A stretch of 64,000 bases of DNA from Marchantia polymorpha subsp. ruderalis. Taxonomy: Eukaryota; Streptophyta; Marchantiopsida; Marchantiales; Marchantiaceae. Shown piece after piece: positions 1 to 64,000 of this stretch. The translations under genes were made by a program, and so were the position numbers. The stretch covers positions 19,738,501 through 19,802,500 of the forward strand of contig AP031356.1 of NCBI GenBank assembly GCA_037833965.1, in the 5' to 3' direction. The notes below the pieces were generated by a model. It made no database searches, was not told the DNA's origin, and worked only from the letters and a program-made list of their open reading frames with translations. The stretch's first letter is position 1; the number at the start of each line of letters is the position of its first letter.

Positions 1-776
1 GAAGCTGCAGCATAGCGAAGTTACCGTATGTTGTAGTTGAAGGTCTTCGGCTGAATGTTCAGAGCTAGCACCCGGTTAGAGACTTGAGTAGTGCGGATCT
101 GCACCTGCGGGTGATTTCTGATGCTCAGAGCCGGCTCCGAGTTAGATACTTGAACAGTTCCTCCTTACTCCTTCGAGTGACATATCCTGATTGTACTCCT
201 ACGGGAAGTTTCCCGTGAATGCCAATGTGAAGTTTTATTACTTCGTGTAAGCCTTGGTTTGCAATTCAGGTTGTGTGTGTGTTACTGGATCGTGTCTCAG
301 TTAAGTTCTCAGTCGGGCCTGCACTCCCTGCGTTTGGTGTGAGTCGAGGGTGACGTCCACGGCGTATGAAGAGGCTTCGTTCCGAAGTGGGAAGTCCAGT
401 CCGGGTACCCTACGCTAGTTCCTTGCGGAAGGGCAGTAAAAGCCGGAGTGGGAGTCACTACCTGCAGAACCTCTGAGTGAACTTTTGAGACACTTTCCTC
501 CTGAAATCCGAAGCGGAGGTCCTGACCAACCTCCGAGTTGTGCTTTTGCCAGTTTCAGGTGTGTGTGTGTATGTTGAGTGACTACGCTGTACTGTGCATC
601 CTCCGAGATCCTCCTCCGAGTCGAGCCTCCGAGTCGAGCACTGCAGTATTTCTGGGAGTGACAGTCGCCTGAGAATTCAAACTCTACAAAAGTCTGTTAA
701 ACGTGACACTGTTTACTCTGTGTGTTGCCTCTGTCCCTGTGGGTTCGATCTTTTTACCACCATACTGCAGTTTTAG
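1..776 (+). mobile_element. LTR-like fragment of a copia-type retrotransposon (tentative)
   Basis: This stretch has no convincing gene. Near its right end, at 735-750, it carries CCCTGTGGGTTCGATC followed by a pyrimidine run and ACCACCATACTGCA. That resembles the 3' tail of many plant copia LTRs. Inside are degenerate short repeats around CTCCGAG (for example near 525-540 and 598-640). The opening 140 bases hold two loosely similar copies built on TCAGAGC..GAGTTAGA..CTTGA. The 60-codon open frame at 594-776 has no recognisable similarity. No primer-binding site follows and no second copy was seen, so it may be a truncated or solo LTR. The assignment rests on general resemblance only. Confidence 0.3.
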
Positions 777-1015
777 CCTTTGGTGGGTTATTACAATTAC
801 TTAATCTAATGTGATTGAACTTTGCTCAAGACAAGCTATATTTTCAGCAATAGGTTTGATAAAATTGCAACTCTCTTTGTTGATTGCAAAGTGATGATCG
901 TGCTTCATCAATTTGAAGATCTCATGGTTGATTAACGATTTGTAGGCTAATTTTACCTTGATCACAAAATATTAAAATTTTTTATGATGTGATGCAACAC
1001 TAAGAAATGCGAGCA

Positions 1016-1960
1016 CTATTGAATATTATTGTGTTTCACATAAACTTGATAAATAACTTGTGAATGTTTTTTTTTGATCTCACGTTTTAAGATGTATTGT
1101 ACAATAATGATACCTCGTGAAAATGTTGACAAATTTGCAATTTTTCTTTTAAGACTTGCTTCATATTTACCCAAATTGACATGTATTTTGTGATCAAATT
1201 TAGCCGGTGGAAACAAAATCGCAAGAAAACTATGTTTGAAAGCAAATTGGTCAAATTACTTCTCATTTGATTCATTGTAGTTGGACTATTGAATACAAAG
1301 ACAACCATTGTTGTCAATAAAAAAACAAAAATTATTGATTGACAATATCAATGATTTATGCAACACATGTGCTGTTGGTCTACTTGTAAAGTGCACTATG
1401 TCCAAGATCTGTTGTTTTTCCGTGATGATGACAATCACAATGTAGATTGAACTATTGGAAACATCTTAGCATTCGTCCATTGTTAGCGTCATATTGCTTG
1501 CGTCCTTGAATTGATCTCCAAGCTCCAACAAACACTTCATGTAATTTTTTTTAATAGTCTATTGGAAATCATTATTCTTGAGTAAACGATATAGTTAAGA
1601 TTGAAATCATGTATCAATACTTGAACTTTTTTCGATTAAACATTGAATGCATTGTTGAATGTGATCAATAAATCTAAAAATTATAGATTATGAATCTCTT
1701 GTATGTATTCATTGGCGCACTAAAAAACTTTAGCAAAAGTTTATGCTTGTGGTATGACACAAAAACTTGTTGTGACTCCAATCATAGTTGCGATGCGATT
1801 AATGACTCCATTAAGTTTTGTTTACTTTTTGAGTATCTCTTTACATACACATATATTCAAATATACTTTCAGAATTTGAAGTTCATCAATGCAAGACATG
1901 ATGTTTTAATTGATAGGGCTTGCCATCAAACAACTTTCCACAATGTTCACACATTGCACA
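1016..1960 (-). pseudogene. Decayed hAT-type transposase (BED-like zinc finger plus core fragment)
   Basis: Read on the minus strand, about 1889-1955 encodes CEHCGKLFDGKPYQLKHH, a BED/C2H2-like finger of the kind found at the N-terminus of hAT transposases. Further on, 1087-1317 encodes a stretch with CFHRLNLI followed by VNMKQVLKE. This resembles the conserved CxxHxLNLI block and following helix of plant hAT (DUF659-type) transposases. Many stops and frameshifts lie between the two parts, so the copy is dead. No terminal inverted repeats or 8-bp target duplications were identified. The identification is by motif memory, not database search. Confidence 0.45.
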
Positions 1961-2027
1961 ATAGCGATTTTCACTATACTTCTCAAATAAACAAGGTAAA
2001 CAATGCAATCTTGAATTTATCATCTTA

Positions 2028-2127
2028 CCTGTATTTTTCCAATCACATGGTAATTTTTATTTGATGTCTGGAGGTAGCCTGTATTTTTCCAATCACATAG
2101 TAATTTTTATTTGATGTCTGGAGGTAG
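2028..2127. repeat. 50-bp tandem duplication
   Basis: Two head-to-tail copies of a 50-bp unit, 2028-2077 and 2078-2127, differ at one base (2049 versus 2099). The near identity implies a recent local duplication inside old transposon sequence. Confidence 0.95.
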
Positions 2128-2999
2128 ATTGTGACGATAATCACATTGTTCTTACGCTCTCAACTTTCACGTTGGGAACATGAAAAACATTGACGAACAC
2201 TGACAAATTATGTATCCACCAATTTAGTGTGAGATGTTCTTTTTGCCAAATAAAACACGTGTTCCAATGAACATACCTCAATTGCCACTATCTGGTTCTT
2301 CATATCACATTTTATCAAGGCTAACATATGCACTAAGTCACATCGATTCCAATTGCACTAGCTTGCACTATGACTTTGTCTCTACAATCTTGATATTTAG
2401 AGACACATACTCAAGCAACTTTGCCAATGTCAACACCAATCCTTGTCAATTTCTTCGGACCTTGTAAAGGAGGAGAGTGACCATGCACTCGTAAGCTATG
2501 TTCTAGTTGTTGTCATGTTGTTTTCGTGGTGAAACTTTAGTAATCAATTGTAAGTTATGAATCTTGAAATCTTTATGTTGGAATAGGTTTGAAATTGTCA
2601 TGGCTTTGAGGTTATGTCTCCAACCCTACATACATGACATTAAAACTTGGTATCTCACCCGTGAAATAATATCAATTTTTTAGTAAAATTTTAATTAATC
2701 AAACAAATAGAAAGAAGAACATCTACATTTTCGTATACTTGGTGAATAATACCAGAATGCCTTGTAAGAACTATAAGTTATTGTTCATTTACAAGCTACA
2801 CATCAACACAGTGAATTAAAAGATGAACACCTACATTCGGATACGGGGTGAAATATACCAGAAATCGGAAAGTCATTGACTTTAAATAGTAATAGTTCGT
2901 CGGAAATATATTTGGCAAAGATGCAAGAAAATAGTGGCGGGAGAAGGAAATCCAGGCTTTGGCTCGACAAGGCATTTGCCAAGCTGACAGTTTCGGGCT

Positions 3000-3071
3000 C
3001 CGGATACCGTATCCGTGGTTTCGGTTCGTCGCATGCCGGATACGGTTCCGGTGGTTTGCGTTTGCCGCATG
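3000..3071 (+). repeat. 36-bp imperfect tandem repeat in the synthetase leader
   Basis: Two 36-bp units (3000-3035 and 3036-3071), both starting CCGGATAC and ending CGCATG, lie upstream of the tRNA synthetase start. Because 36 is a multiple of three, the open frame that runs into the gene stays open across them. A four-base start of a third unit follows. Confidence 0.85.
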
Positions 3072-3183
3072 CCGGAGGATGAGCTGCTGCTGCGGCTGCT
3101 GGTGCTCGAGAGAGAGATCGACAGAGCTTGCGAGCTCGCGAGGAAGAACGAGAGGAGGCAGGGACGAAGGTGAGCTCGGCGCA

Positions 3184-6100
3184 ATGGCTATGGCAGGGGC
3201 GAGCACAGCGACCAGTGTTGCCTCGGCTCACCTGTGTGGTCTTCGGTGCCCTTCGATTTTGTCTCGACATCAACCCCACGCCGTCGCTGCTTCTGTTGCG
3301 CTCACCCACATCTCAACTTTTATCACGTCGTCGTCCTCGGCTCCCAAGTTTTCGCCGCTGAATTGCTCTGCCTCTTCTTCGCGCGTTCTGTCCCGTCATT
3401 GTGGAGGAGCGCAATTCAAGAGTGGGGAGCTCGCTGGTAAATTTTCATGGAGGAGTTTCGGTGTGACGGATGGGACTGGTGTGAAGTTTGCTGGATTCGG
3501 AGCTGGAAACGCAGGGTTTGGAAGCAGGGTTTTGTGGGGACAGAAATTCTCCGTCAATGCGACGTTAGCTGAGACGGAAATCAGCAAAGAGCAGAAGAAT
3601 TCTTCCGGAGATGGGGACAAGAGTCAGTTTGCCCTGTCTGTGCCTGCGTTTCAGAAAAGATTGCGAATTGCCGATATTAAAGGAGGTCCAGATGAAGGTT
3701 TAGGACGTGTAGGAGAGAAGATGGTCGTCCGCGGTTGGGTTCGCACCTGTCGCGTGCAGAAGACATTCTCATTTATAGAGGTACGTCGAATTGATGCAAT
3801 GTCATTTGCTTGTACTTGTGCCCTCTTGTATGTAGTTGTTCCCTTTGATCTGTTTACGTTCATACATCGAATTTTTCGGCGCAGTTGCGAGTAGACTGCC
3901 TGTAGTGAATCCCGGTATCTCAAGTAATTGTGAGTTTTCTGGCTCCGCTATGCCTTCAAAACGCCAGAGTTACAATCTATCTGGAAACACTCAACCTTTT
4001 TGTAGCCAACATAAATGTCAATCAACTAGTCACGGAGATTCATTCCCATCCAAATGCTACGTGTTTAAGCTATCTTTTCTACAGAGTCAGGTGGTGTTTT
4101 TACATTAAACTTTTCTACTGTACTCTCGAAATGCGTCTTGCCAAAGTCTGTAAGCTATATTAGTACACAATCTCTTGTTGATGCTTTTTTCTTGATGCTT
4201 TGAACATCTCAGTTCAATCAATCTTTCGTGCTATCAGGTGAATGACGGCTCCACCCTCTCCAATCTTCAAGCAGTCGTGCAAAGTGACGTCGAGGGGTAT
4301 GACACGGTACGTCTTTTCCTAACTATTTACCATGAAGAGAAAAATCCAGTGATGTGACCTTTTTAGTGTGCCCGTTGTCTTTCACCACTTTTCAAAGCAT
4401 CTAATTGCTATTTCTTTTGACAGATAGAATCTGGCCTGGTAACAACAGGAGCATCAGTGGCCCTTGAAGGAGAACTCATCGAAAGTCAGGGCTCGAAACA
4501 GAAAGTGGAGCTGAAAGCCACGAAAGTGACACTGGTATTTTTTGTACTCTTCTAATTACTTGCAGATGTCATCTTATACTTAGTGTGGAGAAATCTACAT
4601 TATAATTACTAAATTGGAGGAATTTTTTCAATAATCCCCTGAATTTTCGTGTACAAAAGATTATTTAGTTTGTAGCAAATTTGTCATCCAGTGCTTGGTC
4701 GTGTAGAAGTTATCGGAGAAATGAAATGATCAGCTCATCTCACCGAAGTCTTGTGAGATGAGCGCAAAGCTTGACTTGGATGAATGGGATTGTTCTCTTT
4801 TGTCAGATTGGTGGGAGTGATGCAACCACTTTCCCTGTCCAAAAGAAGAAGTTGACTCGTGAGTATCTAAGGACGATAGCGCATATGCGGCCTCGAACGA
4901 ACACTTTTGGTGCCGTAAGTGCCTAACATTGGAGCATTGTTTGAGTTTCCTCATGGTTCTTTTATGAAAAAGAAAATGTCAGTTACTGTTGTATTAGGAT
5001 GCTGTTGCTGTTCCGGGTTGGTTCCATTTTCATTCTTTCAACCTTCTTAGGTCGAAAGAATGCTCGTCCAAGTGTCGGATGAGCGTTATTTGGTGAACGC
5101 AGATGTGGGGCGCTGCTCATTAAATTGCCCACTTGGTGTGTATATCTGAACAGGTTGCCAGAGTCAGAAATGCCTTGGCGTATGCAACCCATCAATTTTT
5201 TCAGGAGAAGGGCTTCGTATGGGTAGCCAGTCCGATCATCACAGCATCTGACTGCGAAGGCGCAGGGGAACAATTTTGTGTGACAACTCTGGTAAACCAT
5301 ACATTCATTGTACAAGGATGTGTGACGGCTGAGGCTACTCAAATCACTTACATGCGTTAATATGACGTCTGACTTGGACAACCTATAACTGTGCAGATTC
5401 CCAACTCTCACCTGGATCCAAAGACCAAAGTGTCTGACATCCCTGCCACCAAGGACGGTGTGCTGGATTGGTCACAGGTAAGTCTTTGAGCAAATTGGTG
5501 CTGGACTCAGTTGAAACACGATAAGAAGACCTATCTGTTCGTATACAGTCTATATTTTGAACGCATGGAAGTCATTCTCCTCCAAGATCTGAACGTAACA
5601 ATCTTTGGTTGTGCTCGCAGGACTTTTTTGGAAAACCTGCCTTTCTGACTGTCTCAGGACAATTGAATGCTGAAATATACGCAACGTCATTATGCGACGT
5701 AAGATCAGCAACATATGGGATTATCATGCCTGTATAGTTGTCAAGAGAACATCAAAATATGATTCGTCTTCTTTACTTGCGGTGGACACCAAGTTAAACG
5801 AACTGTTTGACTTCGTAGTTGATTTCTAACCCAGCTGTGATGTCATACAGGTATATACATTCGGGCCGACGTTCAGAGCTGAAAATTCTAATACTAGTAG
5901 ACATCTTGCTGAGTTCTGGGTAAGTTTTTTGTCTTCGTTCTTAAAGTCTGCACATTGTATACAAATACATGCGAGTTTTAGCTCTAGAACTAGCAGACAT
6001 CTTCCTGAGTTCTTGTCAAGTTTTAGCTTATAGGTTGTTTTATTGTTCACAGATGTATACATCTGAATGCTGATTGAAGCGTTTTTGCGCAGATGATCGA

Positions 6101-7943
6101 ACCAGAGCTTGCTTTTTCGGATTTAAAGGACGACATGGCTTGCGCCACTGCTTTCCTGAAATATGTCGTATGTATATTCGCTCTGCATTCTTCCAGAGCA
6201 GAATAACGAATTTAGAGTTTGTTAGAATTTTGTTTAACGTATTAGTGAGGACCAAAGGTAGCTCTCTTTATATAAAAATACAGCGTCTTTTCAGGCGTAT
6301 GCAGGTTTTCACTGCTGTATTTTGATACTTTTTATTTAAATTACTGAGGATTTGGAGTTGCTTTGCAGGTCAAACATATTCTTGAAAACTGCAAAGAGGA
6401 CATGGATTTCTTTGACAAATGGGTAGAGAAAGGAATCATAGCTAGGCTTCAGGTACAGTATCCGCTACTATGAAACCATGAACTTGCAAATATCTGCCGG
6501 AGTCATTACCTAAGTTTGATCGACGTGAAGATTGAACTTCTTGAGGTGGCAACATGGCTTCTTTTCGTCGCATGTTCAGTTCACTTGGTCAGTCGTTGAA
6601 AGAAATGCATGAACCTTGGGAATTCGTTGAACGCAGGCTGTCGCGGAGAAGGATTTTATTCACATAACGTATACAGATGCTGTTGACCTTTTAACCAAAA
6701 CTAAGAAGAAATTCGAATTCCCTGTAAGTGCAATCGGATGCTATTTTGTAAGCAGTATAGAAACATCCATCCCTAAGTGCACGCTCTCGTTATTTTCCGT
6801 CTGGTAGACCTCCTTTTTCACTTTATGCCAACGGCAGGTCAAGTGGGGATGTGACCTGCAAAGCGAGCACGAACGCTACTTAACGGAGGAAGCTTTCAAA
6901 GGGAGCCCTGTAATTGTGACTGACTATCCTAAGGTGAGTTCAATGTTGTGCAGTCGACGTGATTTCGAAAGAACTTTTTTGTGGTTTGGAGTCTGTATGA
7001 ATTGTTTGATCGGACAGTCTTGTCTACCTTCTCGTATATTTTCATTCCGTACTAATTTGTGGCAATTATTTGTCTGGCAGGACATAAAAGCATTCTACAT
7101 GAGGGAGAACGAGGATGGGAAAACTGTGGCTGCCATGGATGTCCTTGTCCCACGGGTACTCTTGACACCTACGTCGTTCCTCTTCGTACACGCATATGGT
7201 GCAACAAGTTGGATTATTTTACTAACTGACAGTTTGTCAATGGTAATATTTCTGTAGTGATGTAACGTCAACTTTTCTCAATTGTGTACACTCTCAGGTG
7301 GGTGAGCTCATTGGCGGAAGCCAGCGTGAAGAAAGACTAGATAAATTAGAAGCACGCATTGAGGAGTTAGGGTTGAGCAAGGAGAGCTATTGGTGGTATC
7401 TCGATCTTCGACGTTATGGAACAGGTATTGCACTTACTATTGTCAACGGTTGGTTCTGGTTGTCTTCAACGGACGATGCATCTGGCTTGGGAGTCATTTT
7501 GTACTTTTTAGAGTCAATTGTGTAAGCATTGGGCATTCATGTCTTAGAAATTTTAGCTAGTTACCAACTGCTTGAATATAGCGAACGTTACATGTCCATT
7601 TAGATAGAATTAGATGATAGTGCAAAATGGAGTCCTTCGGTTTTTTAGATGCTTTGATGTTCTCCATACAATTAGTTTGTGCTTGTTCTTCATGACCACG
7701 ATCAATAAGTGCTCTGCAGAGATTAATGTACCTCCATCTTCAATTTACATCATTGGTTTAAAGGCTTTTACGCTTTTACATGTCTTCTGACTTATCTTCG
7801 TCGTCGCCTTTCTTGTATCATGTGCAGTTCCTCACGCAGGTTTCGGACTTGGATTCGAGAGGCTTGTACAGTTCGCGACTGGTATCGAGAACATTAGGGA
7901 CGTGATTCCATTCCCTAGGACTCCTGGATCGGCTGAATTTTAG
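3184..7943 (+). CDS. Asparagine--tRNA ligase, organellar type, 15 exons
   Basis: Class II aminoacyl-tRNA synthetase that charges tRNA-Asn. Exons by GT-AG: 3184-3780, 4238-4306, 4424-4534, 4807-4914, 5154-5291, 5397-5477, 5621-5698, 5851-5919, 6093-6167, 6369-6452, 6637-6723, 6838-6933, 7081-7155, 7298-7424, 7828-7943. The frame stays open throughout and gives about 636 residues. Residues 1 to about 130 are rich in Ala, Ser and Arg and look like a plastid/mitochondrial transit peptide. The OB-fold anticodon-binding domain begins at [20 protein letters not shown] (180-199). Motif 2 contains [20 protein letters not shown] (398-417). Motif 3 is GFGLGFERL (603-611), with the ending [12 protein letters not shown] typical of AsnRS. 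The start at 3184 was chosen because [11 protein letters not shown] is transit-like; an in-frame ATG at 2959 would add 75 residues. Nearly all introns are phase 0. No defects were seen. Confidence 0.93.
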
Positions 7944-10700
7944 CTTAGTTATAATTTAGGTTTCCGAAGTTGTGTTTATAATTCTTTTTCTATTGCGAAA
8001 TCATCATCATTTCGTCGCTGCTCTGGCCATTGGTCGAAATTTCTTGATTTTCGAGTATCATTGTTCGATTTTCTGCTGTACCCAGTCGTGCAAGATACAG
8101 TTGTGTTTCGTCGAGTTACACCCGACCCGAAGGGCAGGGATGCAATTATGCCGCTGTATGCTGGGTTGACCGATACATAGTCCATTAAAGTAACGACCAA
8201 GCGGAACCAACCAATGAATTTATGTTTCTTACGGGTCCATGGCAAACCACGTTTTAAACGGGAACACATGTGGAGCAATGTTTCATCCTGAACTGGGAAC
8301 TCTGGTGGCTGGCAATCTGGAGTAACGATGATAGTAACCAGTCTGAATTGATGAAGTATCGGTTCACTGTTCAGGAAGGGCACCAGTGGTTGGACTCTTA
8401 CTGTCGGTGTCGCGAGTCTTCTTGTGTTTTATGGGTTCCGCTTAACGCAAAGAGTCGGAAACCAGGGATTGAAGGTCGGATCGGAAGAAGAAAGTTGTGA
8501 GAAGGTATGAAGGGAAACACTTATATTTCTTTCATGTCACGTGAAGGGTTGACGATACTGGGCACCACTAGAAGCGGCGAGAGTCAGGTAGGAATATAGA
8601 CTAGAAGTACGACATCTTAACGGGGTAATCCTAAACTTGGTTAAATTATTGTAAATCGTACGTTAGAGACATATTACAGACGTTAGTTATAGAAGATCAT
8701 GACACCATTGTTGTCCAACAGTATGAAGTTAAAATAATTCACGTAAAGAAATACAACATTCACTGGTGATGTCCTTGTCTACAGTAGTGTTCATGTATGA
8801 AGCTTAAATCAAATGATCTCCCTTGTATAAAATTGCTCACTTACTTAATTTATTTCATCAACAAACATTATTCAGTCATTCAAAAATTTCCTAAAACCAA
8901 TCTGCAACGGAGACCGTGAACTTATCAACTCTAATGAAACATACTTTTAGAGGATAATTGAATACGATAAAGAGAATTGGGTTCTAAATCTAAAAAAAAT
9001 GTATGTCAAAGTAAAGTTGGTTAAACCTCATTTTCCATATATTTGTAAGAGAAGATACTTTAATTATTGGAAATAGATGATAAATGAAAGAGAAGCTTTC
9101 TCTATCCTTATATCACTAAACTGAGCTTCGTTTATATTATGGATGTGTAAATTATATTTGAAAAGTAAGTTAAATAGGATAAACAGAAAAAATGTGATGT
9201 AAAAGTGACTTTGTTTTACTGTATTATTAAAAAAAAATTTTATTACATCATGAAATGATAAATTTTCTTAAATGTTAATGCTTGGAAAAAAATCAAATTC
9301 TAATTATTTTATAATGAATTTTATACATAAATTTTTTGTTAATTTATGCGAATTAAAATAAGGATATTAATGTATATTCAGTAAAATGAGTCGATTATCT
9401 ATGAAATTATAAAATAAAATTCAATTAAGAAAATAATTCAAATCAAATTCAAGAATTTGTCAATTATAAAAATTAAACTAATAATTAAACCCATATATAA
9501 AAATAAATTTTGGAATTGAAAATCTAATGAATCATAATTATATTTATTATAAAAATCATGGGATAGCATAATTATGTTGATTATTTTTATTACTAAGAAA
9601 AAGATAAATTATTGTCAAGAATATTTAAGATACAGATCTTTATGATTACATCGTCTAAAAAAATTCGAAATTTTTTTTAATTCATATTCTATAGAGTAAT
9701 GATAATCATGTAATTTTTGATAAAATTTATAATTTTCTTCATAAAAAGATTAGAATTATATCATTATTATCTTATGATTTATGTTTTCAAAATTTTAAAT
9801 AAAAACAATTTCTTCTATACGAAAAGAGACGAACTAAATATATATTCAATCAAAATTAAAAACCTATCAACTTTTTGTAGTGAATGAGATTTAATAGATA
9901 GTTGAAAGTAATTCTACTCGAAACAGGTTGCATGATATGAATGTACAAAGTTAAAACTTTAAGAAGATGTTTTTTATAATATTGGTTCATTAAAACTTGA
10001 TTTTTGCAAATTTAAATTTGATCAAATTCAATTTGTATATTTTTAATGCATGATGATTATCAAGAAAAAAATTTAATATTTTCAAACAGTTTTATTTTTA
10101 AATCGTATTGATGTATATTATGATGTGTTATATATATATAAATTGGTTTTCAAAATTAAAAATTAAAAACTTATAAGATATAAAATCTTTTGTAAATACT
10201 AAAATAATACATTAAAAATTATGTTCATCTTATGATAAATTGTTAGATTGGATTTTATCAACAAGTTCGATTTCAAAATTACACTTTTTGATAAAAGAAT
10301 TATTGATATTTTGCTATTTATGATTTAAATAGAAATTAGAGAATTTGAAATTTAAAAAATTTAAAACACATGCTAGAAGAACATTTATTACGAAAGGATA
10401 AAATCAATTAGTTAGATCTAACTCTAGAGATCGGGCAAAATTTATTGTGATTACAAGTGAAGTTATCCTTAGTACACTAATATGCTGTAAAAAGAACTGG
10501 GATTGTTCGAGAGGGACGCAAAACTCACAGGGATTAAAAAGTTTCTTCAAATTTTGAATGGACGCTATTGCAAATAACTCTAGGTGTGTTGACTTAATAA
10601 TTTTGATGTGAATGTAAATGTGATGCTTTAATTGTTTGCAGGTCACTGACATATACAAATTAAAAAATTGCAATTTACAGAAGGTTTGAGAGTTAATTTA
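7944..10700. other. Synthetase 3' flank, then AT-rich spacer without recognisable gene
   Basis: 7944 to about 8600 has ordinary composition and probably contains the 3' UTR of the tRNA synthetase; open frames there resemble nothing known. From about 8600 to 10,400 the DNA is strongly AT-rich with frequent homopolymer runs and no frame longer than about 60 codons, consistent with old decayed transposon sequence. I see no RNA gene or intact element. Confidence 0.6.
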
Positions 10701-11239
10701 AAAATCAGGATTGATTTCCATGATTCTCTTAATTTTGATTGGATGCAATAAATGGAAATCTAAATCAATGAAACTTAGACTTGCAACTAAAAAGCGGGAG
10801 GTGAAGATGATCTCTTGGCAGCAAGAATTGAGGTTATTGCAAAGTTAATGTTACATCAATTTTCAAACATCTATATATCCACGTCTGATTATAACAGGAT
10901 GCTCAGAATTTTTCAGATTTTGTCATATTAAAACTCAAGCCAACGGTAAAGATTATTCACATGATCGTGAAATCCACTGTGCATTGTGAATCAATTTAGA
11001 AAATCATGAATTTTTGAGTATATCCTGATTAATTTGGCTGTTTGTCGGAGATCTTTTGATATCAATCCTTGGATTCAGTAAATGAACTTTGAAAGTACTA
11101 TGATATAATCGAAACCTCCACTCTCACATCTCCTTCCCTGAACAAGCTCCCCCGTGCCTGTGGCAGCCAAAGGCACGAGCCTATTGCTCAAACTTTGCTG
11201 AAATAATTCAGAAAGTTACACTACAAGAAACTCAAATAA

Positions 11240-11262
11240 GTCTCTCTCTCTCTCTCTCTCTA
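11240..11262. repeat. (TC)n microsatellite
   Basis: About eleven TC dinucleotides in a row. Confidence 0.95.
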
Positions 11263-12433
11263 CAACAGTAGCAGTGTGAGAAGTCAACATATGTCTTCCT
11301 CAATTGACATAGCTCAAATAAAATAATTTCTTTGAGAATGCGTTCATTCCAGATGGTGTAAAATAAGCTCAAATCCAACTGATCCGACATATGATGTCGC
11401 AGATAACACGGAGAAAATACTTTAGCTAATGCGGACAAAGTTAGAACATGCCATTATTTATTCTACTAGAAGCAGGATATATTTGATGAAGGACCATTGG
11501 TTGCATGCAGCTGGATAGAAATCTACACCTGAGTAAAATTAGCTCTTTCCAATACATCTGGCCCAAAAGTAGAAACCGCAAACCTTTGTTTACCTATGGT
11601 TAGTGTAGCTGACCCCCGACTTTAGGACTCTCCGCTATATATACCATCGTCATCAAGTCTCCAGCTCGTTGACTTGGTTATAAACGCCAAATTTACTGTG
11701 GTTTCCACATCCGGATGACTCTCGGCGTCTGGCAGCAGCATGTGGACACTTCGATCACCTTGCTGGAGAAAAGGTGGGCTGGGGAAATGCACACAAAGGT
11801 CGCAGAAAGTTAGCAATCAGTGCAACCGCTACTTTAACTTTCCAGTGGTTTAAAAGGAGCATTCCAGCATGCATGATGATAAAGAATAAGAAGCTATGCA
11901 CTCTTTCCTAAGTTTTAGAGTTGCGAGTTGCAAAAAACTAATATCTTCCGGGCACCGGATATCTTCATCACAACTTCCACCACAGCAGAAGTATTGTACT
12001 TATTATGTTTGAGCTCCAACCAAATTCTCGCGTGATGCTTATGTGTGCTGTCCCTCGGTTGTGACTGCCCTAGGGACAATAGCTATCCGGTCGTAATTGT
12101 CCAACATGACTATTGATCCGTGTACTTCGGCGATGGTCACGGGCGCAGTGTTGAAGAAGGGTTGATGAACTACTCTGAGATCCTAGTATGGGGTCTGTTG
12201 GTTCGGAATTACCTTAACATATTTCTTCAACCAGATCATCATCAGCAAGTGCATGACAAATGCAAATTCGGTAGGCTAATTCCTGGTTTTGAGTTTTGTT
12301 TTTTCCTTATTCGGCTTGATGGGTCTTCCCATAATTTTTGTTATCTACTTGGCCTCCTGCGGGTATAGTTTGGTTTCTATCGATTCCAAGCGAGAGACAA
12401 AAGACCAGAAATATTAAAGAAAATATAAATGAA

Positions 12434-12464
12434 TAATACTAACCTTAATCAAAGGTTAGTATTA
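12434..12464. repeat. Short perfect inverted repeat
   Basis: 13-bp arms (TAATACTAACCTT and its complement) flank a 5-base loop. It may be a remnant of a miniature element or chance in AT-rich DNA. Confidence 0.8.
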
Positions 12465-12861
12465 AGCATCGTTCACAAACAGTTGACACCCAACACTTTG
12501 GCTTCTTTTGATTATGCAATTTTCATAATAAGGAGAAAGAAGTAGTAACAAAGAAACTATCCGAACAAAGAAAAAGGGGAGGAATATATTCTTCAGAAGT
12601 GATGGCTGACTAAGGGTGTTGCATGTCATTTTCCTTCAACGAGATGTCTCCCCATGATCCGCCGGAAGCTCGTCGTTGACTCCCCGGTGAAGAGGATAAA
12701 GTGACTGCGTGTTGAGTCGTATTCTTTCGAATGAAACTCATAAATATCCCGGATCCGAAGACTCGGATGAAGGAGCGCTCGTCCATGGGTTCAATTCACG
12801 GACGAGATACTGTAACATGAAACCAGAAAGGGAGGAAGGTTCAGGTTCCCAACAACAGGAG

Positions 12862-12889
12862 GGAGAGAGAGAGAGAGAGGGAGAGGGTA
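12862..12889. repeat. (GA)n-rich microsatellite
   Basis: A run of GA dinucleotides interrupted by GGG. Confidence 0.9.
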
Positions 12890-14293
12890 GTTAGCAAATC
12901 ATGACAATCTGATTCCGTGCAAGGACGTGATTACAGTCGTAGTCTCCGCATAGGACGAGTTTAGCTGCACAAACTTATACATAGCCCCTATATAGGGCCT
13001 TCATAGACCCAGGCAGGTGTCATCCTGCAGTGAGCCGTTACGGAAGTTCTTCTTTTCGCTCTAACTCTACTCCTTTGGACCAAAGATGGAAGAATGTGCG
13101 GGCAGACTAACCGGGCAGGTTTTTCATTGGCACTCAGTTTTCCGGTGGAGCATCAAAGTGACTGAAGTAGATCGCTCCGCTTTCCGGCAGACGGATCTAG
13201 CGATGGACTATAAGAACATATGGGCATCCATCCGCACTCAACTATGAGGGAATCCCTATTCTCACAACCTGGTCGACGTCATACTGACGACCATAGTTTT
13301 TCACAGCAGAATTGTTCAACCGATGTTTGAAACTGTGTCGAACACCTTGAAAATGTTTCTCTTCGTGCTTTTCCCTTCTTCCCCTGCTACCTGAGCACAT
13401 GAATCCACCGGAGAATGGATCGAATAGGCAAGTCACAATTTGCCAGTTAGTCTTTCTGAATCAAGACCTGAATCGACGTATTACTTTGAAGAGAGCAACT
13501 CGGCACATTGATAAAGTCGGTGTGGATGATCCAACAGCGATGGTTGACTATGCTAGAAAAATGTCGTTTCAAACACGAGTCAGGGATAGGAGTAACATTC
13601 AAATTTTTTCTTGACTCGCTGGTTCAAAGTGCGCTGGTGATAGTTGGGGAACTCCGAGGAGAGATCTTCTTGCCGAGCAGGTGATATCTAGTACATTGGT
13701 TCACCCAATTGTGGAGTTCATGGTCTTCAAGTTTCGTGTTCAGTCCTCTACTTTCTAAATGCTGAAACCTTCAGCCTGTTTCTATCAAAGTGAAAGCACT
13801 CCTGAAATGTCCAGAAACGCGGACATTGTCACTCAGAAACTTTTGAGCTTCGATGTCTCCGGATGAATGAGAAGGGTTCTGTCTGATATGTTAACCTTCT
13901 AGGACTGACTTCGAGAGCCATATTTCTCAAGGTCTGTCATGGTGCTTCGAATTACATGGCCCGAGAACTGAAGTGCACCTTTGACTTGAGGTTCTCGGTT
14001 GGAATATAAATGCTCCTCTTGATAGCTTCTAGAGTTATTTGGATGTATCGTTGAATAGCCAGAGATCAGATAAACATATAATAGCCAGAGAGTTGAGATG
14101 TGGAGCTCCTTCAGTTTGGTTCATATTGCTGCGCAATACAAATTGTAAGCATGTCCTCATTCTGATCTAAACATTGGGTTACAGACAGGTCAGAATTATT
14201 GATCGAGACAAGCCCGCACGATTTACATTCTCTCATTCTCAAGACTCAAATTATATTTTCTTCCGTATTTTTTCAAAACTTTATTTTTTGAGT

Positions 14294-14567
14294 ATGATAA
14301 GTACCCTCTCATCTCCGAGTTGTCGAATGTGCCCATGAGCCTCATCGGGGAGCAGCTATCGAAGTCAGCAAACCGGAATTTAGAGAAGAACGAGAGACAT
14401 ATTTGTCCTAAGTTCAGGTGAATTATTTAAAACTGAAATGACACATGAAAAATTTCTGATATATAATAGGCAGACGTATTCTGCAAAGCTACTCTTATGG
14501 AACTTCTGCCAGGTTTTGAGTACATCGTCTGATAACTGGCAACTTCTGTCGGATGAGACAAAACCTG
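14294..14567. repeat. 274-bp direct duplication, copy 1
   Basis: Nearly identical in length and sequence to 15145-15418, with a scattering of substitutions and no net indel. Neither copy keeps a long open frame in common, so conservation of a protein is not indicated. The copies start 851 bp apart. Confidence 0.9.
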
Positions 14568-15144
14568 TATTTGGAACTCGCCACCCTTTTGGCTATTACA
14601 AGCCTCTGTCGAATCAGTCCTCACTACTCTCCGTACTTACTATCCAAGGTCTAACTTGATTCACTCAAGCATGCAGTAAGTTCACACAACACACATATGA
14701 CCAGAAATCTTACAGCAGATGCTTCTGCTGACTTTATTTATGTCGTCAGATATACACATGGTTCTGTGATGTAGGGTTCAGTGCGATAGTACATTGAGTT
14801 CGAGAATAATTCTCCAAATTCTGACAAAAGTACTGTATACGTCTTCCTGTTTTCGTCATGAGAGTTCTCAAGGAATATAAACAGCATAATTTGGAGGTGT
14901 TCTCTCTCATTTGCAGTTGCAAGGGTTGCATGAGCACTTGTCACCTCACTTGCATCCTTCGTTGGCACCTTCAAAGCTGTATCAAAAAAAACAAAATTAT
15001 AATCAGATATTGATCGACCGTCCCAAAATCCAAGAACGGTGATTTTATGAATGTAACGCCATGAGTATATAAGCCACCATACATGTTTACAGGTTAATCA
15101 AGCATGAATTGCAAACATGTGTCCAATATATAGAAACCGGCGGG

Positions 15145-15418
15145 ATGATAAGTACCCTATCATCTCTGAGTTGTCGAATATATCCATGGACCTCATCGGG
15201 CAGCAGCTATGAAAGTCAGCAAACCGGAATTTAGAGAAGAACGAGAGACATATTTGTCCTAAGTTCAGGTGAATTATGTAAAACTCAAATGACTCATGAA
15301 AAATTTCTGATATATAATAGACAGACCTATTCTGCAGAGCTACTCTGATGGAACTTCTGCCAGCTTTTGAGTACATCGTCTGATAACTGGCAACTTCTGT
15401 CGGATGAGACAAAACCTG
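15145..15418. repeat. 274-bp direct duplication, copy 2
   Basis: Partner of 14294-14567. It also overlaps minus-strand open frames at 15098-15412 and 15340-15525 that resemble nothing known. Flanking sequence is not duplicated, so the boundaries are sharp. Confidence 0.9.
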
Positions 15419-15980
15419 AAATCGAGGCGAATTACATATCTCGTGCGAAATCTACTTATAGAAATGGTCAGCTGCACCATCAGAGAACAAACAGATGCAA
15501 AGGATGGAGGGAGGGGAGCAGACACTTATGGCGTTGAGAGCTTGTGAGAATTCAAGTTCAGCACAAACAAAAAGTCCCAAAGTCTCTTAAACACATGCAT
15601 TCAATGTAACATAAATTAAGCATAACACCTGAATTGTACAATTAGGAACTATTGTCACAACGACTTTGTCCACTTCAGAATTCAGGTCAAGTCACTCAGT
15701 GTAGCTTTCAACCAGAAGCCAGTCTCAAGTTTAATGGTGCTCTACTTCACTGCCAACTAGAACCAGAAATCACAGCAGCAAGACTTCAGCATATAACTTG
15801 GATACTTTGCCCCCATGGTCAAAAAGCTGAAATGTACATGTGCAAATCAGCTACCACTTCTTTCGAGCTACATTGGAGCCTATCTAGGTAGAGTGGACAA
15901 AAAAACAGGTCTGAAAATTGCCATTGAAGACTTTTGTAAGTGAAACTAACCAGTATCGAAGTCCACGTACGAGTTTCAAT

Positions 15981-17785
15981 TCATCGCCATATGTTAGCAC
16001 GTCGTGTCCTCTCACCAGGTGGCTTTCTCTTGGCGCCTACATCCATGTTATCATCTGAAGAACGAGTTCTCCTATCTGTAATAACAGCAATTCAATCGCA
16101 TATATTATCATTTTGATACAACATATTTCAGTTAAAGTTAAAGCTCAAAGAAAATGCTTGGGAACCATCTTACTTGCACGTTTTTTGCCGTGATCACGTT
16201 CTGGTCTTTTGCTAAGATCCTTAACAAGAGACATCGCTGTTGCAAACAGTTCAACTTTATTCCACCACTTGTTGGCAGCAACAGCCCATTTTACCGACCC
16301 TTTGTTTTCAAGTGTGTTGACACGGATCTTATATGAGGCGTCTGCCGTATAAAGTTCGTCTGCCGTATACTTCTCTCCCCACTCCAAGAGAAGATTTCGT
16401 TTTTTTGCATCCATCCTCTTGACTTCAACCTTCGCTCCCCACTTTTCAACTTCCTGTGATATATGTACAGACATAAAAAATGGATGTATGGGCTCTACGG
16501 AACCATACATCTCTGATTCATCAAGAGCTGACTTTGAAATCTCACCCTGAAAAAAATAACAAGCACAATACTCTTAGATCATATCCAAACTGCAATATCT
16601 GTAATTGTAACATAAACATTACAAATTGGAAAATCTTTACGTCAGGAGTAAGAATGTATGACCTTTGTCCGAGCTGTCTCTTCATCTTCGATGACACCCA
16701 AGTCTGCCATGCGCTTCATTCGACCTCTCAGAACGGTTTCTCCAAGATCAAGTTTTGCTTTCCTGCCCGTTGGACTATAGAGATAATCCAGAAATTTCAA
16801 GATTATTCGTTCATTACATTCCAAAGATGGATTCCAGTTGGATTGTTCAATCCAACTGTACTTACCACAGAATACTATCCATTCTTTTGCCTCAGCTTTC
16901 AAATCCCTGCAACTGTCATCTGCACTCAAGATTGCCACAAGATCTTCCATGGCTTCAACTTCGTCAATGTCAATCTCTGACTTCTTCATACCTCGCCGTT
17001 GACTGCTCTTTCTGTTTTTGGCGTGCTCTCCCTTCACCCACTCTTGAATAGAATCTACGAACTGTGCCTTTCTCCTACAGGGATCTAGTAGTTCGTCAAG
17101 ATGATCAAAGACAAAATTTGAAAACTCTGGAATTCTCAACATGTTCCAACCTGGAAGGAAATTCTTGCATACGAGTCTCATGGCCCTCAAAATCACTGGA
17201 GGTTCCTCCAATTCTCCTATATCCTCTCCCGTCATTAGAGAATATATTTTTTGGTCGAAATACCCCTTAATAATCTAGACACACAACTCAAACTGTCAAT
17301 TCTGCAACATATATACGGTTATTGCAATCTGAACATAATAAATCTCAAATTATTTGTGGAAGTCTACTTGAATTCAATTTGAAATAAACAATGCAAATAG
17401 AAAAAAAAAACTTGCCAATAAAAGAATTGCATACCTCGCCTCGAAAGAAGTCCAACTTATCTTGCTTGTGCTTGATCCAACGTTGACAGAAATTACCAAA
17501 ATGCTTGTCACAAGAGTCAATCAACTCTTTCTTGTCAGCCTTCCTGGAAACTCCAGTCGTCTTTGGTCCAGGTGGAAGCTTCTGGGTAATTTGGAGATGA
17601 CAGTCCACATGGTCTTTCCTCCAATGCTTTTCGATATAATTTTTTTGGGAAAATGTTCCTGGGAAAGGACAACCTTGCAGTAGGCATTTCCAGTTATGCC
17701 TACCGCCCTTGGTGACGTGTGGCACCTTCGCATAGTGCCTATCCAATATCGCCTCTTCCAGTTCGCCCCCAAATACTTCCGCCAT
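15981..17785 (-). CDS. Unrecognised zinc-finger protein, four exons, beside the MULE gene
   Basis: Predicted 476-residue nuclear-type protein. Minus-strand exons are 17785-17435, 17274-16663, 16546-16174 and 16075-15981, all GT-AG with a continuous frame. The N-terminus has a C2H2-like finger, C34-x4-C39-x14-H54-x4-H59, directly after the motif KGGRHNWKC (26-34). The middle is acidic and helical without a family I can name. The C-terminus is strongly basic (KKRANRRTR, AKRKPPGERTRR), like a nuclear localisation signal. It lies about 3.4 kb from, and on the same strand as, the MULE transposase at 21151-24645. That protein has a similar KGGGTRHNW motif, and introns of the two genes share sequence. 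Possible roles are a transposon accessory protein or a host protein derived from one. Function is not assigned and the splice model is untested. Confidence 0.6.
17287..17326 (-). repeat. Shared intron module, copy in zinc-finger gene intron 1
   Basis: Forty bases inside intron 1 (17434-17275) match 21731-21770 in the last intron of the MULE gene at about 36 of 40 positions, in the same orientation to transcription. The intron ends in GTGTGTCTAG, the same acceptor sequence as the MULE intron ending at 22009. Confidence 0.75.
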
Positions 17786-18990
17786 GACCGCTCACTACAC
17801 CACTGGCTCGCAACAGGAGTTCGCTAGAGATGTAGCAGCTGGAGATATGGAAACGGTTAGGCTTATTATAAAATATATCCACATGAAATCACATTTTCCT
17901 AATGGCCTAGAACAAAGTCCATAAGATGAGATCACCTCCCTTCCAAACCTCTCAAGCTTCTAAGTTGAAACTAACAATGCAGATAAATATGCTCGGACAC
18001 ACAAAAGTACACTCTTTACAGCTTGCACTCAGATTCCACACACAGGGCCAACTGAGCTGAAAAGTGGCAAGACATATCGGGTGTTTCAAATTTCTTAATG
18101 AGAGGCTCTTGGTCTCTTAAAAATTGATCCCTTTTGATCTGAACTGGCTTTGACGTCCACAACAAGTGTCACTTGGAGAGCGAACTGATTTCGTAGCTAT
18201 TTCACATAAACTTTAAAATCATATGTGCTTTTAATAGTCAGACAGAAGCTCATGGCTGGAAGAGAAACATGAATCGATCCGCATTTGCAAAAGTGTAGTA
18301 TCAGGAGTGATTAGTCAATATAGCACAAAACATTCAACTCGAACTGAAGTAATAAATAGCATAAGGCTAATCTGTGCAGATAAAAACTAAAAGTGAAACA
18401 CAAACAGGTGATATTTGTCAGAGCATTATTAGTATAGCACACGGTTCATTCATAAATTTGTTTTGAACAATGCTTCCTTTTCTCTCAAAAAAGTTAACCC
18501 TTTTCAAAACGAAAGAGTTGAACTTATTATCCGTGGGTTGGGGACCAAACTATGAACCAATGAAGCAAGATTGCAACTGTACCTCCACGTAAGTAGTAAA
18601 CTTTTTGCTTCGCATACAGAATGGACATGCAACCTACGTGGATGCTCTCTGAAGAAAAATCAGACGCCGATGTCTACGTTTGATAACAATCTAGAAAATA
18701 CTAGATTCATAATGAAATAAGATGAGTTATATAATGTTGATTTCACCTCAGATGAAGAAAAATGGCAATAACTCAATTAGTTACGATAAACATTAGGCTT
18801 AGAGTTATCTTGGGGGCTAATGAGACAGGGTGGCAGATTTCTCGGGTTCATTAGCTAGGGTTTTAGATTTGTGTCAGGTTTAGACCTCAGACCAAAAGAC
18901 CTTCGGAACTGTTAGTAAAAGTACACAGGTGAGACAATCTCCTTACGAGTGATCCTGAGATACTAATCACACCTTTGAGTGGTAGATTGG

Positions 18991-19361
18991 TATGGAGTGG
19001 AAATGATAGTAGTGCTCCAGCAGATTTTTCGAGTCAGTCTTTCCTCTGAAGTGGTGAGTATCTATGTTAGTTTAATCTCGGTTTTAGAATCACGCATAAT
19101 ATACTTGAGGCATCATGAGCTACCTTTGAGGGGTAAACTGCTATCTTAGTTCAATCTCAGTTTTAGAATCACGCATAATATACTTGAGGCATCATCATGA
19201 GCTACCTTTGAGGGGTAAATTGCTATGGAGTGGAAGTGACAGTAGTGCTCCAGCAGAATTTTCGAGGCACTGTTTTCTCTGAAGTGGTGAGTATCTATGT
19301 TGGTTCAATCTCAGTTTTAGAATCTCGCATAGTATACTTGAGGCATCATGAGCTACTGTTA
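18991..19361. repeat. Composite tandem repeat (233-bp period with a 79-bp sub-duplication)
   Basis: TATGGAGTGG starts at 18991 and again at 19224, a 233-bp period. A shorter segment beginning GTTTTAGAATC and running into GGCATCATGAGCTAC appears three times, at 19081, 19160 and 19314. Spacings of 79 and 154 bp add up to the longer period, so one unit was partly duplicated again. Confidence 0.85.
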
Positions 19362-19579
19362 TTGGAAGATCATCGGAAGTTACTTCTCATGATTCTTTTG
19401 TTTTCCAAAATATAAATGTACAATGTGAATGAACTTCAAATGATCATTTAATCGCAATAGGTGCTGAAGACCCTTTGGCACTTGCTATTAGTAGTTTCCA
19501 CTCACTCTTACCTTCACACATGCTGTAAATAAAAATGGAGCAGAGTTCGTTTACGAGCTGACATGTTGGCCTGCTTGAT

Positions 19580-20045
19580 CGCCCTTTGCTTGTCTGCTGC
19601 TCCGGTCTCCCCTTCCGCTTTGCCTGCGCTCAATCCCGATCTGCGTATGCCCTAAAACTGCCGAACGAACAAGGAACAGTTCAGCTCGAAAACTCCATCC
19701 ACACGACCCGCATCCCGCCCCTTTTCCATTGCATGCTCACAAGGAGATTGAAAACACAGGGCAGACAAACCGCACCCGGTCCCCTTCCGCTCACCGATCT
19801 CAGATCACAAACTCACCAACCATCTAACCCTCCCACCCAACATTTAAGAATCCCTTCTAAAAACACAATCGCGCCCTGCCCCCGGCACGACGAAATTCAG
19901 CCTCGAGACACCCTCGACAAGAACAACCCTCGAGAGATTCCCGTACAATTGCCCCCCCACAGTACCCGACGCCCGACCCTCTCCGGCCACAAACGCACAC
20001 AGCACGCACCGAGGGATTCGACCACGAGAAACACAGCGAAAATGT
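19580..20045 (-). other. C-rich, G-poor block, possible 5' leader/promoter on the minus strand
   Basis: This block is unusually rich in C and poor in G on the plus strand, in contrast to the AT-rich sequence around it. A 153-codon plus-strand frame (19586-20047) has the low-information composition expected from the base skew and is not called as a gene. A G-rich transcribed strand in the minus direction would fit a promoter or 5' UTR for the zinc-finger gene, with an intron in the leader. That is inference. Confidence 0.3.
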
Positions 20046-20077
20046 AAAGCTAGGACCTACCTAGCTAGCGAAAATGT

Positions 20078-20150
20078 AAAACTACCATATATGTAAAGCT
20101 AGGACTGAAATCTACGATTTCAGTCCTAGCTTTACATATATGGTAGTTTT
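20078..20150. repeat. 73-nt perfect hairpin (35-bp arms, 3-nt loop)
   Basis: The arms 20078-20112 and 20116-20150 are exact reverse complements around the loop TAC. The upstream sequence 20036-20075 contains further partial copies of the arm (AAAATGTAAAGCTAGGAC). A second, shorter inverted repeat built on AATATCCTATT follows at about 20156-20184. Candidates are a foldback or MITE remnant, a palindromic recombination product, or a hairpin RNA precursor. Confidence 0.95.
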
Positions 20151-21150
20151 GAAAAAATATCCTATTCTCAAAATAGGATATTATTTCTAGGATATTATAT
20201 CATACTTGTCAAAATAGGTCCGATTGCCAAAATATTAACAACTTTTTTATCATCTGAAATATCATCAATTGTGATTCCATACCCACCTTTGTCTTTAAAA
20301 AATGTTTTACTTACTTTTGCCGGAATTGAAGCATATGAGATGAATATACACAATACAGTATAATAATGAACATCAAAGTTTTAAGAGATACAACCATGAC
20401 AAGTATAGAATGAATTTATCTCCAACCTCAACATATTGGCAATACAACATGTGGGATTTTACTGTGTACGTGACTTTTTTTTCAAAAAAGTTTGTATTTT
20501 TTGAAAGATGCAACGAATGAATGTCATCGCTACTTACGTGCAATGCTCTGAACCTCATCATAACAAGTGTACCCAAAAATTCTATGGTCCAGTCTAATAG
20601 ACTATTGTGGTCAGTCATTGAATATAGAGGTGAAGTGCATGTCCAAATATGGATAGGATTAATTCCTCAACTTCAAACAGGAGTTTTTTTTCCCATTATT
20701 TAAGTAAATCTATATGCAATGAACAAGTAAAGTTCTGAGGGTCAATATTCAAGCAAGATCACACATTATAAGCTCAAGTCTTGCAAGATCTAACTGGTGC
20801 TGTAAGTTACTTCTCATCCTTGCACATTACACTGCCTCCACCTCATGGAATTCCAAAGACTTTTGACGAAAGAATATCAAGCTGTCACATCCAATCAAAA
20901 GTTGGATCTCAATAATATCAAAAAACGCAGAATCAAGTTTCTTAATTTTGAAACGTCATCTTAGCAACATTGACTGTCATCATTGAACAAATAATTTACA
21001 CACATAATTTACACAATTGTGTACCGTGAGTTCATGGTAAATTTCCAAACTGTAATCAGCGCATGCACATCAGCTAAATGTGGAATTGGACAAAATGGTT
21101 TCATTTTACTATGAAATTGGAACAACATTTATGCATCACAAGCAAACAAC

Positions 21151-24100
21151 TTAGGGAGAAAGAGTCAAGTCGATCGTCTCTCCTAGAATTCTAGCTTGTT
21201 CCTCTTTACGTTTTTCTCTATTTGCACTTGCCTGAAGGAATTGCTTGATCAGACTTCGAGTTCTTTTGGCCTTCTGCCTGCCCTTTCGAAGTCTGAGCTG
21301 TAAAGCTCCTTCTTCTACCTTTCCTAAATCTGCGGTAGGGGCTCTAAATCTTTCTCCTGTTTCAAGTAATCTCTGTGGCTTAGGACATTTAATGCCTGCT
21401 AATTTTTCAAGCCAACTCAATTTCCTGAATGATGAGCTAGGCTTATCTAGCATGGATGTACGCCACATGTCTGCAACAGGAAGTATTCTACCAGTACTCC
21501 ATGCTTGGTGAGACTCCTTGATACGTCCAATGCAATGCCGGAGCTCTAGCTCTCCCACTTTCAGCATACTAGGATTTTCATCAAAAAAGTCCTTCAGCCA
21601 TACCAATTGAGTATGAAGAACACGCTTGATCTTTTCTTCCTCCTCCAGATCTGTTGGCTTCGATGCTTTCTTTACAGGGCTGTCCGTATCTGATAACACA
21701 TAGAACATGTACGGTTAGGTAGTTTCATCACTCAAACTGTCATTTCTGCAAAATATATGCAGTTATTGCACATTAAACTGACAGTTTGAAGTACCTTCTG
21801 TAAGGTTGAAGGTGTCATGGCAATCATCTTTGACTTCAATATCTGCAAGTTCTCTTCGAAGGACTGGATCCTCATTGAAATCATATATCTGTGATGAAGG
21901 ACCTTTATCAAAGAGCTCTTTGATTCCACCTCGTATTCCACCAAACCGTATGCCCAAACAAATGCGGATGTTGGTCTCGGAATATCCTTTCCTTCGTAGA
22001 ATAAGAATCTAGACACACATGAATCAAGCAGTGTTAATAAAAAATACACATACGACCAATATATGCAATCAAAAACAGAATTACAATCTGAGTTGTACCT
22101 GATGTTTGCAAAAGTTGCCTTGGAGTGACCAGAAGCACTCGCATGCATACTTTTCTCGTCTCCAATTTACAAGATACCTTCTATTTGGCTTTGATGTAGA
22201 GCCCACTAATGCGGGGCCTGCATAGCCATGAGGCCAAGTAACAGGGACAGTTAGCATAGATCTTGTCTTCATGATCACAGCAATCACACGTTCATCTTTC
22301 TTCTTATTTGGAATAAAGCCAAGTAGCTTCTTCTGATCTTTGTACCAAATTCTCATTACAAAATCCCCTAGCAGACCATATACTGTATGATCCAAACGTT
22401 GCTCATGTGCATTCCTGCGCCAGCCATAAAGGAAATCCTTCATGTGTCCATGCATTGATTCCATAGCGTTGTTGGTATCTTGATTGTTACGACATGTCTT
22501 CCTCCGTTCATCACGAATCCACTGACCTGAATTCCAAAACAGTAAGTTAGATGTGCTTGTGGAAGTTCATTAAGCAAAAAACAACTTCCAAAATGTAATA
22601 ACTTCAAATATAATGCACATGTTACAAACTTACACTTACCCATACAAGGTTCCCATTCTGTTTGAAAGTATTTCACAAATTGTGGCTCAGAGAGCTGAAA
22701 TTTTTTGTAAAATAACAGAAGCTTCATCGCAGCAGATCTTTCCACATCAAATTCTTCTCCATCAGCAATTAATGTGCTTCCAAAGCACAGGTCTTCTAAA
22801 GCAGCATTCATAATAGCTCTCTTTTCATGACCACTCACAACCTCAATCAATTTCTTTGTCCATGCCTTTCGAACATGATATATGCAAAGAAATACAGGGA
22901 TATGCGGAAAAACAATGTCCAGGGCAAGTCTCTCATTGTCAGCACAATCCGTCATGAAGCACGAGGGCATCCATCCAGGGATATAATGTTGGGCCATCTT
23001 CTTCACTGCAGATAATAAATCCACCAGATCTTCTGTTTCTTCTTTTTCGAGGAATCCAAAAACAGTAGGATGTCCGTGTTCATATTCGTCAAACACCATC
23101 AGGGTGTACAGTGGATACTGCATTGCAAAAAATGAAATAAACGTATCAGTTTGCTGCTAGCAATCGTCTACAAAGTATTCATCTTCATTAATACTAAGCT
23201 AAACCTGATACAAATGAATGATTCGCTATTTTTATGTCTTGATAATTTAGACGTGATCAAGGTATATAAAACAACATATACATCACACATTGAGACGTTC
23301 AATAATCTCTTACAGGATTGGTTAAAGCTCCAAACTGTCATTTTTTCAAATATCTTGCAGAGATTGCAAATAGTAAGGTAGAATATACATAATCATGGAA
23401 GCCTGATGATAAAAACATCAAAATGTGGTAGTAGAATATTACCTTATACTTCTGCGTGCCATGCGTTCCATCTATAGCAACACAACCTCCATTTCCATGT
23501 TTTAGCAACCAATCTAGGAGCAAGGGTCTTGTAACAGCAAGCCTCAATGGTTTAAATGGATCACTTTTTGGTGCCTGATACAAAACAACTTGAGATGAAT
23601 TTGCTTTCATCCATAATTCTGTGCTAATTCTATCATTAGCATGCCTTCTCCAAGTTTCTTTGTCCAGTTCCAATTTGATATTATACACATCGGCAGATGT
23701 GATATAATGATCTCTAATAGGGGACCCTTGCACATAGCCTAAGCGCTGATGATTTTCAAACAGTGCTTTTGCAGCACGCATGAGAATTTGTGGAGGAGTT
23801 AAACCTCTTCTTAACTCGCATTCAACCCACTCCCTGGCATAAGAACGTAGAAAATATTAGACAACGTGCTTGTGTAGTGTCAAAGTTTTACAAACTGTAA
23901 TAACAACAAACTTATTGTAGATATTACAAATATGACGGGAGATTGACTGTGAACGATAAACAAATATATTGAAAATGTAACAAATATGCCGTTACCTGCA
24001 TTCAGAGGATAAATTGCGCGCCATTTGAGATGGCAAGCCAACACTATCTGAACACGCTGTGCCATGACAAGCTACACCTGCAGCATTTACGTGTCTTCTA

Positions 24101-24645
24101 TGCTTGTATATCAATTTTGTGATTCCTGGTGGAATGTGATCATTAGACAACAGTTTAATGGCACTAAACCTGCACTGACAGCCCTTGTGATGCGAATCAT
24201 GATCTAGTCTATCCCTGCTGCCAGGACCAAATTTTGCCTTCGTTGATGGATCTTGAATAAAATTCGATGAAAGCATACTCTTCTTGCCCCTTTCTGGAGT
24301 ACCATACTTGCAATAATACATTGCATACGATTCCCAATTGTGCCTAGTACCTCCACCCTTGTATGAGCAACGTGTCACAAATTCTGTCTTCGCATCACTA
24401 TGACAAGATCCCTCTCCCGAAACAAAATCGTGAAGCCTCGAGCTTTTGATGTAGGCCGTCCCATTTGACCAATTCAACATTAACGAATTGAAAGGGCCTT
24501 CATAAGGTGGGTCCTGCACAATCCATCCTGCCTCCATGCTGTCACCACACCTACAAAAGCACCTGAAATGACAAGAAAAGTACAAGCACGAGCTCTGGCA
24601 CGAGCTCCTCAAAGCACTGACACTAGCACCCAAAAGCGACGTCAA
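21151..24645 (-). CDS. Mutator-like (MULE) transposase with SWIM zinc finger, six exons, apparently intact
   Basis: Predicted 899 residues. Minus-strand exons are 24645-23996, 23833-23443, 23117-22640, 22526-22099, 22008-21795 and 21689-21151, with GT-AG sites and a continuous frame. Cys/His-rich N-terminal region with KGGGTRHNW (96-104) and GCQCRFSAIKLL. The MULE DDE core is present: D338 in AIDGTHG, D404 in FMTDCADN (followed by CIYHVRKAW), and E529 in NNAMESMHGHMK. A SWIM finger CxCx8CxH has C635, C637, C646 and H648. The C-terminal tail is basic. Such proteins cut and paste MULE DNA in the nucleus, or act as transcription factors once domesticated, like the FAR1 family. The start could instead be M36 (24540). 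No terminal inverted repeats or 9-bp target duplication were found, so mobility is unknown. No stops or frameshifts were seen. Confidence 0.85.
21731..21770 (-). repeat. Shared intron module, copy in last MULE intron
   Basis: Lies inside the intron 21794-21690 and matches 17287-17326 of the neighbouring zinc-finger gene at about 36 of 40 bases. Confidence 0.75.
23328..23369 (-). repeat. Shared intron module, diverged copy in second MULE intron
   Basis: Lies in the intron 23442-23118. It keeps CAAACTGTCATTT and a GCAGnnATTGCA block in the same order and orientation as the other two copies, with small indels. Confidence 0.5.
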
Positions 24646-26114
24646 AACGACGAGCTGGAGAATATTGATATGATTCTATTTTCAAAAAACCCTAATCTTT
24701 GCCGCTTAAAATTTCGTCGCCTCAATTTGTTATCACCGTTTCATTACAAATATTACAGTCTGAATATTAGGGATTCCATCTGAGCTATCCCTCTTGCAGT
24801 TCAGTTTTAGTTCTTTTTCCCGCAACGTTCCACGACACGACTGCGATCATTGTTGCGGCGTAGATCAACTGCGATCAACGTTGCGGCCTCTACATGGTTG
24901 CCGCAAAGTGCCCTCCCCGTTCCCTCCCCGCAAAGTGCCCCGCCTCCCCGTTCCCAAAACTGAGATAAAATCCGGCTGATCCGGGGCAGCCCGAAGGGAG
25001 GATGAAGAAAGAAAGAAAGAGGAGAAAGAAACTGGGATCCCTGACACCTGGCAGTACGGCCGTTTGTAAAAGTTTGTGCAACTAAGCGAGTCGCTCCGCA
25101 TAGCCCTCACCGAAACCCGGAGAGAGCGACGTAGAGGACAGTTGTACTGCAAGCCAGTAGGGCCAGTTGCAGCAGCCGGTGGTCCGGACGCGCCGGGCGG
25201 TCGGGATCCGGTTGGTGCTCGGGTGTAGAGGATCGAGCAGATACATGAGCAGCAGCGGACGTTTCCCGTGACGTTGTCGACTTTCGGCGAGCTCTCTCGA
25301 AGGGCCAGCCCGAGTCTGTCGTTTGCACCACATTGATTCGAGTTTGAAAATAAATGACTACGGACGAGCGACGAGCCGACGATGCGCTGGTTCGCGACCG
25401 TCTGTAGAGGCGTCTGAGCTGGCGGCCCCGGTGCAAAAGCAAAGCAGCGCAGTACGCATTCCATTCCTTTTCTGAAAGCGCGTCAGTGTGTCCCGGATAG
25501 ATGGTGCCTGCATTCGCCCGAGCTTCGTTTCGCTCTCTCTCCTTCTCCACTGCTCGAAGCCTCGCCTAGCTCGCCTTTAGTTCTTGCACCCGAGACTCGA
25601 CTCGACTCGACTCGACTCAGCCAGAGGAGCCCGCGGCACGGGAGCAATGCACATAGGAAGGTTCGGCATTGGGTGCGTGCAGAAGCACGTCCCTCCATTC
25701 GCCGAACTCGCGCAGACATTGTGATCCTCGAGCTCGCCTTTAGTTCTTGCACACGAGACTCGCCTCGACTCGACGAGGCCAGAGGAGCTCGCGGGACGGG
25801 AGCAATGTACATCGGAAGGTTCGGCATTGCGCGCGTGCAGAAGCTCGTTCCTCCATTCGCCGAACTTGCGCAGACATTGTGATCGTCGCCTCCTCACTTT
25901 CTCCTCGCTTCGCTTAGCAGCCCATCGCGAGCGGAGTCGATTCGAGCCGAGCTTCGCCCTCGACGAGAAGACGCAAGAACGCACCGCCCGCCGACGGCTC
26001 CACAGCGCAATGCGGAGCAGACTCTTCGATCGGAACGACATCGAGGAGAATATTTGAACAACGCGGGGAGCGGGAGAAGCGATTCATCGAGAGAATTCGA
26101 AGGGAGGCGCGACG
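24646..26114. other. GC-rich intergenic region between divergent MULE and pectinesterase genes
   Basis: Two divergently transcribed genes face away from this region, so it should hold both promoters. It is much richer in GC than the left side of the window. Overlapping open frames on both strands are compositional. It contains a 163-bp-period duplication, listed separately. No clear TATA box could be assigned to either gene. Confidence 0.5.
25568..25884. repeat. Tandem duplication upstream of the pectinesterase gene
   Basis: Copy 1 (25568-25726) and copy 2 (25731-25884) start with AGCTCGCCTTTAGTTCTTGC and end with CAGACATTGTGATC. They differ by scattered substitutions and by a CTCGA pentanucleotide run that is longer in copy 1. 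The duplication lies 231 bp before the pectinesterase start codon. Confidence 0.9.
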
Positions 26115-27794
26115 ATGGGCGCTCTGGCGTGGGCAGTCGTCTGGTGCTGCTGCCTGTGCTCGACCGTCGCGGGCGATTGGCACCCTCTGCCGGTCACCCG
26201 AGATTCGGATTCTGCGCCATTCGAGTCCGCGGACGCTGGCGCGACGGCGACTGTGGCCGCGGTCTGCCAAGCGACGAGGTTCCCGGTGGAGTGCAGCACG
26301 GCCTTGGCAGCGGACGCGCGGTCGGCCAGCGCGAATTCGCCCGAATTCGCCAGAATCGCGTTGGACTTGGGAGCTACGGCGTCGACGAGGGACCTGGCCG
26401 CGGTGCAGCTGATGGCCGCGGGCGAGGCGCTGGACATCAACGCTACGGCGGCCGCGGCTGTGTGCGCGGAGTCCCTCGACTACGCGGTTTCGACTCTGAC
26501 CACGGCCCGCGACTCTCTCCTGGCGTCCCCGATCGAGGACATTCAGTCCTGGGCCAGCGCCGCGCTCCAGTTCCAGTACGACTGCTTCTCGGCGCTGGTG
26601 AATGTCCCCAGTCCCCCGGCGGATCTGGCAGCCACCGTGCTTCCGGAGGTGAATTCAACCATGGCGCTCATCAGCATCGCCTTGAGCATCACGGACGCGC
26701 TGGCCTACTACGGCTCCGATGCTACTCTGTGGTTACCTCCGCCGGAGCAGAGGCCGACGGACCTCAACGCCGTCTTGCTCTCGACTAGCCCCCAATGGGC
26801 CTCCGAGAACGGAGGCTGCGACTGGAGCGCGCCCATCGACATCACGGTCCCGGACGTGACAGTGGCGCTTGACGGCACCGGGACGTTCACGTCCATCCAG
26901 CAGGCGGTGGACGGCGCGCCCGCCTTCAGGTCCGTCATGTACATCATCCACATCAAGGCGGGGGTGTACTCCGAGAGGATCCGAGTGGACAGGAACAAGA
27001 CCATGCTCATGTTCGTGGGCGACGGCGCCAACCAGACGGTCATCACCGCGAGCAAGAGCGCGCTGGAGCCCGGCGTGGTGACGTACCAGACCGCGACCGT
27101 GGTTGTGGTGGGCAAGGGATTCGTCGCGCGAGGAATCACGTTCCAGAACACGGCGGGCGCTGAGTCCCGGCAAGCCGTGGCCGTGCGAGTGGACGCCGAT
27201 CAGTCGGCGTTTTACGACTGCATCTTCGATGGCTTCCAGGACACTCTGTACGCGCACGCCGGCCGGCAGTTCTACAAGAGCTGCACCATCCGGGGCACCG
27301 TGGATTTCATCTTTGGAAATGCGGCGGCCGTCTTCGAGGACTGCCAGATTCTTTTGCGGCTTCGGGCGGGGAATCCGACCAGCGTGGTGACGGCGCAGGG
27401 TCGAACTGATCCGGGCCAGACCACGGGGCTGGTGTTCCAGAATTGTACCGTGTCGGGGACGCCCGAGTACATGGAAGCGTTTCTGGCCGAGCCGACGGCG
27501 CATTTGGGATTTCTCGGGCGCCCGTGGAAGCTGTTCTCGCGAACCGTGTACGTCAATTCGTTCTTGGACGCCGTGATCGAGCCCGAGGGCTGGATGCCGT
27601 GGAACGGCGAGTTCGCGCTCAGTTCGTTGTTCTACGGCGAGAGTGGCTCGTCCGGCCCCGCCGCCGATACCACGTCGCGCGTTTTCTGGTGCAGCCCGCT
27701 GACCTTCGACCAGGCCGCCTTCTTCAGCGCGGCCAACTTCATCCAGGGCGCCAGGTGGCTTCCGTGCACCAGCGTTCCGTTCACGTCGGGGTGA
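26115..27794 (+). CDS. Pectin methylesterase with N-terminal inhibitor domain
   Basis: Secreted cell-wall enzyme that removes methyl esters from homogalacturonan. The gene is a single exon of 559 residues, the usual length for type I plant enzymes. Residues 1-20 form a signal peptide. The PMEI prodomain spans about 44-205 and has its four paired cysteines (C51, C60, C117, C157). The catalytic beta-helix spans about 245-550. Active-site residues are visible: Q353, Q375, D376 (FQDTLYA), D397 (GTVDFIFGN) and R469 (LGRPW). Between the domains I do not see the usual RRLL/RKLL-type processing site; the linker reads LWLPPPEQRPTDLN. The gene is much more GC-rich than its surroundings, and codons mostly end in G or C. 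The ATG at 26115 is directly followed by the hydrophobic signal segment. Confidence 0.95.
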   Translation: MGALAWAVVWCCCLCSTVAGDWHPLPVTRDSDSAPFESADAGATATVAAVCQATRFPVECSTALAADARSASANSPEFARIALDLGATASTRDLAAVQLMAAGEALDINATAAAAVCAESLDYAVSTLTTARDSLLASPIEDIQSWASAALQFQYDCFSALVNVPSPPADLAATVLPEVNSTMALISIALSITDALAYYGSDATLWLPPPEQRPTDLNAVLLSTSPQWASENGGCDWSAPIDITVPDVTVALDGTGTFTSIQQAVDGAPAFRSVMYIIHIKAGVYSERIRVDRNKTMLMFVGDGANQTVITASKSALEPGVVTYQTATVVVVGKGFVARGITFQNTAGAESRQAVAVRVDADQSAFYDCIFDGFQDTLYAHAGRQFYKSCTIRGTVDFIFGNAAAVFEDCQILLRLRAGNPTSVVTAQGRTDPGQTTGLVFQNCTVSGTPEYMEAFLAEPTAHLGFLGRPWKLFSRTVYVNSFLDAVIEPEGWMPWNGEFALSSLFYGESGSSGPAADTTSRVFWCSPLTFDQAAFFSAANFIQGARWLPCTSVPFTSG

Positions 27795-30700
27795 CGGACG
27801 GACGGACGAACCTTTACCCCTCCGCTGCCTCTGTGACGTGCACTGTCGACGATCCGAGGATTCATTCGCCGTCGTGAGGAGAGGGCGAGGTCGAGGAGGA
27901 ATCGGGAGCAGAGATTTGCCAGTGGCAGAAGGATTTCGGCGCAGGGAGGCGAGAATTCGGAGCCAAATTCTTGCAGAATCTATCGAGCCCTCCCTAGCTG
28001 GTGGCCACTGTCACTGTCACCGCTGACCCAATTGGACTCTTGGCGGAGAAAAGTGGGGCCTTTGTCGTCTAGGCCCGAGCATGGCCCACCGCGAGGAGGG
28101 GGATGGCGCCAAAAGGAAAGCTCGTGCGCCGTAGAGACTTTGTGAACATTGCACATCCACGAGGTCTTCTGTGGTCGTCTGCGGCGGACAGATAGGTTCC
28201 ACACGACGACCCGATTCAAGGCGAGAATCGACTGGATTGTGACGCGGCCCCACATTCGTTGACGTGAAGTTGACGAGGCAGCATGTCGTCGATGGAAAAG
28301 CGGTCAGTGCTCGATCACCGACGAAGCTCGAGTGGACTTGTAGTTGTAGGAGTAGGAGTAGGAGTAGTCTTGTAACCCAGAGCTTGGTTAGGGTAGATGG
28401 ATGTCGATGACTCAAGCTGGGAAGGGGAGCAGTCAGTGCTCGATCACCACCAAAGCTCGAGTAGACTCGCATAATTAGTGGTATTCTTGTAGTCCAGAGG
28501 TTAGTTTGGATATTTATTCAATCATTCATTGGATGCCCATATGCGTCCGTCGGGCAACTCCTCAGGAGGCGCGTATTCGCATACGCTTCTTCCCAAATCA
28601 CGAGTGCCCCGAACTTCATCGTTCCTTTAAACTTGTTCATCTGCACATGAGGTTCTCGTACCACATTATTATAATGAAGTCACCAATTGTGACCGCTTTG
28701 TCCACAGCCTGACAGGAAGCAAAGTCGCTTCTAGCGTGAACAAATCGGAACCTTGTTGAGTTTTTCTCCTATATTCGATCTGGAGCGTTTCCTTATGATA
28801 AGTGCTATGGCTGGACGCTACGATACACTGCCAGAAAAAGGAAGCCGCATTGATCTCAGTTCACGTGTCGTTGGAGCGAACTTCTCCTCTTGGACTCCAT
28901 CGCCATTGATGGCATCATCTTTATCTCAGGCTGTCGTCAATGTCATACGGGAGTCTCAAGTCAAATTGTGTAACCGAACCGTCTAATCGTCTCAGCGTGT
29001 CCTCTGGACTGTGGACCCACTGTCGTTGCGGGCGTAAGTCCCATAGAAATAACAGTGGCTTCACCAAAGGACACCATCTCCTGCCGATGGTGGGCACAGT
29101 TGAAGGCTGGGATTATAAATGCTTTGTCATCTGCTCCAACTGACGTTCGGCATAGCCGAGGATTCCTTAGTCGATTTCCAGAAGTCGTATGCTATCCAAC
29201 AATGTGTCGTAATCACTCTGAAAGGCGATGGTTTTCCTTCTGCTGCAAATTTCAGGCGTCTCACTCACAGGCAAAGCAACTCCCATGGATCCCAGATTGG
29301 ATGTGACCGGTCCTAAGGGAAGCTGTGTTGAAATACTTGACTGACCCCCATTCTTAAGAAAAGCTCACGCGGTTTTCTTGATCATTATCGATGAGTAATC
29401 ATCATTGTCTCCGAGATATATCATCCAGATTTTCTACTACGAGACAATTCAAAGTCCCAGCTTGAGGGGCCCAATCTCGCTGGCGCTCATCCCGTTGTCG
29501 ACCCCTTATGCGCTTGCCCTCGTCACACACCCGGTCATCTACACAGGTGTAAGCGGTAGGCTTAGCCTCATGCTGGTCAACCGTCCGAAATTAGCCTGAC
29601 ATAGATTGCATCCTTCCTTCGCAGTTGACTTGACACTATACTCGTTACTAGAATAGATGGTAAGCACATGCAGTCCATTCCATCCGCTCTGTTGTGGACC
29701 CGCAGTTCAGTATCCACCTCATTGCGACCGTCGCATTTTAGCAGATCCTGCCATTGCTCTGGATGCCTGCCAGCGGAGGCAGTCCGTTTTTGGAGTTGAA
29801 TTCGACGACTCTTCCGTTCCCTGCTGTTGCAGAATTCCATTCGGGTGGAGGTCAGAATTGTGAACAAGACGTTCGCAATCGTTCTGAGTATAGTCTGCAG
29901 TAGTTTCAACAGGCAACGCTGAATCCATCACAAGCTGGACTGAATCCGAATTTGGTATGGAGGGGAGAACGCTTCTGACATTAATATACTCTCCAGTTCG
30001 AGTCGGGTTTGCTGGTTGGGTAGAAGAGCACGAAAGCATGCGATGCTCCGTCAAATATTGTCTCGTCGACTTTGACTCTGAAGGCGAGCTTCAGGAAGTT
30101 CCATCGATTGGCGTCTGTACATGTCTTGAAACCACAGCCACGCATGCCGGATCAGAAATTCTGCCTGACCCAACAGAACTGCCACATCTTCATGTTCCGA
30201 ACACCCACATATCCTCCTCCTTCGGTGCATTGCTCAGAACTCCAGATAGAGGCAATTTTCTGAAGGCCAGCCAACGACACTCATGGTGTTGGAAATCGTC
30301 GGCGTGCTTTTAGATCGGATTGATACTAGCTTCTGATGTCTGATTTCATGGCCGCACTCCTGGACACTGCCCTGCTGCTGTAGGTTCATGGACATCAACA
30401 TCCATGTTGATTACCAGGTCAATTGACCGTCGAGCCTCTTCTGCAGCACAGACCACTTCCTCTGGACCGCTCACTCGAGATTACCTTCAAGATCACTGAT
30501 CTCAGATCAGTGACTGTTGCTTCGAACGAAAAGGCATGCGTCAGTCGAAGTCACCTTCTCGATCGATTCTAATCTCGGTTATGGCCAAATCACAACGACC
30601 GCGTCATAGAAAATCTGCCAATGCTCTCAAATTTCAATTCCGCTCTACCGTACGTACTTCACCAGTGAGGCGGTTATCGTTGTCGAGCGTTCGAGTGCCG

Positions 30701-33652
30701 TCTATTGTAACGTAGTCATTGTTATGAACTCTTACGGTGTTTAAATTCAACTGTCGTCAGTTGCATAAACTACTCCGAGGAGAGTATAGTTCATGTACCT
30801 CATCGACTGTACCTCCAAATTCCAGCAGTTACCCGAAATCTCTCTTGAATGCTTTGTATGTTCTTAAAGATACTATATAGCCAAGAGTCTTCTCCAACGA
30901 GCACTACATTGTACATTCTGTTCATGTCGAAGATACAAAGATTTGAAGGAGTGGATACCTCAGGAAGAATGTTTGCTGCAGATTTACTGTATGCTCGAGT
31001 TCTGAAGAGCATATAACAAAGATTGTACAGACGTGGGATAAATAAGTAAAATAGTAAAGCTACTTCCCATTTAAACAGGAGACAATAGGATGAAAATTTT
31101 CCATCATAGGACAGAAAGTACTTGCAAAAGTAACTTTGCCCGAATTAAGTTCGTTATGATAACTATCAATATTAGATTTGCATAGTGCAGAGTTCTACTT
31201 ACTCTTCGATCTTTCAAACAACCCAACAAAACAAACATAATGTCCTTTCACCCCCCGGTAGGTGCATGTTCACCGATCGGAGCTTATCATGAGGCGGCGG
31301 GTGGTGGCATGCTAGCATCAGATGTCCTTTTCTTCCATATTCGAACGATATTGACAAAACAGTTTGAGCCGGATCACTGTCTTTGAAGAATCTGCTCCGC
31401 TTGACACGTGCTATTCCTGCTACGCTAATTACAATTTCAGGCGCTCTTAGAATTAAATTTCTGTGTGTAAACATAAATATAGTTTTTGATGGTTTATGTT
31501 GAGCTCGTTTGCAAGCGACTCATGATTCAAATCGTTACTGGTTATTTTAATGACTATCGATCATATATTAAAAACATTAGCATAAGCGTTAGGGTGAAAT
31601 TAAATATTATGAAAATTAGGAATCTTTGTTATAAAAATTATAATATAATTTTATATGGTGACAGAAATGAATTACGTTACGTCTCTTTCTAGAAGAAATC
31701 TAACATTTTAGATTTTTTGAAGATCTAAGTTGCTTCTGGTTCAAAATCGTTATCCTGCACCATGAGTGGCTGAAGCACAAACGTCGGCACAGCTAGTTAA
31801 CACTGAACACTATCCTGGCTCGACACACATTTACAACTTGCGGGAACCAGAGTTCTGGATAAAGTTCTAAGCAGCAGATTGTGTGACCCATAAAAAATGA
31901 GGGAATCACAGCTGGAAAGCAAAGTCCAGATAGTATCTCAAACTTTTTCACCCAGGAACAATTCAGTATGTGCTGGAAAATCTGCTCAATCTTACTAAAT
32001 CTCAAACCGATATATATAACAAGACGGCGCTTGCACCCGACCGACTAAGAGCCCAGGCTGATGTGGCGGTCTCATGTCTCATGGTCGGTTAGTTTGTAAA
32101 CCCAGGTGTCTTTCGGCCATAATTCAAAGGTTAGGTACTGAGTTCAAGCCTGAGAGTATGGCCTCTTGCCCAAAGAAAATTCTTGGAGTCATTCTGAAGA
32201 CACATGCAGATAGCATCACTTGTGTTGACGCCGGCCGGCAGTGGCCCTCAAAGAGCGCCTCTCGGATGTGTCCTTCAGGGACCCCACTGATACTTGTCTG
32301 CTTATTGATAGTTCCGAGTCGATTGCCTTGGAGTAGGAATCTGAAGAATTTTCACGAAAGAAGATATAATCAAAAACTTCCAGAGCAAAAATCTCTCTAG
32401 GTGAAAATTCTGATATTTCAAATCCCTTATTGCATTGCTAGAAATTACTCTAGATACAAATCAAGATATCAATTGTATTTGTATCATTTCAATAAAGTAA
32501 CACCCCACTCAGTTACCTTCACCTCGGATGGTAGAGCCATTACTTTAACAAAGAAAATATATGTTTGCAATTTCAGACGTAGTATTGCTAATAGTATGTA
32601 CTATGCACATTTTTTATACAAATCATACGCCCTGTATATACATATAGCAAATAGCAATGTAATATTTATAGTTCTTGGAAGGATATTGTCAATATCTTTA
32701 ACGATACACACATTGAACGCTATGTAAGGGCACTTATTACATATATCACATGATTTTATAAACAAAAAATCTTCAAATAATACTCATAACCTAAATATAC
32801 ATCATATATTTATTGCACTTCTATCTCTTGACTATCAAAGAACTATGTAGGGGGACATATTCTTAGAATAATATTTATAACATATCATGAACTCCTTACT
32901 TTCTCAAAACGCTTTGCCATCTTTCCTGAGATGAGACTGATAAATGTAAATCAGCATAATATATACATGCAGAGACAGAAAACTTCTAGACCTTACGATG
33001 ACATACATTTTCAGTGATAACTTTTAGGAAAGTGCAAGGCTACTCCTGGTAGCCCAATGCAACTTCACAACATGGAAAATAGAGGGAGTTTGACAGTATG
33101 CTCGGTCATCACAATTTTATTTTAAAAGACTAATTACCGAATGAAGTAAACTATATTTCATATAAGCAACACCACCTGAGTAAACTATCACTTGCTAGGC
33201 TGTACAATTATACAAGTTTTAGAAGTATGACTTTCCGTTGAAAACCATTCCACACTAAATATCGTTATGCATTTCAGTAATAAAATCTCCAGATTATTTT
33301 AGTCATATTACCATAGGAAAAACAAGTCAGAACGAAGGAAGTACAATACCCAGAACTTCAGCATCAAGCGGAAATACTTTTATCATATCAACTTGTTGAA
33401 CAAATAAAAGTATATAGTAGGAAACTGAGAATTACGAGGGAGAAAACATAATGCATTCTGGCTTCATAGTTGTATTTTTTGGAAACGAATCCAGATTTCA
33501 GAGTTATCTCACCACTCCTTACTATCAATGATTTTTGTATATATCTTTTAAAAAATACTCAATTTTCCAGATATAAACTTAAGGCTGTAATCTGGAGATT
33601 CAAACCAACATGACGTTGATTATGAAATAAGATACCTGTTAGGTCTGGAGAT
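27795..33652. other. Long spacer without a supported gene
   Basis: 27795 to about 28300 is the pectinesterase 3' flank. From 28500 to 30700 the composition is gene-like (about half GC) and several medium open frames occur on both strands (for example 29719-30054 minus, 29957-30313 plus). None shows a domain or a consistent exon chain, so it may be a pseudogene or an unrecognised gene. 30800-33650 is AT-rich with nothing recognisable. Confidence 0.4.
28303..28471. repeat. Spaced direct repeat 3' of the pectinesterase gene
   Basis: GTCAGTGCTCGATCACC starts at 28303 and at 28432. Similarity continues for about 40 bp (AAGCTCGAGT.GACT) and resumes at CTTGTA..CCAGAG, a period of 129 bp. A GTAGGA microsatellite sits between the copies at about 28347-28367. 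Confidence 0.8.
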
Positions 33653-34359
33653 TCATTCACTATCTGATGGAGAGTCTTCACCAATCTCCACCACTTTACC
33701 AGCCCACATTGGATGATACTTGACTGTACGATACTTCATCAAGCTTTGATCTTGTCTCGTATTTCTCTGACAGCTTTTCCAGTTTGAAGAACTTTCCATC
33801 GGAGAAGTAGCGTCGTTCGAACAACTTGAAGCAATTTGATCTTCCGTCATGATCATCCGAGATGAAATTCTGAATTCTGACCTAGATTCTGTAGGATGGG
33901 ATGGAACGATGCCCAGGATTTTATCACATACTGCAAAAATGGACGAAACTTACTGGATTTAGGATACATAGAACAAAGGTGACTGAGTCAACATATACTT
34001 TTTCTTACTTCAAAAGGTATTGAGTCTAATACTTCGTGAAGGAGGAGGTTCTCACCAGCTGAAGAGAAGTCCCAACTGAAGTCCTCCATAGTTGGTGCAT
34101 TTTCCATTTGTGAAATACTGTACAAATAAACTCGAAGACTTTTCTTCGATCGAAATGCTAGGCCCGACGGTGACGTATAGACATAATCAAGTGCCCTTCT
34201 ACCAAATTTCCAACTCCATCCTGCAGGAACAAAAGGTGGACCTTCTCCCCTCCTCAATGCCAAAGGATGGCTTCTGACTGATCTTCGCTTCATCACCTTG
34301 GCATTGCCGGTTCGGACTTTCCTAGATGACATAGGATATCTGTGTCGAAATCTTGACAT
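33653..34359 (-). CDS. Small methyl-CpG-binding-domain (MBD) protein
   Basis: Predicted 193-residue nuclear protein from two minus-strand exons, 34359-34056 and 33930-33653 (phase 1 GTGAGA donor, TTTTGCAG acceptor). After a basic N-terminus, FVPAGWSWKFGRRALDYVY and SPSGLAFRSKKSLRVYL form the core of an MBD fold: the PxGW opening, the DxxYxSPxG loop and FRSK..xxYL. Plant MBD proteins of this type bind methylated or unmethylated DNA and chromatin; individual DNA-contact residues cannot be judged here. The C-terminal half is Ser/Asp-rich and without domains. The codon before the ATG is an in-frame stop within AATAG, which could also be a splice acceptor. An upstream coding exon is therefore possible. 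Confidence 0.65.
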
Positions 34360-35475
34360 CTATTCTTTCTCTTCCTTCAACAGGCTTCCAGCATGCTTCC
34401 CTGTTCTTGCAGGAACAGGGAATCTAAGTCAAGCAACACAAACAATAATCTATATTACTTTAATGAAAGAGGTACAAAGAAAAATATATCGTACATTCAA
34501 TTTGTTAAATGCGAAGGAAAAGCAAGATAACGACTGGGTTAAAGAAACTGCAGCTTTATCTATCATAAAAATTACGACTTGATTCCACACTTCTAGATCA
34601 TAGTAAATCACACCTTTTGGAAATACCTCATCACCCTCAAATCGTGTAGTGTTGTATGCGTAGATTTAAATAATTTTTTCAACATAGACTCTCAATCTAT
34701 AATGATGATCGCTGTAATGTAATCTATAGCATGTAGTTAAGGTAAGACCCCAGCTCAGATTCAATGTAGTTATCGATTTATATACTGACATCTAATCCTC
34801 CGCTGCAAGGTGTCCGCATATTACCCAACATTATACTTTGGTAGGCATGATGCTTAAAAACATGAGGATTGAACTTTTATGGTCTCTATCTATTTACAAC
34901 AAAATTAACTCCTCATCTACTCCCCGAGGAAAGTTATGGATAGGCCTAACATGATAGAAATTCTTAGACGCTAAATCATCATATGCAAATGGAAAAGAAT
35001 AAGAAGGAAAGACGACATCAAACCTTCCAAAGAGATTAACGAAAGGGGAAACAAGGAGCTATGGCTCTACCATATCAAAAAATGGAAAAAATTATGTATT
35101 TGTTTTACATTTAAAATAATTTGGTATCTTCGTAATTCAATAGCTTCTTAGACTGAATTCCTCGTTATTCTTCCTAGGTAAATTAAGACTTTTTGTATAC
35201 AAGGTTTGAAGAGTAAATTTTAAGGTGAAACAGTAGATTCTAAGCTAATCTTCTCGAAGTTTCAAAAAAATCTTTTGCATGAGAAAAATTCCTATCACGC
35301 AATATACATCTTCGACTTTTAAAAATCGATGATGATGACAAAAAATACATCCATCCCCAAAAATTTAATTCTTATTGTGGATGTGACATATGTGACAAAA
35401 AAGTGTTACAACATAAGTGAATGAATCTAAAACTAGTTGTTGAGACATAAAAAACTCGAAATTTCTCATACATAT

Positions 35476-35514
35476 AATATGATTGACACAAAGAGATATT
35501 GTGTCAATCATATT
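35476..35514. repeat. 39-nt perfect hairpin (16-bp arms)
   Basis: Arms 35476-35491 and 35499-35514 (AATATGATTGACACAA and its complement) enclose AGAGATA. It may be a transposon remnant. Confidence 0.9.
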
Positions 35515-37474
35515 GTGCAAGTCAACAAAACTACCTGCATTTAATTAGTATGGAATGTATATCAAGAGAATGATGTAACTATTAACTAATGCATGTAATC
35601 CAAATTTTCATTGCGATTAAACTACATACGGGATTTTTTTTAGTTTAGGCAATGAAGACACGGAAGCATTTAATCGCGTTGGATAGCAATACATTCTTTA
35701 GCACAATGAGTTCAAATAAATGGAAAGCTATAAGACTCAATTTTTTTATTTAAATCAAACATCGAAATTTTACCAAAACTTGATATAACTACAACAAGAT
35801 GTATAGTCTTAAAAACTTTTCAACAATGCAAAATGTTTATCTGACAGCATTGAAACGCTGCAAAATCCATATAATCTCACACATAGATAACTGCATATGA
35901 CCGAATGACTTATATTTTCAACATATGTAGATGGCTATCACACTGTATTACACGTGCAAATTGCTTGAAATATACAAACAAAGACATCTACCTCATCAAC
36001 ACACTTTGGACTATGCGCAGCAATTAGAACTCTTAAGTAATCAAAGGCATTTCAACCAATTGTCTGAGAAATGACATCTCAAATCTTCCTCATGTTCACC
36101 GCAGTGAAACCATATTCTCAATCATCTATTCATGGTATCACTCAATTCTTCTATTGATAAAAATCAATTCGGAACGATCTAGGTTTGCTTCGTAATTTGA
36201 AACGAAACATGGTAATATATATGCGAGATGTGAAGATTTTCCAGGTGGAATTGGATCTGCTACTATCACATACAGAACGCTTCACATTCACCCCAATTTC
36301 TTATAATTAAGTTGGATGAAACTCACGGTTCGTCGGTTTGACGAACACACTTGAGACATCTGCAAATCTCAAAGGTTTAGCAATATGCAATGGCCATATC
36401 TATCGAGTTGAGAGAAGTTGAATCCATATGCAGAGATCGGAAACGCACCGAAAATACGAGACAATAGATGGTGAGCAGATACACCGAGTATCAAGCCTCG
36501 GAAACAAAAAGCTCAACGCTCAAGCTGGAAATGTGCGCATGTACAACACTGCCTGATAGATTTGTGCACCGCCCATCCACGAGCATACGAGCTCACTGTC
36601 TTGGTCCGCGTCCGCCACCTCCAGGACTCACGGTGGAATCTGTCACTCACTCTCACACTTGTGCGTCAGTTGTGCAACGGACATCAAGACTTCGAACCTT
36701 CGTACAAATGGTTTTGTACTGAATTCGAACTATCGGTAACTTCCTGAAGTCAACATATTTTTTGGCATGAGAAAGTACTTTCTGCTATGACTAGGTTATT
36801 AATCTCTCATTGAGAGTAATTCCTCTACCTTCTAGCCATAAGTTTTTGATCTCTTGACTTTATCATGGCTCTTAGACATAGAATCTATACCTAATAGTAT
36901 ACTAGTAGAACTACTTTTGGACTCAGCTTCCACCTTTGAATAGTAGATTTACGAGCATGATTTACTTTGATAAGCTCTAAAAATTGATAATGATAAATAC
37001 CGTTTATGAACATTAATTGACTGACTGAGGAAAGACATGTAAAGGACTGATGAGTGAGGAAAGACATGTTATCTACAGGTTGAGTGCAGAGTTCCAAGTT
37101 CAAGCCGCCTTTCCAAGTTTTGGGTAGGGTTATCTGGCGTCGCCCCTGGCGCATTAGGCGCTTTCCTGGGTGGCCAATTTATAGGCCGCGAGGGGACGCG
37201 GGTCTCACGGGAGTCCCTTTACAAATTCTATTTGGAAAAAATTCTAAATTTTTGAATTTTTATGATTAGTATTTTTTTGCTTCAGACTTGAAAATGTTGA
37301 ATCACATGCATTATTTTTACTATGTTTAAATATTTATAGATATGTAATTCATAGATGATTGAATCATTTACAAGTTTTTTAATATATTCTATCAAATATA
37401 TATTCATATTAATTTAATAAGATAATAAAATGTTGAAAATATGATGCAATTATTTTATATGGTTTAATGTTTAG

Positions 37475-37495
37475 GTTAAACCCTAAACCCTAAAC
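37475..37495. repeat. Short telomere-like repeat
   Basis: Two and a half copies of the plant telomeric unit TAAACCC lie in AT-rich spacer. Such short interstitial tracts (telo boxes) are common in plants. Confidence 0.7.
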
Positions 37496-37514
37496 AAATT
37501 GGCTGAAGCTTAAC

Positions 37515-37632
37515 TTTCCACTTTATAAAAACAAAGAATTACCAACTAATACACCAACTTGCAAGTGTATGAGTTTCCACTTAATTAGAACAAAAATTTA
37601 CGAACTATTACACCAACCTGCAATTGGATGAC
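37515..37632. repeat. 59-bp imperfect tandem duplication
   Basis: Units starting TTTCCACTT at 37515 and 37574 continue through ACAAA, ACCAACT/ACGAACT and ACACCAAC, with about one difference in five bases. Confidence 0.7.
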
Positions 37633-38659
37633 ATAGGTTGAGTGGTTTTAGTTAAAGATGAAATTGCGCGTGTTTGAGCAAAATTTTGTTAAATTAAATT
37701 GTACAACATTTGTGATGTTGATTAATTGATTTTCATAACATATTCATTATTTGATGATGAAATACTGAAAAAAGGAGTAATTTTAACATAATAAGTATGT
37801 TAGAGCATGTAAATTGTAAGAATTGTGAATATGTACATATTTATTGGAAAAGAAATACGGAAGAAATGAATTGTAATTGGTAATTGCAACCAATATTGTA
37901 TATCACTTCAAAATTATAATATTTAAAATTAGAATAATTCTCTAATATATATTTATGACTACACACTGGATTTACAAAAATGATTTCAAGTTCATGAATT
38001 CGTGTAAAAATTTTGCAAACAACTTATATGTTCATAAAGGTTGCAAAATAAATAATCAGAAGAGAATTCTAATTGGTAATTTTAAAACTAACATGTGAAT
38101 TGTAAAAGATCATGAATGTGTAGATTGAAGTTAGAACACAAAATGATAGAATGCATCTAATGCATAACTGCAGTTAGAAATGTATCTCTCTTCGAAATCC
38201 TGATATCATTAGAGAACTATTGACGGTAATTCACCTGGATACTTATTATGTCACTAAGTCTGAGACTTGAAAGTTGGACAATTTGGCATGGACATTAAAG
38301 CTACAAAAGCATTCTATGTAATAAGGTTTTCCATAGTTATGTCGACTTAATTAAAATGCTCGGCTTATTTCATCATAGCTCACACGCTGATATGGAGCGT
38401 AATTATTTTGAGTGGTCCAAAACTGACAAAACTGTACAAACTTACACATATAAGAGAAGATGCAAATCGAAAGCTGACACAGACAGAGTGATTTGTCAAT
38501 ATTTTGGGTTTGTATTGCGGATTCTCATCGCTTCTAAGATTCTGTGGGGATAACTCTTCATCAAGAAATTTGATGAAGTTTCATTGAGAAAACAAAATTG
38601 TTCAAAGTTTCAGGCTCGGCTGTTCGTCAGCACTGAGTCTTCCGGGGTTGATGCAGAAT

Positions 38660-39419
38660 TCACTGGACCTCGATAGTTCGGACTTGAGTCTTGGGAGCAA
38701 GAATCTTGGGCAAAGTGATTGTCAACACTCCGTTTTCGACCTGGGCCTTCACATTTTCTGTGTCAATATTTTCCGGCAGCCGAAATCTGCGCAGAAAGGT
38801 TCCGCGGGTTCGCTCCACCCGATGCCAAGTGTCGGTCTTCTGGACTTCCTCCTTTTTTCGTTCTCCACTGATTTCTAAGGTTTGACCATCCTCTATCTTC
38901 ACTCTCACGTCCTCGCGCATTAAACCTGAGAAGCGACGTCTTTCGATTATGTTTTCATCAACCCAAGATCCATATCGTTGGGCTTTCATGCACTGCTGCT
39001 GCATCGTTAATACGAGAATGGCATTGCAATTCTACAAGCTTTGCAGATGGCTCGAGGATGCCAAGAGCTCCTCCGTTTGAGATATTCAATGCAAACGATC
39101 GTTCGCGTGCATGGGATTGTTGGAAAGATTCAGATTGATAGGTGAAGGTTAGCAGTCGAGATAGGTTGCAGACGCTTCAGGGCAAGAAAGTACTGATACC
39201 TGGCAGATCTGCTTTGAATATATGTGCTTCCGTAGTCTCCAACCAGTCAACTTGCGTGTTGGCGGCGGCGTTCGCGTCCTTGACGTACTGCCGAGAAGGA
39301 GCGCACTCCTTGTCTCGCAAAGAAAAGTTCTCGAACGGATCCAGTACATGACCGATTATCGGATCGAACCTGTCCATCAGCTGATGAGCTGCCCGATGTA
39401 GAAATGGCGAGCCAGCCAT
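38660..39419 (-). CDS. Small heat-shock protein (HSP20), class I-like
   Basis: ATP-independent chaperone that holds unfolding proteins as part of a large oligomer. Minus-strand exons 39419-39200 and 38925-38660 give 161 residues, the normal size. The alpha-crystallin domain begins at QVDWLETTEAHIFKADLPG and crosses the intron into LMREDVRVKIEDGQTLEISG. It continues through KTDTWHRVERTRGTFLRRFR and ends at ENGVLTITLPK. The C-terminal IEV matches the I-x-I/V docking motif. No organelle targeting is evident. An upstream in-frame ATG at 39500 would add 27 residues; MAGSPFLHRAAHQL was preferred because it gives the usual length. An intron inside the domain is unusual compared with the mostly intronless class I genes of flowering plants. 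Heat-shock elements lie at 40246-40379. Confidence 0.9.
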
Positions 39420-40245
39420 TGCGTATATAACTCTTGCTGTGTACGGATCTATCTTTGTCGACTCAGACGAACGAAGATGGAAATGTGCAAAACCGATCAC
39501 GCGAGCTCTTGGTCAGACCTTCGAGTTCTCAACCGCCTCGTCAGCTATAACTGCCCTGTCCAAGCCCTAGTGGAATCCGATCGGAATCTGAACGCCTGCA
39601 AGGAACACGTAGAATTGACACATTGCACAGTCTCAAACGTGTGGCAGGCAGCAGCTTTTCATCAAAGCAGATGGAGAGTGATGAATTTCAGATTTGATTG
39701 AAGGTGAGAGATTTCGCGGGTTTTCAAGGAGCGGCATATTTCTGTGCAGTTGTTACAAGTTTTCTCGATTACTCATGTTCGGACGAAAACCTTGCATCAG
39801 TTTTTAGTCGAACCACTTGTGTAATAGTAATGCAAGCCCTAATCATAACTGCACAATTGTCCCTAAGTCAAGGGACGGGGTCCATACGTGACGAGTGACC
39901 TCTTGATTTCACCAGCTGTAGAGTGATATCAACTTCTCGATCGGGAATCTGTTCGGTTCAGCGTCAGTTACATGGACAGATGGCAATTGGCGTCTAATCT
40001 CGTCCTGCTCGAGTACTCCTGGTCGCCGTGAATTACGAATCCCGAAGTACACAACCATCAAGATTCCGATGCGAATGGACAACACCAATGTGCCACCACA
40101 GCTCTCGAAACGGAAGCGAGCTCCAGCCTCAAATCAATGTTCCTCCGAGTCGCCTGCGGGAGGCCGATGCCCTTTGCTCTGTCGATACGCCGAGGCCGAG
40201 GATCAGTGAGTATATGAGCTCCGTGTGTCTGGTAATTCTGGAGGT

Positions 40246-40379
40246 TTCTAGAACTACCAGGACGTGAGTTCTGAGTTTCTTGACTTCCACAGGCGCACGT
40301 TCTCAGAAGATTCGCAATAGTTCGACGAGAAGCACATCAGTCCCTTGACAGTTTCTTGCCGGAAGTTTCTAGAATTTTC
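40246..40379 (-). promoter_or_regulatory. Heat-shock element array upstream of HSP20
   Basis: 40362-40379 reads GAAgtTTCtaGAAttTTC, four perfect alternating nGAAn units, the consensus for heat-shock factor trimers. A second site at 40246-40253 is TTCTAGAA. On the minus strand a TATA-like CATATACTC lies about 30 bp further on, near 40208-40216, which would place a start site near 40180. The HSP20 coding start is about 750 bp beyond that, so the leader would be long or contain an intron. Confidence 0.65.
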
Positions 40380-41568
40380 CACGTCTCTCGTCTCCGGCTA
40401 TAACAACGCCATTTCGCACTTACTGATCTTTAGCTCCTCGATCAGTAAGGATGTCCAATCCGTCTGCCGTAGGGTCTTTTGCTAACAAATCGTTAGTACA
40501 GTACGAGTCCAATATCGTATTTAGAATGTTCGAAGGAACCTGCACCAGAGCTGGCCGCTTAGACTCTATTCTAAGTTACGTGTACCACAGTAGCCTGAAA
40601 TTTCATGTACCATATTGCCTAATTCGCATATGATACAGTAGTATAACTGGGTTGGTGAACTGAATTTCCGAAGTACATGTGTAACTGCAATACATGCAGA
40701 TTGTTTTCTATATTGAAGTAGATATGGGACCAAAAGAGCCCACTACTAAGGTTGTGCATTTATTTATTTACTAAACTCCTCGAGTGCTGCAGTTCTAGGA
40801 TTGGAATTAACGAAGGACAGCATTAACAAATGAATACATGTTATTTAGTCAAGTGCATCCTGAAGAATTTCCAACATTTTTTACCCTTTATTATTTATGA
40901 GAAAAAGAAAACAACTGAAATATCTTTCGACACAAACTGTCTAATATCATGTTGCCCGGTGTATATATGTAAATTTCAGGCAACTATCACTTTAATTCAG
41001 GTAACTCATTTAGTCGTTCACATATGAAAACCACCATAAGATAATAGTCTTTTTCAGTTTTTGGAATGTGAATCTAAGTATTGAACTTATAACTCTCACT
41101 AGTTTAATTCTCATTTCTTTGTTAGCTAATCAGAGATTGGTTAAAAAGTTTAAGATTCATTTTGATATCTTTACACAGCAAATATTTTCAATTTTCAATT
41201 TCGATGCATTTTACGTTTATTGTTGTCTCTTAAGGTGTCTTCTACACTTATATTTTTTGATAGAAATGTATTTTTTTGTATTTTTTTCGAAAATGCATCA
41301 AATTATTTTTAATTAGCACCAATTAATTTTTCTACATAAAGTATATTACGTCTTGTCTTCTTCATCGTATCCATGTTTTCCTTACTCAAATGTACAAATG
41401 TATTATCTTAGATGCAACTGAAATTCACATTGATTCTATGTTCATGAGGAATATAAAAATTTACTAAGACTTGAGATCTGATATTTTTGATAACAAATGT
41501 GATATACATCTCACTTATGAATGGATAGAGAAGTTTGATATGTGATGTAGTTGACGATATTGGAGTTG

Positions 41569-41619
41569 TACGTGACTTGAGAGTATCAAGTCACGTAACA
41601 TGATTATCGCTAATCATGT
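41569..41619. repeat. Two adjacent perfect hairpins
   Basis: 41569-41597 has 12-bp arms (TACGTGACTTGA and complement) around GAGTA. 41598-41619 has 9-bp arms (ACATGATTA and complement) around TCGC. They lie directly next to each other in AT-rich spacer. Confidence 0.9.
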
Positions 41620-43249
41620 ACATAGCAGAGTTTTTGAGTGACAAAATCTAGATGGAAGAAAAACATTAGCATGGGATGAGGTTGGAAGACATAATTTTGT
41701 AACCGAGTTACGTCATTGAACTATGATCTTATATGGGATGATTATTGATACTACACTTGACTAATTTTCTGAAAATGCATTAATAAGGGATGGATTTAAA
41801 ACTAAAAATAGTAAAATTTTTATCATCAATATATCCGAAGAACATTGAAATGATTGAACTATAATATAACTACTGTAATAAGATTGTGATTGAAAGAATC
41901 ATCCTCCACATTTTGATGAGTAGACATAACAGACATTATATGAATGGAAGTGTAACTCAAGACAATTTGAAGTAGCACGGAAAATCAATAAAAAATATAT
42001 CATGCACATGTGTTTTCCCTGTGTACTCATTAGGGTCATCCTTATGGCAGTTCACTAAAAATAATGTTTGTGAAGAGGGTTGAAACTAGTAGGTTAGAGT
42101 TTCAGTAGTAGAAAGCCACTCTCTGCTCTCATTTAGCATCTAAGTAAAGTAGTAATCTCCTGATCTCGCTGATTTCCTTTGGCCGAATCCTTCAGATCTA
42201 TTGAATATTGCTCCCCTGTCAGATATCACTTTGTGCTGCATTCTCCCTCGAGATACATCTGAAGGAGGCCACCTGTTTCATAAGCTGTCAGAGAAGCATC
42301 ACTGTCTGCCAGGTTTGTGCGTGATTTTCAAGTCTGGAGCCCGATTGCAACACGCCAAGCACAAGAGATGAAGCCTGCGGAAGGCACAGACCGCCGTCGT
42401 CTGAGCCACCAAACGGATTCAGCTTAGTTTGGACCCACCTCGGTTCAGACGACAGTTCTGTACCTTCAATTGCAAATCGAATCACTCGAAACTGATGGTA
42501 AAGCTGCATCTGCATCGTTTATTCTACGATTACAATCTAGGGACGGCGTCTATTCATTTTCAGGCAGTTTAGTGAGCCGTATGCGGAGAATTTGTACGTT
42601 CATCATGATTTTTCTCTATTCTTTATGCTGTGGATGGTAGTATCTGATGAATGGGTCGAATTTACAGAATCCCCGGCGCTGAGAGTGCTGGAAATTTGCA
42701 GTAATGCAGGTTAGAGACAAAGCCCGTTAAATTAGGGAAATGATGAATCTGTCAAGGGGTCAGGTCGAGGGTGCGGACGGAGAAAGGGCAAACACTGAAG
42801 GGACATGTCTACTGGCGTCTCATCTGGCTTATGCAAAACCTCACACTTAAGGCAACAAATCAGACCACGCAGAGGTCATGCAAAGCCACCACCTCACACG
42901 AAAGCAAAGCAGAGACTACAATTAGCACCGGTGGCTGTAAGATTTGGGCATGGGATGTGAAGGAACACGAGTTACGCCGACGAGTCTCGAGTTTAATCAC
43001 GACCATGACGATGCCCGTAGATTTTGGTCGCGGAACACCATGATTTTGGACCAGATTAAAGCAGGAAAAAGGTGCGATAAGTAAATTGGAAACTTCAGCC
43101 CCGAACTTTTACGAGAGAATCTGACTGGCAGCATTAATCCGGTTTACATGAGACGAGAGCAACAAAAGAGATAATTATAAAATCGCAAGGGCATGGTCGA
43201 TTTCATGTGAAGGCATTCTACGAAGAAAAAGCAGGCGGAAAGGTTTCCC

Positions 43250-44011
43250 ATGGCGAGAAGTAGGGCAAAGAAGAATCGCGCAGAGAGAGTGACTTCTCCT
43301 CCTCCAACGAGGCGTGCATCTAAGAGTATAGTGATCTGGGAACAACCCCTAGCGTCGACCTCAGGACAGTCGACGTCTAGCCACAGTCAAGAAGGAAAAG
43401 TGGATCAGTATGCAGAATTCGTTAATATGCCGGTGGGAATTCTGGTAGGTTTTCTCGTACCGTTCGCTTTGTGCGCGGACTGGCGCATGATGACGAAGGA
43501 TCAGCGAATTATGCTTCTTGTTCTCTTCCTCGGGACGATGGTTGCTGCTTTCTTGACTTTCATCTACTCCGAGTCCTTCATCCACGCCACCGCATCTTCA
43601 CGTTCTGCTTCTTCCTCCTCGACAATAGAAGCTCATAGGCACTCTAGAACTCTTCATCTGTTTATGTACTTGAGCTTCATGTTCATGATGTTCTTGATCT
43701 GCCTCCAATCTCCAGCGCTAAGGAAGAGCATGCTTCCGAAATTCATTTTTCTCACTGCAATTGCGGGAAATTTCTTTGCGCGTTTCACCCCCACAGCCAG
43801 ACGTTTCGATGCCTGGATCAATTCAGGTCCGCCGAACCTCCAAATACTCAGACATGCAGCGATTTTTCTTGTTCTCTTAGGTTTTAGCCTATCCCTGAAG
43901 AAAGGTTCCATGCACGAAGTCAAGGTGGCCGTCACAAATTCCTACGAAAAAGTTGGCGAAGGTCTTCAGAAGCTGAAGCCTTCGGAACTGAGAAAGATCA
44001 TCAAGAGATGA
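43250..44011 (+). CDS. Unrecognised intronless multi-pass membrane protein
   Basis: A 253-residue open frame with good composition for a gene, whose family I do not recognise. Residues 1-50 are basic and Ser/Thr-rich (MARSRAKKNRAER at the start) and probably cytosolic. About five hydrophobic segments follow: near 61-76, 86-105, 135-151, 162-178 and 200-215. A Ser-rich loop near 114-127 and a His/Arg stretch separate the second and third. The tail is charged and ends in KIIKR, lysine-rich as in some ER-retained proteins. The start at 43250 follows an A/G-rich leader. A single exon with no stop until 44009-44011 supports a real gene. Confidence 0.6.
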   Translation: MARSRAKKNRAERVTSPPPTRRASKSIVIWEQPLASTSGQSTSSHSQEGKVDQYAEFVNMPVGILVGFLVPFALCADWRMMTKDQRIMLLVLFLGTMVAAFLTFIYSESFIHATASSRSASSSSTIEAHRHSRTLHLFMYLSFMFMMFLICLQSPALRKSMLPKFIFLTAIAGNFFARFTPTARRFDAWINSGPPNLQILRHAAIFLVLLGFSLSLKKGSMHEVKVAVTNSYEKVGEGLQKLKPSELRKIIKR

Positions 44012-46831
44012 TGTGGACATTTTTCCTCCACGGTATTTCTCTGAAAGTAGACATGCAGTGATTTGGGTGCACTGGAGATAATTTTCGGCATGGACTTGAC
44101 TATGGAAATCTGTCATATTCATGGATATAGTCTAGATGCAGCTTGCAAACTAAAGCATAATCTTAATCCCTCCTCAACAAGACTATTCGTCCATAGCTGC
44201 TGGTAGGATCCTACATTCACTGATCGGCGGCTAGGAGAGCAACTGCAAGCACACCACGCCTTCAGCAAACGCTGTCCAGTGAGTGCGTGTGTGACTTTAG
44301 AAGTCTCAGACACCAGCACCGGAAGAATCTGCAGTGGTACCCGTAGTAGATTTTCTTGTCCAGAAAATCCAGAAAATCGTTGTGAATACAACTGAGCTCA
44401 GAGAAACACGCACTTCAAAATGTCCCGGGTTTTTCCAGAGATTCCCCATGTCCCGTTTTGTGGAACATTTACTCCCAATGTACGATTCTGTCCTGTGAGG
44501 TTCCTCTCTTGAACAGTTTTTAGGACCAGGAAAGTACAAGACCAGAAAAAATGAAGATGCAAGGTACAAGATGTCGTGCACCATCTTGCGGCCGAGTTGT
44601 CCCAGCTAATGATCCGGCTGAACTGAATCTCTGCTCCTGTAACGAGTCCGCATTAAGCTGAATAATTTGCCAGCACCGACCAGCTACTCGTTGTTGTTAA
44701 AACACTCAGAGCGAGCTGTTTTACAATTCTAGCTGTTGATAATTTGTAAGATTTGTAGTCGATAATCGACCTGGATTTAGGAAGTGCATGAACCAGGTAC
44801 CTTTGTATAGGTCATTGACAAAAATCTGGAGAGGTCACCATCTTTGTGCTGTCCTTGTCTTTTGCCGCTACAGGTCACAAACTTTTGTATGCAGCATGCA
44901 GAATTTGCTTCTGCATGAACAGTTAGGGTTATTGTCAGAGTATGCCTTGATTCCAGGAGTATGCACCGCACTTCAGCTTATTCATCTTCAGGTGCCAATG
45001 CACCTTCTGTGTGTGCATGATTTCTGTTATGCCTGATTTCTGTTACAAACTCTCCTTTGTGAGCTGGTATCGATCCAGATGTGGTATGACTCTCGTTTGT
45101 CCTCGCTGGCCTCAGCACGGACAGTTTTCTAAAGCAACACTTTGCTGGAGGCTGATAGTGCTGCTTCAACGCAAAGAATCAATCGCTACCCACGGGCAGT
45201 GAATGACTAATGTCGTTATGTGACCTTACCATTTCAACGCAGAATCCAGATCTCTCCATGTCAACAGATACTATCTCACGGGCCAAAACTATCGTAAATC
45301 TTATGGTTTATTTTCTCGATTATTACGACAGTAGACAGACGGAGCCTCACAATATGAGAGCGAGACCGCTGTAATATCGATAGAATCATGAATTGTGCAT
45401 TGGAACGTGAGTTAATAATATCCAACTAAATGCTAAATGCAAGACACGTGAAACAACTTGAATAACACGCTTATTTGATTGATAATTGTGTAACATCATC
45501 AATCAAACAAACGAGGCTGAACTCGTAAGCTATTCCGACTCTTAAAACTCGTTCGTCTTGTCAGGATCAGTACCCAATCGTAACTACAGATTTTACAATG
45601 GAGTCGCGAGGATTAGAATTGAGGTATCTATGGGCAGAAGAAGAGACTTAGGTTTTGGTTTAGTGTCTAGTCAAGCTTATGCCATCTGATCTTCTTGTAT
45701 GTGAGTCAACTACGATCTCAGATTAATGAAATTAATCATCCGCTAATCTTATACAGAGGGTATCCAATCAGGTAAGCCCTTCTTAAGATTTCAAACGTGA
45801 TGAACTTCATAGTGTTCTCATAATTATGCTTATATTTTCAAGACTTACTCAATTTCTGGAGGATCGATTTAGCAAAAGATGCCGCAGTGCTGCCACCTAA
45901 AATGAAATCAACGATCAACAGTATGAGCAACTTGATCCACGAGAAAACAAAATTGTGCTTTATTCTTTATCTTGCGGTAGCTGGCTATTAGAACTTGAAT
46001 CAGAGATCTCGCCCATGAAGGAATTCACCGTAACTAGCATTTTCATAAAAACACAAAATTATTTCCTCGATTCATCCTGAAAAGAGCATCAATGCTGCAA
46101 CAACTAATCCACCAATTGCAGCAGGATTAAGTTGTCATCTAATGCTTCAACCAGCACAAGGTAAAGAAAACCAATTTTTGTGTGAAATGAATACCAAGCC
46201 TTATATAATTTTCAATCACAAATTAGGCTTACTTCAAAGTAAAAGTGAGTAGATCTTAAGTTTACCTTAAGTTTACATATAAAACTACCTAAAGGAATAT
46301 GATGTCCACCAGACAGCAACAATCTCCTTACCCTCAACTTGAAATATAGTTACCATTTACTCATGTACAGAAATATATTGATATATGAGAACACATCAAT
46401 CCAAAAAAGTGTTTTATCAATCTTAGCGATATAAAAAAAACTTTTAATTAGTCTATCTTTGATCAACGTAGGAAGATGATGTATCATAGGCATGATATAC
46501 TTTATGAGACATTCAAGTTCTTCCCGTCGCTGCTTCAAGATTTGACTAAGAACGGTGTATTTTATTACTTTTTTAAGTGAATCCAAGTTAAACAAGGTAT
46601 ATACATTGGCTTGATATATTGGAAGAATAAACATTAAAATAATTACATTGCTAAATAGAACTAAATGTATGATCCAAGATAGGAGTGATGATTCCATAAC
46701 CTGATCTAAGGGAGCTAAGGTGTTTACAGGCAGCGAACTGAAGAATGAACATATTAGAGATCATGTTAAGCTAAATCCAGACGTGAGTATTAATCAACAA
46801 TAATACTGTGGGATTCATGATGAAGCTTTAA
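44012..46831. other. Spacer, no firm gene
   Basis: 44012 to about 44150 is probably the 3' flank of the membrane-protein gene. The rest has short open frames on both strands without domains. One hydrophobic frame at 46350-46697 is listed separately. I see no RNA gene or mobile element. Confidence 0.45.
46350..46697 (-). CDS. Possible small hydrophobic protein (weak)
   Basis: A 115-codon frame in AT-rich DNA, with hydrophobic stretches near residues 6-27 and 98-112 and a basic middle. It resembles nothing known to me, and the composition could produce such a frame by chance. It lies just downstream of the F-box gene on the same strand. Confidence 0.15.
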   Translation of the reverse strand: MESSLLSWIIHLVLFSNVIILMFILPIYQANVYTLFNLDSLKKVIKYTVLSQILKQRREELECLIKYIMPMIHHLPTLIKDRLIKSFFYIAKIDKTLFWIDVFSYINIFLYMSKW

Positions 46832-48025
46832 TCACGGTTGTGCTTGAAAGGATGGAAGTATGGCCCAAAAATCTTTGCAGTTCGCTTTTCCATTCGAAGA
46901 ATCTCGCCATAAGCGAAGCAAAGTGTGCCTAAAAGTTGTGGTGTTTTGAACTGCAATTCGAATTCCCTGTCGACTGCCTCTCATGACATGAAAAAACTTC
47001 TCTCCACATCCGATTCCATAATATTCCCCGCAATAGTTTCTGCCATTGTTCCTCTGCTCTTTCTTGATAGGATCCAGCATCTTCTGTGTCATAGGTGGCA
47101 CCTTGAACTCAGGACCAATGTTTTTGATCCGCGCATCTTGTAACCAAGCCGGATAAGGAAGAGGCCAGTTGTAGTCGTGCTGGAGATTCATTGTCATAAT
47201 CTTGTTACTGCAGACTGCTATCTGGAATTGCCACAGAGGAGGCGCGGGCAATTCTGCTCTACACCACCTCTCATGTTTGATGTCGAACTTCAGTACCATC
47301 TTGAAGAACTTCCAGCGTCTCAGACAAAGGAATCCCCAATACAAACACTCATTGAGAACTATGCTCTTGTTGTCTCCAACTATTTGAAAGGATGCGATAT
47401 TATCTCTCGACGAAGAAGGGATGGGTGCAGACACTCTCCACCTGCAGCAAGCAGAATCGTACAGCAGCGTCACTCCAGAAAGCAGGCCTGCGAGCAGAAG
47501 TTTGTAGACACCTGTCGTCTTGTCCACAAATATGGCTGTTAATAAATTCCTGTCGTCCATCAGTAGCCTCTCGTGCGGAGGTCGGAATTCGTGAGGTAGA
47601 ATCATCTCCCTGTATGTTTGTGTGACAAGATTATAGACAGCTAACTGATGGTTGTGGTCGTTCGTGAGAAAGAATACCAATCCTCTATCCGCCGCCACAA
47701 TTCGATATGCTGACCACATCCAAGGAAGCCATCTCTTTTCCCACACATTTTTCTTGGGATTGAAGATGCTCAGAAAACTTCTTTCCCTTCGTTTGGCGAT
47801 GGGGATGTTCAGCAAACTGTGGTGGTGAAGAAGAACAGCTTCCTCGCTAGCATGAAGAAGATATCCTAAGGAAATGCTAATCATATGTTTCCAACTTTTG
47901 CTCACCAAACGATACTCCTTCAGATCCTTAGTTAACACACGTTTGAGGATGTTGGAGATGACATCAAGTGGCAATTCTACCAAGGGATCAACGAATTTTC
48001 CTGATGTCTCTCGAGAATTATCCAT
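46832..48025 (-). CDS. F-box protein
   Basis: Likely substrate receptor of an SCF ubiquitin ligase. Single exon, 397 residues. The F-box lies at about 14-58: VELPLDVISNILKRVL, then KEYRLVSKSWKHMIS. This is the segment that binds SKP1/ASK. The remainder resembles the kelch or F-box-associated beta-propeller repeats of plant F-box proteins, with motifs such as FNPKKNVWEKRWLP, LAVYNLVTQTYREM, LYDSACCRWRVSAP and KFDIKHERWCRAELP at roughly regular spacing. The target cannot be predicted. No intron, stop or frameshift is needed. The gene stands alone. Confidence 0.88.
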   Translation of the reverse strand: MDNSRETSGKFVDPLVELPLDVISNILKRVLTKDLKEYRLVSKSWKHMISISLGYLLHASEEAVLLHHHSLLNIPIAKRRERSFLSIFNPKKNVWEKRWLPWMWSAYRIVAADRGLVFFLTNDHNHQLAVYNLVTQTYREMILPHEFRPPHERLLMDDRNLLTAIFVDKTTGVYKLLLAGLLSGVTLLYDSACCRWRVSAPIPSSSRDNIASFQIVGDNKSIVLNECLYWGFLCLRRWKFFKMVLKFDIKHERWCRAELPAPPLWQFQIAVCSNKIMTMNLQHDYNWPLPYPAWLQDARIKNIGPEFKVPPMTQKMLDPIKKEQRNNGRNYCGEYYGIGCGEKFFHVMRGSRQGIRIAVQNTTTFRHTLLRLWRDSSNGKANCKDFWAILPSFQAQP

Positions 48026-48999
48026 CTCTTTGATTCTTCTTGTTAGCTATGCGCTTGATTTTTCTTGAAATTCTTCTTATCGCTCAACCCTCTCCCTCGT
48101 ACCATCATAGCTCAATGATCTGACGAGACAATCGATCCCTGCAATAAGCATTTCTGCGCCTACAGCTTGTTGTGTGAAGATCTACATCCGCAGACTCGTT
48201 ACCGCGCCTTGTCATCGTCGACGATTTTCATACAAGCGGTTATGTGTCACCATCTCCATGATTGGAGTTGATGGAACTGGTAGTTCAAACATGAAGGAGC
48301 GTACTATTCTTGATCTTTCAAAAGATAAACCAAAAAATTTGCATGATCCGCGGTTCGCGCGGTGGAGCTCACCGCGCCTAAAGTGCGATGTTATCCACTC
48401 AAATTGTTTGAATATTATGATTAAAACAAATTATATATATGATCAATAAAAAGTAATTTTCAATTATTATCCACAAATAATTTGATCTAGTAATTTAAAA
48501 ATCATAATTCTATTTTTTTTTATAGTATGAATTGTAAATTATTTGAAAAATTTTCGTATTTATTATTTTGATGATTTTTTTTATTTGAATTTTTGTCAAA
48601 TTATAAAAATATATATTATTTTACTATAATGATCATAATCTAATAAAAATATTATGAGAATTATAATCTACTTACAGTTATTGGGATGATTTCTTTAAAT
48701 AATGATTGAAGATATTTAATCTATCATTTTCCTGATATTCAATATCAAGTAGTTCATCAAAATTTGTATAATGATTGAAAACATGATTTTTTTTAATCTT
48801 ATATTAATACTATTCTATTCAATAAAATAATTTACTTAAATTTTTTTAAATAAATTTTTTAAGTAGAATGATTTTACAACGGAATAAATCAAATGCGTAA
48901 GTTAAAAATTTTCAAATTGTATTCAAAAATTAATCAGAACGAATATCAAATATATGTGATTTTACGTTTAAGGTTTACATTGATGTAACGTAATATGAT
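48026..48999. other. F-box 5' flank and AT-rich spacer
   Basis: The first 300 bases are probably promoter and leader of the F-box gene. At 48357-48377 lies a GC-rich hairpin, GCGCGGTG-GAGCT-CACCGCGC. Beyond about 48430 the sequence is extremely AT-rich and may belong to the LTR of the copia element on the right. Confidence 0.4.
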
Positions 49000-49321
49000 A
49001 TGTTTGCATTTGTATTTTACATCAACTTATACATTCAATATCATGAAACATGAGATTTCACAAACACAAACTGAGAATGTTAAAAGAAGTATAAATAAAG
49101 CCAACCAGTAAAATAAGTGGTTATGAAAATACGTCCACGTGAACATCAAGATCTTTATATAAAGAACCTACAAACGTTCAAGGTGAGATATGTTTTCACT
49201 TCCTATATATACATGGTAGCCGATACTCTAGGTTTAACACTAACTAGTGTAAGACTAATATTAATTCTAATTTGAGTCAAATTAACTTAAATTTAATATA
49301 AGACTTGAGTTACTTCTAACA
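49000..49321 (-). repeat. Probable 3' LTR start of the minus-strand copia element
   Basis: On the minus strand, AAAGTGAAGAT (a polypurine-tract-like sequence) is followed at 49321 by TGTTAGAAGTAACTCAAGTC. This matches the usual arrangement of polypurine tract and LTR start in copia elements. A TATA-like TATATATAGG follows near 49200. The left end of the LTR could not be placed, and no second LTR was found near 58-60 kb. Confidence 0.4.
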
Positions 49322-49639
49322 ATCTTCACTTTAAATCATGTTGTGAGTACAATAACCTCCATAACTTATATAATTATTTTGTGAGATATTTTGAAAAAAA
49401 TATAACAATTTACTTCTAGTTGTAGCAATAATATTAAGACGTAATTAAAACATGATAGAGTAAAAATATAGAGAGTAAAAGTAATTGATATTAAACTCTA
49501 CTTGTGTTATTCATTCAAAACTTGCATAGTAACATAATTTCTACTAAAACTTTCAAAAAGAATAAAATGTTGATCAACACATAAGTTGGATTGAATTTAC
49601 AATTAATCTTGATTAGCTAAATACTTTCATCAAATATTG

Positions 49640-52345
49640 CACATTTGATAAAATGATGTCTGATGTCAATGTGTTTTACTTTACTAGCCATCATTTGATT
49701 TGTAGCAAAATATAATGCATTTTACGATCATAGTGAAGATTGATGACCTCGTATTTTAATCTCATTTTGATGATAAGTCTATTCAATCGAATATCTTACT
49801 TTGTTGATTTCGCTACCATTACATATTAGTTTATGTTGTAAAATGAACTATGCATGTTTATAAGCTAGATTTCTAACTAATGCATTCATCATTAAGTATA
49901 AACATATACCGAGTTGTTTATTTTCTCTTGTACCTAATAAACATCAACGTGGTTTAGCAAGGATTTGACATTGTATAATGATCATCAAACAATAAACTAT
50001 AATACCTTGTACGTTTCACTTAGTTGAGAATCCAATTCATTACTTTCCACAAAACCTTTTCAGAATTTGATTTTAATATGTTCATAGTTAGAGCAATATC
50101 ATACCTTGTGTACATTATCAACTATATGAGACTTGCCATAGCTATGTCATAGACTATTGATGACATCTTTCAATTTTTTATGATTTCGATTGAACATAGA
50201 GCTAAAGAAAGTTTGAAGTGTATTATCAAAGGAATCCATATTTCTTTAGAGTCTAGCATGTTAAACGTGTCAAACACAAGTTGAAGATACTTGCTTTGAT
50301 TCAGTCATAACCTCTTCTTCATCAATCCTTATGAATATTCATCTCAAATATTATCGTGGACTTATCTAAATCCTTCAGCTTAAATAAAAACTTCAGATGA
50401 TTATTCCATCTGTCAAGGCCAAACTATTTTTTGTCAAGTCCAACATATTTTTCACATAAAATCTTTAAAAAATAAGATTGCAAATGTCATTATTCAACTT
50501 CATGTATACATAAATATCATACATACTCCATGAAAAATCTTGTATTATCATGAACTTATCAAATTGTGCCTTTCATTGCCTAAAAATTTAATTCAATCCC
50601 TTTGATATTTTAAAAGAAAATCTACAGACCAATTTCTCTTGTACTTTATACTCAATTTTAACCACAGTTTTCATGTAGAATGCATTTTCTAGAGGTCCAC
50701 ATAAATCTACAATAATCACATACTTATCATTCTCAACTAGATTAATATTGCATCAAATGAATACTAGAAAAATTGTAGCATATTTTTTTTTCAAGTGAAA
50801 ATACTTTGTTAAAGTTCAGAATTTTCTCTTGTGTAAAATTTCTATTCACTAACTTGACTTTAAAATGTTTTCTCTCATCAACTGTTGGAATATATATATA
50901 TGGAATATATATATTCAACTTGTACATCCATTTGCAATCAATCAAAGCTGGTAATAAATAAAGCTCCACTAGCTTTCAAGTCTTCTTATCAATAAATGAT
51001 TGCATCTCTTGCTCTATAGTCACGTATTTGCTCAGGTTTATTTACAAAAGCTGGAACTTGTTTTTAAAAAGTAAGATTATCTTTGATCCAAAATCAAAGC
51101 AATGTCATCACAATACTCTGAATCAATATCACAAAAAAAGAATCAATTAACTCATAATCCATATCTTGCAAGAAATCTACTAATCTGAATCAATAATCTT
51201 CTAGTAGACAATTTTGATTGATTGTGCAGATAATTAAGATCCATAAATAATAATATATTCTTTAAGTTTTGAAGTTCAGGAATTTGCTTCATATATAGAA
51301 AAGTTTAGCGTTATAGCACATCATTAATCACATAATAATCAAACTCCTTCTCAATAACATCCATGAGTTGGAGATTTTTCCTTCTCGATATGAGGAGCTT
51401 GAGATATCTTACTCTGTTTCAAAAATCTATTTCCATTAAAAGATGAATCCAAACTCCAATTTTTTTACAGACTATTGGATCTCATAGCTTATAGTTTTTC
51501 ACACTACTAGCATATTCAAGAAAATCACACTTCTTGGATATAGTATCTAACTTAGTTTTATTCTTCTTAGGTACGAAAAGAATAAATTGTGAAATCAAAA
51601 ATTCTCAAAAGCCTATAATCACCAATACGTTTGTGATTCAATTCAAACAGTAACAAGACATTGATTGCACTAAATGGAGAAATGTTTATCAAATATAATG
51701 CGTTATTAACAGCTTCAGATCAAAATTCATACTGAAATCAAATTGATTCAACATATCATGCAACTCTGCAACACTGTACGATTGAACTTTTGAGAAACAA
51801 CATTTTGTTGCGAGTATAAATTGTGGTGAAAAATGAGAAAAAATTGTGGTGAAAGTAATCTCCTCCTTTTGCAATAAATCTAAAACTTTTGAAAAATATA
51901 ATACCGTCACACTTGTAAATATCTCACCTTGTGTCTACTTTGATTCTCAACTTGGGCTTTTCAAATTTTGAAGGTGGTAAACATCTCAAATTTTTGTGTA
52001 ATGCAATAAACCATGAGTATTCATCAATGAATGATACATAGTAAACAATCCTAAATAGTGAGGCTTTTGGAGAGTATTTTTTCACAACACTATGTAGATA
52101 CTCAAATAACTCCTTGGAAATTTGAATTCCAACATTAAAGGTTTGTTTATCATGTTTGTATATGATACAATATTTGCAAAACTCTAAGTTAACTTCATCA
52201 TGCCATGTAGAAAACTAGTATCTATTACTCATGTAACCTAGTCTACAATGCCACACATGAAACATCTCAACTAAAGATTTAGTATAATTAACTTTTTGAA
52301 AGATGATAGTGCCCTATAGCAAGTATAGATTTTTGTGCTTATGAC
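49640..52345 (-). pseudogene. Copia pol remnant (GAG-pre-integrase, integrase, reverse transcriptase, RNase H)
   Basis: Recognisable pieces on the minus strand, in order: WHCRLGYMSN (about 52254-52224) with NLYLL before it; CKYCIIYKHDKQTF of the integrase zinc region; YYVSFIDEYSWF (about 52047-52010), the integrase core. Next is the reverse transcriptase in 50969-50742, with IDCKWMYKLN, FKVKLVNRNFTQEK and LNFNKVFSLEKK. MYTRYDIAL is near 50110, and KHIDIRHHFIK of RNase H is at 49676-49644. The pieces lie in different frames with stops between them. A TATA-type dinucleotide expansion interrupts the reverse transcriptase near 50885-50912. Confidence 0.85.
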
Positions 52346-52743
52346 TTTTTAAGATAATCTTCTCACATACTCTAATCTCAAACACTCAAGTCCTTTTGAC
52401 TCTCACATTTCAAGAGATCAAATTTTTTTTCATGAAACTTATAAACATAAGTTGAGTCAATGTAAATTAGAATCAATCAAACATTCAAATTTTAACAATT
52501 TGAGTACACCCTAACCTCGATAATATCACACCCTCCGTTTCATTGTAAAATGTGATATAAACAAGGTGTGACATTTTTGATAATGTCACATTTTGAAAAT
52601 TTGTACATAATGTGATAATATCGGAAAAAAAGGTTAAAAAATCAGAATAAAACTACAATGCAAAAAAAAATGAAAAAATGAAAGACTTCAAAGTTTTTAG
52701 ATGTAAAATATAATTCAAAACCGTGAATGAGAACAAAAACACA

Positions 52744-54475
52744 TTATAATGTGTCATTGAGATCCGGTAGAGAACTCTCACTTGAAACAAAGAAGTTTAT
52801 AGTGTCACATTGTTTTAGTGATGTTAAATGTTCAACACCAAATCTAATGAGTTTGTCATGGATTTTTTCCATTCTTAACAACTCTTGAGTGTTGAAAATC
52901 TGAGAACCTTGGCTAGCCATAGAATTCAAAAGATCCTTAGCATATTTTTGTGCTTTGCTTAGCTTCACTACTTTATACTCATCATCATTGCTATCAACAA
53001 TCATTGATTCTTCTTCCATGGAATCAAATAACTCTTTGCCATCTTGCACTAATTGCACAAGCTCATCATTAGAATATTCCACCTCAAAATCATCTTCACC
53101 TTCCATGTTTATGTACTCCAAAGAACTAAGCTTTTCTATAGGCTTGCCTTCAACATTCAAACCCAAATTCAATGTAGCGATGAGATTGCCCAACTCCAAA
53201 GCTGCTTCCTCTATTTTGGACTTCATCTATTTTGGACTTCATACGTTCATCAGAATTGTTGATATCTGCATTCCACTCTGCAGGCAATATGGCAGACTTT
53301 CTCCAACAATTTCTAATGGTTTGATCATCTAGTTCATGCCATGCCACCACACACCATAGCATTGCTTGAAAGAGATCAACATTCACTTTCCCCAAATCTT
53401 CATCTGAGTTTTCAATTTGTTGCATAGTCCAAGCAACAAGCTTGCTCTTATAGCACATTTTGAATGCTGCAATCACTACTTGATCCAAACGCTGAACAAT
53501 TGAAGTCACATTTGGTGGAAAAAACAAGATAGTGATATGGGAAAGTAAAAAAACATTAAACCCATCTATAATTTTCTTGACCTCACCATGAATATCATGG
53601 CTTCCTGTATTATCCATAATAATGCAAATCTTTCTATCCTGCAATTCCATTCTTCAGTTCTCACTCTTCACCCAATGTGTAAAAACATCACCATTCATCC
53701 AGGCTGAACTGTTAGAATAATAATGTACTATATTATTTGGATCAAACTTCCGAGGAAAGCATCTGGGACGCGCTGATTTATGAATGAAAACAAGCTTCAT
53801 TCGCTCATTTCCTGATATGTTAGTGCAAAGCTACAATGTCACATGGTCCTTCTTCTTCTTATTTCCTTTTGCCTTCCCAATATTCAAAGTCTTGCTAGGA
53901 GGGGCTCTGTAATACAAACCTGTCTTATCAAAATTGAAGATGTATTTTGGATCATATTTCTTCAATATGAATGGGATCTTTGCCATGGCCAATGCAAATT
54001 CAACCTTATCTACATCTCTACTCTCTCCATGCAAATAATAACACTTAATTTCATGTCGAGTTTTAAATTTTTGCAACCATCCATGAGAAAGCTTGAACTC
54101 AGTGTCGCATATGCCAAATGAATCCCTCAATTCCATAGCCTTGGACATAATGACGTCGTCAGTTACAACTCCCCTTCGTGCCCTAACTTGTCCAAACCAT
54201 AAAACCAACGCTTTCTCAAGCTGAGGCCATTTTACAACTCGAGCACGTCGCACACTGCCTTCACCTACAGATGTATCCACACTCAGCCACTTCTCTTTTC
54301 CACAAAGAATCTTGGAAATAGTGGTCCGATCCACAAGCTTGAATTTATGTTGATCCACCATATACTGTGCGAGCTCTTCCTGTTTCAAACTAGGATGAGC
54401 TTTGTGAACTTCATAGATTTTCTTCTTATCAGAGGTAGATAAATCCACACTCTTGTGCGTGGATTTACTTGCCAT
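52744..54475 (-). pseudogene. pogo/Tigger-like transposase with two stops and a frameshift
   Basis: A DDE transposase of the CENP-B/pogo type. From the minus-strand start at 54475: an N-terminal helix-turn-helix (about 7-58), a CENP-B-type helix-turn-helix (about 70-140), then the DDE_1 catalytic domain. The three acidic residues can be seen in FNFDKTG (the usual motif is DET), CIIMDNTGSH and QRLDQVVIAAFK. An in-frame TAG at 53831-53833 and a TGA at 53654-53656 interrupt the frame. A 16-bp tandem duplication (53211-53226 and 53227-53242) shifts it. An acidic C-terminal part follows to 52744. The rest is well preserved, so the copy was inactivated fairly recently. Confidence 0.88.
53211..53242. 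repeat. 16-bp tandem duplication inside the pogo transposase
   Basis: CTATTTTGGACTTCAT occurs twice in direct succession. Sixteen is not a multiple of three, so the duplication shifts the reading frame. Confidence 0.95.
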
Positions 54476-55593
54476 TGGAAATACCTGTATTTACAAATGA
54501 AACTAGTCGTATACTAACAGATGTGAGTAATCTTACATCCAAGTAGAAAATAAAAAAAGGATCAAATTACGGGCTGATATGGATTTTAAAATGAACGAGC
54601 ACGTTTTGAGAACTTAAAGATAAGGCATGCAAACAACTATTTAGAAGAGCAAATATTACCAAGGAACAAACAAACAAATATTTATTATGGACAAACTCCT
54701 TAAGGTACTGCGAAGTATTTAGTTGAACAAACGCCATTAGGTTTCTGTCTCTTTTGCATGTCAAACAATTTATCGATGCTGGATAGAAAACTAGTTAATA
54801 CTGAATCAGAATAATCATATATTCAGTATAATGAAGGAAGGAATTTACAGAAGGATATATGATATACAGAAGCTTGTATCACAAGCGCTTAACATGCAAG
54901 GAGAAGACCTCATCACGCAGAAGAAGATGTTTGATTTGGAATAAAATCCTTCTGCTTTTACGAAAGCTTTGTCTAGAAAATCGAGTGTGACCGAACGAGC
55001 CTCTAGGAATAGAGTTCCTTCTGTAGCAGAAACTGGCAAGGGCCAAAAAGAGCCTCGACAGGTCAGGTCAGAGAAAATGTCAGCCCAAAGGTCAGGGGAG
55101 GGTGCAGAGAGATACTCATTTGCTCGCTCTCCTCGGTTGCTAGTTGTTCAGCTTCACCTCAGCCGACCTCCACTTCCTCAACTCTTTGACATTCTGTTAT
55201 AAGTAATGTGCATGGATTCCAAAGAGCCAAGCGAGTAACATGTTGGGAAGACAATGCGAAATACATAATACAACGTCCATCAACTTATGGAGTAAAATTG
55301 AATGATACATTAGTTTCATCCCCTTTCATTATCTCTCTTGTGATATCTCTAATTCTTTAGTTTAGAGTACTTAACTAAAAATTCTAAATGTATAGTACCA
55401 ACCGTTTCACGAAGGTTCATCTGCTTCCAAGTGTGCTGCAAGTTTTCGTTCAGGTGCTTATGTACAGCCAATAATGTAGTTGTAGTCTACTATGTCGCTT
55501 AAGACACGGATCTTAGATCTAAGTCTGGAGACAAATAAAACTACAGAAAGAAACTGTAGAATTCTAACTGTCGTAAGCCAGAAACCATGGAAA

Positions 55594-55617
55594 AATTCTT
55601 TCTGGCCAGAAAGAATT
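55594..55617. repeat. 24-bp perfect palindrome
   Basis: A fully self-complementary 24-bp sequence centred on CTGGCCAG, inside the pogo-like element. Partly related sequence (AGAAACTGTAGAATTCT) lies about 40 bp to the left in inverted arrangement. Confidence 0.95.
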
Positions 55618-57614
55618 CTGTAGTTTTTCTGGCACTGCAAATATCACTCCAAATACGGTCTTTATTACGCAAAGCTATCCATTTCTAGTATTTGACTTTT
55701 ACGATTTGGTTTCATTCCTCTCTTTGTGCATTTTGGATTACTTGATATCATGAGCGATTTGAGGTTGACGTTTGTGAACAGATCTCACTATACTCATGAT
55801 AATGTGACGATATTCAAAGAACGACTGCTTGACATGCAAGAAGAAGACAAACTTAATGAAAGTACAACAGGAAAATGTGACAATAGTTTCAAAGAAATTC
55901 CAAGAACGACTGTATAACCAACTGGAAGTGAGGAATTAGCTTGACATCACAATTTCAACCACAAGAGCATATCATGCAAGGAAGAAACAAACAAACATTC
56001 AATGAAGAAGAAGTCAGAAACCGTTGTGACCATAACAAGAAGCCTTAAACGAAAAAGGAGTCAACATACAGTGATAATTATGTAGGCTTATACTAGCATC
56101 GAAAAGCTAGTTTGTAAGATTAAGCATGCAGACCGCAATACATGTATAAAGAGATTTCAAGGAGTAGCCAATACTAACACCAGAAATACCACACGTATGA
56201 GTAACCAAGGGCATAAAAGCACCGAAACAATGAATCATAAAAAAGTGAAAGTTTCAGGAAAAACGGTGTACATGTTAAGAGAACGTCGAAGCCCAAAAAA
56301 GAATGAATAACAAAATCAACCACCACGGTACAGTAGATGCAACCAGGAAAATAACAAAAAAAAGTTAGAATCAAGCACGTCTTTGCATCCTGGGAGAAGA
56401 GACGGAAAGGGAAAAAGCAAGGCGGAAGGAAACAAAAGGAAAATCTGTACCTGAGGTAGATAATATCGGGAGAATAAGGAAGAAAAACTGTAGGGACCTT
56501 TTTAGCCTTCCAGCCCCCTCCATACGTCCATCTTGAATTAGGTATGCAGGCCAAAATTTCATATCCAATGTCAGCAATTTCTTTCCCTCAGCAGAGCCAA
56601 CGAAGTTTTCATCATTACTGTACTTGAATCACTGATGCACAGGGCGGCATTGGGAAGAGTGCTTCGGATGCTGGATGGGCATGTTCACCTCTTGTTGCTC
56701 CAACTGCAGGTTTGAACATTGTCGATTGATGCAAGTGCCGTGTGTGTAAGATCAAAGGTTGATGCAAGGGGGCGACTCACGGCACTCATAATAGCATTTT
56801 ATTTATCACAGGGGCGGTTCATGACCCTTTTGATACTATAGAATCCATCCATACTTGATATTATCACACTTACACTAAAGATTGAACTTTTTGCTACTAT
56901 ACAATCCATCAATACTTGAAATTATCACATTTACACCAAAGATTTTGGAAAAAAAATGTGACATTATCCAGGGTGATAGTGATAATAAAGAGGGAGTTTT
57001 ACACTAGGAAAATCAGTATCAAACTTTTAGGTGACAATATTGAGGTGTTCTATTAAAAAGTGTGACATTATCAAGTTTAGGGTGTATTCTCAATCTTACA
57101 AGATTGATCAGCGCACATGAAAATTTATTCATTTGATACTAAAAAATACAAAATAATTTTCTAATGTAAAATATATGATAGAAATAAACTTTTTATAGAA
57201 TCCATACATCATCAACAATCTTTGATGATGTGCATAGGTCATATCTCTTTCATCCTAGTCTAGTTTTAAATAAGTCATACTTCTAAGGGTCAAACTCTTG
57301 ATCCATATTAGTTAAGAGAATATTAACAACTTTGATTTTCACACAACAATACTTCTTGACATGGTCATTCTTGTCATATTTCAAATGAACTACCGTATTA
57401 TTCTTTAAAAATTTATTTTTAAAACTACATCTATTTTTAAATCCAAACGATTATCATCCTTGTCATTATGTGAATATGACCAACCTTAAAATACATAAAG
57501 TGTTATACTCAACGAAGAGTATGGATTAGATGATAACATCATGTTTTGTTGTAAGACATCAGTCAACAAAGCCCTTACAACCTCGTTGTAAATGATTGTT
57601 TGTTTATCATAGCC

Positions 57615-58216
57615 TTAAGCGCAAAGATTGTGATAATATGTAGGTGGTGAGTTCAGAAGATGAGGAGTTTTTCTCTCATGAGTAATTTTCTCTTCAAGAT
57701 TCTGTAGATCAATCACAAGATCATCAAATACATTGATGTGATCTTGAATCTTTATTTCAAAATCTTTCGTCTTAAAGCTAATAAGCATTAAATTGAAAGA
57801 TGTTTTTTGTGACAGCTTTTTGTGATAAAAACGTTGCTCAAGAAGCTCAAACAAAAGAATAAATTTATTGTACTCATCCACTTGCTTTAGATGCAAAGGT
57901 GCAAATGAAATATGATAATACTCACAACTTGTTTTTGGATGTCTCTCTAGTCCTCGTTGTTGTAGATGGATGATTGTAGGTGAATGGTTTTGACCTTAAT
58001 GTTTTGACGAGATACATGACCTTCAGCTTGTCTCTTCAAAAGTAAAAAGTCAACACGTCTGTTATATTTGACTATGTTGTAAAATGTTTCCAGACTTTGT
58101 GGTCGCCATGTCATTATGTCAAACTCCTGAAACTGTTCCTTGTGCCGTTTGTATAGTCCGTGTGAAAAAATCGTCTTTTTCACTTGTTGACAACTTTTTT
58201 GACTATCTTCCATCAC
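57615..58216 (-). pseudogene. Copia Gag remnant
   Basis: In the second of two minus-strand frames, IQDHINVFDDLVIDLQNLEE and THERKTPHLLNSPPTYY match the central Gag region of copia elements (the pattern HxxxFxxLxxDLxxxxxxxxDEDxxxxLLxSLPxSY). The first frame (58216-57947) would be the Gag N-terminus but is hard to align. A stop separates the two. It belongs with the pol remnant on the far side of the pogo-like insertion. Confidence 0.75.
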
Positions 58217-61200
58217 TATTTGTTCATTTTCATTTTTAGATTTTTGCTTGCAGCTTAAAGTAAAGTCTATGTACGAGAGAGTAAAAAAACTGCAACGTTC
58301 TCCCTATCCTTATTGAATGTTCAAAGTTGACAACCATTTGTTATTCAATTTTTTGGATTTAAATAGCATTACAGATTTTTTTGTTAGAATATTTTATCAT
58401 AGAAATCCAATCAGCAATTATTTTGTTGTTGGAATCTAGTTGAAGAATATTCCGTCCAAGAAATAATTCTCAACAAATACTCCGTCAAAGAAATGTTTTA
58501 CAACGATTAGATGGTGACAAGAAGCAACTCATATTGTTCATTTATAATCTCGCATTTATTTCACTTTGAGCAAATAATCTAAAGAAATAAATGCTTTTTA
58601 TCACGTTTTATGTGCAAAGTAATAGGTTGTATGGCATCTTTTAGGTAGTTATCATCGTTTTCATCCCTTTGGTTTGATCTGCGTGTTAACTTTCTTAAAT
58701 GAGATAATAAATCGTTTGTCAGTTTTTAGCTAAGTTTCATTGCCATTGCAACTTACTAAAAGATGACTGTTGTCATATCTTTTTACTTCTATAATATTTT
58801 CCTACTAGATGTATCATAGCACGAACGTCATTGCCATTGATAAAGAGTATGACGAGGTAGAGATTAAGGAAGTAAGGGACATGAATCTGATCGCTTTAAA
58901 AGATGTACAAAGTTGAAATGCCGAGAGAGACTGTGTGAAAATACATATTGTTGTTTAAACCATGTAAAGTCACTAATTTTATTTCTTGAATCTTGAGAAA
59001 AATGAGCTTCATTGATGTGAAGATTTTGATGATCCTTATAAGATGAAAGTTAGCAATTAAGGGAAACGCAGGTGATCAGAACAAGGCACAACAAAAATTT
59101 TAAACAATATGATGATGATAAGATATGATAAACAATATATTTTTGATAGAAACGTGGGAATGTTTTTGTTAAAACATGAGATTCATAGCAAGAAAAGAAT
59201 GGTAGTACGTAAGGAAATAACAATCATTAATATCACAATTGTGTAGGATATTAATAACATTCTTTGTCCAAAAAATCTTGGTCGGAAGAAATCGGATCAT
59301 AAAGCTCAAGTGAAGTACCACACTAAAAACTTTGATTTATTCACAGCGAGAAAAAAGATTTTGGATGGGAAAAAGCTAAAGTTAATTTGAAGTTTGATTG
59401 TTGTACGATGATATTCTCAAGCAAGAAGATCTTAATGTTCGCCCAAACAACATGACAATCAGGGAACTTAATAGACATAAAACTCAAGTTTTACTCAAGC
59501 AGGCAATATTCTCAAACAACAAGATTATTAAATTGTACTCCAACGATGAATGAAGCAATGTACTTGACTTACGATAAGTTGGTTCTATTCAACAGATGGA
59601 ATTATTTTAAGAGTGAAAATAACTAGGATATGTGAAGATACAAATTCATAAAATCGTGGAGAATTCTTGATTTTTGGTTGAAACAATTAGTTCTTCTATT
59701 AATTGTTAATGGTTCTTGTTGGAAGGTATGGGAGTGAGGGTGCAATTAACGTTGATACTTAAGCCGTCTTTGGGATTACTAAAGATATGTAGGCTATAAA
59801 ATTTTGAATATCATGATAATTGGCTACTTAAATGAATATTTGATTTGGGATTTGTTTTATTTTGGTCGCTGTTATCCAACCACTGAAATATGCATCTCCT
59901 CTGACAATGCGTCCTTGCTACCTCTTGTATACTTCTGAGACCTCCCTCCAAACGTGTTCCTTTTGGGCCGTGGAACCACAATGATGATACCACAAACCGT
60001 TTTTATTGTTTGCAACTGATTTAATGAATACGGAGACAGCATAAACATTAAAATTAAAGCATCAATAGTAAAGAATTACATCCAGATTTACAAATTAACT
60101 TCATGGTGCGATCATGACTTTGGAAAGAAGCTATTTTTACACATCAATGTGTTACATAGATAGAATGTATCTTTCTGTAATATTAGATAGTTCTATTTTA
60201 CTCACTTTTGGGTATAATTCATATATTATTTAAAGAAAATGATATAATAATACTTTTCAATTAAAATAACAATATTCAAGAAGTTTTCAAAATATTTATT
60301 TATTCACTTCATTGGAGATGTCGCCATGTAGACTTTAACTTCGATCGTACGCTATAATTCGAGCATGTCAAACGTGACATTTTTTCCGCATGATTATTAC
60401 TCCATCTAATTTGACATCTCCAAGCTCAGCAGTCTCTCTCATCACTATTAAACGAACGAACTCGTAACTTGCAAGACTACGAGACATCAACTACAATTAG
60501 CCGTAAATACATTCGCAATACCAACTTCGCCCTAGTCTTGACGTGTTGACATAGCCATCTTGCCCCAAATCTGTATCTCATCTTCACCGTCTGCTTCACA
60601 TGAGGGAGGTGACTTACAAGTCCCTAGCACTATTTAGGTTCATAGAATTAGTAGATAGTTTGGAGTTTTCTCCCTAAGGCCTGTAATCTCTTGCGTGCTG
60701 CCAATAAAAGAAAAGAGAAGTAAACAACAACCCACCAATAGTCAGACAGACAGCGATGAACTAGTATGATTTCGCGTGCAGTTAGTGTTTTCGAGATAGT
60801 CACTTTGTCCGGGAGGGGGGACAAGCTAGGTTCAGTTTGAGGATTCATGCTGAGAACAGGTCCAAGTACTGGAGACTGTACACATCACATGTACTGAACC
60901 ATATTTCGTCCTTATAAAAGTCCTGTACTCTTCATCGCCGTCGTGGTCTTGCATTCATTGTCTTGCAAAAATACAACTCCAGCACATAATGGTATCAAAC
61001 CTAGTCATTTCTCTCCCTATCCCTGGGACAGTGAAGTCTACAGTGGCAGTATATATCATGGCATCCTGCTGTTGTGCAAGATACTGCGAACATTTCTATA
61101 ACCAAGCATTTCTAACATTTACAACTTCAGCGAATTTTATCTCTAACTACCGTCGTATAGAAGGATTTGTATCAACAAGGTCCGAGACCATGCGCAAAAA

Positions 61201-61984
61201 ACATCTTCACTAACTAGATTCATGTACCTAAAACCTTCTCTATGTCCAAGCTGCTCCGGACATGTAACAAATTCCGTGATTTCTATTTGACCTTAATATA
61301 CATCCCTCTTCTTCAACACGTTTTCTAGAAGAACAAAATTTTGTTGTCCAGGACCGAGACCCAGACTTGACCTCTCCTATTTGCATACGTTACATCTACA
61401 TACAAGTATCCTGACGGCTAAGTAATGAAGTCAATTTAGACTGTACACATTGAAAGTACAAGTCCTTTCCCTTGCTGTACCCAGCTAGTGTGTTCCACTT
61501 CGAAAGGACTGGATTGCCTGACAGTAAATTACCTTCTTCCATGCTTGATGTTGAAAACTGCTATTATCAGTTTCACATACGCTACTTCACATTGATGTTG
61601 TCAACCGCCCCCATTTGAGGGAGAGCTCCAGTGCGAGCACTGGCTGTGTGTACATGAGGTAAAAGTATTGGTAACTCCATCTAAGATAAGTTTAAGCTAA
61701 TTGAAGAGCAATTGACTCAAATCTACTGAATGAGGCATTATCGCTCAATCACATGTACGAATTTGGCGGCAAAAATGAAATCATCATCAACAATCTCAGT
61801 TCCTAACCTGTCTGGGGATTACTAACTCCAAGCAGGTAGTCCTGTTCAACAGTTTCTCCCATCCAAAGTGATGTACTTCAGGAGAAACAAGAAATAGAAG
61901 GAGGCGCAAAACTAAGCTGGCTGGAGCTCGAACTACAACACACTTTACATAACCTACAAGTTTGTAAGGTCACGAGCGACAAGG
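58217..61984. other. AT-rich spacer with one LTR-like unit, no gene seen
   Basis: 58217-60400 is AT-rich and without recognisable coding capacity; it may include the decayed 5' end of the copia element. 60400-61984 has more mixed composition. It contains an LTR-like unit with an adjacent primer-binding-site-like sequence (listed separately) and, at its right end, the 3' flank of the CPSF30 gene. Confidence 0.45.
60848..60984 (+). repeat. Short LTR-like unit with adjacent primer-binding-site-like sequence
   Basis: This 137-bp unit starts TGCTG and ends CAGCA, a perfect 5-bp terminal inversion. It contains CTTATAAAAG, a good TATA box, near 60910-60919. Four bases after it, at 60989, comes TGGTATCAAACC, close to the initiator-Met tRNA primer site TGGTATCAGAGC of plant copia and TRIM elements. 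A purine-rich TTGAGGGAGA occurs near 61615, but no clear second LTR follows. The size would suit a TRIM element. Confidence 0.4.
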
Positions 61985-63933
61985 CTACACAGGAGCAGGC
62001 GGCTCCCACGGACCCTCCTGTTCTCCGTCTTGTTCCCATCGCTCGCTGCCACCACCGTTGCCATCTCCATCCCAATCTCGCCTTCTCTTCTTTCCTTCTC
62101 CGTGTCTTGATCTCCGGGGTGCTTCATCTTCGCTCTCGCTCTCATCCTCTTCGTTGTCCCCGGTATAAGCTGCACTCCCATATCCAGAACCGTCTTCACC
62201 TTGGTGTCTTTGGCCGGCTCCGGGGAAATCAGTCTCACTATCAGCTTGAGCACCTTCTTCGGCAGAAGAACCTGTTCTTAGTTTAGCTGATGCTTTACCT
62301 TCTTCACCGGGAGTTGACCGATCATTACCAGAATTCCGATCAGCCCTTCGTCTCTTCTGCTGGTCGCCCGAACCCCTTCCTCCTCTGCCACTTCCACCAG
62401 CAAATGGAGGGCGAAATCCTGCTCCTAAAGGCCGAGGAGGACGCCCACCGCCCATCGGACCAACTGGGGGTCCACCCATAAAATGTGGTGGCCTTGCACC
62501 TCCACCCATCATCATTCCCGGGGCATGAGCTCCTGGAGGACCCATCATGGCAGGCCCATTTGGTGGAAACATTCCACTTGGTCCAGGAGGCGGTCTACCA
62601 TGGAACACCATTCCAGGCCCTGGACCATCCATAGGACCAAAATTCATACCCGAGCCAGGACCCATGTTGGGAAATTCCGGACCTCCAAATCCAGCTCCAG
62701 GGTGAGGGAAGGGCGGAAAACCCCTTCCAGGTCCACCAGGATGACCTCCAAACATGTCCCCAGGACCCATACCGAAGCCGTCCCCAGGACCTGGACCCAT
62801 TCCAAACCTCTCGAAGTTGCCCATCCCAAACCCTTCGCCCATGTCAGGATGGAAACCCATGCCTCTTCCACCAGGACCACCTCCCATTCCACCTCTGCCG
62901 CCCCTGCCCATGCCGTATGGGTTCCACATTTGTCCAGGACCCATTGGCCCCCTGCCACGACCAGGATTTGCAGCGACTGTTTGGCTTGAGCCATCATCGT
63001 CATCACTATCATCGTCCTCTTGATCATCCTCATTATCTTCGAACGGTATGATGTCAGTGTCATCCACATCTTGCCCGGCCGCAGGACCACCCCTCACTTT
63101 CTCCTCTTCCCGTTTGGCCTCTCCTTGTTTCGCGGCCTCCTACGCTCATGAAAAGTGCCATCAGCAGTCTATTAAATTTCGCGAACAAAGAAAATCCTGG
63201 AAGAAACCCTAGTAGACGAACAATATGCAGGGACGGAACAAAGAAATCTAAGTTCTTACCATGAGGTCACTATCCGGCTCGATGTATAGTAGCTGCGCAA
63301 GCTGCTCGCCGACACCAGGTTCCAATTCTTGACAATCTCGACTTATCTGAAATTTGCACGGATATGTCAGAGCGAGAGTTGTATGACCTAGCCAATAAGG
63401 GAAGGCTTTAAAAGATCTTAACGTTCACCCCATCACAGACACTCCAAGTTACTTCCATCGGTCATCAAGCCTTCAATCTAGAAAACCATGAACCTGCCTA
63501 CGTCTCTCTGGAGCAATTTCACCATACCTTGACGGGGAGATTCTCATTGAAAGGATTCCTCAAATGCCGCGTCTTGTTGAAGGAAAGTTCACAAAGCTGT
63601 ACGGTTACCACGATTGAACATATGAGTTTAAGGGCAGACAAGGCGAGGAATACTTGAACCTATTGAAAAAAATAAAAAATTGAAACTTCTTTCATGATGG
63701 TGGTCAGTAGATAGACGACTCGGACAACTTCCAGTCTGATCAAATCTCATTTGCACGTAAAACCAATATTCCTGCATCTCAGAGTGCCTAGTCAGTCTCT
63801 GCCCTTGCTTTCTTAGACACACCTTCAACCATTTTAACCGGAAATTGCGACCATAATGAGCAGTTCCGTGCGCATATTTCCAACCGCCTCCTCCAGCTAC
63901 ACCGCCAATTTTCGACATCATGCGTGCACAACC
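61985..63933 (-). CDS. CPSF30: CPSF30 long form, C-terminal part (YTH domain end and Gly/Pro-rich tail), 5' end outside window
   Basis: m6A-reading subunit of the mRNA cleavage and polyadenylation complex. Minus-strand exons are 63933-63823, 63596-63528, 63346-63260 and 63139-61985, all phase 0 with GT-AG, giving 473 residues. The first three carry the C-terminal half of the YTH domain: WKYAHGTAHYGRNFRLKWLK, LCELSFNKTRHLRNPFNENL and KISRDCQELEPGVGEQLAQL. A linker with EAKREEEKV and an acidic DNEDDQEDDDSDDDD run follows. Then come about 200 residues rich in Gly, Pro and Met, and a basic end with ESEDEAPRRSRHGEGKKRR. This layout matches plant CPSF30-YTH as I recall it. The CCCH zinc fingers and first half of YTH would lie to the right of the window; 63934-64000 is intron. 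Confidence 0.85.
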
Positions 63934-64000
63934 CTGCAGAGGAGGCCAATGACAATATTAACAAAAGGCGAGGTTCCGACGTGAAATCGTGTCATACTCA

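Follow-up and report, generated by a model that had tools for sequence, protein, structure and literature searches.

Structure of the element and of its transposase gene

The window (the whole 64,000-nucleotide stretch of Marchantia polymorpha subsp. ruderalis DNA analysed here) harbours a complete transposon of the MULE type with two genes on its minus strand (Table 1). Both genes are intact and co-oriented, as the initial annotation had suggested, and the smaller one was placed correctly. The larger gene ends where it had been annotated, but its proposed start at 24645 has to be moved to the first in-frame ATG. The terminal inverted repeats (TIRs) and 9-bp target site duplications (TSDs) anticipated outside the pair were found and enclose both genes, with 556 bp between the MULE ATG and the one end and 3.0 kb between the small-gene stop and the other.

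Table 1. Position of the element, its genes and associated features in the window
Feature	Position	Strand	Remarks
Two-gene MULE transposon, complete, 12,141 bp	12953..25093	-	Homology with other copies starts and stops here; TIRs and TSDs
Left TSD, 9 bp, CTCCGCATA	12944..12952		Flanks element
Right TSD, 9 bp, CTCCGCATA	25094..25102		Perfect match to left
Left TIR, 29 bp	12953..12981	+	23/29 match right TIR (counted by eye)
Right TIR, 29 bp	25065..25093	-	Imperfect pair with left TIR
Second (small) gene, 476 aa, 4 exons, GT-AG introns	15981..17785	-	Exons 17785-17435, 17274-16663, 16546-16174, 16075-15981
MULE transposase gene, 863 aa, 6 exons	21151..24537	-	Exons 24537-23996, 23833-23443, 23117-22640, 22526-22099, 22008-21795, 21689-21151
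Captured host DNA, kinase-gene locus on contig C8 (98%)	17823..18290		Starts 38 bp upstream of small-gene ATG
Host DNA in two pieces, captured from C2:9585851-9587522 (99.6%)	18287..19535		Sequence match
Captured host DNA from C9:17752819-17753324 (99.4%)	19538..20043		Sequence match
Palindrome, 35-bp perfect arms	20078..20150		Cargo/element junction
Dyad site, small-gene intron 3	16078..16108	-	Found by profile, not used in building it
Dyad site, small-gene intron 2	16592..16622	-	Pairwise and profile tests
Dyad site, small-gene intron 1	17295..17325	-	Pairwise and profile tests
Dyad site, MULE intron 5	21739..21769	-	Pairwise and profile tests
Dyad site, MULE intron 3	22595..22625	-	Found by profile, not among sites building it
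Dyad site, MULE intron 2	23337..23367	-	Pairwise and profile tests
Dyad site, MULE intron 1	23897..23927	-	Pairwise and profile tests

The 863-aa protein matches the Pfam MULE domain (PF10551) with 63.8 bits against a cut-off of 27.6, and its reading frame is intact; a SWIM match falls below the Pfam cut-off, and a PDB search with this protein gave no match. Residues D302, D368 and E493, the motifs of which were located in the sequence, are candidates for the DDE catalytic triad. Perfect 9-bp TSDs were recorded for all seven element copies examined and, together with the 29-bp imperfect TIR, place the element in the MULE superfamily; Mutator-superfamily target duplications are described as 7-12 bp (PMC9168764). 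No Rfam match was obtained at gathering scores in the 64-kb window.

There are two near-identical 12.1-kb copies of the element, the other one differing by 4 substitutions and 1 indel, which indicates recent movement. The element is multi-copy and has recently moved, which leaves the domesticated pair that the initial annotation had offered as an alternative without support. Derivatives lacking one gene, wholly or partly, have multiplied in this genome; hence neither gene is needed in cis. The element is, with near certainty, an apparently autonomous two-gene MULE with both genes inside.

Second gene and its association with the transposase gene

The 476-aa protein has no Pfam match at cut-off and no PDB match at threshold, and a search of viral contigs with exon 2 of its gene gave no match. 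It carries a C2H2-like finger (C34-x4-C39-x14-H54-x4-H59), a match below the Pfam cut-off, and all four ligands of this finger are conserved in five relatives, three divergent and two closer; the product is somewhat more likely than not a DNA-binding protein. Structure models from single sequences were poor (mean pLDDT 44 and 51) and unfit as search queries.

The letters of a KGG-(GT)-RHNW motif, noted in the initial annotation, do occur in both proteins, but homology between them finds no support, the best BLASTP E value being 0.19, and 1.8 for the RHNW stretch. Eight upstream stretches were retrieved, and in the four divergent relatives of the small gene for which exon 1 was found among them, KVN, NGS, EGS and NGS stand in place of KGG, with RHN or LHN retained; KGGRHNW is unchanged in two closer relatives. 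Because significant BLASTP similarity is absent and KGG is replaced in divergent relatives, the motif is weak evidence of common descent.

Sixty-seven loci homologous to the small gene were found in this genome, and 33 of them have a same-strand MULE homologue upstream within 15 kb, as against a random expectation of 0.2 (mean; maximum 3 in 1000 draws), the count being made after removal of the 11 weakest of 143 MULE matches (E above 0.0018). Gene order and strand are identical in all 33. Homologues without a MULE neighbour, which the initial annotation had named as evidence against a two-gene system, do occur in part: for 34 of the 67, the 15 kb upstream contain no match to MULE exon 3. Of these 34, 11 are preceded by the 5' terminus of the element and another one immediately by MULE exon 1. 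Twenty-three of the 67 have neither a listed terminus nor MULE exon 3 nearby. Among the 15 loci at ≤83% identity, MULE exon 3 is detectable upstream in one and MULE exon 1 in one more. Old pairs exist as well: in one relative, with exon-2 pieces 59-79% identical, MULE exon 1 (80% DNA identity) immediately precedes the small gene, and in another (62-75%) the distance to the upstream MULE is 9.2 kb.

Selection on the second gene was evident from the dN/dS of its exon 2, which ranges from 0.23 to 0.49 in all 12 comparisons (Fisher P from 8e-13 to 0.013) with relatives whose amino-acid identities range from 50 to 94% (stop codons excluded), and this purifying selection spans dS up to 0.83. A test confined to recent copies (omitting copy L042, which occupies the same place as C3a) gave nearly neutral substitutions for both the small gene (0.86) and the MULE gene (0.96); for the small gene it is superseded by the test on more divergent relatives. 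The recurrent upstream same-strand MULE and the purifying selection on exon 2 establish the 476-aa gene as a real second gene of the element. The proposal of an accessory gene in an undescribed two-gene MULE is thereby borne out by the termini around both genes, the fixed order and strand in 33 loci, and selection.

Host DNA between the two genes

Sequence matches show that most of the DNA separating the genes was captured from the host; among the sources on C2, C8 and C9, a gene has been shown only in that on C8 (kinase). The palindrome where cargo and element meet is presumably repair-type filler. The readiness of the element to capture host DNA beside gene 2 might suggest that gene 2 is itself passive cargo, a captured host gene in a Pack-MULE-like element and functionless for it. 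This is very improbable given the purifying selection and the recurrent pairing; moreover, no relative that clearly belongs to a host gene was identified, though 23 of the 67 loci have neither MULE exon 3 nor a listed terminus close by. With several host fragments lying between its genes, the element clearly exemplifies the carriage of such cargo by an apparently autonomous MULE.

Dyad site in the introns of both genes

The introns of the two genes share sequence, as had been claimed, and more strongly than was claimed: a related dyad site of about 31 bp occurs once per intron, on the sense strand, in seven of the eight introns of both genes. This common site is new here. Small-gene intron 1 and MULE intron 5 are identical at 36 of 41 nt (score 62), whereas the best score among the 15 intron pairs was 35 in 300 simulated sets. 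The sharing of 7-mers among introns, taken as the sole test, did not reach significance (at least five introns in 39 of 500 simulations) and gave way to pairwise, profile and de novo tests.

Five seed sites were picked by their common CAGTTTG, and in leave-one-out scoring of the 40-base unit each beat every background position (~52 kb of flanking window, both strands). When the first 28 bases only were used, the share of background scoring as high was 0, 0, 1e-5, 5e-5 and 6e-4. The next two best positions of the profile in the whole element fall in two further introns, with scores of 31.4 and 22.1 against a best background of 15.4; stretches L057 and L061, having no homologous intron, were left out of the profile step. 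A de novo search, started at every 2nd position in the real set and every 3rd in the shuffles, scored 277 against 184 ± 5.8 (maximum 204, 100 shuffles), 16 SD above the shuffles; it chose a different place than the profile in small intron 3, and assigned a weak site to MULE intron 4.

Six of the pattern matches listed lie in older copies of the small gene (exon-2 identity 93% or less), and in all six the intron-1 18-mer is that of MULE intron 5. As the 18-mer pattern was built from the dyad sites, its excess inside the family arises by construction and only the count outside informs: 11 of the 97 matches listed with letters lie outside the family, and the whole-genome control gave 7.

The consensus arms of the dyad match at 12 of 12 positions as an inverted repeat, as compared to at most 10 for 5000 consensuses from random intron positions. 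The confinement of all seven strong sites to introns, singly and on the sense strand, could indicate a splicing role, and parts of the unit resemble 3' splice sites, the unit of small intron 3 ending at the real acceptor. The unit might then be an RNA-level feature, be it a hairpin, a splicing signal or what remains of a repeat that creates introns (introner). However, no RNA covariation was seen in the arm pairing of the seven units, which is 8.29 of 12 within units against 8.55 between them (a sum as high as that observed arises in 4281 of 5040 permutations), and their fold energies lie within 1.8 SD of shuffles. The lack of covariation speaks against the hairpin. The distance from dyad to acceptor varies from about 2 to 219 nt, and intron similarity stops at ~45-50 nt, the remainder of the introns being unrelated, which speaks against introner-derived introns. 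An RNA-level explanation is hence quite improbable; in the absence of covariation the dyad looks like a candidate protein-binding site.

Comparison with known elements

The element is read as a variant of the two-gene MULE, the closest known kinds being MuDR and VANDAL/VANC. Maize MuDR (mudrA/mudrB) resembles it in that an autonomous MULE combines the transposase gene with another gene. The MuDR genes, however, are transcribed in opposite directions (PMC9168764), whereas both lie on the minus strand here, and ~200-bp TIRs act as promoters there (PMC9168764, PMC8224964), in contrast to the 29-bp TIR and internal second gene of the present element. A Pfam search with the product of gene 2 gave no match at cut-off, and thus none to a VANC-type domain.

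VANDAL21/Hiun of Arabidopsis (vanA, vanB, vanC) is likewise a MULE with extra genes, with a motif dispersed in introns and other non-coding DNA in the same orientation (PMC5735166). The placement of the dyads resembles that of the VANC21 motifs, which are reported from the region upstream of VANA21 and from introns of the VANB21 and VANC21 genes (PMC5735166). The VANC21 motifs are 9-mers densely packed in tandem repeats, unlike the single dyad per intron seen here. VANDALs are described as having no TIRs or short degenerate ones, although some relatives have them (PMC6446971), in contrast to the 29-bp TIR here. Abermu of barley (ORF1, ORF2, ORFR), compared by description rather than sequence, is likewise large and has additional ORFs, of which one runs in the same direction as the transposase gene (PMC9168764), but is an element of barley and other flowering plants. 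The several host fragments recall Pack-MULEs, which are usually small and non-autonomous (PMC9168764), whereas here the fragments lie between two intact genes.

Proposed function of the second gene

The explanation that we favour as a whole, with a probability of roughly 45%, is that of a two-gene MULE whose accessory protein acts on the element's own DNA via the dyads to counter silencing. Gene 1 would make the transposase, and gene 2 an accessory protein with a single C2H2-like finger, probably nuclear and DNA-binding, which selection would keep because element copies spread better with it. Acting in trans, this protein would bind the 31-bp dyads in introns of both genes, a step that is plausible at somewhat less than even odds; that the binding would keep the element expressed or demethylated, by analogy to VANC of the Arabidopsis VANDALs, is a more doubtful step.

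Alternatively, the second protein may be a MURB-like integration helper working with the transposase at the termini, the intron sites being unrelated. Gene 2 does recur beside the transposase gene, and maize mudrB is reported as needed for integration (PMC8224964, PMC6446971), but the orientation of the genes differs from that in MuDR (PMC9168764) and the common dyads would be left unexplained, making this reading unlikely. The dyads may also be bound by the transposase or a host factor in autoregulation, as a transcription brake, with gene 2 acting elsewhere. The presence of sites in both genes, four of the seven in the transposase gene, agrees with this, but no clear similarity between site and TIR is seen by eye, and we consider it improbable.

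If the favoured explanation of an accessory protein acting through the dyads holds, a self-recognition system may have arisen apart from VANDAL/VANC, in a MULE of a possibly early-diverging land plant: a protein of unknown family would bind a 31-bp dyad present once in nearly every intron of both genes and would shield gene bodies from silencing by the host, captured host sequence being free to replace what lies between the genes. This broader view is rather unlikely. To our knowledge, MULE accessory genes are few and mostly unexplained. Table 1 of a 2019 survey gives flowering plants as the land-plant hosts, and its text mentions neither bryophyte nor Physcomitrella (PMC6446971). Since the element exists in two near-identical copies, has a selected second gene and bears a candidate target site in its own introns, the accessory function would be directly testable by one binding experiment.

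The element, its copies and its proteins

Both genes reside within one DNA transposon, the features of which are those of a member of the Mutator superfamily. When copies were compared with each other, homology of the window copy to C5a, another copy of the element, was seen to start at 12950 and stop at 25093, and the termini, GGACGAGTTTAGCTGCACAAACTTATACA and CGACTCGCTTAGTTGCACAAACTTTTACA, are inverted repeats that match imperfectly. The window copy is flanked by the 9-bp duplication CTCCGCATA. Inverted repeats and a perfect 9-bp duplication, differing from copy to copy, were found in all seven copies whose ends were read (window, C5a, C4a, C3a, C6a, C9a and C7b). Between the window copy and C5a there are 4 substitutions and a 1-base indel (the sixth difference on the list concerns the base just past the element end, left out of the tally); at least one of the two thus moved very recently. 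DNA searches of the genome (241 Mb, 9 contigs) revealed at least 40 matches to one small-gene exon (95-100% identity, best 40 of 68 candidates) and at least 40 to one exon of the MULE transposase gene (93-100%, best 40 of 90). Two features lying near the insertion are included in the table.

Coordinates of features in and near the element (window positions)
Feature	Position	Strand	Remarks
Element	12953-25093	-	12,141 bp
Second variable stretch	13219-15851		differs between element subfamilies
Direct duplication, element 3' region	14294-14567 and 15145-15418		~274 bp, ~93-94% identical
Small gene	15981-17785	-	four exons, 476 residues
Match to C8 locus	17823-18290		98%
Match to C2	18287-19535		99.6%
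Match to C9	19538-20043		99.4%
Junction palindrome	20078-20150		35-bp arms
Transposase gene	21151-24537	-	six exons, GT-AG introns, 863 residues from ATG 24537
MULE intron 5	21739-21788		part of the intron; CAGTTTG core present also in inverted orientation
Single half-site, transposase-gene 5' region	24745		strong, outside introns, antisense
Tandem repeat near insertion	25568-25888		158 bp
GC-rich stretch near insertion	26058-27794		578-codon open frame; 64% GC at 26001-28000

In Pfam, the transposase scores 63.8 bits for the MULE domain (cut-off 27.6) and 38.5 for a ZSWIM RNase-H-like domain (cut-off 27.2), while its SWIM finger falls under the Pfam cut-off (13.9 vs 19.6). The small-gene protein matched no Pfam family at cut-off and a PDB search returned no relative; it carries a C2H2-like pattern, with a sub-threshold Pfam C2H2 match (14.9 bits vs a cut-off of 27). 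An exon 1 match was obtained in four of eight stretches taken upstream of divergent small-gene relatives; all four finger ligands are kept in three of these four and in two closer copies, and KGG is replaced in all four. Frameshifts and stops are common among copies, and only the window copy and C5a, out of seven full copies, are free of a stop or indel in both genes. Some copies (G000:C4:10599110, C5:4636350, C6:391983 and C4:22406595) have a 358-codon open frame instead of 238 at transposase exon 3, possibly owing to an altered intron.

Comparison of small-gene exon 2 of the window with 12 relatives (50-94% amino-acid identity, stop codons excluded) gave dN/dS of 0.23-0.49 at dS up to 0.83, with P <=0.013 in 12 of 12 comparisons, which are non-independent as they have the window lineage in common. 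In the young family dN/dS is near neutral (small gene 0.86, MULE 0.96), as expected after copy insertion.

Pairing of the two genes and derivative copies

A protein search of the genome with small-gene exon 2 yielded 82 matches (all 80 candidates scored), merged into 67 loci. At 33 of them a MULE exon-3 match occurs less than 15 kb upstream, in the same orientation, as compared to a random mean of 0.2 and maximum of 3 (1000 draws). Any MULE match within 20 kb was recorded at 34 loci (one at 18.5 kb), the nearest always being upstream on the same strand. Among the 15 loci of <=83% identity, one has MULE exon 3 upstream at 9.2 kb and another (C4:12.81 Mb) is immediately preceded by MULE exon 1, at 80% DNA identity; the pairing is thus old. 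No MULE was detected at the other 13 with the genome-wide query, exon 3 only.

At 11 of the 67 loci the element 5' end is present upstream, without a MULE exon-3 match; in seven of these it lies 4.24-4.66 kb from exon 2, and one of the 11, L039, still contains parts of MULE exons 1 and 2. Neither MULE exon 3 nor the element 5' end was found at 23 loci, ends being taken from the best 40 of 156 candidates. In three further element loci (L013, L014 and L015), a common deletion runs from within the transposase gene (window 21404) to the small-gene end (16021), leaving a truncated MULE gene and no small gene; in this MULE-only subfamily the small gene contributes its last 41 coding bases to the fusion. 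The existence of such partial derivatives indicates that elements missing one gene wholly or partly multiply, presumably helped in trans.

Dyad sites in the introns of both genes

The initial annotation had reported that introns of the two genes share sequence, and this is borne out: small intron 1 and MULE intron 5 are identical at 36 of 41 nt (score 62 vs a simulated maximum of 35). A profile was built from five introns and evaluated by leave-one-out against ∼52 kb of window sequence flanking the element, on both strands. With the 40-base unit, each of the five sites exceeds every background position; with the first 28 bases only, which exclude the CAGTTTG used to choose sites, the background share scoring as high is 0, 0, 1e-5, 5e-5 and 6e-4. 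The next two best profile positions in the whole element fall in two further introns (31.4 and 22.1 vs a best background of 15.4), and MULE intron 4 has a weak version at best. A de novo search (277 bits vs 184 ± 5.8 for 100 shuffles) recovered the same sites in six introns and a different place in small intron 3.

At each of these places the profile also matches the other strand, always shifted by the same distance, by which the dyad was recognised. The seven-site consensus is GTAATATCTGCA-TTAAATT-TGCAGATATTAC, followed by AGTTTGG, and its arms are complementary at 12 of 12 positions, random intron-position consensuses giving at most 10 (5000 draws). Arms within a site pair no better (8.29/12) than arms of different sites (8.55/12), hence RNA covariation is not indicated. 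Both arms look like one half-site, as in DNA sites bound by proteins of two-fold symmetry; the protein that binds could be the transposase. MULE intron 5 could form an RNA stem of its own (∼10 bp, by eye).

Information reaches background level beyond ∼45-50 nt, and similarity so limited speaks against the introns being copies of each other. Four old relatives retain the block of small intron 1 (31-36/41 vs 71-77/103 for the part of the intron upstream of the block). A strict 18-mer pattern, derived from the sites themselves, has 142 genome matches vs 7 for the reversed pattern; of the 97 matches listed with letters, 86 are located at genes or ends of the family and the other 11 are not, so the pattern is not a common host intron feature. 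All six older small-gene copies listed have the same 18-mer as MULE intron 5. The dyad sites may alternatively act in splicing.

Exchange of the spacer

Copies ∼97-99% identical elsewhere diverge over much of the intergenic spacer, only some blocks being common; the spacer is largely captured host DNA, with matches to three host loci in the window copy. Two reading frames of the C8 source locus match protein kinase at the Pfam cut-off, and no element ends occur within the three source stretches (10, 2 and 0.8 kb). C3a, C4a, C6a and C9a, but not C7b, carry different pieces of this C8 locus with their order preserved, and C4a has 1.45 kb matching C4:16.2 Mb at 99%. The junction palindrome looks like repair filler. 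We infer that the host DNA was captured in gap repair, a mechanism proposed for Pack-MULEs. The C8 piece starts 38 bp upstream of the small-gene ATG, where C3a, C9a and C7b have another, common sequence; this upstream region has thus been exchanged in the window lineage.

Parts of the second variable stretch have counterparts of 77-90% identity at other places in the genome, and it is possibly another captured or repeated sequence. The element 3' region that holds the direct duplication has no open frame of >=120 codons.

Relation to known systems and proposed mechanism

Known two- or three-gene MULEs include MuDR, Mutyl and Hiun/VANDAL (PMC6446971) and barley Abermu (PMC9168764); no published report of the present element was found among the titles and abstract beginnings listed in searches of open-licence literature. 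The gene layout of MuDR is not matched by the element, and TIR and domain set it apart from VANDAL. The small protein may alternatively be a MURB-like helper. In Arabidopsis, both VANB21 and VANC21 are described as carrying VANC21 motifs in their introns, and such motifs also lie upstream of VANA21 (PMC5735166). The proposal here is that the transposase moves the element and that the small protein may bind the dyads in the DNA of its own element, a form of self-recognition like that of VANC21; the introns would then be the non-coding DNA that persists while the spacer gets exchanged.
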